The translations under genes and the position numbers were made by a program. A stretch of 43,847 bases of DNA from Candidatus Parvarchaeota archaeon (GTDB taxonomy: Archaea; Nanobdellota; Nanobdellia; Parvarchaeales; Parvarchaeaceae), in contig JAMCRO010000027.1 of the NCBI GenBank assembly GCA_023380615.1, positions 1 to 43,847 on the forward strand, written 5' to 3'. The notes under the pieces are model-generated. The model worked only from the letters and a program-made list of their open reading frames with translations, was not told the origin of the DNA and made no database searches. How positions within the stretch are numbered: the first letter of the stretch is position 1; the number at the start of each line of letters is the position of its first letter. Shown one piece after another: positions 1-43,847 of this stretch.

Positions 1-61
1 TAATTCTATAGGTGCGTATGATTTTATTTAAATAACTGATGGTTATAGAAAAATTAGTTAC

Positions 62-775
62 TTACGAAGTTTCCGCAGATACCTTTACAGGCAGACTACT
101 GTCCAAATAAAGCGTAAAATCCTTTTCATCCAAGAGATTACCTGCCTTTTTTACTCTTTCTTTATAAGGGACTTTCAAATTCTTTAGCAGATAATTTCCT
201 TTAGTATCTAAAATTACTTTTATCTTATCATCATAAACTACATTAAATTTCATAAGATCTTTTTTAGGAAAATAGTTTACATCTATTTTTGTCTTGTGTA
301 CATTCATATTTTTATCCATAGAATAAAACTCATAACACTCTTTCGGATGATCTAAAATTAAATTTTCTGTTTTTTTAGTTTCCTCATTGTGTCTTGGTAG
401 TTTCCCATAAATAATTTCTTTATCATTGAAGAATTCTATAGACGGAGCGGTTACATTTGAGTAAACCAACCCGAAAGCTCCTGAGCCCGCGGGCATCCTT
501 CTTGTTATACTCACAGGATTATCCTCTATCTGTTCATCTTTTAATTCTGGTAGATAATAGGGAAATGAGTAATGTAATGTGAATATATCCCTGGATATAT
601 CTCCACTTACCGCCTTACCAAGCAAAACATTAAGTGTTCTTTTGTGAGTTTTTTTGGTATAAAGAAACTGTCCTGGAAAGACATTATCTGGCATATCAAT
701 CATTTCAAACCCGTCGGAATCTTTCACTGGCAAACTACCTAAATCAAATTTTATTGAGCGTATTCTACTTTCCAT
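62..775 (-). CDS. hypothetical protein (237 aa)
   Basis: Long ORF in a compact gene-dense context; no recognised motif. Confidence 0.7.
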   Translation of the reverse strand: MESRIRSIKFDLGSLPVKDSDGFEMIDMPDNVFPGQFLYTKKTHKRTLNVLLGKAVSGDISRDIFTLHYSFPYYLPELKDEQIEDNPVSITRRMPAGSGAFGLVYSNVTAPSIEFFNDKEIIYGKLPRHNEETKKTENLILDHPKECYEFYSMDKNMNVHKTKIDVNYFPKKDLMKFNVVYDDKIKVILDTKGNYLLKNLKVPYKERVKKAGNLLDEKDFTLYLDSSLPVKVSAETS

Positions 776-841
776 GATAAATGTTCTTAAATAAATAAAA
801 GAGATAGATTGATATAAATACTTTACAACCTAATCAAAGTT

Positions 842-2200
842 TTATTGTATTTTTGAAAGATCCAATTTATAGGTCTCCTTTGAAAGCAGTGCCGAAGTCA
901 ATATTAGAATTTCTCCAACTATTATGCCTATTGCCGTAATCCACCAAAATGAACTCAAAGCTGCATGCAGGGTAGTTACGTTTGTGGTGTTAGTTAAAGG
1001 ATTCACTGCCCCTATTGCTGCAAGTATTATGACCGAACTCCATGAACCAACTATAAAACCCCCATTGAACGATATTCCAACGCCTGTGCTTCTTACTCTG
1101 GTAGGGAATTTCTCAGCCAGATAAGCAGGTATAACCCCGTAAGCTCCAGTTGTTACGAATGCTAATACCGATGCTAAGAAGCCTGCCATTAATATACCGT
1201 AAGCGCCTGTGAACATGCCATACATTGTAGGAAATGCAAGTAGTATTGCTAATCCTGAAAATATGTACAAAGCTTTCTTTCTCCCTATAATATCACTTAT
1301 ATAACCGGATAAGAAATACCCGAGTAATGACGTTAAAATTGCAACTATCACTATGTATAGGAAGTCAGGGAAGCCTATACCAAAGAACTCGGGTAAAGTA
1401 GTGGGATAAAATCCTAAAGTTAAGCTATATATCCAAGCTATTCCTGTCATTGCAAGCATGCCTACAAAAAAGGAATTTCTGTACTGTTTATTAGAAAAGA
1501 CAGTCTTTATTGGGTGTATATCAAGTTTCTTTTTCTTGCTTATATCTGACCACAAGTAGGACTCTGGCATCCTTAGCCTTATTATTAAACCGACTATTAC
1601 TGGTATTATACCTATGAAAAAGAAAATTCTCCATCCTGCTCCATAAGCAGAACTTATGAATGAGCTACCGTATGTAAATCTTAACGTTAAATAAACCCCT
1701 GCAGCCAATGCATAACCAATAGGGTAACCTCCCTGTAAAAGTGAACCAACTCTTCCTCTGTATTTAGTATTCACGCTTTCAGTAACAATTGAAGAACTGT
1801 TTCCGTACTCTCCGCCGGCAAATATTCCAGTTATCATTCTAAAAAGCACTAAAAATATTGGAGCAGCAATACCAACCTGTGCATATGTTGGCAGCAAACC
1901 GGTAGCGAATATTACAATACCTAAGCCTATTAAGGTTATTACCATTGCCAATTTTCTTCCTCTCTTATCAGCAAACCTTCCGAATATAAGACCTCCAACC
2001 GGCCTGAAAACAAGACTTATAAAGTATATTGCGAATGCACCCATTATGGCTAGTATAAGATCTCCCGCCGGGAAAAACAATGTGGCTATTACTGGAACTA
2101 AAAGAAACATTGCACTTAAGTCATAAGAATCAAGAATCCAACCGGATAGACCACCTGCAAAGATTCCCTTTAACTTCTTGCCGTTGATGCCTATCTGCAT
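842..2200 (-). CDS. MFS transporter (metabolite:H+ symporter-like)
   Basis: 12-TM pattern; MFS motif 'GRFADKRGRKLAM' and repeat-2 equivalent 'SDIIGRKKAL'; 'RMITGIFAGGEYGNSSSIVTE'. Confidence 0.9.
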   Translation of the reverse strand: MQIGINGKKLKGIFAGGLSGWILDSYDLSAMFLLVPVIATLFFPAGDLILAIMGAFAIYFISLVFRPVGGLIFGRFADKRGRKLAMVITLIGLGIVIFATGLLPTYAQVGIAAPIFLVLFRMITGIFAGGEYGNSSSIVTESVNTKYRGRVGSLLQGGYPIGYALAAGVYLTLRFTYGSSFISSAYGAGWRIFFFIGIIPVIVGLIIRLRMPESYLWSDISKKKKLDIHPIKTVFSNKQYRNSFFVGMLAMTGIAWIYSLTLGFYPTTLPEFFGIGFPDFLYIVIVAILTSLLGYFLSGYISDIIGRKKALYIFSGLAILLAFPTMYGMFTGAYGILMAGFLASVLAFVTTGAYGVIPAYLAEKFPTRVRSTGVGISFNGGFIVGSWSSVIILAAIGAVNPLTNTTNVTTLHAALSSFWWITAIGIIVGEILILTSALLSKETYKLDLSKIQ

Positions 2201-2274
2201 TTAAGTTTAAAACATTTTTTAGTATTTAAAGTTATATTTCTGAGATATCTGTGTTTATATAAATTTTAGGCAAA

Positions 2275-3051
2275 TTAAATCAAAATGTAAATAGAGATAG
2301 CAAGTATACCGGTAAAAATTATGACTAAAGATTGAAACAAACGCAGATTTTTAGATTTTATTGTTCCAGAAACTCTTGCGCCTATGAATGCACCAATAGC
2401 GGCACCTATAACTAGGAGAGGGATGTAAAGCAGCGTATTTCCTGGAAAACTTATAGTTCCTAAGTGAAGCAACCCTCCAAAAACAGAAGTTATTATCATT
2501 GCAAGTATTATAGTTGAGAATATGATTTTAGGGTTCATTTTACGTACCGCAGTCATGTATGTTCCGGTTATACCTCCTATACCCATGCCGGTGAAACCGG
2601 AGATTACACCCGCTATCAAACCGACAATGCTCACGTCCTTTCCAAGCTTCTTCCCAGGGCTTTTATAATCCTTTATTTTTCTTTGTTTAAGTGTAGCCGC
2701 AAGAGAAAAAATACCTATGGTTAGTGGGATAAAGCCAAAAACTCCCTTGAATACTGCAGTGGGTATGACAAAACTAAGCAGAGAACCCAAGAAAACGCCT
2801 ATTAACCCCATTACAAGAAGAATCTTAAATAAATCCAGATTTACAAAGCCTTGCCTTATGTTTGAGTATGAACCAACAATTGAGCTTGTTGATATCGCAA
2901 TTAGACTTAATCCGCTTGCAGAAACGGAGCTTAATCCCAGATAATAAAGAAAGAAAAGCACAAGCAGTGCCCCGCCACCTATACCAGACATATTGCCTAT
3001 GAATGCTATAAACATTGCAAATAAGGGCACTATAATTAGTATTACAAGCAT
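2275..3051 (-). CDS. TauE/SafE family sulfite exporter-like permease
   Basis: Two-repeat TauE/SafE pattern: 'GNMSGIGGGALLV' and 'GVISGFTGMGIGGITGTYM'. Confidence 0.85.
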   Translation of the reverse strand: MLVILIIVPLFAMFIAFIGNMSGIGGGALLVLFFLYYLGLSSVSASGLSLIAISTSSIVGSYSNIRQGFVNLDLFKILLVMGLIGVFLGSLLSFVIPTAVFKGVFGFIPLTIGIFSLAATLKQRKIKDYKSPGKKLGKDVSIVGLIAGVISGFTGMGIGGITGTYMTAVRKMNPKIIFSTIILAMIITSVFGGLLHLGTISFPGNTLLYIPLLVIGAAIGAFIGARVSGTIKSKNLRLFQSLVIIFTGILAISIYILI

Positions 3052-3132
3052 ATCTAAATAATTATATACAAATATTTATACTATGAACTTAAAATCACAA
3101 TATACAACTGCGATTTTTGTCTTGGAACAAAT

Positions 3133-3657
3133 TTATGCTTTCTGAGTACTATTAAGCTTCAATAAAAGATAAGCTGAAGCCATTCCTGTTAAGATGTATA
3201 AAAATATAAAAATGTAAGTAATTGTACTACTTATTGAGGCTATTGAAGTTGAAGGAGAAAGATAAACATACAACAAAATGGAAGATATTGGATTTATAAG
3301 TAAGAGAATAAATATGCCGAGTAATACTAAAAAGCTTATTAAAAACATCATAAATATCTTAAAATTACTTATTTTAAAATTTCTAGATTTAATATAAAAA
3401 CTCATAAAAAACATAAAGGCAGCCGAAAAAAAAAGAAGTGATACAAGAATATACAACCCCTCCCTAAGATTTATTGCAGTATCTGCTATAGAAAGTACTG
3501 TGCTTGATAAAGAAGGATTCGCCGAAATTACTTTAGAGATATTACTTGAATTAAACCTGAATATGGATTCATTACTTATTATAGTTACAATTGCGGCAAC
3601 TATTGCCGATACACCTGAAGATATTGCTAATATTGAAGCATTTGTTTTAATTTTCAT
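3133..3657 (-). CDS. hypothetical multi-TM membrane protein
   Basis: 174 aa ORF with 4 hydrophobic segments, 6 bp from the end of the surface-protein gene. Confidence 0.65.
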   Translation of the reverse strand: MKIKTNASILAISSGVSAIVAAIVTIISNESIFRFNSSNISKVISANPSLSSTVLSIADTAINLREGLYILVSLLFFSAAFMFFMSFYIKSRNFKISNFKIFMMFLISFLVLLGIFILLLINPISSILLYVYLSPSTSIASISSTITYIFIFLYILTGMASAYLLLKLNSTQKA

Positions 3658-3663
3658 ATTTAA

Positions 3664-6600
3664 TTAACTACATACCTTATTATAAGAAAATTTAACGGAA
3701 ACAGAACCACCAGAAATTATACTTCCTGTACTTATTGAAGGAGTAAAAGTAATCGTACAATTATTTGCAGTTAAATTAACTATGGGTATAGAATAATTCA
3801 ATTCCTGGTCTATAAGCGTATTGAATTTGATTGTAGATGAAGTGGAATCCAAGATTTCACCATTTAAATTAACTTTCCAAGTAGCTGAACTGTTGAGACC
3901 TGACTCAGAGAACGTTGTTGTTAGTGACTGGATGCTGGGTGCTGATGAATTCTGTATTACAGCAAACGCATCTATTGATGCTGCCCCGTTATTAGCTGGA
4001 TTATTGCCTCCGCAACTTGATGAATCAACTACGTACCACATGTATGCATTATTTGTGCTCAATATTGAACCATTCTGTGTTGAAGCCGAAGAAGGTGATC
4101 CTCCCATGCTGCAGAATACCAGGGGATATGAATTAGACAAACCGGCAGAAAAGCCAGAGTAGTAATTGCCAGAGTTATAATTATAACCGGGAGTAGATGA
4201 CGCAGATGCTATTGAGTAATCAGAACCGTTGAAAACATATGCGGCGGCTAGCTCATTGCTTGTAGTGCTTGTGCCCAGGTTTATGGAATAATTGCCAGGA
4301 GCCTCCATGCAGTAATAAAGATCTGTATAAGTCCTGCTTTGCAGATGTATGCAGTTTGGAGGCAAATTAAAACCACTGACAGAAGAGCCACCGTTTGCAA
4401 ATGATAGAAGAACCGTGCTGTTCCCTTTTGTGTCTATACTGTACTTTAGTAAATTATCCTGTGAGCCTACCGTGTAGTATGATTTGAATTTTATGCAGGA
4501 TTCTACAGGAGTGAAGACAACATTGACAGATCCGCCAACTATCTCCGAACCTGATGAAACCGAAGGAATAAATGTTATGTTGCAGTTGTCCACGCTGCTG
4601 TAAACATCAGATATGGAGTAGTTAAGCTCCTCATCTATTGGAAATGTAAATTGAATTTGATTGCCGGTCAATGTCTTGTTTGCTCCGCCGTAATCCACGC
4701 TCCATGCAAGACCGCTGTTGAGACCTGACTCAGAGAACGTTGTTGTTAGTGACTGGATGCTGGGTGCTGATGAATTCTGTATTACAGCAAACGCATCTAT
4801 TGATGCTGCCCCGTTATTAGCTGGATTATTGCCTCCGCAACTTGATGAATCAACTACGTACCACATGTATGCATTATTTGTGCTCAATATTGAACCATTC
4901 TGTGTTGAAGCCGAAGAAGGTGATCCTCCCATGCTGCAGAATACCAGGGGATATGAATTAGACAAACCGGCAGAAAAGCCAGAGTAGTAATTGCCAGAGT
5001 TATAATTATAACCGGGAGTAGATGACGCAGATGCTATTGAGTAATCAGAACCGTTGAAAACATATGCGGCGGCTAGCTCATTGCTTGTAGTGCTTGTGCC
5101 CAGGTTTATGGAATAATTGCCAGGAGCCTCCATGCAGTAATAAAGATCTGTATAAGTCCTGCTTTGCAGATGTATGCAGTTTGGAGGCAAATTAAAACCA
5201 CTGACAGAAGAGCCACCGTTTGCAAATGATAGAAGAACCGTGCTGTTCCCTTTTGTGTCTATACTGTACTTTAGTAAATTATCCTGTGAGCCTACCGTGT
5301 AGTATGATTTGAATTTTATGCAGGATTCTACAGGAGTGAAGACAACATTGACAGATCCGCCAACTATCTCCGAACCTGATGAAACCGAAGGAATAAATGT
5401 TATGTTGCAGTTGTCCACGCTGCTGTAAACATCAGATATGGAGTAGTTAAGCTCCTCATCTATTGGAAATGTAAATTGAATTTGATTGCCGGTCAATGTC
5501 TTGTTTGCTCCGCCGTAATCCACGCTCCATGCAAGACCGCTGTTGAGACCTGACTCAGAGAACGTTGTTGTTAGTGACTGGATGCTGGGTGCTGATGAAT
5601 TTGTAGCTATCCCCAATGCAACTATTGATCCTGCGCCACCGCTCATTGAACAGGAACTTGCATTAAATTCATCAAATATTCCAGAATAATTTGTAAGTAA
5701 TTGATTATTATAAGACCCTCTTGCAGAAAATATGTTATTACCTCCGCCAGCGCATATAACCAAAGGATACTCCGAACTTAAACCTGTTCCTATTACCCCA
5801 GAGCCGCTGCTTGTTGAGGAGCTACTAAATGAATAGTATGTACCATCAAAAACATAAGCTCTAGCTACTTCATACGAATAATTATTATCGTTTAAATTTA
5901 CACTGTAATTTCCCTTGTTCTCAATACAGAATGCTACATACCCTTGATTTTGTTTTTGTAACTGAAGACAATTTGTGGGAAGTTTTGGTGTGGGCAGGTT
6001 AGTACGCCCTGTGGATACAACCAAGATCACAGTGCTTAAATAACTACTATTTACAGTATAAGACAAAACGCCATTCTTAGAATTGAATAAACTGAAATTT
6101 TGAACACATTTTGATAAATTGACAGTAGAGGACTGTTTAAAATTTATGTAGGTAATTGTATCTATAGGTGCAGAACCACTAGCAGGAGACGGAGAATATA
6201 TAACTTCGCAGGAACCTTCTCCTAAAACAACATTTTTAACATTAAACTCTTGATTTTTCCCATTAAGGTTAATAAAGTAAATTAAGTTACCGTTTGAAGA
6301 CTTATTAATTCCGCCATAATCTACTGACCATTCAATACCATAAGGCAGATTTTCCTCTTTAAATTCAGTTATATTCTTTGTAGTATCATTAACAAAAACT
6401 GTATTATTCTTGAGTATTAAGGGAGAACTTTGATTTACGCTTTTTATATTCGATATAAGCGCAGCTAGCTTACTGATTGATAGGTTAAGATTGGAAGAAT
6501 AATAATCAAACTGATTTAAAACTGATGAATTTATAAGTTTATTAAGTCTTGATATTGAGGAATTGAGCGAGTTGTTCAATGAGTAATTCAACGAAACTTC

Positions 6601-7365
6601 ATAATTGTACAGCTCATTTATTAAACTTGCATTTATATTTGATAAAACACTTAAAGAATAATTTAAAGACTTTGAATTAGAATCATTTAATATAAGTAAC
6701 TCTTTATACAATTCATTTATTATAGTACTGTTTATATTTGAAACTACTAAATTTAAATGCGAAAAGGAATTATTAAATGAGTCATTTAAAGTTTTTAAAG
6801 AACTATTTATAGATTTGTTTATACTAAACTCTGAGGAATTTAAGCTTTTTCCAATGTTTGTAACGGTTGAATTTAACCTATTTATAGAAGAGTTTAAAAG
6901 CAATATTGAATCATTTAGGTTCCCGAGCATAACATTAAAATTGTAAGTAAAGGAAGAAATAGAACTATTAAAGCTCATTATAGAACTGTTAAGTATAGAA
7001 ATAGATTTGTTTAATGCTATATCGGATAAATTTAATTCATTTATTATATTATATATTTTGTATTTTGGTGCATGTAAACCTTTAAGAAAATTATTAGGAG
7101 TAGTTGGAATTTTCGGGGAGGGGGGAATTGGTGGAGTTATATTAGAAGGCAGTGGGTTGGTTATATTTACTAAAGGTGTGGGTAAATTTTGCAGGATATT
7201 AGGCAAAAATGCACTATCCAAAGCCGAATTAGCGTTTATAGAAGTATAACTAAATTTATTAAAATTATTAAAATTAGGCAGATTAAACAAAACAGAGAAG
7301 ATAACCACTACTGCAAATACTAACACTAAAAACCTAATGTTTTTTCTCGTAACCTTAAATAACAT
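3664..7365 (-). CDS. large secreted/surface protein with Asn-glycosylation-rich coiled-coil-like stalk and 'TFSESGLNSGLAW' modules
   Basis: 1233 aa; N-terminal hydrophobic segment 'FLVLVFAVVVIFSVLFNL'; many NxS/T sequons; repeated 275-aa block. Confidence 0.85.
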   Translation of the reverse strand: MLFKVTRKNIRFLVLVFAVVVIFSVLFNLPNFNNFNKFSYTSINANSALDSAFLPNILQNLPTPLVNITNPLPSNITPPIPPSPKIPTTPNNFLKGLHAPKYKIYNIINELNLSDIALNKSISILNSSIMSFNSSISSFTYNFNVMLGNLNDSILLLNSSINRLNSTVTNIGKSLNSSEFSINKSINSSLKTLNDSFNNSFSHLNLVVSNINSTIINELYKELLILNDSNSKSLNYSLSVLSNINASLINELYNYEVSLNYSLNNSLNSSISRLNKLINSSVLNQFDYYSSNLNLSISKLAALISNIKSVNQSSPLILKNNTVFVNDTTKNITEFKEENLPYGIEWSVDYGGINKSSNGNLIYFINLNGKNQEFNVKNVVLGEGSCEVIYSPSPASGSAPIDTITYINFKQSSTVNLSKCVQNFSLFNSKNGVLSYTVNSSYLSTVILVVSTGRTNLPTPKLPTNCLQLQKQNQGYVAFCIENKGNYSVNLNDNNYSYEVARAYVFDGTYYSFSSSSTSSGSGVIGTGLSSEYPLVICAGGGNNIFSARGSYNNQLLTNYSGIFDEFNASSCSMSGGAGSIVALGIATNSSAPSIQSLTTTFSESGLNSGLAWSVDYGGANKTLTGNQIQFTFPIDEELNYSISDVYSSVDNCNITFIPSVSSGSEIVGGSVNVVFTPVESCIKFKSYYTVGSQDNLLKYSIDTKGNSTVLLSFANGGSSVSGFNLPPNCIHLQSRTYTDLYYCMEAPGNYSINLGTSTTSNELAAAYVFNGSDYSIASASSTPGYNYNSGNYYSGFSAGLSNSYPLVFCSMGGSPSSASTQNGSILSTNNAYMWYVVDSSSCGGNNPANNGAASIDAFAVIQNSSAPSIQSLTTTFSESGLNSGLAWSVDYGGANKTLTGNQIQFTFPIDEELNYSISDVYSSVDNCNITFIPSVSSGSEIVGGSVNVVFTPVESCIKFKSYYTVGSQDNLLKYSIDTKGNSTVLLSFANGGSSVSGFNLPPNCIHLQSRTYTDLYYCMEAPGNYSINLGTSTTSNELAAAYVFNGSDYSIASASSTPGYNYNSGNYYSGFSAGLSNSYPLVFCSMGGSPSSASTQNGSILSTNNAYMWYVVDSSSCGGNNPANNGAASIDAFAVIQNSSAPSIQSLTTTFSESGLNSSATWKVNLNGEILDSTSSTIKFNTLIDQELNYSIPIVNLTANNCTITFTPSISTGSIISGGSVSVKFSYNKVCS
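3890..5601. repeat. 825-bp in-frame tandem duplication (copies 3890-4714 and 4715-5539) plus 62-bp third partial copy (5540-5601)
   Basis: The 62-bp segment starting 'ctgttgagacctgactcagagaacgttgttg' recurs at 3890, 4715 and 5540 (offset 825 each). The 275-aa block is exactly repeated in the translation, and the nucleotide copies look identical by eye. Confidence 0.93.
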
Positions 7366-7424
7366 AACCTATATGATTATAATTCATTTATAAATATTCC
7401 TATATTTAAAAATTAAAGATAGTG

Positions 7425-7844
7425 TCAATTTATAGCTGCTATTTTTATGTCAAACTTTAACGTCTTTCCTGCCAATGGGAAATTGAAATCCAATGTTACA
7501 TCATTTTCATTTACTGCAACCACGGTTGCCTGCATACCATTGTTGGAACTGACCATCATCCCTTCTTTTACTTCTTCTCCCTGAAATTGGGTCTTTGGAA
7601 TCTTTATTACCATCTCTTCGTGCCTTTCACCGTATGCCTCTTCCGGTTTAATTGTTATGCTCTTATTCTCTCCAATCTTCATGCCCACTACAGCATCATC
7701 AAAACCCTTTATTACCTGTCCTGCGCCAACCTCAAAGGATAATGCATCCTTTCCTTCGTTAGAATCAAAAACGGATCCATCCTCTAGGTAACCTGTGTAC
7801 ATTACCTGTATTTTATCCCCTTTTTTAACTTCTTCGTCTGCCAT
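7425..7844 (-). CDS. FKBP-type peptidyl-prolyl cis-trans isomerase (cytosolic)
   Basis: 'KGDKIQVMYTGYLEDGSVFDSNEG...VGAGQVIKGFDDAVVGMKIGENKSITIKPEEAYGER' FKBP fold signature; SD-like 'gaggtga' upstream on the minus strand. Confidence 0.95.
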   Translation of the reverse strand: MADEEVKKGDKIQVMYTGYLEDGSVFDSNEGKDALSFEVGAGQVIKGFDDAVVGMKIGENKSITIKPEEAYGERHEEMVIKIPKTQFQGEEVKEGMMVSSNNGMQATVVAVNENDVTLDFNFPLAGKTLKFDIKIAAIN

Positions 7845-7933
7845 TTAATTCACCTCAAAAAACCTATCTATCAAGTATAGAAAACCATACAAGATTCAAT
7901 TAAAATAAACTAATAGTATATTAAACTTACTAT

Positions 7934-8071
7934 ATCCACGAGCTTTTAGTTTAAATTTAAGAATAACTGTAGCTAGACAGTTGCCGTAGCCAATGGCGGA
8001 CTCATTTGAGAAAATCACAGCATGTACTATTGTTTGGTATGTCCGCCGTTCTAGGAACACAGTGCGTGGAT
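7934..8071 (-). ncRNA. candidate structured RNA (or MITE-like element), class unknown; strand uncertain
   Basis: Plus-strand coordinates: closing stem atccacg (7934-7940)/cgtggat (8065-8071); stem aatggcggac (7992-8001)/gtccgccgtt (8041-8050) with one G-U; hairpin aactgt (7965-7970)/acagtt (7977-7982). Lies in the longest gene-free gap of the window. Minus-strand 'ctataaac' TATA-like sequence lies about 26 nt before 8071. Confidence 0.4.
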
Positions 8072-8119
8072 TTGAAATTAGAGTTTAATACCTTTGTTTA
8101 TAGCAGCAGAGCTAGAAAA

Positions 8120-9655
8120 TTAACTTATATCCTGTAATGGCAAATTCTTTACCATTTTTAAAATGGTATTATTTAATTCTGTTAAATAGCTGGTGTTCAA
8201 AGGAGCATAAGCCGATATGGAGAGAATCCCTCCGTTATACATTGTATAAAATTGATAAAAATAATCTGAAGTAATTGTAGAGTTACTGCCAATTGCTGGT
8301 TCACCGTCAATTGTAATATTATACTTGTTTGGAAGATACGAAAATGAAGTGTATAAATCGCTAAAATTATTATAAATCGATGTTGGAGAATAAGAAAATA
8401 CTTCAAATATACCTTGAGTCGGGCTATTTAAATAAAATGCGTAACCTGCATAATCAACGCTAAGATTGCTAGCAAAAACCATACCCGGTATATAGGAGTC
8501 AACGTAAGAAAGGAGGGCTTTTGGTGTTGTAACGCTAATAGGCTGCAAACCGTTTGAAAGCTCTGCTGCCGCAATTAACTGTGAAAGCATTGTTTGATTA
8601 ATTACATACGAACCTTTTGGAAGAACAGAAAGACTGGAAACTGAAGTTGGAGCGGGATTAAAAGCCGACTTAAGCTGTGCTGATAAAACAATATTAGATA
8701 CTTTTAAACTAGAGTTTAAGGCTTTGTTTATAGCAGCAGAATCCCTTGTTAAGTTAATTATTAATGAACCATACAATGGCACGCCATAATTATTTGAGAA
8801 ACAGAAGCTAAAACCAATTGAACTGTTATACTTACTATCAAACTCTGCCGTGCTATTTATATCAAGGAGAGAGCATGCCTGTCCGTTATAACTTGCGCTT
8901 TTTATGTACTTTACCTGCAGGTATTTGCTAAGTGTATTATTAACTTTGGTTATATTTACATTGCTTAAATCGCCGCTGCTATTCAAAAGAGAGGTTATAT
9001 TTCCTGTTATACCGCTTATGTTGTCTGTTTTCAGCGAAAGACAAAGCAAAGAGGCATTGTTTATGCTCGTGTCATTTACTGATGCGCCGACTGCTGTAAG
9101 TGTTTGATTTGCTGCCTGAGAAATCATTGTGAAAGGTATGCAAAGAGATGAATAAGTTCTATTAGATATGCTTGTTAAATTTATGTTATAAAGAAACGAC
9201 GGAAATGTTGATAGATTTAAGCTGCTGTTCAAGGCCACAATACTTTTTAGCAAAGAAAGCACGTCTATTGTAGTAGTTTCCTTTGTATAAGGTGAATAGT
9301 GTGCAATATAACCATTTATTGGCAGATTAAAGGAAAAATCTGCCGGGCCTGCTGCTGCACTTAAACTCAGGAGCATGCTGTAAGACATATTGAAAGGCCC
9401 GCTAGTATTTGAAAGTTTAGATGAAACTGAAGCAAGCTGATTTATATTGGATACACTATAATACTGGCTGCTTGCTGCTGAAATCTTTAAAAAAGGGACA
9501 TAACCCTCATAGGATGCAAAGACGAATATCAAGAAAACTGCTAGTACAATCACCGCTGCTATTGCCGCATATCTGTGCTTTTTTGCGCCATTCTTAGGGA
9601 TTGGACCCATCTGTATGCTTGTGGAATTTGGCTGTATGCCTGTAGAATCGTCCAT
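8120..9655 (-). CDS. hypothetical membrane-anchored extracellular protein (511 aa)
   Basis: Single N-terminal TM ('AAIAAVIVLAVFLIFVFASYEGYVPFL') followed by Ser/Asn-rich ectodomain with many sequons. Confidence 0.8.
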   Translation of the reverse strand: MDDSTGIQPNSTSIQMGPIPKNGAKKHRYAAIAAVIVLAVFLIFVFASYEGYVPFLKISAASSQYYSVSNINQLASVSSKLSNTSGPFNMSYSMLLSLSAAAGPADFSFNLPINGYIAHYSPYTKETTTIDVLSLLKSIVALNSSLNLSTFPSFLYNINLTSISNRTYSSLCIPFTMISQAANQTLTAVGASVNDTSINNASLLCLSLKTDNISGITGNITSLLNSSGDLSNVNITKVNNTLSKYLQVKYIKSASYNGQACSLLDINSTAEFDSKYNSSIGFSFCFSNNYGVPLYGSLIINLTRDSAAINKALNSSLKVSNIVLSAQLKSAFNPAPTSVSSLSVLPKGSYVINQTMLSQLIAAAELSNGLQPISVTTPKALLSYVDSYIPGMVFASNLSVDYAGYAFYLNSPTQGIFEVFSYSPTSIYNNFSDLYTSFSYLPNKYNITIDGEPAIGSNSTITSDYFYQFYTMYNGGILSISAYAPLNTSYLTELNNTILKMVKNLPLQDIS

Positions 9656-9699
9656 ATCATATATTACAAAAATATACTATAAAAATCTATTCTTTTTTA

Positions 9700-9921
9700 T
9701 TATTTGTAAGTTATTTGCTTATTCTGCCGGTGAAAACCGACAAGCGTTACTATAACTCCTACCACAAAGATACCCAAACTTGTAAATAGTATAATGCTTC
9801 CTATTGATTCTGCGGATTTGCCGTAATATTTTATGATAAAAATGTCTATAAAAGGCAGGATTAAGCCGGTAATGAACAGTGCCAAACCTGTCAGGATTAT
9901 TGAATTAGGTTTTAATGCCAT
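9700..9921 (-). CDS. small two-TM membrane protein
   Basis: 73 aa ORF with two hydrophobic helices, 5 bp from the neighbouring FKBP gene on the same strand. Confidence 0.6.
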   Translation of the reverse strand: MALKPNSIILTGLALFITGLILPFIDIFIIKYYGKSAESIGSIILFTSLGIFVVGVIVTLVGFHRQNKQITYK

Positions 9922-9926
9922 TGAAT

Positions 9927-10454
9927 TTAATTAATTTTAACCACCTTTATCTTAAAAATAAGCGTTTCGCCCGCCAACGGAGAATTAAAATTGACTGTAA
10001 CGTTTGTAGAGTTTAAAGCAGTGATTACTCCTGCAGCACCATTTCCATTGGATACCTGTTCTCCTACCGCTATTGAACGGTTGCCGAAATCAGATCTTGG
10101 AACGGTTATTATTAATGAATCATTAACATTTCCGTATGCTTCGCTGGGTGACAGAGTAACATTCTTGGTCTGCCCTTCCTTCATGCCTATAACAGCATTG
10201 CTGAAGCCCTTGATTACCTGTGAAGAGCCGGCTATAAAACTGAAAGGAGTTGAATTAAAGTTACTTTGCAAAAGTGTCCCATTTGAAAGCCAAAGTGAAT
10301 AAAAAACGGTTACATTATCCCCGCTTTTAACTGAAACGGCACTGTTACTGTGGCTTAAAAGATAAAATGATGCTGCTAATACTGCAATAACTGCAATTAT
10401 TACAATAACATACGTTTTATTAAAGTGAAGTTTAACTGTAGATTCCTCAGACAT
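9927..10454 (-). CDS. membrane-anchored FKBP-type peptidyl-prolyl isomerase
   Basis: N-terminal TM then 'KSGDNVTVFYSLWLSNGTLLQSNF...SSQVIKGFSNAVIGMKEGQTKNVTLSPSEAYG'. Confidence 0.93.
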   Translation of the reverse strand: MSEESTVKLHFNKTYVIVIIAVIAVLAASFYLLSHSNSAVSVKSGDNVTVFYSLWLSNGTLLQSNFNSTPFSFIAGSSQVIKGFSNAVIGMKEGQTKNVTLSPSEAYGNVNDSLIITVPRSDFGNRSIAVGEQVSNGNGAAGVITALNSTNVTVNFNSPLAGETLIFKIKVVKIN

Positions 10455-10541
10455 ATCTTTACTTTATACAATTAGCATTTATTAATTTTTTCATAAAGCG
10501 CTTTGCCCGCGTAATAACAGATATAAATAGCTAAAAAACCG

Positions 10542-11792
10542 GTGGATAATATGGTTGTGTATTCGCATTTCCTATATTTGACTTATGTTTACATATCCAT
10601 AATAATCTCCGTTTCCTCTTCTTTGTACATCCTGCTTATATTTTATTTCTACAAAAAGAGAGAAAAAGCAGGAAGCAATAATTACACAAGGGATTCACTT
10701 ACTGTCTTAATACCTGTTTACAATGAAGATGAAAAACTGTTTGAAAAATGCATTGAATCGGTAAAAAGGCAGGAAACTAAGTTTATAGTAATAGGAAACG
10801 GATGTTATTTGCCTTATAAAGAGATAACCGAAAGAAACGGGGGAAAGTTTGTTTACTTACCTAAGAATGCAGGCAAAAAAGGAGCACTTGCAGTGGGCAT
10901 AAAACTAATAAAAAGCGAATATGTAATGTTTCTAGACAGCGATACAATCCTTCCAAAAAAAGCCACTGAAAATCTAATCAGTAAATTCGATGATAAGACT
11001 GCAGGTGTTGGTGCCGAAGTAAGAATTATAAAGGAAAGAGATAAATTTGTATACTACCCTTCGGAAATGCTTCAAAGACTAAGGCAGCTGTCCTTCAAGG
11101 CAATGTCCTATTTTGATAGGGTTATGGTGATAAACGGCCAGTGCGCTGTTTACAGAACCAGTATAATAAAGGATTTTGTGTCATCAAACGATTTTCTAAA
11201 TTCCGAGTTCCTTGGGAAAAAGATGGTTATAGGTGATGATATAACGATTACAAAGTACGTTAATAGCTTAGGATACAAAACAAAGATGGCTCAGGATGTT
11301 GTTGTTTTGACGAAAGGACAAAAATCCTTTAAAAATCTGGTGAAGCAGTCGATAAGATGGTCTAGGTCCGGATACATAAACTTCATAAACAGCTTCAGGG
11401 ACAAAAGCCTGTTCAGAAACGGGCCCTTGTATGCTTTTTTCATGCTTTACATCTACACACTTCCTTTCCTGGTTTTGACAGAACTCATACTACGCGGCGG
11501 GCTGCTTGCAAAGATAATATTCAGAAGAGGAATACTGGAGGGGGGAAAAATCCTTGTTAACTCGCTTTTCTCCGTTCCACGGGTTTTACAGTCATTTTCC
11601 GCAGTTTATACCGGCTTAAAGACAGTATCAATTCTGTCTGCAGTGATAATGATCTACCTTATAATAAAGACGGTGAAGAAGGATAAATTAAGATTTTTGT
11701 CCTATGGATCCATAATGCTCCTCGTAATGTTCCTTACGGCAATCTATGCTATATTCAGCCTGAATAAACATGACAAATGGCTCACACGTTAA
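10542..11792 (+). CDS. family 2 glycosyltransferase, processive synthase-like (hyaluronan/cellulose-synthase type)
   Basis: 'LTVLIPVYNEDE', 'VMFLDSDT' (DxD), 'INGQCAVYR', 'QSIRWSRSG' (QxxRW-like), C-terminal TM helices. The ORF-track start is GTG; ATG at 10551 may be the real start. Confidence 0.9.
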   Translation: MDNMVVYSHFLYLTYVYISIIISVSSSLYILLIFYFYKKREKAGSNNYTRDSLTVLIPVYNEDEKLFEKCIESVKRQETKFIVIGNGCYLPYKEITERNGGKFVYLPKNAGKKGALAVGIKLIKSEYVMFLDSDTILPKKATENLISKFDDKTAGVGAEVRIIKERDKFVYYPSEMLQRLRQLSFKAMSYFDRVMVINGQCAVYRTSIIKDFVSSNDFLNSEFLGKKMVIGDDITITKYVNSLGYKTKMAQDVVVLTKGQKSFKNLVKQSIRWSRSGYINFINSFRDKSLFRNGPLYAFFMLYIYTLPFLVLTELILRGGLLAKIIFRRGILEGGKILVNSLFSVPRVLQSFSAVYTGLKTVSILSAVIMIYLIIKTVKKDKLRFLSYGSIMLLVMFLTAIYAIFSLNKHDKWLTR

Positions 11793-11854
11793 TAGCTTTT
11801 TATACAAGCCCGAGAACAACAAATTTTAAGAACAATAAATAATCAGATATAAAC

Positions 11855-12361
11855 GTGGAAGGGCTTCGCATGCTTTTCAGAGAATGGCCGCCGAAAACGC
11901 TTGATGATATAATCATAAAAAATTCAGAGGAACGGATAGACAAAGAGATAATACCCTTGGTAAAGGCCCTGAACTTACTGGGCGTTCCTACTTATTCCTC
12001 ATGTGCCGGCCACGTCAATGGCGCTGGCCTGCCCTACCCTTGGATCGGAATTCTAAAAAAGCAATATGACTTCAAAGATTACTCGCATTCAATAAAAAAA
12101 TTAAACTCTAAACAGGAGGAATACATTAAATCTAATTTAAAAGGCTCATTGGAAAGATTTTACATTGCTTTGGATGCATTCAATAAAACAAATGATGAGA
12201 ACATGTGGTTACTTGATGAATATGTTTACTCGCATTTAAGGCCGCAACAGACCTGCAAGAATGAAACTGAACTCAGCATGGAAAGGAAAAAAGCGGCTGT
12301 ATTAGCAGACATTCTTTTCGATGAATTCAGGAAAGAATATCGTTTTTATAGAATATATTAA
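11855..12361 (+). CDS. hypothetical protein with 'SSCAGHVNG' motif
   Basis: 168 aa ORF; 'LNLLGVPTYSSCAGHVNGAGLPYPWIGI'; alternative ATG start at 11870. Confidence 0.7.
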   Translation: MEGLRMLFREWPPKTLDDIIIKNSEERIDKEIIPLVKALNLLGVPTYSSCAGHVNGAGLPYPWIGILKKQYDFKDYSHSIKKLNSKQEEYIKSNLKGSLERFYIALDAFNKTNDENMWLLDEYVYSHLRPQQTCKNETELSMERKKAAVLADILFDEFRKEYRFYRIY

Positions 12362-12414
12362 AAGTATTTGTATTAAAAACGGTTATTTAAAGATATCAGC
12401 AAAGGGAGATTAAA

Positions 12415-13059
12415 TTGAATTCAATGGGATTGATAATAATTATAAGGCATGGTTTTAGCGAATCAAATAAAAGAGGCTATTTGACCCATGACATAGATGG
12501 GTATCCTCTAACAATCGAGGGAGAAAAATACCTTATAAAATCAGCGGAAGAACTGAAAAAGCTGGACGGCATAAAAGAGATCATATCCAGTCCAATCCTA
12601 AGAGCTGCTCAGACTGCGGAGATAATATCAAAGATAACGGGTTTGAAAGTAAAGAAAGACGCAAGACTGGCTGAGAGACAGATGGGCAATTACAACAACA
12701 AACAGATACCCAGCGATAGTAAAGGTGACATGACCGATTATAACTGGCACGTAAAGGAGATTTTAAACGGCTACCCGAACGGCTTAGAAAGATGGGAAGA
12801 GGTGGAGAAGAGAGTTACCAGTTTACTTAAGGAAATACCTGAAAACGAAAATGTGATACTGGTTTCACACGGAGACATAATAAAGGCGGTAATAGCCTAC
12901 TTCCTAGACCTGGATGAATTCGGAGTATGGGGCATTCGGGCCAATCACGGGCATTTCACCGTCATAGACAGCAAAAATAAAAGGATACTTGCAATCGGAG
13001 CTCCAATAATATCTGATGCCATACTGGATAAAATAAAACATGCAATGAAAAATGCATAA
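12415..13059 (+). CDS. histidine phosphatase family protein (phosphoglycerate-mutase-like)
   Basis: 'IIIIRHGFSESN' RHG motif, 'SSPILRAAQTAEII', 'VILVSHGDIIKAVIAYFL'. Confidence 0.93.
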   Translation: MNSMGLIIIIRHGFSESNKRGYLTHDIDGYPLTIEGEKYLIKSAEELKKLDGIKEIISSPILRAAQTAEIISKITGLKVKKDARLAERQMGNYNNKQIPSDSKGDMTDYNWHVKEILNGYPNGLERWEEVEKRVTSLLKEIPENENVILVSHGDIIKAVIAYFLDLDEFGVWGIRANHGHFTVIDSKNKRILAIGAPIISDAILDKIKHAMKNA

Positions 13060-13600
13060 TAAAATGAAAGCATCTGAACTGGAATTAAAGAGATTATTTG
13101 AAGGGCATAATTTCATTGAGCTTAATAAAAAGACAAGGGCCTTGCTTTCGGGATCCCACGGAAAAATACTGTCCGGAGAGGGATTTATTAGACTTCTTTC
13201 AAAAAATAAAAACTACGTTATAACTGTCGGGGATATGGTTACATTGACTGCAATATCTGCGGGAATAATTCCAAACATGGCAATATTCGACCTTAAAACG
13301 GAGAGAAGGAAAATCAACGGAAAGGGGATAATCAAGGCTTATAAAAACATTGAAAGGGTTAAAAATCCGCCGGGAAAGATAACAAAGGAACTGTTTTCTG
13401 TAATCAGCAGAAACATCGGCAAAAAGAAAATAGGAATAAAAGTGAGCGGAGAAGAGGATTTGGCGGCCCCCTTGTGCATAGTTTTATCAGATTACAATAC
13501 AATCATTGCATGGGGTGTTCCTAAAAAGGGCATAAATGCCATTAAAGTAAGTGAGGCAAGAAAGAAGCATGCCTTGGACATAATAAAAAAGATGGGTTAA
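13052..13600 (+). CDS. GTP-dependent dephospho-CoA kinase (DUF359 family)
   Basis: 'VGDMVTLTAISAGIIPNMAIFDLKTER', 'VKNPPGKITKEL', 'IKVSGEEDLAAPLCIV', 'AWGVPKKG' match the archaeal DUF359 DPCK pattern; 8-nt overlap with the upstream gene. Confidence 0.88.
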   Translation: MHNKMKASELELKRLFEGHNFIELNKKTRALLSGSHGKILSGEGFIRLLSKNKNYVITVGDMVTLTAISAGIIPNMAIFDLKTERRKINGKGIIKAYKNIERVKNPPGKITKELFSVISRNIGKKKIGIKVSGEEDLAAPLCIVLSDYNTIIAWGVPKKGINAIKVSEARKKHALDIIKKMG

Positions 13601-13788
13601 TAGCCGCGTTTAAGCGACTTAAAGTACCTATAAACAGAATAGCCTGCCGCTACGGAAATGGTTACTGCCAAACCCCAAAATAGAGCATCTGTTTGGTAGT
13701 TTATCCTGTTTATTTCTGCAGGGATACTTGCAGCGGATAACGCGTAATACTTGCTGCTACTTAGCAATTTATCTAATGATTTTTCCAT
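13597..13788 (-). CDS. small single-TM protein
   Basis: 63 aa ORF overlapping the 3' end of the kinase-like gene on the same strand; hydrophobic C-terminal half. Confidence 0.4.
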   Translation of the reverse strand: MEKSLDKLLSSSKYYALSAASIPAEINRINYQTDALFWGLAVTISVAAGYSVYRYFKSLKRGY

Positions 13789-14311
13789 ACATGAGGTTTA
13801 TTACTGATTTGACTGCCCTGTTATCGAGATCAACAAATGCTTCTCTATACTCAAATTTTTTTGGTATATACAAAGAATCTATTAGTTTTACTTTCATCTC
13901 TTTTGTCAGCATTATATTGTTTCCACCCACTAAATCGCCGTGCACGTAGCCATTTTTATGCAATGTTTCAACGGTATCTTCAAGCTGCTGCTTTATACTG
14001 TACAAAAGCTTGTTGTTTCCCCTTAATTTGTAGAGATAATTCATCAACATGCCGCCGTCGATTCTTTCAAGAACGTAAGTTTTTTGGCCGTCAACTTCTT
14101 CCATTGCTATGGGTTTGACAATATTATCCGGAGCCAATTTGTATTCCTTTTTCATCAGCTTAAACCTCTCCTTCGGGCTGTATTTTGCCTTCAGGTAGTT
14201 GCCTGCCCTGTCGGCTAGTTCTAACTGTTCAATTACAAAAAGCTCCGTATCCAAACCGTTTTCAGGTTTTACAAACACGTCTGAAAGAGCTTCATCGAGT
14301 CTTTTATTCAT
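13769..14311 (-). CDS. protein-kinase-like fold protein (minimal, RIO/WaaP-like)
   Basis: 'VETLHKNGYVHGDLVGGNNIMLTKEMKVKLIDS' resembles the catalytic HxDxxxxN...D block; 'KTYVLERIDGGML' resembles a hinge. Confidence 0.75.
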   Translation of the reverse strand: MNKRLDEALSDVFVKPENGLDTELFVIEQLELADRAGNYLKAKYSPKERFKLMKKEYKLAPDNIVKPIAMEEVDGQKTYVLERIDGGMLMNYLYKLRGNNKLLYSIKQQLEDTVETLHKNGYVHGDLVGGNNIMLTKEMKVKLIDSLYIPKKFEYREAFVDLDNRAVKSVINLMYGKIIR

Positions 14312-14366
14312 AGCTTATTATGAATTCAGGTAGTATAAATATTTTACTATTTGAGTATAATAAAAA

Positions 14367-14915
14367 TTACAAGACTATTACCACATATGCCATAAAACCT
14401 ATTATTATGACCTGCAATATCAACTGCACAAATGCAACCTTGAAGTTCCTCATTGAAAGTTCTATGGCTTTTTTAACGTTTGGTTTATGGCTTAAAATCC
14501 TTATTATCCCAAGAGAATCTCCTATGTAATAAATGAAAGACAGAAGGAGAAGAATAGTAGAGAGTACAATTATTGGTATATAGATAAGGGCAGAATATGA
14601 GAAAAGACCTATGTAAAAGGCAAGGATATAGCCTGCTATAACCGTAGTTAAAGTTATGGAAGGTATGAAAAACAGTGTGAGAGGAAGCAGTCTTACCGTT
14701 ATATCAACTTTTTCCCTGTCGCCTAAATCCTTTATTATTCTGTAGAATATGAAGCCCATGAAGAGATTGCAGCCCAGCCATAAAGCAGCGGATAAAACGT
14801 GTATGTAGTCTATTAAAAGGTAATCTTTGATGGCATATACTATGACCAAAAAAAGCGGCGGCAAAGCTGCGGATAGGATACCAAACCTGTAAATCGGCTT
14901 AAAATTAATTTTCAT
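14367..14915 (-). CDS. 4-TM membrane protein, paralogue of the adjacent gene (CopD/HemJ/DUF2269-like)
   Basis: 'DYIHVLSAALWLGCNLFMGFIF...LPLTLFFIPSITLTTVIAGYILA', aligned with 14912-15478. Confidence 0.75.
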   Translation of the reverse strand: MKINFKPIYRFGILSAALPPLFLVIVYAIKDYLLIDYIHVLSAALWLGCNLFMGFIFYRIIKDLGDREKVDITVRLLPLTLFFIPSITLTTVIAGYILAFYIGLFSYSALIYIPIIVLSTILLLLSFIYYIGDSLGIIRILSHKPNVKKAIELSMRNFKVAFVQLILQVIIIGFMAYVVIVL

Positions 14916-15478
14916 AGCGCCAACCCCGTGGCAAGATGCGCCATAAGAAGTATTATTGCTATCTGGAATATAACCTGACTGAATGCCAGTTTTAAATTAA
15001 ACATAGTAAGCCTTACTATTTTATTTTTGTCTTTACCGCCGTGCTTTATCTCCAGGTAAACCCTTAACTCATTTGGCAGGAATATGCCTATGCCCTGCAG
15101 TGTAAGTATTCCCGCTATTACAAGAACTGCTATGATTATTGGAGAAGACAGGATAAAAATCCCCTCTTCCATAGCAAGTATTATCCCTGCCGTTATTGTT
15201 ACTGCTGATATTGAAGGCATGAAAAAAAGCATCATGGGTGTAAGCCTTTTTGATACTTCAACCCTTTCATTGTTGTCAAGTCCTTTCATTACAAAAGAGA
15301 AAAAAAGGCCCATAAAAAGATCCATGCCTGTCCAGGAAGCGCCACTGAATACATGAACGTAATCTAAAAATAGAATGCTGCCGGAAAACAATGCTATTAC
15401 TAATATTATAGGCAGAAAAAGAAGCGTTGGTATGCCTATTTTCAGCATGTTTCTTATTGAAAAATTATCGTCATGCAT
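14912..15478 (-). CDS. 4-TM membrane protein, paralogue of the adjacent gene (CopD/HemJ/DUF2269-like)
   Basis: 'DYVHVFSGASWTGMDLFMGLFF...LTPMMLFFMPSISAVTITAGIILA'; 4-nt overlap with the downstream paralogue. Confidence 0.75.
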   Translation of the reverse strand: MHDDNFSIRNMLKIGIPTLLFLPIILVIALFSGSILFLDYVHVFSGASWTGMDLFMGLFFSFVMKGLDNNERVEVSKRLTPMMLFFMPSISAVTITAGIILAMEEGIFILSSPIIIAVLVIAGILTLQGIGIFLPNELRVYLEIKHGGKDKNKIVRLTMFNLKLAFSQVIFQIAIILLMAHLATGLAL

Positions 15479-15509
15479 TATATTTTAAACTAAACATGGT
15501 TAAAATAAT

Positions 15510-16253
15510 TCACTCTTCCCTCCATCTTGAGCGCTTTATGGCAAATACGATTAAAGCAATGGAAACTACGATAAGAACTGTCCATGATATCAGAATAAAC
15601 GAGCTTGAGAACTTGACAAAGCCTATGCTGCCCTGTGCTATTATTGCGGAAAAAGTGGTTGGCGAAATGTAAGCCAGGTATCTGAACGGCATAGGTATAT
15701 ATGTCACTGGATAGTAAACGGGCGGTAAAGTTGATAAGACCATTGATATTAAGCCCATAAATGCCCATCCTTCTATGACATCCCTGCTTATCGTTGAAAT
15801 GAAAAAACCCAGAGATATTGAAAACATGAACGTTAAAAGCATGACTGCTGCCACGGTTAAGGCAGATATTGCCGAAATGTGGATGAATATAACAGCAAGT
15901 ATAGAAAGCACTATCAGATCAGGAATAGAGAAAACAAGCTCAGATAATGCTATGCCTGCGACGTAAATTGCCGGAGAAACCGGGGAACTGACAAGCATGT
16001 CCTGCAGCTTCATGTCATTCCTCAGGTGTGTAAGGTCACCCTGAATGGATATACCGTTGTTTACCATGACTAAGATAAAACCGCCGAGTATGCCTACATT
16101 AAGCAGCGTTCCATGGCTTACGAAAAATATTATTATAAGCAAACCAAATGGTGCAAGTATGGTGTTTACAAGCATAACAGGAAAGTTCTTCATTGCATAG
16201 ATTGCATTGGCCATCACTGAAGCAGAAAGCTGGCTGAACTTACTCGTTTTCAT
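15510..16253 (-). CDS. ABC-2 type transporter permease
   Basis: 6-TM ABC-2-like protein, start overlaps the ABC ATPase stop by 14 nt; 'LRNDMKLQDMLVSSPVSPAIYVAGIALSELVF'. Confidence 0.85.
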   Translation of the reverse strand: MKTSKFSQLSASVMANAIYAMKNFPVMLVNTILAPFGLLIIIFFVSHGTLLNVGILGGFILVMVNNGISIQGDLTHLRNDMKLQDMLVSSPVSPAIYVAGIALSELVFSIPDLIVLSILAVIFIHISAISALTVAAVMLLTFMFSISLGFFISTISRDVIEGWAFMGLISMVLSTLPPVYYPVTYIPMPFRYLAYISPTTFSAIIAQGSIGFVKFSSSFILISWTVLIVVSIALIVFAIKRSRWREE

Positions 16254-17169
16254 TTTCTTCCTCCTTATTTATGTCACCTACAAGCATGTAAAAGATATCT
16301 TCCAATGAAGTCGGGTTAATGGAGAACTTTATCTTTGTCTTTATTAGCTTTTTGGCAAGGTTGTTTGCAGATTTTTCATCCGAGAAAACCTGGAAAGTGC
16401 CGTCGTTTTTCTTTACGACCTTTCCTTTTAACCTGATTTTTTTATTGAAACCGCCGAATATTTTTATGGCATAAGGATAGCCTATCGCATTTCTTATGTC
16501 GTTTATAGTGCCTCCCTTTACAAGCTTTCCCTTGTTTAATATTATTATATAATCGGAAAGCTCCTCGGCTTCCTCAAGGTAGTGCGTTGTCAGTATTATA
16601 AGATGCTCTTTCTTCAGCTCGTTAAGAACTTCCCATAGCTCCCTTCTTGAGATTGGATCAAGGCCTGTTGTGGGCTCGTCCAAAAAGATTATTTTTGCAT
16701 CAGATGAAATGACTAGGGCAACCAAGACCTTTCTTTTTGTGCCTCCGGAAAGTTTTCTTGGCAGTTTATCCGCGTATTTTTCCAATTTAAACCTAGACAG
16801 AACTGCATTTGTCCTTGTCTTTGCCTCTTTAAAACTAAACCCTCTCCAAAGCAAATAAGCATATATGTTTTCTCTCGCCGTCATCCAAGGTATAAGCGCA
16901 GCTTCCTGCGGTATTACGGCTATCCTTTCCCTTATGTCTTTTGGATTTTTCACAACGTCAACCCCTTCCAAGTATACCTTTCCGGTAGTCGGTAGCAGTT
17001 CCGTAGAAACTATCCGTATAAAGGTAGTTTTGCCCGCTCCATTTCTGCCTATCAATGTAAATATTCCGTTTATATCCAGATCCAAAGAAACCCTCTTTAA
17101 GGCAGAAGAGCTCTTTCCCTTCTTATCCTTATAGTTCTTGCTGAGGTTTCTTACGGTCAGTTTTACCAT
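16240..17169 (-). CDS. ABC transporter ATP-binding protein (ABC-2 exporter type)
   Basis: Walker A 'GRNGAGKTT', signature 'LSGGTKRKV', Walker B 'IIFLDEPTTGLDP'. Confidence 0.95.
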   Translation of the reverse strand: MVKLTVRNLSKNYKDKKGKSSSALKRVSLDLDINGIFTLIGRNGAGKTTFIRIVSTELLPTTGKVYLEGVDVVKNPKDIRERIAVIPQEAALIPWMTARENIYAYLLWRGFSFKEAKTRTNAVLSRFKLEKYADKLPRKLSGGTKRKVLVALVISSDAKIIFLDEPTTGLDPISRRELWEVLNELKKEHLIILTTHYLEEAEELSDYIIILNKGKLVKGGTINDIRNAIGYPYAIKIFGGFNKKIRLKGKVVKKNDGTFQVFSDEKSANNLAKKLIKTKIKFSINPTSLEDIFYMLVGDINKEEENENE

Positions 17170-17251
17170 ACCAGTAAATGAATTTTCAGGTATTAAATAT
17201 ATCCAATTATATTTTATTACATATTAATTTTACAAAAAACAAGATAAAATA

Positions 17252-17980
17252 ATGGAGATAAAGGCAGTTAACCTTACAAAGAGATTTGGAAACAACACTG
17301 CATTAAATTCAATAAACTTTGACATAAAGGGAAAGGGAATTGTAGGGTATCTTGGCCCCAACGGTGCAGGTAAAACGACTACCTTTAAGATATTCTCCAA
17401 CTTGATAAGAGCCGATTCTGGAGATGCGTTTATTAATGGTATAAACATAAAAAACTACAAAATGGCACTGGAAAATGTCTCGGCCCTGGTAGATGAACCG
17501 GAGCCTTACGATGAAATGACAATACACGAGTTTCTTGAATTTATCGGAAATATCAGGGGAATGGATCAAAAACTGCTTGATAATAGGATAGAAGAGCTTG
17601 GAAAGGAATTAAGATTAGAGGACTTCAGCAAAAAATGCGGCCAGCTCTCCAAAGGAAACCGGCAAAGAGTAGTTATAGCAGCAGTGCTTCTGCCGGATAC
17701 TGATATCTTGCTTCTTGACGAACCGACAAGCGGATTGGACCCTGCTGAAACATATGACATAAAAAAACTGCTCAAAAAACTAAAGAGAACAAAGCTGATA
17801 ATACTAAGTTCGCATTTATTGGACGAGATAAAAGAATTATGCGATTATGTCATACTTTTGGACAGGGGAAAAATAATCGCGCAAGGATCAGTAAAAAGCA
17901 TAATCAAGAAATTCGGTAAAGGGAAGGGAGAAAAAGGCCTGGAGAGGGCGTATATAAATTTGGTGCGTGGCAAAACATGA
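17252..17980 (+). CDS. ABC transporter ATP-binding protein
   Basis: 'GPNGAGKTT', 'LSKGNRQRV', 'ILLLDEPTSGLDP'. Confidence 0.95.
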   Translation: MEIKAVNLTKRFGNNTALNSINFDIKGKGIVGYLGPNGAGKTTTFKIFSNLIRADSGDAFINGINIKNYKMALENVSALVDEPEPYDEMTIHEFLEFIGNIRGMDQKLLDNRIEELGKELRLEDFSKKCGQLSKGNRQRVVIAAVLLPDTDILLLDEPTSGLDPAETYDIKKLLKKLKRTKLIILSSHLLDEIKELCDYVILLDRGKIIAQGSVKSIIKKFGKGKGEKGLERAYINLVRGKT

Positions 17981-18738
17981 AACCTGGGGCTTTTTATGCG
18001 TTTTTTAATGCTGAATTAAAGATGGCAAGAAGCCAGATTATAGCTTTTTCCTTTCTGTCAGTTATACTAGTTGTATTGACGGGCTTGCTTTCAATAAAGG
18101 CATTTTTCAACAGCACGGATTTCTTTGAAAGCATCGGCCTGGTGATATGGCTTATGATAGGAATTGCCGCAACTAATATTGCGGCTGGCATAGGGGTAAT
18201 GGACTTCAATAAAAAAACGGGTTTGCTAGTACTTTCACAGCCGGTAGACAGAAAATTAATATTTTTATCCAGGCTTCTTGCCGCTTTTTTGGTTCTTGTA
18301 CTGCCGATCACGGTACTTTATATATCGGGGTTTGGAATGAGTTTACTGCTATATAAGATAAGCATGCCAAACATTTTTTTGTCATATGGCCTGGCGATTC
18401 TATACGCTTTTTCCTTTACGGCAATGGTTTCAGGGATAAGTTCAATGTCCAAAGAGAAAAGCACCCCTATTAGTTTTGGCTTGACCTTTGCTTTCCTTGC
18501 AGTTTTCGTCTTTGCAATATTCGGAAAGTTCATTGGAATGCAGCCCTGGTTCTTTTTGCCTTACGGGGGGTTAATAATAAGCAGCGTTATGGCAGCTCCA
18601 TATTTAATGCATGTTAACCCCGGAAACTACTTCTTTTACTACATACCCTATGTAAATGAAGCGGTACTTATAATGCTGCTTTACCTAGTAATATTTGCAG
18701 CACTTGGCATATTCTACTATTCTAAAAGAGAACTTTGA
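17977..18738 (+). CDS. ABC-2 type transporter permease
   Basis: 6-TM protein translationally coupled (4-nt overlap) to the ABC ATPase; 'FNKKTGLLVLSQPVDRKLIFLSRLLAAF'. Confidence 0.88.
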   Translation: MKPGAFYAFFNAELKMARSQIIAFSFLSVILVVLTGLLSIKAFFNSTDFFESIGLVIWLMIGIAATNIAAGIGVMDFNKKTGLLVLSQPVDRKLIFLSRLLAAFLVLVLPITVLYISGFGMSLLLYKISMPNIFLSYGLAILYAFSFTAMVSGISSMSKEKSTPISFGLTFAFLAVFVFAIFGKFIGMQPWFFLPYGGLIISSVMAAPYLMHVNPGNYFFYYIPYVNEAVLIMLLYLVIFAALGIFYYSKREL

Positions 18739-18769
18739 TATACAAAAATAAATGCAAAATAAGTAGATA

Positions 18770-19840
18770 TTAACTATCAAGCTCGTTCTTCCTGATGAAT
18801 TCGATAAACTGCTTTAAATTCTTTACCCTGTTTTCCCCTGCCGCTTTGACAACTCTGTTTCTTACCGCAAGATCAAATGATTTAAGCCTTAGGTCTGCTA
18901 TTAAACCGATATCTGCATCAATTTCATCCAGCTTTCTGAATGAGCTAAAAAGGTTTCTAGCAACCTCTTCCGGCCGGTTATTGCTACCAAGGATTATTTT
19001 TTCACCGCCGTTTACCTTTGTTCTGTATTCATAAGGTATCAAAGCGGCAAACTTGACATTTTCTGATTCAAGAAACCTGCTTGCAGAGATTAGTTCATTT
19101 ATGCTGTTAAACAAAAACAATGGCTTCTTGGGGGAGTAATGCCTGTATTTCATGCCCGGTGACAGAACCTTTCCCTTTTTTACGGTTTTGTTTATGCTTT
19201 TTGAAACTTTTATCTTACCTAAAAAATTTTCCAGTTTATTTACATCATAAGAACCGGGCCTAAGCAGCCTATAAGGTTTTCTACTTACATCTACGACCGT
19301 TGATTCCAGTCCAAATCTTGATCTGCCGCCGTCAATTATCACTGCAACTTTTCCAAAGAAATCCGCAACTGCATGCCTTGCCTCGGTTGCGCTTGGAAAG
19401 GTAGAGATGTTTGCACTTGGCGCAGCTATGGGAACACCGCTTTCTTTTATTAATTCCAAAGCAATCCTATTGCTTGGCATCCTCACTGCTACAGTATCCA
19501 AACCGGCCGTAACCGTTTTAGGTAGGCCCCTCCTTTTAAAGATAAAAGTCATAGGGCCGGGCCATAACTTTCTTAAAACTCCGAGCAAATTATCCGGGAC
19601 AACTGCCACTTCTTTAAGCTGATCAAAGCTGCAGATGTGCACAATTAAAGGATTATCGGCTGCCCTGTTCTTTACTTTAAATATTTCTCTGCATGCCTTT
19701 TCATTGAAAACACTGGCTCCGATTCCATAAACCGTTTCAGTGGGAAAAACCACTAGCTTTCCGCTTTTAATTTGATTTGCCGCGTATCTTATGCCCTTTC
19801 TGTCAATGCTATTTTCAGACATCTTAATTATCCTTGTCAT
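18770..19840 (-). CDS. sua5: L-threonylcarbamoyladenylate synthase (Sua5/YciO/YrdC)
   Basis: 'GKLVVFPTETVYGIGASVFNEKACREIFKVKNRAADNPLIVHI', 'WPGPMTFIFKRR', 'VAVRMPSN', 'PIAAPSANIS'; Sua5-length C-terminal extension. Confidence 0.95.
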   Translation of the reverse strand: MTRIIKMSENSIDRKGIRYAANQIKSGKLVVFPTETVYGIGASVFNEKACREIFKVKNRAADNPLIVHICSFDQLKEVAVVPDNLLGVLRKLWPGPMTFIFKRRGLPKTVTAGLDTVAVRMPSNRIALELIKESGVPIAAPSANISTFPSATEARHAVADFFGKVAVIIDGGRSRFGLESTVVDVSRKPYRLLRPGSYDVNKLENFLGKIKVSKSINKTVKKGKVLSPGMKYRHYSPKKPLFLFNSINELISASRFLESENVKFAALIPYEYRTKVNGGEKIILGSNNRPEEVARNLFSSFRKLDEIDADIGLIADLRLKSFDLAVRNRVVKAAGENRVKNLKQFIEFIRKNELDS

Positions 19841-21006
19841 GCACTAAGTTTCCACCTCCTGAAATTAATATTGTTTAATACAAGCAAAACAAGTATAAGC
19901 AAGATTATAAAAACAAAGGTAATCTTAAAACCAACATCGTCTATTGAAAAGCCTGATAATGTCGGCAGAACAACGCCGACTGCCATCATTATTGCAAAGA
20001 AGTAGCTATTTGCAGCGTTTCTGAATCTGGCCTTAAATGACCTGCCAAGCGTAATTATCGAAACTGGGTACGCAAACCCATGCGGTATACCCAAAATCAG
20101 AAATGAAACTATGAATATGTCTAAATTCCTCGAAAAAATCATTACTGTTATACCTATGAGCGTCAAAATGATGGTTTCATTCATCATAAATTTTATGTTG
20201 TGGGGAGGTTTAACTGATAGGTAAATTCTGGATAAAAACGACGTAAGAAAAAACAATGAAAATACCAGTGTAACAAAAGAGAGGGAGATGTTGAAAGTGT
20301 CCTTTTCGTAGATTCCCGCAAATGCTATCAATACCGCAAAGGGTATGTTATACGCCATTATATTGAAAACAGCCGAACGGAAACCGTAGTTTGAAAACAC
20401 TTTAATCTTCATCTTTTTCTCCTTTTCAACCGGAAACTTCATGAAAGGAGAAAGAACAAACGAAATGAAACCGAATAACGCAAATATCAGAAAAGCCTCC
20501 CTTATGCTTACAAATTTTAGAAGCTCTGATTCTATTAACGGCCCTATTATAAGGCTAAAACTCAATATAACTGTGTACATAGATAGAATCCGGTCCCTTG
20601 TCTTTGTATCCTTAAAAAGCCCCGCGGCAGTTATTATGTTCGGCATTATAAAGCCTAAAAGGATACCCATTATTGCTGCCAATACCCAGATGCTGTAAAA
20701 ATTGGAAACCCATATGCCGATGAATACAAGCATATAAACAAAATTGGAGCTTACAAATGCTATGCGCCTTTTGTTTGCCGACAGCTTGGCATTTAAAATG
20801 GCAGTTGTAAGAAAGGTAGTAAAGGACAGTAAAGCCGCTATTAACCCCACTTCTGTTTCTGAAAAACCGAAGTAATACTTCACAAGGAGCGGAACAGAAG
20901 TTGTAAGCATGTTATTGCTTGCACGTATTGAAAATGTTATTATCATTATAGTCAAAACTATACGAAAAAACGAGATGCTGGAATCTTTAACCCTATTTTT
21001 TACCAT
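19837..21006 (-). CDS. MFS transporter
   Basis: 12 hydrophobic segments, MFS-like architecture; 4-nt overlap with sua5. Confidence 0.85.
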   Translation of the reverse strand: MVKNRVKDSSISFFRIVLTIMIITFSIRASNNMLTTSVPLLVKYYFGFSETEVGLIAALLSFTTFLTTAILNAKLSANKRRIAFVSSNFVYMLVFIGIWVSNFYSIWVLAAIMGILLGFIMPNIITAAGLFKDTKTRDRILSMYTVILSFSLIIGPLIESELLKFVSIREAFLIFALFGFISFVLSPFMKFPVEKEKKMKIKVFSNYGFRSAVFNIMAYNIPFAVLIAFAGIYEKDTFNISLSFVTLVFSLFFLTSFLSRIYLSVKPPHNIKFMMNETIILTLIGITVMIFSRNLDIFIVSFLILGIPHGFAYPVSIITLGRSFKARFRNAANSYFFAIMMAVGVVLPTLSGFSIDDVGFKITFVFIILLILVLLVLNNINFRRWKLSA

Positions 21007-21012
21007 TAAGCC

Positions 21013-21231
21013 TTACTTATATTTTATTCTCATTATCTTGAATAAGCCTTTCCAACGGTATAAAACAAGCCAGCCTAATCCCAGATACACTATCCCTATC
21101 AAGCTTGCTCCGTTAGGACCGAAATATTTGGTTAAGAAAACAAGTATTAAAACAAAGCCGACTAAAAAGTAAAGTATTACAACGGAAAAGAATATTTTCT
21201 TCTTTTTGCTGCTCAATGCTTCGATTATCAT
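21013..21231 (-). CDS. small two-TM membrane protein
   Basis: 72 aa ORF immediately upstream of the MFS gene on the same strand. Confidence 0.55.
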   Translation of the reverse strand: MIIEALSSKKKKIFFSVVILYFLVGFVLILVFLTKYFGPNGASLIGIVYLGLGWLVLYRWKGLFKIMRIKYK

Positions 21232-21312
21232 TAATAATTAATAATGCATTCAGTTATATCGTTTTAAGAGGAATGAAAAGGTATTTATATTATAACTAAT
21301 CACTATTTTAAA

Positions 21313-22452
21313 ATGAACAATTATATAAAAAACCTTAGAAAATACTCCCAAAGGGAGGGTTTCTTTGATGGCGAATGGTACGGCTTTAAAGAGCCATTTG
21401 AAAAGGCACTTTCAAGTAATAACAATGAAGATGGTATGCTGCTTTGGCTTAAAGCAGTAGCAAAATACCATATAAATGAAGGCACCGGTTCAACATACTG
21501 GATAGAAAGAGCAAAATCCGGCGGGATAACAAATGAAAAGATAGACAAGGCTGAAAGTTTAGACTCGCTTGTTTCACTGCTTGGAAATTCGGATTCTGGC
21601 CTTTTAAAGAAAGAGAACGGATACAAAGATTATTACATGCCGAAAAACTTTAAACTGGAAGACATGTTCAAAAGCTCCTCTTCTGGAACAACTGGGCCGG
21701 CAAAGACCGTTTATCACACCCCCCAGTCTTTGTCTGTTTCTGCGGTGAATGAATATACTGGGATAAAGGCACAGTATCCTGTAAAGGGGCTAAAAGACAA
21801 GAAACTATTGGCCGCTGGTCCAGTAGGCGCTTATCAGGAAGAACACAGAAAACTTGCAGAGCTTCTTGGAATGGAATATGTGGGAAATGAATTTGAAACA
21901 AAGGGATTGAAACTGCTAAGTCCACAAGAGATGATGCAGGCAATGAAGCCTGTAATGGAAAAGGAAGCTTACGTATTGAAGCAGGGCAACATTGGAATAG
22001 CTACGGCTGCAATGGAGATGCTTTCAATGCTGCCTAAAGACCTGTTTTATGATACTGATTTAATAAAAGTTTCAGGTACGCAGATAACTTCAGAGGGATT
22101 AAAGAAGGCTGAAGAAAAAACCGGTAAAAAACTTATACCAATGTACGGCCATTACGCAGGAAAATCTTCAATAGGTTTTGCAGACGGAGTTAGCATAGTT
22201 CATATAGGCGGCAACAGAATCTATTTCAGCAGCGACATAGCTTATTTCCCAGCATTTCCAGTTACATATATTTATATGAACAATAACGGAAACCCGGCGG
22301 CATATGATCAAAAAGCGCAAACAAAGATGATAGTTGCCTTTCTTTTTACGGCACTTATAAATGATGAAGATTATGCCGTAAAAAGAAAGGCAACAAAAGC
22401 AACAAAGTCATTTAAGAAAATAGACGGAATCTCGGACCTGTCAAGATCCTGA
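21313..22452 (+). CDS. ANL-superfamily adenylating enzyme lacking a canonical C-terminal domain (LuxE acyl-protein-synthetase-like)
   Basis: 'FKSSSSGTTGPAKTVYHTPQSL' matches the ANL P-loop (SSGTTGxxK); 'PMYGHYAGKSS' may replace the YGxTE motif; length about 380 aa. Confidence 0.7.
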   Translation: MNNYIKNLRKYSQREGFFDGEWYGFKEPFEKALSSNNNEDGMLLWLKAVAKYHINEGTGSTYWIERAKSGGITNEKIDKAESLDSLVSLLGNSDSGLLKKENGYKDYYMPKNFKLEDMFKSSSSGTTGPAKTVYHTPQSLSVSAVNEYTGIKAQYPVKGLKDKKLLAAGPVGAYQEEHRKLAELLGMEYVGNEFETKGLKLLSPQEMMQAMKPVMEKEAYVLKQGNIGIATAAMEMLSMLPKDLFYDTDLIKVSGTQITSEGLKKAEEKTGKKLIPMYGHYAGKSSIGFADGVSIVHIGGNRIYFSSDIAYFPAFPVTYIYMNNNGNPAAYDQKAQTKMIVAFLFTALINDEDYAVKRKATKATKSFKKIDGISDLSRS

Positions 22453-22453
22453 A

Positions 22454-23809
22454 TCAGTAGTGTTCTATTCCTCTTTTATCTACAATCTTGGGACCCTTTA
22501 GTTTCTTAGGATCGTAGAAAGGAATTTTGTCTTTATCAACTAATTCTGCATCAAGCGAAGCCAATTTTTTGTCTATTACATATTTTAGCTCCATTTCTTC
22601 CTTGGATAGCTTATCTAAAATTAAATTAAGCAATTCCTCTTTACTGCCCTTAAATTCGTTTCTATAGAAGTAAAAGGTAATTTTATCCAAACCGTTTTCT
22701 CTTGTTATCTCTGCGTATCCCTCTCCCAAATTTAATTTTCTTGATGCGAAAGCAAGGACATCGTCTATTATAATATCGTCTAATTTTGACACACTAAAGT
22801 TGACAAGCTTATTTGTCCTGCCAAGAAATTCGAGATACATATAATCTTTGTCTATGCCGATAAACCTAACTTTTTCCTTTGTGTTGTAATTTATTAAAGG
22901 TGCATGATCATAGCCTTTTAATCCTTTGCTTGTCAAAAGTAATTCGCCTTCAATACCTTTAAGTTTACTGTTAGAAGGATAGTAAACCTTACCGTCGGAG
23001 TAAATACCAAATTCATTGTTATACCTGGAGACTTTAAATATGGATGTATCTGGCATTCTTTCGCTCTTCAACATTTCCTCTGTGTAAAACTTGCTACCAC
23101 AAACTCTTTCTGTTGAAGCAAGTAAATTTATTATGCCCTTTACTGATATAAGCGAATAAAGTAGCCTACTTCTCTCCAAATTTAAAGGCTCCCCTCCCAA
23201 TGCAATGTATATTTCATTTTTGCATGCCAAATTATTTAAGTCTTCTCTGGTTTTATTATCCAAATTATATATCTCCCTGAATAAAAGAGACGGTAACCCC
23301 GTTATAAGTATAGTTTTATTCATTTTTGAATGCGAATCTAGTATACTGTCGCATTTTTTCAAAATTTCCAGGAGGCCCTGGCCAGGCCCAGGATTTAATT
23401 CTATTGAGTTTCCAAATTCTGATATAGCGGACATTCCAACTCCGCTTATAGCGGGCCTTGGAGGGGCTATATTTACAGTTATATAAGGCATACTGCCAAG
23501 TAAATCTTGGTACATATTTATGAAAGCTTCACCCAAAATCTTAATATCCTCGTAAGTTGCAGGTATAACTTTAGGCTTCCCAGTTGAACCAGAGGTTTGA
23601 AACAACGATATATTTGTTCTTATATTGGGTATAAATTTATAAAAATCATCAATAAAGCTTTCTCCTGAAATAACAGGCACATTTTTAAATGTGTATTCTA
23701 AACCTTTAGAGTCTAAATTCTTTAAAGCCCTATATGAGCTTGACTTATAAAAATCTATATTCTTTAATGCATATTCAAAAACCGGTCTAACTTTAGGTTT
23801 TGATTTCAT
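22454..23809 (-). CDS. ANL-superfamily adenylating enzyme (PaaK / coenzyme F390 synthetase-like)
   Basis: 'FQTSGSTGKPKVIPAT' P-loop; 'INLLASTERVCGS' A5-like; 'EFLGRTNKLVNFSVSKLDD' A8-like hinge. Confidence 0.8.
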   Translation of the reverse strand: MKSKPKVRPVFEYALKNIDFYKSSSYRALKNLDSKGLEYTFKNVPVISGESFIDDFYKFIPNIRTNISLFQTSGSTGKPKVIPATYEDIKILGEAFINMYQDLLGSMPYITVNIAPPRPAISGVGMSAISEFGNSIELNPGPGQGLLEILKKCDSILDSHSKMNKTILITGLPSLLFREIYNLDNKTREDLNNLACKNEIYIALGGEPLNLERSRLLYSLISVKGIINLLASTERVCGSKFYTEEMLKSERMPDTSIFKVSRYNNEFGIYSDGKVYYPSNSKLKGIEGELLLTSKGLKGYDHAPLINYNTKEKVRFIGIDKDYMYLEFLGRTNKLVNFSVSKLDDIIIDDVLAFASRKLNLGEGYAEITRENGLDKITFYFYRNEFKGSKEELLNLILDKLSKEEMELKYVIDKKLASLDAELVDKDKIPFYDPKKLKGPKIVDKRGIEHY

Positions 23810-23811
23810 AA

Positions 23812-24333
23812 TTAAATTTCCGATATAAATTTACATTCTGCATCTCCTTTTGCTTTGCAGTATATCTCTTTCGTTGAATATTTTTTATCTAACAAACCTG
23901 TAAAAAGTGAATTTAAGCCGCCGGCTAAAAAAAAGCAAACCGGCTTTTCTGACTTACCGAATATATTAAGATACGCTTCCGCTAATGGGGAAGGATTAAG
24001 AGTAGTTAGAACTTTATCTTTATTGAAATTAAAAACTAATTTTCCAAGACCTGAAGTTGCAACCACATTTGATACCAAATCAAGAGTTTTGTTTATATTA
24101 TTATCAAATCTATTTTTATAATCACCCACTATTCCAGCTATACTAATTGAACCTGCGTTGTATGCTTCATTTTCGTCATATTTTATAAGCTTCCCGATTA
24201 AAGATACGAATATACTCATATTTATAAGAACACCGGGCCTATTCATCAGTAACAACCTGTTGTTCTCAAATTTTATGTTTTTAGTCAGAAGCATCTCATT
24301 TAAGAAGTTATTGGGGCTAACTTCATTTAACAT
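23812..24333 (-). CDS. V4R-domain protein
   Basis: C-terminal 'KEIYCKAKGDAECKFISEI' matches the V4R terminal 'C.a.GdxxCxF' pattern. Confidence 0.75.
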   Translation of the reverse strand: MLNEVSPNNFLNEMLLTKNIKFENNRLLLMNRPGVLINMSIFVSLIGKLIKYDENEAYNAGSISIAGIVGDYKNRFDNNINKTLDLVSNVVATSGLGKLVFNFNKDKVLTTLNPSPLAEAYLNIFGKSEKPVCFFLAGGLNSLFTGLLDKKYSTKEIYCKAKGDAECKFISEI

Positions 24334-24988
24334 ATATGCCGCCTTTGTCTATCCTCATTGGAAGCATTGACCTATCATTGTTCGTTCTTCTCATTTTTAT
24401 TATCTGCATGCTTCTGTCGAAATCGCCACCTAAACCTGTGTAGAAAAGCTCTATCACCGCATCCGAAAGGTATTCGCCACTGAAATAAAGCGTGTCATTG
24501 TCAGAAACCTGCGGCTGCTCGTCAGTAACTATTGCAGTCACCTTGAACTTTTTAAGTTCGGTAACCAAATCCAGCATGAATTTCCTGAATTTGCCCCTGT
24601 CCTCCATGTACATTGAGATTGCAGACAAAGAATCAATTACTACCCTGGAAACCTTGTTTTCATTGATTACATCGAGCACTCCCAGATATTCAAAATTTAT
24701 CGGTGAATTAAATGAAACTATTAGTTTTTTATTGGAAACGAAATTTCTTATATCATTGAAGCCAATTGCCTCCATATCGAGTATTAAATCATCAACGTTT
24801 TCTTCAAATGACACCAAAAGACAGGTTTCTCCGTTCTTTAAACCTTCATGTAAAAATGACATTCCAAGAAGTGACTTTCCGGAGCCCGGTCCGCCCAATA
24901 CGCTTATTACAGAACCGACTTCAAATCCGCCCTCTATCTTTTCATCGAGGCCATGTACACCTGTAGCTATCCTTTTTATTTCTGTCAT
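24323..24988 (-). CDS. KaiC/RAD55-like RecA-superfamily ATPase (single domain)
   Basis: 'GVHGLDEKIEGGFEVGSVISVLGGPGSGKSLLGMSFLHEGLKNGETCLLVSFEE', Walker B 'RVVIDSLSAI'. Confidence 0.93.
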   Translation of the reverse strand: MTEIKRIATGVHGLDEKIEGGFEVGSVISVLGGPGSGKSLLGMSFLHEGLKNGETCLLVSFEENVDDLILDMEAIGFNDIRNFVSNKKLIVSFNSPINFEYLGVLDVINENKVSRVVIDSLSAISMYMEDRGKFRKFMLDLVTELKKFKVTAIVTDEQPQVSDNDTLYFSGEYLSDAVIELFYTGLGGDFDRSMQIIKMRRTNNDRSMLPMRIDKGGIYVK

Positions 24989-25057
24989 AGTAATTACTAT
25001 GTAATAATATAGAAAATTGTATTTAATAAACTTTTGTATTTTGTCTTTTAATAGAAA

Positions 25058-26023
25058 TCAGTTACTATCCTCCTGAGTTTTTTCTTCCTTTTCATTATCG
25101 TTTTTATCAGGTACATTCTTTACATTGCTCTTCTCAAACAGGTCTTTTATTCCTTCAACTCCGACAGGCGTTGGTATGCTGAAACCTTTACTGTCCGTTG
25201 GGATGAATATCATGAGGTTTTTACCGCTCAAGCTTATTTCATACATCATATTAAGCGACCTTAACTGCATTGCAAACAAATCTTTTTTATACTTTGAACT
25301 TGCCTCTATTATTTTATCCGCAGCAAGAGATTCGCTTTCTGCTAATTTAACTCTTGCCTGTTTTTCTCTGTCCGCTACTGCTACTCTAGCCATTGCATCC
25401 TGTAAATCAGGAGGTATGCTTACGTCTCTTATTTCAACGGATATTGCCTCTATTCCCCAGTCTGCTACCCTGTCCTGTATCAAGTTCTTTACGTCCTTGC
25501 CTATTACATCTCTTCCTGCAAGCATTTCAGATAATTCGGTTTTACCGATTATATCCCTCAAAGCAGTCTGTGCTGCTAGTTGAACGGAATCTCTGTAAAT
25601 CTGAACATTCAGAACGGCATTCTCCGAATTTAGGACCTTCCAGAAAAGAAGCGCATCTACATCAACAGGAACGTTGTCCTTTGTAAGTGTCTTCTCTGCC
25701 TTGAAAATAGTGTTGATTACCCTTAAATCCAATGTGATTGGGGTAGTCTGCACAAATGGTATCAGTATATGTATGCCTGGCCCCATTATACCAACATACT
25801 TTCCAAATGAAAGAACGGCTTTTCTGTTCCATTGATTAACTACCCTTATGGCGGCCACTAAAAACACTAGGAAAAGCAATACTGCAACCCCTATCCCAGC
25901 ATATAAATTTACAATTGAAACCAGATAGCCTACAACCGCAGGGATAATAATCACAAAAAGGATGCCTAATGCATCCCCATTAAAGTTTTTCATCTCTGCT
26001 GCCATAACTATTAAGCAAAACAT
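25058..26023 (-). CDS. SPFH/stomatin-family (slipin) membrane protein
   Basis: 'GPGIHILIPFVQTTPITLDLRV', 'AAQTALRDIIGKTELSEMLAGRDVIG', 'WGIEAISVEIRDVSIPPDLQDAMARVAVADREKQARV'. Confidence 0.95.
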   Translation of the reverse strand: MFCLIVMAAEMKNFNGDALGILFVIIIPAVVGYLVSIVNLYAGIGVAVLLFLVFLVAAIRVVNQWNRKAVLSFGKYVGIMGPGIHILIPFVQTTPITLDLRVINTIFKAEKTLTKDNVPVDVDALLFWKVLNSENAVLNVQIYRDSVQLAAQTALRDIIGKTELSEMLAGRDVIGKDVKNLIQDRVADWGIEAISVEIRDVSIPPDLQDAMARVAVADREKQARVKLAESESLAADKIIEASSKYKKDLFAMQLRSLNMMYEISLSGKNLMIFIPTDSKGFSIPTPVGVEGIKDLFEKSNVKNVPDKNDNEKEEKTQEDSN

Positions 26024-26086
26024 GGGGTTAAATAGTTTTTATGTAAACGATTAAAGTAATAAATAGAACAGATTATTACAGTTAAT

Positions 26087-26590
26087 ATGAAAGGTCTTTT
26101 TCCTTTAAGCATAAAAATAGGCCAGATACAGGGAGTAATCTCGATACTAAAGGAATATGACGGTAAAATTTCTTTGCAGGAACTTTCCGATGAGGCACTT
26201 GAGCAGGCAGATGACCTTGTCAATGTACTGCAGGCCTGCAAACTTCTTGGATTCATAAAAATAGACAAGGGAGAAATAAAACTTAATAAAAAACTTGAAA
26301 AGAGGAATTTCCATGAAATAAATACGGAAATAAGAAAGAACTTATTGAAAATGGAGCCGTTTTTAGAAATAACCAAAGCGATAAGAAAAAACAAAAGAAT
26401 AACAACCACCGAACTATTTCAGGATCTGATAAAAAAAGGCGTCATACCCTACAGAAATAACTTATCAGGAATAGCCGCTTTCAAAAAGGACCTGCTGATA
26501 ATAGGGATAAGGCTTGAGATACTTGCATATGATCATGAAAATGACATTTGGAAAATCGCAGGCAAAAAAGATTCACTCGGCAAAGATTGA
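26087..26590 (+). CDS. stand-alone AAA-associated C-terminal domain protein (AAA_assoc_C-like)
   Basis: 'FPLSIKIGQIQGVISILKEYDGKISLQELSDEALEQADDLVNVLQACKLLGF...FHEINTEIRKNLLKMEPF' resembles the domain usually fused to NitT/TauT-type ABC ATPases. Confidence 0.75.
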   Translation: MKGLFPLSIKIGQIQGVISILKEYDGKISLQELSDEALEQADDLVNVLQACKLLGFIKIDKGEIKLNKKLEKRNFHEINTEIRKNLLKMEPFLEITKAIRKNKRITTTELFQDLIKKGVIPYRNNLSGIAAFKKDLLIIGIRLEILAYDHENDIWKIAGKKDSLGKD

Positions 26591-27319
26591 ATATATCTCA
26601 TTTACTTTCTTTCTGAATTCCCTGCTTCCCCTGTCCCTTGGCCTTTTTATATCGACATTCAGTATCTTTTTTACAACAGAAGGCTTGTTTGACAGCACAA
26701 CTATCTTATCAGACATCTCTACAGCTTCTTCTATGTTGTGAGACACCATTACAATGCATTTTGGCAGCGTTTTTTTGTCCTTTAAAACCTCCACAACGGT
26801 TTTACGAAGGCTGTTTGCGGTAAGTTCATCCAAAGAGCTGAAAGGCTCGTCCATTAAAAGAAGGATTGGATTTGATACCAAGGCACGCGCAAGCCCTACT
26901 CTCTGCTTCATCCCCCCGCTTAAAAGATTCGGATAAGCATCTTCAAAACCCTTTAATTCCAGCTTATAAAGCATCTCTAATGCAATTTTCTCCCTTTCTT
27001 CTTCCGTCATTGACTTTGAAGCCAAGCCTATCTTCACGTTTTCAAGGTTTGAAAGCCACGGCAAAAGTGCAAAATCCTGAAAGACAAATGAGATGCTGTT
27101 TGATGGCCCGTTTATTTTCTTTCCAGTCAGCACTACATTCCCGCTATCTGACTTTATTAAACCGGCTATTATCCTGAGGAGTGTGCTCTTTCCGCAGCCG
27201 GAAGGGCCGATTATTGAAACAAACTCCGATTCATTTGCTGAGAATGATATTCCATTCAATACTGTTAATCCGCTTTTCGGATATGCAAAATTTATTTTTT
27301 CAACGTTTAGGAATGCCAT
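26573..27319 (-). CDS. ABC transporter ATP-binding protein, nitrate/sulfonate (NitT/TauT) type
   Basis: 'GPSGCGKSTLLRIIAGL', 'LLSGGMKQRVGLARAL', 'LLLMDEPFSSLD'. Confidence 0.93.
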   Translation of the reverse strand: MAFLNVEKINFAYPKSGLTVLNGISFSANESEFVSIIGPSGCGKSTLLRIIAGLIKSDSGNVVLTGKKINGPSNSISFVFQDFALLPWLSNLENVKIGLASKSMTEEEREKIALEMLYKLELKGFEDAYPNLLSGGMKQRVGLARALVSNPILLLMDEPFSSLDELTANSLRKTVVEVLKDKKTLPKCIVMVSHNIEEAVEMSDKIVVLSNKPSVVKKILNVDIKRPRDRGSREFRKKVNEIYSIFAE

Positions 27320-27321
27320 AA

Positions 27322-28821
27322 TTATGAATAAACTGAATTTACTCTATTATATAACCTGCGCCATACAAAATAGTTTATAATAATTATCATTGCTACCATA
27401 TTGACAAGAAGAACGCCCATTAAAAGAAGATTATTGTCGGCTAAAGCTACGTTTAATGCCTTACCCATCCCTATAGACACCGAAGTTATGAGTTTACCGC
27501 TGCCTGCAGAGAAATATTCGGCAACTATGCTTGCATTCCACTCTGCAGCTATCCCTGTTACTGCACCGGTTATGACTCCAGGCATTATGGCCTTTAGATA
27601 GATCTTTTTCCATGCAACTATTCCATTCAGATGAAAGATTTTCTTTACTTCGTCTATGCTTTCCGGCAGGTATTTTGTAGTTGCCACTATGCTGAAAATC
27701 ACGTACCACAGGCCGCTTAAAAAGTAGATTATAAACGCCAACAATTCGGAGTTTCCGTATACCAATTCCGCTATTGCAGGCAGGAGTATGGTAGCGGGTA
27801 TTGATGCAAATATCTGAAACACAAGAAGATACCTTTTTGTCTTGTTCGAAAGAAATACTACCTTTATGCTTAATGGGATTGAAATAGCGATTATTGCAAG
27901 AAAAGCCCCCCAAACCCTTAGAAATGAAAAAGCTAACGACAGAAGAGAATAGCCCTCATAGCCCACAAGCTTGCTTAGTAATTGCAGGTTGATAAAAGGA
28001 ATAACTTTGTATATTACAAAACCGGCAAGTGACGCAAGCAACGCGTATAGAATCACACGAGCGGTTACAATTAATCCATGTCTGCTTTTTTCATTCAGCC
28101 TTATTCCTTTGCCTCTGAAGTAATTGAATGTAAATCTGTCTCTTTTCCTTTTCTTGTAGTCTTTTAGGTAGTATCTATTTGCAAACCTGTCAAATCTCTC
28201 AAAAAACAGTAAACGGGTTGCAATAACGAATAAAACAAACACGATTATGGAATAAAGGTAAAGATAAAAGTTGCCGGTTGCGGCCGCCTTTACAAATTCA
28301 ACGCCTATGCCGTGCTTTACCGCGTAGTTCTTTGTACCTACAGAAAATATCTCACTTGTCACCAGGTAAAAAAGTCCGATTGCCCATGATAAACTCATCT
28401 GCTCAGACATCCTCGGAAGTGCAGCCGGTATGAATATTTTCCTAAGCCGCTGGTAAAGGTTAAGCTTGTATGTTTTTGCCATATCCAGGTACTCTGAAGG
28501 CAGTGAAATTATTGCCTGATAAACGCCAAATATGATGTTCCAAAGCATGCTTGTTACTATCAAGAATATAACCGCAGCATTTATCCCCACTGAACCAGGA
28601 AGGTAAAATACAAAGATGTATATAGCAAACGGAAAGAACGCAAGGATGGGCAAAGTCTGCAATACATCCACAACAGGCATTAGAACCCTGTTCAATTTCT
28701 TAGACCTTGCCGCGGCTATCCCTGTAAACAATGCTATCACCATTGAAACCGATAAAGCTATAAGCATCCTTGTCCAAGAATAGGCGGTATCCACTATTAC
28801 CGAAAATAGCAGCTGTAGCAT
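27322..28821 (-). CDS. ABC transporter permease, fused double BPD_transp_1 domain
   Basis: 499 aa with two inner-membrane-component halves; EAA-like loops 'SEYLDMAKTYKLNLYQRLRKIFIPAALP' and 'ESIDEVKKIFHLNGIVAWKKIYLKAIMPG'. Confidence 0.92.
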   Translation of the reverse strand: MLQLLFSVIVDTAYSWTRMLIALSVSMVIALFTGIAAARSKKLNRVLMPVVDVLQTLPILAFFPFAIYIFVFYLPGSVGINAAVIFLIVTSMLWNIIFGVYQAIISLPSEYLDMAKTYKLNLYQRLRKIFIPAALPRMSEQMSLSWAIGLFYLVTSEIFSVGTKNYAVKHGIGVEFVKAAATGNFYLYLYSIIVFVLFVIATRLLFFERFDRFANRYYLKDYKKRKRDRFTFNYFRGKGIRLNEKSRHGLIVTARVILYALLASLAGFVIYKVIPFINLQLLSKLVGYEGYSLLSLAFSFLRVWGAFLAIIAISIPLSIKVVFLSNKTKRYLLVFQIFASIPATILLPAIAELVYGNSELLAFIIYFLSGLWYVIFSIVATTKYLPESIDEVKKIFHLNGIVAWKKIYLKAIMPGVITGAVTGIAAEWNASIVAEYFSAGSGKLITSVSIGMGKALNVALADNNLLLMGVLLVNMVAMIIIINYFVWRRLYNRVNSVYS

Positions 28822-28843
28822 ACAAGAATATGCTAGTCTTGCA

Positions 28844-29635
28844 TTAAATCTCTTTTATTTTTGTTAAGCGATTCTTTCGAAGTATAAGGGGACCGTTGTC
28901 TATCCAGTACTTTATGCCATTCTTCGAAACTACGTAAGTCTGCTCTTTCTCTAAAGGTTGAATGACATTTCCTATTAGATCCAGCATGATTCTTTTTCCT
29001 TGTCTATCCCGCAGCTCTACCCAGCAGTGCTCAGCCTTTTCTCCGTCTCTTTCAACCATTCCCATGACATAGAAGGGCGTAAAACCCGTTCTTCTCTTTT
29101 CTTTATCAAGCAAAACGCTCAAAGTAACAGTAAATTCGTGGCAGAGAAACGGGCCATTAGTCAAAGAATAATCCATGTAAATTGCCTTACCCCCGCGCTT
29201 GTTGTTTCCATCCAGATACGACAGATCTGCATTAGTCATTATCCCCTTGTCTTTGCTGTAACTGTCAGTGTACTCCATCATGCGGTAGTACAACTGCAGA
29301 TACACTGAATTTGCTATTGCCAAAACTCTGTCCAATCCCGTTTTGTTGGCAGCCGCTGTCCTAGCAGACTTGTAAAGGTCATAGAAGTTAGAGGATTTAT
29401 CCACTTCCGTATTTATATATATGCCGTAAACTTCCGACAAGAAGCGCTTTGTGAGACTGCCGTTATAAATTCTAGGCAATATATCGTCGGTCAGCCCTGC
29501 ATTTAAAACTATGTCTCCTTTTTTAATTTTATTCGGGTAATCTAACAAAATTTCGTAGTTTTCTAATTCATTTAGGTTTATTTCTGAATTTTTGTCTTTA
29601 CTTTTTTTGAGAATAGCCAACAGATTGAGAGCCAT
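28844..29635 (-). CDS. transglutaminase-like (papain-fold) protein
   Basis: Possible Cys-His-Asp triad: 'FLCHEFTVTLSVLL' ... 'AEHCWVELRD' ... 'IMLDLIGN'. Confidence 0.6.
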   Translation of the reverse strand: MALNLLAILKKSKDKNSEINLNELENYEILLDYPNKIKKGDIVLNAGLTDDILPRIYNGSLTKRFLSEVYGIYINTEVDKSSNFYDLYKSARTAAANKTGLDRVLAIANSVYLQLYYRMMEYTDSYSKDKGIMTNADLSYLDGNNKRGGKAIYMDYSLTNGPFLCHEFTVTLSVLLDKEKRRTGFTPFYVMGMVERDGEKAEHCWVELRDRQGKRIMLDLIGNVIQPLEKEQTYVVSKNGIKYWIDNGPLILRKNRLTKIKEI

Positions 29636-29674
29636 TTATTTTTATAGAGATGGGATTATATATAAATTTTGTAA

Positions 29675-30940
29675 TCAAACTTTATTTCCAAAATCTCTTA
29701 TCTTATGGCCGTCAATATATGCTCTGTTGAATACCAAGATTGAAGACAATGTGAAGGCTATTGCAAATATGAACGTGAATATGTAACCCAGATAAAAGGA
29801 CAGAAAGCCCGAGGATATTGCTCCTAGAACACCGGATAAACCGATTATTGCAGACCACAGGCCTATATAATGCGCTTCCATCTTGCCGGCTATATTAACG
29901 TAGATTATAACCGAAGCCGAGATGTTCCAAAGCGCGTATCCCAGGCCCGCTACGAAATATGAAAAAAGATTAAGATAAAGGACGGCAGTCAATGACAGTA
30001 TAGAAATTATTGCAATGAAGTAACCTGTTGACCTTACAACGGTAGAAAGCCTGTAATACCTTCTGAGCGTATTCTTTGCCTTTCCCCACATGAAAATTAG
30101 ATAAATAACGACCTGGCCAAAACCGTTCAGCATATTAATAAGGAATATGTCCGAATAGGATATTTTATAGGAATAAAGAAACGGAATGTAAGAGGTATTG
30201 AAGAGATAGATGCCGAAGTTTACAAGAGCAATCGCAGCAAATATAGTCATTATCCTTACTGTCTTTTTCCTCTTTCTTAGTTCTGCAATCTCAATTATAA
30301 GGTGATGCCCGGCAAGTATCTGCGGAAACTTGCTTAATACGTTCAGCATTGGAAACATTCTGTGCAGATGCTTTTCCTTTTCTTCTTTAATTCTTTGTTT
30401 TTCCTCTTTCACGAAAAGAATGGCAAACACTAAGGATGCTATATTGAACGCGAACAGTATCAACAAATACCTTGCAATTACATCGCTGAAAAGCAGCACT
30501 CCAGGCAGGTATCCTATAAGGTTGCCGATTATGCTCATCAAACCGTATATTCCGTAATAAGACCTCAATATGGTCTTTTTCCTCCTGTTCATTATAAGCA
30601 TGTTTATGGCAGGGGAAGAAGCAGTCAGGATGAAAGCATAGGCCGCATATATTATTACTGCCAACAATATGCTGTGCAATAAATACAGAAGCACTATTAA
30701 TGGGATAACTCCAATAACAGAAAGCATTATGAACAACTTTATCTTTTTAAGACGCTGGGTAAGCTCTCCCCAGAACAATGAAGCTGGAATAACCGCAAGC
30801 GAATAAGCGGTTGTAGCAAGGCTTACGTCAACTACATTTCCGTGTAATTCTAATATATATAGTGGGATTATAACGCTGAAACCCGATGAAATAGCCGCAA
30901 TGGGGAATATCACCGAAAGCCAATATTTGTCCTTTTCCAT
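29675..30940 (-). CDS. MFS transporter
   Basis: About 12 TM helices; 'LFWGELTQRLKKIKLFI' in the position of MFS motif A. Confidence 0.85.
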   Translation of the reverse strand: MEKDKYWLSVIFPIAAISSGFSVIIPLYILELHGNVVDVSLATTAYSLAVIPASLFWGELTQRLKKIKLFIMLSVIGVIPLIVLLYLLHSILLAVIIYAAYAFILTASSPAINMLIMNRRKKTILRSYYGIYGLMSIIGNLIGYLPGVLLFSDVIARYLLILFAFNIASLVFAILFVKEEKQRIKEEKEKHLHRMFPMLNVLSKFPQILAGHHLIIEIAELRKRKKTVRIMTIFAAIALVNFGIYLFNTSYIPFLYSYKISYSDIFLINMLNGFGQVVIYLIFMWGKAKNTLRRYYRLSTVVRSTGYFIAIISILSLTAVLYLNLFSYFVAGLGYALWNISASVIIYVNIAGKMEAHYIGLWSAIIGLSGVLGAISSGFLSFYLGYIFTFIFAIAFTLSSILVFNRAYIDGHKIRDFGNKV

Positions 30941-31074
30941 GTTATATTCAAAATGATACAGAGTTAGGTATTAAATTTTAACTTTTTTGAACATTGAGTG
31001 CAGTTTATGCGGTTTTACCCTTTTTAAGCTTATTGAAACGCAAGTAATTAAAGCATATTCGTTCTAATATAATC

Positions 31075-32424
31075 ATGCCTGATTTTCAAAATGAAGAAAA
31101 AGCTGGAGCCTTAGAAGTTAATGTAAAAAAGGAAAGGCTTGATAAAATAAAAAAGGTAATTACAGAAGTAAAAAGGCATTTTATACCTTTTGATAATTTG
31201 GTTAAAACTCCCGCATCATTAAAATATCCGGATTATAATCTCATGTGGAACAGGGATGCAGCTTATTCTTCGTATTACATTACAGAATTCATAGAAAACG
31301 CAAAAAAAGGCAATTTGTACGGATTGTTAGGCGAAGAAATTGATGAGTTAGATGCTTTAAACGGAAAGCTAATAGAAACGCTTTGGGAAAACTTAGATTC
31401 CGAAATAAAAAAAATAAATATGAATGGCTATGAAAAAGACATATCAAAGCTGGAATCAAAACTAGGTGATAACCACATACTGTCAAGGTTTGATATCGAC
31501 GAAAACGGCGTAAAAAGGGCCGAGAACGATAAAAAAGAGGGAAAAACCACAAGAAGCTGGACAATGCAGTATGATTCTGCGCCCCTGATAATTATGGCCA
31601 CTGAAAAATACCTTCAAGAGCATGCGAAAGAAGGATTAAAAAGCGCGGATAAAAAAATTGCAAAGAACCTTGATTTCCTGGTAAACTACATGTACAATTT
31701 TCATAAAACGCCATGTGCAGATGCATGGGAGCAGTATTACTTCTACGACAGAGACAACACTTTAAACGGCCAGAATTACGTGGGCAAAACCCTCGATTCA
31801 TATACTGTATCTTCCCTATATAAGGGAATAAAAAGCGCAAAGGAAATCGCAAAAACATTGGATATTAAATTAACAGATGTCGATGAATCGGACATATCTA
31901 CTTTCCTGCTGGATAATTTTATCATAACGGATGAAAAAAGGGGCACTTTTCTTGCAAAATCAAAAATAGAATACGGCGAAACCATGCCTAGCATAGGTGC
32001 AGAGGAAATTGAGATATTCAGTACTTTTAAGCCAAAGGGAATAGAACAATTGGAAGAAAACACTGTAAAAACGATAGAGAATGAACTTTTCCATGGAGAT
32101 TACCTGCCGATAAGATATAGGTTTTTTGGAAAATACAGGGGTATGATAGACACATATTTCGGGAGAGGCTCCTGGTTCCACCTTGGCCTGCAGTATTCCA
32201 TGTATCTTATTAAGAATGGCAGAAAAGAGCAGGCGGAAAACATAATAAACTACATAGAAAGCAGGATAGATGAGGATGGATCACTTCCGGAACAGGAGGT
32301 TTACGATAGAAACAGGGTAAATGATGCAAGCGGATTCCTTGAAAGGAACGGCAATTCAACGATAAAGTGCCTTTTTTGGGCAGAGACCGCTTACCTTGCA
32401 GCCGTTTCTAATCTAATGAATTAA
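31075..32424 (+). CDS. glycoside hydrolase family 15-like ((alpha/alpha)6 glucoamylase/trehalase-type)
   Basis: 'YPDYNLMWNRDAAYSSYYITEFI', 'CADAWEQYYFYDRDN', 'GSWFHLGLQYSMYLIKNGRKEQAENIINYIESRIDEDGSLPEQ'. Confidence 0.85.
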   Translation: MPDFQNEEKAGALEVNVKKERLDKIKKVITEVKRHFIPFDNLVKTPASLKYPDYNLMWNRDAAYSSYYITEFIENAKKGNLYGLLGEEIDELDALNGKLIETLWENLDSEIKKINMNGYEKDISKLESKLGDNHILSRFDIDENGVKRAENDKKEGKTTRSWTMQYDSAPLIIMATEKYLQEHAKEGLKSADKKIAKNLDFLVNYMYNFHKTPCADAWEQYYFYDRDNTLNGQNYVGKTLDSYTVSSLYKGIKSAKEIAKTLDIKLTDVDESDISTFLLDNFIITDEKRGTFLAKSKIEYGETMPSIGAEEIEIFSTFKPKGIEQLEENTVKTIENELFHGDYLPIRYRFFGKYRGMIDTYFGRGSWFHLGLQYSMYLIKNGRKEQAENIINYIESRIDEDGSLPEQEVYDRNRVNDASGFLERNGNSTIKCLFWAETAYLAAVSNLMN

Positions 32425-32446
32425 TTTAAATAACAAAATACAGATT

Positions 32447-32887
32447 ATGCATATGATAAAAAGCCAAAAAGTAGTGATAGGTTTTGACGGCTCTGAATAC
32501 TCTAAAAAAGCTGTCGAATATACCATTAATAACTTTGACAAAAAGAGTGCAATCTATCTTGTGTATGTGGAGGAAATGCTTGCCCCTTTGTATCTTTCCA
32601 ATCCAAGTCTTTTTATAGATGACAGTGTAATTAAAAAAATCAGGGAAAAAACCAAAAAAGAGCTTCAGCATCAAGTTGAAATAATAAAAAAGAAGGGATT
32701 CAAAGCCCAGTATGAATATATTGAAGGTTATCCGCCAAATCAGATAATAAACGAGGCAAAACGGAAAAATGCGGACATAATAGTAGTAGGAAGCCGTGGG
32801 ATGGGGAAGTGGAAGGGCTCCGTCCTTGGATCGGTAAGCCAGGCATTAACTGTAATCAGCAAGATACCGCTTCTTATAATAAAGTAA
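32447..32887 (+). CDS. universal stress protein (UspA family)
   Basis: 'VVIGFDGSEYSKKAVEYTI' and 'IIVVGSRGMGKWKGSVLGSVSQALTVISKIPLLII'. Confidence 0.96.
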   Translation: MHMIKSQKVVIGFDGSEYSKKAVEYTINNFDKKSAIYLVYVEEMLAPLYLSNPSLFIDDSVIKKIREKTKKELQHQVEIIKKKGFKAQYEYIEGYPPNQIINEAKRKNADIIVVGSRGMGKWKGSVLGSVSQALTVISKIPLLIIK

Positions 32888-32888
32888 T

Positions 32889-33395
32889 TCAAGGCAAGTA
32901 TTCCCAAAGGTAATAATCCTGCTTTCCAAAGTATTTTTTTAGCTTTCCGACTTTTCTAAAGCCTGCCTTTTTCAGGAATTTCTTTGATTCCTTGTTTAAA
33001 ACAGGGGAAAGGCACTGTATATTGTGTATTTTGTTTTTCCTAGCGAAGTCTACGATTTTCTTTAGCAGGGACAGACCCACTCCCTGCCGTTTATACTTGC
33101 TGTCGACAGCCAATAAGTCTACACGAATAAGCCCGTCTTGGTATAACTCAGAAGCGCATGCTCCCATAATTCTTCCATCACTTGACTTGGCGGAGAAAAC
33201 CGGGTAGTACTTCATTGATTTAAAATTTAGGTTTTTGTCATTGTATGGATCTAAGGAAGACCACTGGCTTTCACTGTTTTCAATAGAGCTAGATTTAACC
33301 AAGTTTCTTAGAAATTTTATGGTTTTTTTACGGCCATATTCGCTTTCTTCCAAGTTTACGTCAAAGGCTATTCTTTCCTTGATCTTGAATTCCAT
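32889..33395 (-). CDS. GNAT-family N-acetyltransferase
   Basis: 'VDLLAVDSKYKRQGVGLSLLKKIVDFARKNKIHNIQCLSPVLNKESKKFLKKAGFRKVG'. Confidence 0.93.
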   Translation of the reverse strand: MEFKIKERIAFDVNLEESEYGRKKTIKFLRNLVKSSSIENSESQWSSLDPYNDKNLNFKSMKYYPVFSAKSSDGRIMGACASELYQDGLIRVDLLAVDSKYKRQGVGLSLLKKIVDFARKNKIHNIQCLSPVLNKESKKFLKKAGFRKVGKLKKYFGKQDYYLWEYLP

Positions 33396-33554
33396 GTTAT
33401 GGTGTTGGATAAATCTTATTTTTTAATGATATTGATGCCTCTGTGCTTATTTATAGTTTCTTTGGGAATTACGTAGTTGTTATACACTGTCAATTTTCCC
33501 TTATTTTCAGTTAAAATTTAACTATTTTATTATTTATAAGTAATAATAAAAAGC

Positions 33555-33565
33555 TATTTATATGG
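33555..33565 (+). promoter_or_regulatory. TATA-like box of a probable leaderless promoter for the gene starting at 33590
   Basis: 'aaaagctatttatatggg' lies about 30 nt before the ATG at 33590, with no SD close to the ATG. Confidence 0.45.
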
Positions 33566-33589
33566 GTAGTTTTCATATAAAGGGTATGT

Positions 33590-34513
33590 ATGGATATAAG
33601 TCGAGATGCAACAAACCCGAGCAACCCTCTACAAGAAGAGTATGTAAAGAAAGGCCTGCTTTATCAGCAGGTTGATAAATTTTTAGGCCATGCAGAGAAT
33701 GCGGGATACGGTTTTGCTGACCTGCATTCAAATAAAAACAAAAACGGAATAGAGCTTGTCTTAGGCAATTACAAAGACAACAAAGAATACTACCGCATAA
33801 ACCTTTCAGATATAGTGTATAATGATTCAGAAGAAATTAAAAACAAAAAAATGATAAAAGGAAGGGTTAGTATAGAAAAGTTAATAGATTACAACGAAGC
33901 TGATGGGAAGTACAACAAAGCACAGGTACTTTACACGGAAAATGTAGTTGGGATGACCCCAAGGCAGTATACTAGGCTTTTTTCAAAGGAATATAACTTA
34001 AACAAGGATGAAAACCTTCCAAAAATAAAAAATTACAACCCAAAAACTGTGCTTCTTTATTCTTTTGCAGCAGCATATGGTGCAACAGTAGTATCAATGG
34101 TTGACAACACTGCCCTTGTAAATAACGCTTATTATGGATTTTTGCATTTAGGTATGCTTATTGCACCTTATATTCCGTTACAATTCAGCAAGAAAACTAG
34201 GTCAATACCGCAGATGTTTGGCTTGGCACTTGTTTCATGGATAGCAAACAGCTTGGCTTATTACCCCGTTGGAATATTAATGGGACACACGGCAGATAGT
34301 TTAGAAGGCATATTAAACTTTTACAAATTTCAAGTAGGTCTCGGAAAGGGCAGCTATGTAGACAATTATGGGCCTCTTTTGAGGATAAATTCTAAGACAA
34401 AGGCTTTATCATACGCAGGAAGGGCTGGATTAGTTGGGATTTTATCACAAGCAGATAAAATCTTAAACAAATTAAAAGGTGGCAAAAAGGAGGTAAACAA
34501 TGGAAAACAATAA
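33590..34513 (+). CDS. hypothetical membrane protein (307 aa)
   Basis: Soluble N-terminal half followed by hydrophobic segments 'TVLLYSFAAAYGATVVSM', 'GFLHLGMLIAPYIPL', 'MFGLALVSWIANSLAYYPVGILM'. Confidence 0.8.
   Translation: MDISRDATNPSNPLQEEYVKKGLLYQQVDKFLGHAENAGYGFADLHSNKNKNGIELVLGNYKDNKEYYRINLSDIVYNDSEEIKNKKMIKGRVSIEKLIDYNEADGKYNKAQVLYTENVVGMTPRQYTRLFSKEYNLNKDENLPKIKNYNPKTVLLYSFAAAYGATVVSMVDNTALVNNAYYGFLHLGMLIAPYIPLQFSKKTRSIPQMFGLALVSWIANSLAYYPVGILMGHTADSLEGILNFYKFQVGLGKGSYVDNYGPLLRINSKTKALSYAGRAGLVGILSQADKILNKLKGGKKEVNNGKQ
34489..34493 (+). promoter_or_regulatory. Shine-Dalgarno GGAGG for the gene starting at 34500
   Basis: 'aaaaaggaggtaaacaATG', 6-nt spacer, inside the 3' end of the upstream CDS. 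Confidence 0.75.
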
Positions 34514-35201
34514 ATTAGAAGAATTGATTAAACAAGATGACGGGGGAATTAGATCTGTAAACTTTGCGTCTATGCCCCATAAAAATGAACTCGAAGAGCA
34601 GGGTTATCATTTTGTGGATGAAAATGAGTACATAGCAAAAACAGAAGCGTACATCTCGCTTTTTCACCCAAACACTTCAGATTTAGCACATCACTTAATA
34701 CTTAAAAGAAATTTTGAAAATGAATTCGAAAAACTTGAGGAAATAAACAGCATAATACCTGAAAACTCGGTAAAACCCATTGCAATGGTATATGATAATT
34801 CAATTTCAAAGGGTTACGTGCGAGGATACATCACAAAAACTGACGGGAGGCTTACTACCCTTAAGGATTACTTGACTTTAGAAAAGGAAAGAACAGAAGA
34901 CTTTAATGCAAGCAATATAACTAACATAGAAAGCCAACTTTCTGCATCAGTAGACAAGCTTAAAGCGTCTAAGATGTACAATAAACTCCCAAGAGGCACT
35001 TTATCTTTGGATAATATCTACGTAACGGAAAAAAATAAGGTAGTTTTAATGAATATGAACTATTTTATGGGTTTCTCGGATAAACACCCAAAACATTTAG
35101 ACAAAGAGCTTAAAAAGACGATAAAATACCTGGAAAAAACAAAGAACAAAAAACTGAGTTATATCGGCGGAGACAGAAACAATCCTGTCCATTATTATTA
35201 A
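34500..35201 (+). CDS. putative degenerate kinase-like (pseudokinase) protein
   Basis: 'ENSVKPIAMVYDNSISKGYVRGYI ... LSASVDKLKASKMYNKLPRGTLSLDNIYVTEKNKVVLMNM' aligns with the kinase-like protein at 13769-14311 but lacks the HGD and D residues. Confidence 0.55.
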   Translation: MENNKLEELIKQDDGGIRSVNFASMPHKNELEEQGYHFVDENEYIAKTEAYISLFHPNTSDLAHHLILKRNFENEFEKLEEINSIIPENSVKPIAMVYDNSISKGYVRGYITKTDGRLTTLKDYLTLEKERTEDFNASNITNIESQLSASVDKLKASKMYNKLPRGTLSLDNIYVTEKNKVVLMNMNYFMGFSDKHPKHLDKELKKTIKYLEKTKNKKLSYIGGDRNNPVHYY

Positions 35202-35390
35202 CTTTTATTTATTTTAAGTCATTTAGACAATACGTTAATTAATAATGCTTTCAGAAGATATGTTTACCCCGTAAATATATTTGTTAAACCATAACTTACA
35301 TAGAATATTCAGCCTACTGCCAATAAATATTTACGTGAAAATAAAGATATTAAAAAGAATATTAACTTAAGTAAAAAAATAAATTAAGAG

Positions 35391-38300
35391 TTAACAAGGG
35401 TTTTCGGTATTGTACCAATCTACTTGTACTAAACTACCTGGTGAAGCCGTGCTAGATACTGGAGTTGTTGTAGCATAAATGTTAAGATCAGCACAAACCG
35501 TATCTTCGACAAGCTTATAAGTATAAGAATTTCCAGGTGCAACGGCAAACGTTAGATTCTGAGAAGTGGTATCCTCACTGTATCCTGCGTATGTAATTCC
35601 CCATCCAGTACCGCCTGGTAAGCCAAATGATTCAAACTTGACGGTAACCGGATCAGTTACAACTCCCCCGATTGCGCCAGCTGTATCATTGTTATCTAAA
35701 CCAATCGAAAGATTACTTGAGCTAGGGTTCTCAGTAGAAGTGCCGTATAGGATAGGATCACTCGTACAGGTTCCTACACTGTTCTGATTACAATTCAAAG
35801 TATAAAACCAAGACCAAGGAAATGCATAACCTGAATTATATGCGCCATCATAATAAGAAGTAAGTATATCATCGTCAAGAGTAAACGTTGGGATTGAATT
35901 AAAGTTACTTAAGTTCAGCATTGCAATCTTATCTTCAGAAGACCCTCCTGTGCCTGCATAAATAAAATCGGTATGGCCGACTCCGTATACTCTAAATGGT
36001 ATATATGCCTGTGTCCAGACTTCACTCCCTATTGCTGAACTTAAATCTATCGTACAGTCTTGGCAGCTTCCATTCACGGCCCAGTATGCTGCTATCTCTG
36101 CATGTGCCCCAGAGAAATCAGTAGAACCATAACTACCGCTTACGTATATTTCCTTATTGTTAGGATCATAAACGGGGTTACCAGACCACAATGAATTTGA
36201 ATTCCATGGATTCCCTAAATAATTATTAAACGTAGCACTGCTGTCAGCTTGAACTATCGCAATTTCTGGAACACCAGAAGAGGTATATGTCGGTATCCAA
36301 AGTGTATTAGCATCAGGATTATAACCCATTTGGAAGGTTAGGACACCGCCATTTATAGAGGTATTTGTACTAAGATAACTTTCTCCAGAGATTACATTTA
36401 CTGTAGAGGTGTCAGAGCAGCCACCTGGCTTTGCTGAAGGGCATGCAGTGTTCAAAACAAAGACAAGCCCGTTTGCATACGTTAAAACGGCCGGATAAGC
36501 ATCGGGATAAGGAGGATTGATAACCGCCACTTCGGCATCGGTAGAATCATTTATAACCATAACATCCTGATATAAAGCCACATAATACAAATTATTTTGG
36601 GGATCATACACTATTGAATAAGCATTATTTCCAGAGTAGGCTTCGGAATTTGATCCGGGGCTTGTTGAAACAGTCTGAGCATAATTTGCATTCGGAAGCG
36701 GAAACTCGCTAAATACTTCATTACCCGCTATCATAGTATAACACTCCCAATTTGCCCCCAGCTTAACCTCGGTTCCCATCTCTGCATTTCCGGAGTTACC
36801 GACACATAAAACATTATTCTGGGTAAAGGGCTGCTGATAGCTGTAAGTTCCAACGCTTGAAACATCATGATTTGAAAATGTTATTAGATTTCCATTACTG
36901 GCTTCACCACGCTGACCATTCCACTTGATTGTCCATTGAGTAGAAAATTGCTGCATGCCTACAGAATCTCCAGTATCTACAAATGTCGTAGTACAGTTCC
37001 ATGCATTGAATGTGTAAGAAGAACCTTGATATTCAGAAGGAGTATCGTAAGAAACGCATGCTAAATTGCTGCTATAACCCTCTCCAGTGTAATATGAAAC
37101 AGTTGTTATATCTTTCTGTGTGGTACTTGTAGAAGAACCGGTTGATACTGTAGGTAAAGTTCCATCATAAGTTGCATACCAATCCTGACCAGAAGGCAAG
37201 CCTGTCTCCGAAAAGGTCGTTGTACAGTTCCATGCATTGAATGTGTAAGAAGAACCTTGATATTCAGAAGGAGTATCGTAAGAAACGCATGCTAAATTGC
37301 TGCTATAACCCTCTCCAGTGTAATATGAAACAGTTGTTATATCTTTCTGTGTGGTACTTGTAGAAGAACCGGTTGATACTGTAGGTAAAGTTCCATCATA
37401 AGTTGCATACCAATCCTGACCAGAAGGCAAGCCTGTCTCCGAAAAGGTCGTTGTACAGTCCCATGCATTGAATGTGTAAGAAGAACCCTGAAGAATAGAT
37501 GGGGAAACGTAAGAATTGCAGTCAAGATTTGAACTGTAAGCCTCAGAGTTATAAGAAGAAACAGTAGTTATACCACTCTGGGTAAATGAAATCTGCTTAC
37601 CCGTATTATTTATAGCAGAGGCACTGTCATAGGTCGTATTCCAATTTTGTGATGATGGTAAGCCAGATTCAGTAAAGGTTGTAGTGCATTGCCAGGTAGT
37701 AAAGGTATTACCGCTAGTGCCTTGCTCAGCAGTTATTGATGGATCAGATACACAAGAGATGGTACCACTTTTTGCAGTTGCAGTATAATCTGAAATAGTA
37801 GTTATACCTGTTTGAGTAATAGAAGCTGGAGAACCTGTATCAGCAAGTGAACTTGAAGCACCATCATAATTAGAGACCTGCCAAGTTTGGCTGGAAGGCA
37901 AGCCTGTCTCCGAAAAGGTTGTTGTACAGTTCCATGCACTGAATGTGTAGCTTCCGCCTAACCTTATTGAAGGTGTCTTATAGGAAACGCATGCAAGATT
38001 GCCGCTTTTTGCAGTGGCAGTGTAGTAAACCTGTGCGTTTGCCGTATTGTTTGTCTTTATCTGTATTGCAGAGCCTGTGGAACTGCTTTTAGTAGTGCCG
38101 TTATAGGTTACCTGCCAAGTTTGGCTGGAAGGCAAGCCTGTCTCCGAAAAGGTTGTTGTACAGTTGGATGTAAACGCTATAACTTGCTCTACGCCGGTTG
38201 AATGATATCCTGCTGAAGGGCTTGGTGTACTTGCACAGCCCTGATAGGTAACTGAAGGAACTGAAAAGTAATAACTTCCAAACGGCAAATTAAATGAAAC

Positions 38301-38924
38301 ATTGTCCTTTATGCTTGAAACCGTGGTTGAATTGGTTGATGTGTTATAATTTACAGTGAATGTGCTGCCATATGGCAAACCCCTCTCTACGAAATACGTT
38401 AATTGGTTGTTTATTGGTATTGCGCCGCTTACTAGAGTTGATGATACTGTCCCGTTTGATACCTCATATATGCTAGATTTATAGGGCGTAAAGGAAATTA
38501 GTACCTTTGAAAGATAACTGCTTGTAGGTATACTTACAGGTACTCTGCACAGGGTTGATTGACCGGTTGATATTATACTGTCAAGGCAATAATAAGAAGT
38601 GTAGGTATTGCCGTTAACGTTTACTGTTATTCCGGTTATATTGACAAACTGATTGTAGTTATTTGTTATCTTTACTACCATCATTGTTGAATTAGCCTGT
38701 GCCGCCTGCATTGTTATGCCCTGAAAACCGCTTATTATTGTCGGAGCAGAAGGTACTCTAAAAACGCCCAAAGAAAAAAGTATTAACAATACCAATACTA
38801 TTATTATAAGAATCCAACCCCAGCTCATTAGATAATCTAATGCTGCCTGGGCTTCCCGGTCTTCATTTGATTTCTTTGTATTAACTCTTTTCTTATTATG
38901 CTTGTTTTTTATATTTCGCTGCAT
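35391..38924 (-). CDS. surface protein: class III/pilin-like signal peptide, Cys-containing 'TFSETGLPSGQxW' modules, YVTN-like beta-propeller region
   Basis: 'EAQAALDYLMSWGWILIIIVLVLLILFSLGVF' N-terminus; repeated CTTTFSETGLPS modules; 'YSIVYDPQNNLYYVALYQDVMVINDSTDAEVAVI' blade-like segment. Confidence 0.88.
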   Translation of the reverse strand: MQRNIKNKHNKKRVNTKKSNEDREAQAALDYLMSWGWILIIIVLVLLILFSLGVFRVPSAPTIISGFQGITMQAAQANSTMMVVKITNNYNQFVNITGITVNVNGNTYTSYYCLDSIISTGQSTLCRVPVSIPTSSYLSKVLISFTPYKSSIYEVSNGTVSSTLVSGAIPINNQLTYFVERGLPYGSTFTVNYNTSTNSTTVSSIKDNVSFNLPFGSYYFSVPSVTYQGCASTPSPSAGYHSTGVEQVIAFTSNCTTTFSETGLPSSQTWQVTYNGTTKSSSTGSAIQIKTNNTANAQVYYTATAKSGNLACVSYKTPSIRLGGSYTFSAWNCTTTFSETGLPSSQTWQVSNYDGASSSLADTGSPASITQTGITTISDYTATAKSGTISCVSDPSITAEQGTSGNTFTTWQCTTTFTESGLPSSQNWNTTYDSASAINNTGKQISFTQSGITTVSSYNSEAYSSNLDCNSYVSPSILQGSSYTFNAWDCTTTFSETGLPSGQDWYATYDGTLPTVSTGSSTSTTQKDITTVSYYTGEGYSSNLACVSYDTPSEYQGSSYTFNAWNCTTTFSETGLPSGQDWYATYDGTLPTVSTGSSTSTTQKDITTVSYYTGEGYSSNLACVSYDTPSEYQGSSYTFNAWNCTTTFVDTGDSVGMQQFSTQWTIKWNGQRGEASNGNLITFSNHDVSSVGTYSYQQPFTQNNVLCVGNSGNAEMGTEVKLGANWECYTMIAGNEVFSEFPLPNANYAQTVSTSPGSNSEAYSGNNAYSIVYDPQNNLYYVALYQDVMVINDSTDAEVAVINPPYPDAYPAVLTYANGLVFVLNTACPSAKPGGCSDTSTVNVISGESYLSTNTSINGGVLTFQMGYNPDANTLWIPTYTSSGVPEIAIVQADSSATFNNYLGNPWNSNSLWSGNPVYDPNNKEIYVSGSYGSTDFSGAHAEIAAYWAVNGSCQDCTIDLSSAIGSEVWTQAYIPFRVYGVGHTDFIYAGTGGSSEDKIAMLNLSNFNSIPTFTLDDDILTSYYDGAYNSGYAFPWSWFYTLNCNQNSVGTCTSDPILYGTSTENPSSSNLSIGLDNNDTAGAIGGVVTDPVTVKFESFGLPGGTGWGITYAGYSEDTTSQNLTFAVAPGNSYTYKLVEDTVCADLNIYATTTPVSSTASPGSLVQVDWYNTENPC
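36991..37452. repeat. 231-bp in-frame tandem repeat, two apparently identical copies (36991-37221, 37222-37452)
   Basis: 'gtacagttccatgcattgaatgtgtaagaagaaccttgatattcagaagg...' recurs with offset 231; the 77-aa module is exactly repeated in the translation. Confidence 0.93.
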
Positions 38925-38999
38925 GTAAATTAAACACTATTAACATATTAATATCTTATAATCCTCAAATTTTAAGGAACGGCTCTAAATCCTCAGACA

Positions 39000-39629
39000 T
39001 TAACTGATTACAGTCTTCCTTATTCTTTTCCAGATGTCACTTTCAAATCTTTCTTGATTTGCCCATCTACCCCTTGAATGATAACCGTATCTTTCCCAAT
39101 ATCCATCCTTATAATCCTTTACCAAAAAGATTAGTTTAAGCCATTTTGCGCTTTTCCAGCCATACAATGAGGGTATAAAAGGCCTTGCCGGGAAACCTTG
39201 TTCCTTTTTGAGAATTTCGCCGTTTAATTTCAAAGCTATAATGGAATCTTCTGTTATGTCCTCTAGGTTAATGGGCACGGTATACCCGTCCAAGCAATAA
39301 AAAATGGCAAACTTAGCTTCTTTATTAACGTCTGCCATTTCAAGGATCTTTTTTAAGGAAGGCCCTTCCCATAAAACGTTCTTAATAGACCATTTTGTTA
39401 CACAGTTGAAATCTAAATTATATTTCAAATGTTCCATCTTATCCAGTTCATCGTACGAAAACGCCAGCTTTTTATTGACAAGCCCATCAATTTCTAATTT
39501 CCACTGGGCTAAGTCAACATCCAAAGAGTTGCCATTTAATGCATCGTACAAAATGAAGTTTTTTATGTAAAACTGGCCTTTTGCAGGCGGAATTTCTTTC
39601 TCCATGCTAAAGTAAAAACTTTTTAACAA
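39000..39629 (-). CDS. oxidoreductase molybdopterin-binding (sulfite-oxidase fold) domain protein
   Basis: 'WKLEIDGLVNKKLAFSYDELDKM', conserved Cys 'DFNCVTKWS', 'GFPARPFIPSLYGWKSAKWLKLIFLV'. Confidence 0.9.
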   Translation of the reverse strand: MLKSFYFSMEKEIPPAKGQFYIKNFILYDALNGNSLDVDLAQWKLEIDGLVNKKLAFSYDELDKMEHLKYNLDFNCVTKWSIKNVLWEGPSLKKILEMADVNKEAKFAIFYCLDGYTVPINLEDITEDSIIALKLNGEILKKEQGFPARPFIPSLYGWKSAKWLKLIFLVKDYKDGYWERYGYHSRGRWANQERFESDIWKRIRKTVIS

Positions 39630-39682
39630 TTAAATCTAACTAATCCTGCAATGCAATAAACTAAAGTATAAATTTACGTTGT

Positions 39683-40579
39683 CTAATGTCTTTTTTGCTT
39701 TTCCAAGGAGTTTCTTATTTTTATCAGGGCCTTTATTATCTCGCTCCTTGGTATATCCTCTGACTGTGACTTGCATACAGCATTGATTGAGAATACGTTG
39801 CTTTTATTTGCAAAGCTTGTTTCAGATATGAAAACTGACGGCAAACCTTTTACAAATGAAAGCTTCTTCAGTTCTGATTTTGTCGTTTCCATAAATTTAT
39901 CCGGATCTATCAATGAAGGCACTTCATATCTTACTTTTACATTTCTGTATTCTTCATTATTTATAAAGATGGAAGCCTGCAATACTATGCTGTTCGGTAT
40001 CTTTATGGGAATATTGTTGTCTAAGCGTATTGTGGTAAATGTCAATGTCATCTTTTCTACTATGCCAGTATAACCCGGAACAAGGAAATCCTCAGAAAAG
40101 AATTTTGGGGGATAACTTGGTGCTATCAAACCATACTGCCAAGTGCTTAAAGTTATCCTGTCGCCTATATTGAATGGCTTGGAAAAAAGAAGAACTATTC
40201 CGCTGAAAAAGTTTGAAAGAGACGCCTGTGCGGCCAGGCCCACTACAACACCTATAAACCCGCCTCCCAATATGACAGAGGTTAATCCTATCTTAAAAGA
40301 CGAAAGTGCAATAGCTATCACTATTATATATCCTGCTAACCTGGTAACAAAAACTATTGTATTGCTAACCTGCTTGTTCTTATTGTTTGCTTTTGCCTCT
40401 ACTATGTCACTTACAAGATTTACGATTAAAACTCCAGCAACCAATATAAGAACAACATATATTACTCCCTTAATATTGGAAGGAATGCCCGGAATTAACG
40501 TCACAATGTATGCTATCACCGAGAAAAGCACCAAAATCGAAAGTATAAAATAGATTTTATTCTTAACTTTTACATCCAT
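39683..40579 (-). CDS. MscS-family mechanosensitive ion channel
   Basis: 'VVVGLAAQASLSNFFSGIVLLFSKPFNIGDRI' pore/beta-domain signature. Confidence 0.93.
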   Translation of the reverse strand: MDVKVKNKIYFILSILVLFSVIAYIVTLIPGIPSNIKGVIYVVLILVAGVLIVNLVSDIVEAKANNKNKQVSNTIVFVTRLAGYIIVIAIALSSFKIGLTSVILGGGFIGVVVGLAAQASLSNFFSGIVLLFSKPFNIGDRITLSTWQYGLIAPSYPPKFFSEDFLVPGYTGIVEKMTLTFTTIRLDNNIPIKIPNSIVLQASIFINNEEYRNVKVRYEVPSLIDPDKFMETTKSELKKLSFVKGLPSVFISETSFANKSNVFSINAVCKSQSEDIPRSEIIKALIKIRNSLEKQKRH

Positions 40580-40627
40580 TACCTTAAAAGAAGCTTATCA
40601 TATAAAATCGTTATTGCTTTGACTCCT

Positions 40628-41008
40628 TTAAGCAAGCTGCTGGTTTCTTCCAAGTACCCTTATTATTGATATTACAAGTGATTCCGCAATTATTATGCTT
40701 ATCAGTAATCCATAAAGATAAAAGTATATCTCAAAGGACGGAGAAGTAAACAATCCCGCAATAAGAAAGAAGGTAACTATGCCTGGTGACAAGAAGAGTA
40801 TTGAAATCTTCCACCAGTTACTCTTGAACAGAGCTACCCTTTGGGTGCTTGCAACTCTCATTTTGCTGAACCTCCTAAAGAAAAGCACTAAGGAAACTAT
40901 TAAAAGCAAGGCCCCGATTGAAACCAATATTATCGGCAAAATAAAGCCTGCCAAGGGATTCACTGCAGACGTACTTATTAAAATGGCGCTACTCATAGCT
41001 AAATGCAA
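40628..41008 (-). CDS. hypothetical 3-TM membrane protein
   Basis: 126 aa ORF overlapping the upstream membrane-protein gene by 20 nt. Confidence 0.6.
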   Translation of the reverse strand: MHLAMSSAILISTSAVNPLAGFILPIILVSIGALLLIVSLVLFFRRFSKMRVASTQRVALFKSNWWKISILFLSPGIVTFFLIAGLFTSPSFEIYFYLYGLLISIIIAESLVISIIRVLGRNQQLA

Positions 41009-41543
41009 ACCTCGCTATGTATTTTAATGAAAGGCTTATAAGAGACAAAGCCACGAGCAAAAAAGCCACTGTACCAAGAATTACTCCTAATAAGAATGAC
41101 AAGGTTGCATAGCTCGTCAATATGCTTACAAAAAACGCAGCTATTGCAAGCAAAACCATTACTGAAGCCAGTAAAAGCATGGAAAAAGGGTTATTGCTCT
41201 TGTTCAGGTTCAATATCATAGTAACTATTGGGGCATTATCTTTTCTGTGCTTAAACAATGCTATGAAAGATATTATTCCAAAGAAAAACAGGGAAACACC
41301 TATGACTATATCCAACCCTACAAAAGCATAATTTACCGCAAACAGATAATTGTAATTTGCAACTCCAGTTACAGTAACGGAGCTTGAAACTGGGGGTACG
41401 TAAGAAATCGACGATATTTTCGGTGAGACTGCGAAAAAGACAAGGATTGCAGTCACAATTATTAATGCTGCAAATCCAAATTTTAGGTATTTCAGTTTAT
41501 TAGAAGTGTTGTACACTAATACTTCACTTTTTGTATTCCTCAT
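40989..41543 (-). CDS. hypothetical multi-TM membrane protein
   Basis: 184 aa hydrophobic ORF in a same-strand gene series. Confidence 0.65.
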   Translation of the reverse strand: MRNTKSEVLVYNTSNKLKYLKFGFAALIIVTAILVFFAVSPKISSISYVPPVSSSVTVTGVANYNYLFAVNYAFVGLDIVIGVSLFFFGIISFIALFKHRKDNAPIVTMILNLNKSNNPFSMLLLASVMVLLAIAAFFVSILTSYATLSFLLGVILGTVAFLLVALSLISLSLKYIARFAFSYE

Positions 41544-41573
41544 ATTAAATTCAGTATATCAAAATATAAATAG

Positions 41574-42548
41574 CTATTTTTTACTATAAAACGCAGATAA
41601 ATTTGAATTCGAATTGTAAAACATAAACATTATAAAAATGAGGATATACAACGGACCTGCAGCCAAATCAGTTACGCCGGCAAAGAATGGCCCGCCAAAA
41701 CCCTGTATAACGGACCATGAAAACAGGCTATAGACCATGCCTGCAATGTAAACCCACTTCCTGAATAAACCGAAAATAAGCAGTAAAGCAATTGCTAACT
41801 CTGAAAATGCATATATGTAAAGGAATAAATGTATGTTTGGCAGTATCAGCTTATCCCAGAATAAAAAAAAGGGTATCAGGAATTTCGGCTCTCCGAGAAT
41901 TTGCATTAACTGGTTGCCCGCTACATTTGAAGCTGTGCCGCTCACTAGCTTTAAAGATGCGTTTATTGCAAGTACTGCTCCAAACGCTATTGAAGAAATG
42001 GCAAAAACATTTGTTTTTTCATTCTTTGATTTTGCTTTCTTAAAGAACGCAAGCCTTTCCCATAAATTGAATTTCTTTTTTATTGACTTGTCAATTGAAA
42101 GATCATAGGAATTGAAATTCCGTTCAGAGAATATCAACAATAAAAACAGAAGAAAATAGATAGGGGTTGCACCTATGTCAAGCGTTCCTGCTATGTAAGG
42201 TCCTCCGAACTGGCTTATAGTAAGCCATATTGCTATGGAATATACTGCTCCTGCAACATACAAAAACTTTTTGAAAAAACCCAGTATAAGAAACAGGCCT
42301 ATTAAAAACTCGATAACTATGGCAAAAGTTACAAAGAAATTTATGTTATTCGCAGTCAAATTTGCCCAAAAAGAAACCCAGGGATAAACGAAAGACCATG
42401 CACCATACGCCCCCGTAAGAACATTTTCCTTTATAAGAAAAGCAGAATCGGGTATCAGCTTAAGCATGGAATCTGCTATGAATATCACACCTAAAAGAAC
42501 CCTAGTTATAAAAGGTATTTTGTCAAACTTGAGTTTAACTTTTTCCAT
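41574..42548 (-). CDS. DoxX/DoxD-like membrane protein with two internal repeats
   Basis: Repeats 'ITRVLLGVIFIADSMLKLI...EFLIGLFLILGFFKKFLYVAGAVYSIAIWLTISQFGGPYIAGTLDIG' and 'AINASLKLV...SELAIALLLIFGLFRKWVYIAGMVYSLFSWSVIQGFGGPFFAGVTDLA'. Confidence 0.85.
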   Translation of the reverse strand: MEKVKLKFDKIPFITRVLLGVIFIADSMLKLIPDSAFLIKENVLTGAYGAWSFVYPWVSFWANLTANNINFFVTFAIVIEFLIGLFLILGFFKKFLYVAGAVYSIAIWLTISQFGGPYIAGTLDIGATPIYFLLFLLLIFSERNFNSYDLSIDKSIKKKFNLWERLAFFKKAKSKNEKTNVFAISSIAFGAVLAINASLKLVSGTASNVAGNQLMQILGEPKFLIPFFLFWDKLILPNIHLFLYIYAFSELAIALLLIFGLFRKWVYIAGMVYSLFSWSVIQGFGGPFFAGVTDLAAGPLYILIFIMFMFYNSNSNLSAFYSKK

Positions 42549-42561
42549 TAACTAAAACTAG

Positions 42562-43299
42562 TTAAGAATAGCCGTTGCTGCTAGTGCTTGCAGCGGAAGA
42601 AGGAGAACTGCTTACGATCATTTTACCATACATGCCTAATTCTGCATGCCCAAATACAGGACAAAGATACCAGTATACCCCATTAGTATTGGCAGTGAAT
42701 GTTTCACTCTCTTCGTATATTCTTCCATTTTTGGGTGGAGGTATAAGTATGCCTTTCACAACGATATCGTTTGCACCAGTATAACCGTCAAACGCGCTTT
42801 CTGGCCCCGCAGTAGAATATGGTGGCGGGTAACTGTTATTTACAATCATATATCCGTGGTAAGCATAATCTGACAAATCAAATGCATCGAAAGTTACTGT
42901 AGAACCCTGCTTTATTATTATAGTCGGATTAACAAGTCCGTATACGGTAAAGGCAGGAAGCGCCTGAAGATCCAATTCACCAAGTAATGCCTTGTAGGGT
43001 GTGCTTGTTCCCGGAACTGTAGAATTAAGCGTTATGTTATTTGCAGGATCTGAAGACAAGTTGTCTATCATTCCCATAGATATTGTAGTTGATTTATTAA
43101 TATATATAGTGTTGGTAGCTGCATTGACAGTAACGCCTGCTGGTACAGTGCTTAATGCAGTAGAAACGGAAACGGAAACTGGACCTGCAAAGCTTATTGT
43201 GTGGTTAATAGCAAGAAATGCCACTACTATAACTATAACAGCTATCACAACTATTATCGCTAAAATCATTGCATTACTGTTTTTAGTGTTTTCCATCAT
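42562..43299 (-). CDS. cupredoxin-domain protein (sulfocyanin-like blue copper protein)
   Basis: N-terminal TM; type-1 Cu ligand pattern 'AYHGYMIV...YWYLCPVFGHAELGMYGKMIV' (H, C, H, M). Confidence 0.9.
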   Translation of the reverse strand: MMENTKNSNAMILAIIVVIAVIVIVVAFLAINHTISFAGPVSVSVSTALSTVPAGVTVNAATNTIYINKSTTISMGMIDNLSSDPANNITLNSTVPGTSTPYKALLGELDLQALPAFTVYGLVNPTIIIKQGSTVTFDAFDLSDYAYHGYMIVNNSYPPPYSTAGPESAFDGYTGANDIVVKGILIPPPKNGRIYEESETFTANTNGVYWYLCPVFGHAELGMYGKMIVSSSPSSAASTSSNGYS

Positions 43300-43847
43300 A
43301 CTACCTCAATTTCACCGTACATGCCCAATTCTGCGTGGCCTGGTATAGGACAAAGGTAATAGTAAGTACCGGTTGCATTGAATGTATAAGACCCGCTTGT
43401 TGAATAGATACTTCCACTGAAGGGATTATCAAAGTTAGCAGGTGGCGGCAGTGCTGGCAAGTACAAAAGATCTGCTTTTAATGCTGTAGGGGAAAGAGTA
43501 GTAAATGGATTAAATGGTGGAGCTTGTGGAGTTATAGCAAATATGTGTATTTCTGCTCCAAGGTTTATAAAAACAAAGTTCACAGTGGAACCATTCTTTA
43601 TAACCAATGTCGGATCTATAAGACCATAATCCATAAAGTATGGAAGCTCATGATTTGGAGTCTCAAGAAATGAATCAGCAGCGGTTATGTTAACAGGGTA
43701 TGTTATGTTATGAATTGGATTATAGGAGATGTTTTCATATGCGACTATTGGTATAGTAACGTTTGAGCCCGTTATTACTATTGAATTGTTTGCTGAATAA
43801 ACGCTTACTCCCGTAGGTACTGTGTGTATGAATTTAGAGGAGCTTTT
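43296..43847 (-). CDS. cupredoxin-domain protein (sulfocyanin-like), N-terminus beyond the window edge
   Basis: 'EIHIFAITPQ...YYYLCPIPGHAELGMYGEIEV'. The frame stays open to 43847 and the upstream translation 'TVPTGVSVYSANNSIVI...ETPNHELPYFMDYGLIDPTL' aligns with the neighbour, so the ORF-track Met at 43634 is internal. Confidence 0.88.
   Translation of the reverse strand, partial: KSSSKFIHTVPTGVSVYSANNSIVITGSNVTIPIVAYENISYNPIHNITYPVNITAADSFLETPNHELPYFMDYGLIDPTLVIKNGSTVNFVFINLGAEIHIFAITPQAPPFNPFTTLSPTALKADLLYLPALPPPANFDNPFSGSIYSTSGSYTFNATGTYYYLCPIPGHAELGMYGEIEVV

Follow-up and report, generated by a model that had tools for sequence, protein, structure and literature searches.

A KaiC-like ATPase, a V4R protein and adenylating enzymes encoded together in Nanoarchaeota may form a chemical signalling system

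Introduction

In the phenol regulators MopR, DmpR and PoxR, a V4R sensor is fused to an AAA+ ATPase and a helix-turn-helix (HTH) domain. KaiC-like ATPases have been published as archaeal signal-transduction hubs (Makarova et al. 2017, cited in PMC5847659). They are thought to be central to archaeal signalling, and what they sense is mostly unknown. The first archaeal quorum-sensing system was described in Haloferax in 2025, with a possible overlap with the KaiC-like protein CirA, and the molecular link from the quorum signal to the pathway is still unknown (PMC13286277). A survey of quorum-sensing proteins in DPANN archaea mentions neither V4R nor KaiC (PMC7567580).

We analysed a 43,847-nt stretch of DNA (the window) from a Candidatus Parvarchaeota genome (645 kb, 60% complete), in which genes for a KaiC-like ATPase, a V4R protein and two adenylating enzymes, ANL1 and ANL2, lie together. 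As in MopR, DmpR and PoxR, a V4R sensor candidate is coupled to an ATPase, and the zinc-ligand pattern is kept. However, the components are separate proteins, the ATPase is of the RecA/KaiC type and not AAA+, and the module has neither a DNA-binding (HTH) domain nor the His and Trp residues that anchor phenol. The module does not belong to the phenol regulators; by analogy with them, it may work in a sensor-like manner. The module resembles the archaeal KaiC hubs in that an archaeal genome pairs the gene for a single-domain KaiC-like ATPase with one for a candidate sensory protein. In contrast to those hubs, adenylating enzymes are linked here too, and sensor and enzyme are exchanged as a pair. 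ANL1 and ANL2 resemble, in predicted fold, the phenylacetate-CoA ligase PaaK and EhpF of the D-alanylgriseoluteic acid pathway, respectively. However, identity is only 13 to 16%, and the conserved cluster includes no phenylacetate or phenazine pathway.

The locus also bears comparison with the LuxI/LuxR and FeeM systems. A synthase gene adjoins a candidate receptor gene, the two are exchanged together, and FeeM-type synthases lie beside V4R-KaiC in other Nanoarchaeota. Here, however, the candidate receptor is V4R and the transducer an ATPase, not a LuxR factor, and the window enzymes are ANL proteins. On the quorum-sensing criterion of a synthase linked to its receptor, what the window system offers is gene linkage and co-exchange.

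Results

On the minus strand of the window, the genes for the KaiC/RAD55-like ATPase (24323..24988, 221 aa), the V4R protein (23812..24333, 173 aa) and ANL1 (22454..23809, 451 aa) follow one another, with an 11-nt overlap between KaiC and V4R and a 2-nt gap between V4R and ANL1. This agrees in coordinates and spacing with a sequence-only reading of the same DNA, which had described a KaiC-V4R-ANL operon. Its gene order and its three assignments stand; it overlooked a second adenylating enzyme and the phylum-wide pattern. That enzyme, ANL2 (21313..22452, plus strand, 379 aa), is convergent with ANL1 in the window and ends 1 base from the ANL1 stop codon. Upstream of KaiC lies a gene for an SPFH/band-7 membrane protein (25058..26023, minus strand; PF01145, 2e-38). 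The AT-rich region between them (24989..25057, minus strand) contains a TATA-like box, TTTATTAAAT, that is kept in several relatives. This region is likely the promoter of KaiC-V4R-ANL1, which probably forms its own transcription unit. Matches to sigma-70-like and terminator-like patterns, which do not cover archaeal promoters, were near the shuffled mean. A 14-nt palindrome without mismatches spans the KaiC start codon (24987-25000) but was dismissed because it is not kept in relatives; about 0.5 such palindromes are expected per window when up to 2 mismatches are allowed.

The KaiC-like protein matches PF06745 in Pfam (E=4e-45), and its Walker A, Walker B and catalytic EE motifs are invariant in 13 orthologs. 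It has one domain, whereas the clock protein KaiC has two in tandem. In an alignment read by eye, the columns of the KaiC CII phosphosites are occupied by E172 and Y173, so clock-like autophosphorylation is not expected. Identity as a circadian clock KaiC was ruled out, since the protein is single-domain and lacks the Ser/Thr autophosphorylation pair.

The V4R protein matches PF02830 (E=1.6e-11) with 44.5 bits, above the cut-off of 31, and its profile matches both MopR, a phenol sensor (6e-8), and MJ1460. Residues C133, E156, C159 and C167 are invariant in the orthologs, and MopR has identical residues at the aligned positions. The zinc ligands of DmpR include Cys151, Cys177 and Cys185 (PMC7264223), and the cysteines of the V4R protein have the same spacing, 26 and 8. 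We find in V4R a conserved predicted zinc site in which three Cys residues and a Glu follow the MopR/DmpR pattern. The phenol-anchoring His and Trp of MopR/DmpR are absent: the V4R proteins have no Trp and no conserved His. Phenol was therefore rejected as the ligand, which is probably something else. Genomes of the same genus, some of them without the KaiC-V4R-ANL module, commonly encode proteins of about 345 to 365 aa that carry two V4R stretches in tandem; L025:12305-13396 in G027 is one example, and others occur in G002, G003, G004, G015, G016, G017, G020, G021 and G026.

ANL1 was harder to assign. In Pfam, the window protein has only matches below the cut-off, to GH3 (E=0.003) and to AMP-binding (E=0.034; 13.4 bits against a curated cut-off of 29.9). 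However, all 13 of the 13 ANL1 orthologs match AMP-binding, the best at E=1e-6. A PDB search with the single ANL1 sequence gave no match; a profile of the orthologs was required, and it found the structures of PaaK and GH3 (JAR1). The AlphaFold model of ANL1 (pLDDT 84) has the overall fold, with the C-terminal domain present. In Foldseek its best matches were BT_0428 and PaaK2, at about 1e-19 (PaaK2, 4e-19) and TM scores of about 0.65 to 0.68, followed by the aryl-acid ligases NatL2 and ClxA and then by GH3 amide synthetases. In the ortholog alignment, the P-loop S73-K80 (tested pattern, [T/S]SG[S/T]TGxPK) and the A5 Glu, E234, are invariant, the hinge R331 and the C-terminal Lys, K438, are present in at least 90%, and the A7 position is acidic (D or E). 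ANL1 is clearly a PaaK-type member of the ANL superfamily, an assignment made by fold and motifs only, and it is likely a competent two-step adenylating enzyme, whose product would be a thioester or an amide. The three assignments of the sequence-only reading hence hold, by Pfam for KaiC and V4R and by ortholog profile and predicted fold for ANL.

When genome contigs were scanned with the ANL1 profile, the single match was a close relative of the locus, at 79% in the ANL protein. ANL2 has no Pfam match. Its ortholog profile finds EhpF (E=0.002) over most of the ANL2 length, and the five best fold matches of its model (pLDDT 76) are all EhpF structures. The title of the EhpF structure paper (cited in PMC3175449) describes this protein as an atypical ANL enzyme. 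ANL2 has the ANL N-terminal domain only, and no C-terminal domain. We assign ANL2 to the module because the same-strand operon of genus g3 (G030 and G031), ANL2-KaiC-V4R-ANL1 (L021/L022), starts with this gene. Just before the conserved INDEDYA, the window protein has AFLFTALI where the orthologs have AEPELLLI. A frameshift pair suspected here (window 22330-22365) was rejected, as the DNA has equal-length substitutions.

We then looked at recurrence among 32 genomes of one Nanoarchaeota family. An ANL1 ortholog is present in 13 of the 32, and in all 13 the V4R and KaiC orthologs lie in the same cluster. The synteny proposed from the sequence thus recurs in 13 genomes, which belong to two genera; in G020, KaiC is downstream of ANL1 and not upstream. 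The remaining family genomes have neither ANL1 nor a V4R of the module type, and many genomes of the same genus are without the module. Outside the 13, a KaiC ortholog occurs only in G008 and G025, both cut by contig ends. G025 has KaiC on one contig (C16:3-551) and ANL2 on another (C5:10-1104), and each contig stops where V4R and ANL1 are expected, perhaps because a strain-variable stretch disrupted the assembly. SPFH is present in the eight g1 loci with conserved flanks and absent from the g3 loci. It is a neighbour in genus g1 only, and its membership of the module is doubtful. An SPFH/band-7 gene also lies near V4R in G196, of a different family (L179:4140-4886). The conserved cluster holds no other genes for the catabolism of an activated acid, and no output gene (transcription factor or kinase target) is consistently linked to it.

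Comparison of the strains revealed two types of V4R+ANL1. Between type I (G000, G002, G003, G010 and G026) and type II (G001 and G005), identity is 38 to 44% in ANL1 and 47 to 52% in V4R. In contrast, the flanking genes are 83 to 93% (KaiC), 88 to 96% (SPFH) and 67 to 76% (ANL2) identical. Within type II, G001 and G005 are about 95% identical in V4R and ANL1. Sliding nucleotide identity drops at the V4R start and recovers at the ANL1 end, which delimits an unstranded segment at 22465..24300 (approximate ends) that is also AT-richer, with 31 to 33% GC against about 39%. The two groups, which were picked after inspection of the identity table, have 98 to 100% support from V4R+ANL1, whereas SPFH+KaiC DNA rejects both type I (p=0.005) and type II (p=0.009). 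Judged by flanks, G014 is the most diverged genome; the ANL1 tree places it with type I, to the exclusion of type II. Therefore, the V4R+ANL1 pair was exchanged between lineages. Rapid evolution alone does not account for the divergence, because the flanks reject the tree of the pair and G014 groups inside type I. These data show that V4R and ANL1 are exchanged between strains as a unit, with one clear swap documented. KaiC and ANL2 are equally adjacent to the pair, yet they lie outside the exchanged segment.

Across the phylum, V4R matches were found in 35 of 279 genomes, so most genomes have none. Outside the family, KaiC lies within 1.5 kb of V4R at 13 of the 19 loci examined (a recount; the script used 14). 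A crude random-placement estimate puts the probability of this proximity by chance far below 1e-15. The V4R-ANL1 pair and a convergent adenylating enzyme recur in family f13, where KaiC is not adjacent; the convergent enzyme matches ANL2 strongly in G053 and weakly in G043. In family f67, a DUF835 gene, three KaiC genes, ANL and V4R are clustered (KaiC-ANL-V4R) beside a gene for a B12-binding radical SAM protein. No added loci of the set came from searches around G260 and G043.

The FeeM-type N-acyl amino acid synthase, which has a LuxI-like fold (PMC9654057), gave 8 matches in the 279 genomes, and 7 of the 8 are beside V4R. It adjoins V4R in G082, G214, G218, G240, G270 and G286 and is one gene away in G159; the matches in G159 and G214 are below the Pfam cut-off. 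Two more FeeM genes (G110 and G107) were found by inspecting V4R neighbours and are not independent evidence. The G082 protein also has a weak match, below cut-off, to the LuxI family. In the usual layout, KaiC-V4R stands tail to tail with the synthase, and the window counterpart is KaiC-V4R-ANL1 tail to tail with ANL2. No FeeM gene was found in the window. Other enzyme genes beside or near V4R/synthase genes encode B12-radical SAM proteins (G218, G240, G286, G260 and G177) and ThiF (G110 and G214).

Discussion

V4R is the common element of these loci, with an ATPase on one side and a ligand-making or ligand-activating enzyme on the other. The simplest reading of this shared linkage is a synthase, a receptor and a transducer. 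We therefore suggest, with a probability of about 0.55, that the genes encode a module for ligand synthesis, sensing and switching: the linked enzyme would make or activate a molecule, and V4R would sense it and gate KaiC. In this scenario, ANL1, probably with ANL2, would adenylate a small aromatic or acyl carboxylic acid, a reaction that would make or activate a small-molecule ligand. The V4R protein would bind the ligand in its zinc-stabilised domain, and ligand-bound V4R would alter how the KaiC-like protein hydrolyses ATP or assembles. The KaiC-like protein may then relay the signal, much as V4R gates the attached AAA+ ATPase in MopR/DmpR. We infer a ligand, its binding by V4R, an action of V4R on KaiC, and an output. 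Since a receptor has to fit its enzyme, we propose that a change in specificity entails joint replacement of V4R and ANL1.

The same genes could instead serve a metabolism that responds to its substrate. ANL1 would be a CoA or acyl ligase acting on an environmental or host-derived aromatic or acyl acid, and V4R-KaiC would sense that acid to regulate its use, with no signal synthesised. V4R and PaaK-type ligases both have relatives in aromatic catabolism, and the genome is gene-poor, with relatives thought to be host-dependent (PMC10134863). However, the conserved cluster has no more catabolic genes for the activated acid, the FeeM-type synthases by V4R-KaiC in other families are biosynthetic, and with a shared nutrient there would be less reason for enzyme and sensor alleles to be exchanged. 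We consider this account unlikely.

The exchange of the pair bears on two further explanations. Selection may have acted on only ANL1 or only V4R to vary, for example under phage or host pressure, with the neighbour carried along, so that the two need not share a ligand. The genes are adjacent and both AT-rich, and the clear swap is a single one, as such hitch-hiking would have it. However, KaiC, which overlaps V4R by 11 nt, and ANL2, 1 nt from ANL1, are as adjacent and remained outside the exchanged segment, and V4R is linked to synthases in unrelated families too, which makes hitch-hiking improbable. Alternatively, V4R could be an acyl acceptor and not a sensor, with ANL1 acylating a V4R cysteine and KaiC driving loading or release; acylated TRAPP Bet3 and the LuxE acyl-protein synthetase are comparable cases. 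Tight V4R-ANL1 coupling, co-exchange and invariant V4R cysteines would all follow. Yet those cysteines fit the MopR/DmpR zinc-ligand pattern and leave no spare conserved Cys, and elsewhere V4R is linked to quite different enzymes. We regard an acceptor role as highly improbable. For synthesis and sensing of a ligand, in turn, exchange of V4R+ANL1 as a unit and the placing of V4R-KaiC by other synthases give independent support to the idea, put forward in the sequence-only reading, that the ligand of V4R is the substrate or product of the ANL enzyme.

The synthase-V4R-KaiC arrangement may be a chemical signalling system. A more tentative extension, which we hold as a possibility only, is that Nanoarchaeota have an unrecognised class of cell-cell signalling. 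A KaiC-V4R operon would be combined with interchangeable synthases (FeeM/LuxI-like acyltransferases, radical-SAM or ThiF enzymes, or the PaaK/EhpF-like ANL pair), and swaps of V4R with its synthase would create strain dialects. The hub role of KaiC is already known; we found no report of the synthase-V4R-KaiC arrangement in the open-access literature, within which it is apparently unreported. The loci give a candidate synthase, receptor and transducer in one place, and because matched and mismatched alleles occur in nature, the ligand hypothesis can be put to a direct test in vitro. The loci further suggest that DPANN archaea, minimal and probably dependent on hosts, retain machinery dedicated to sensing small molecules or to communication.

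Several other genes were seen around V4R in the phylum. Methyltransferase-FeeM fusions convergent with V4R-KaiC occur in three families (L169:3469-4722, L176:4362-5768 and L192:5827-7278). In G159, near a V4R-KaiC-V4R cluster, a response-regulator receiver domain is fused to a FeeM-like acyltransferase domain (L173:8081-9583). FIST-domain proteins are encoded beside or near V4R in three other genomes (L182:5143-6438, L183:5051-6346 and L175:7959-9266). In G036, a transglutaminase-like gene (L111:4753-5397) directly follows a V4R-KaiC pair, and a methyltransferase gene lies on the other side.
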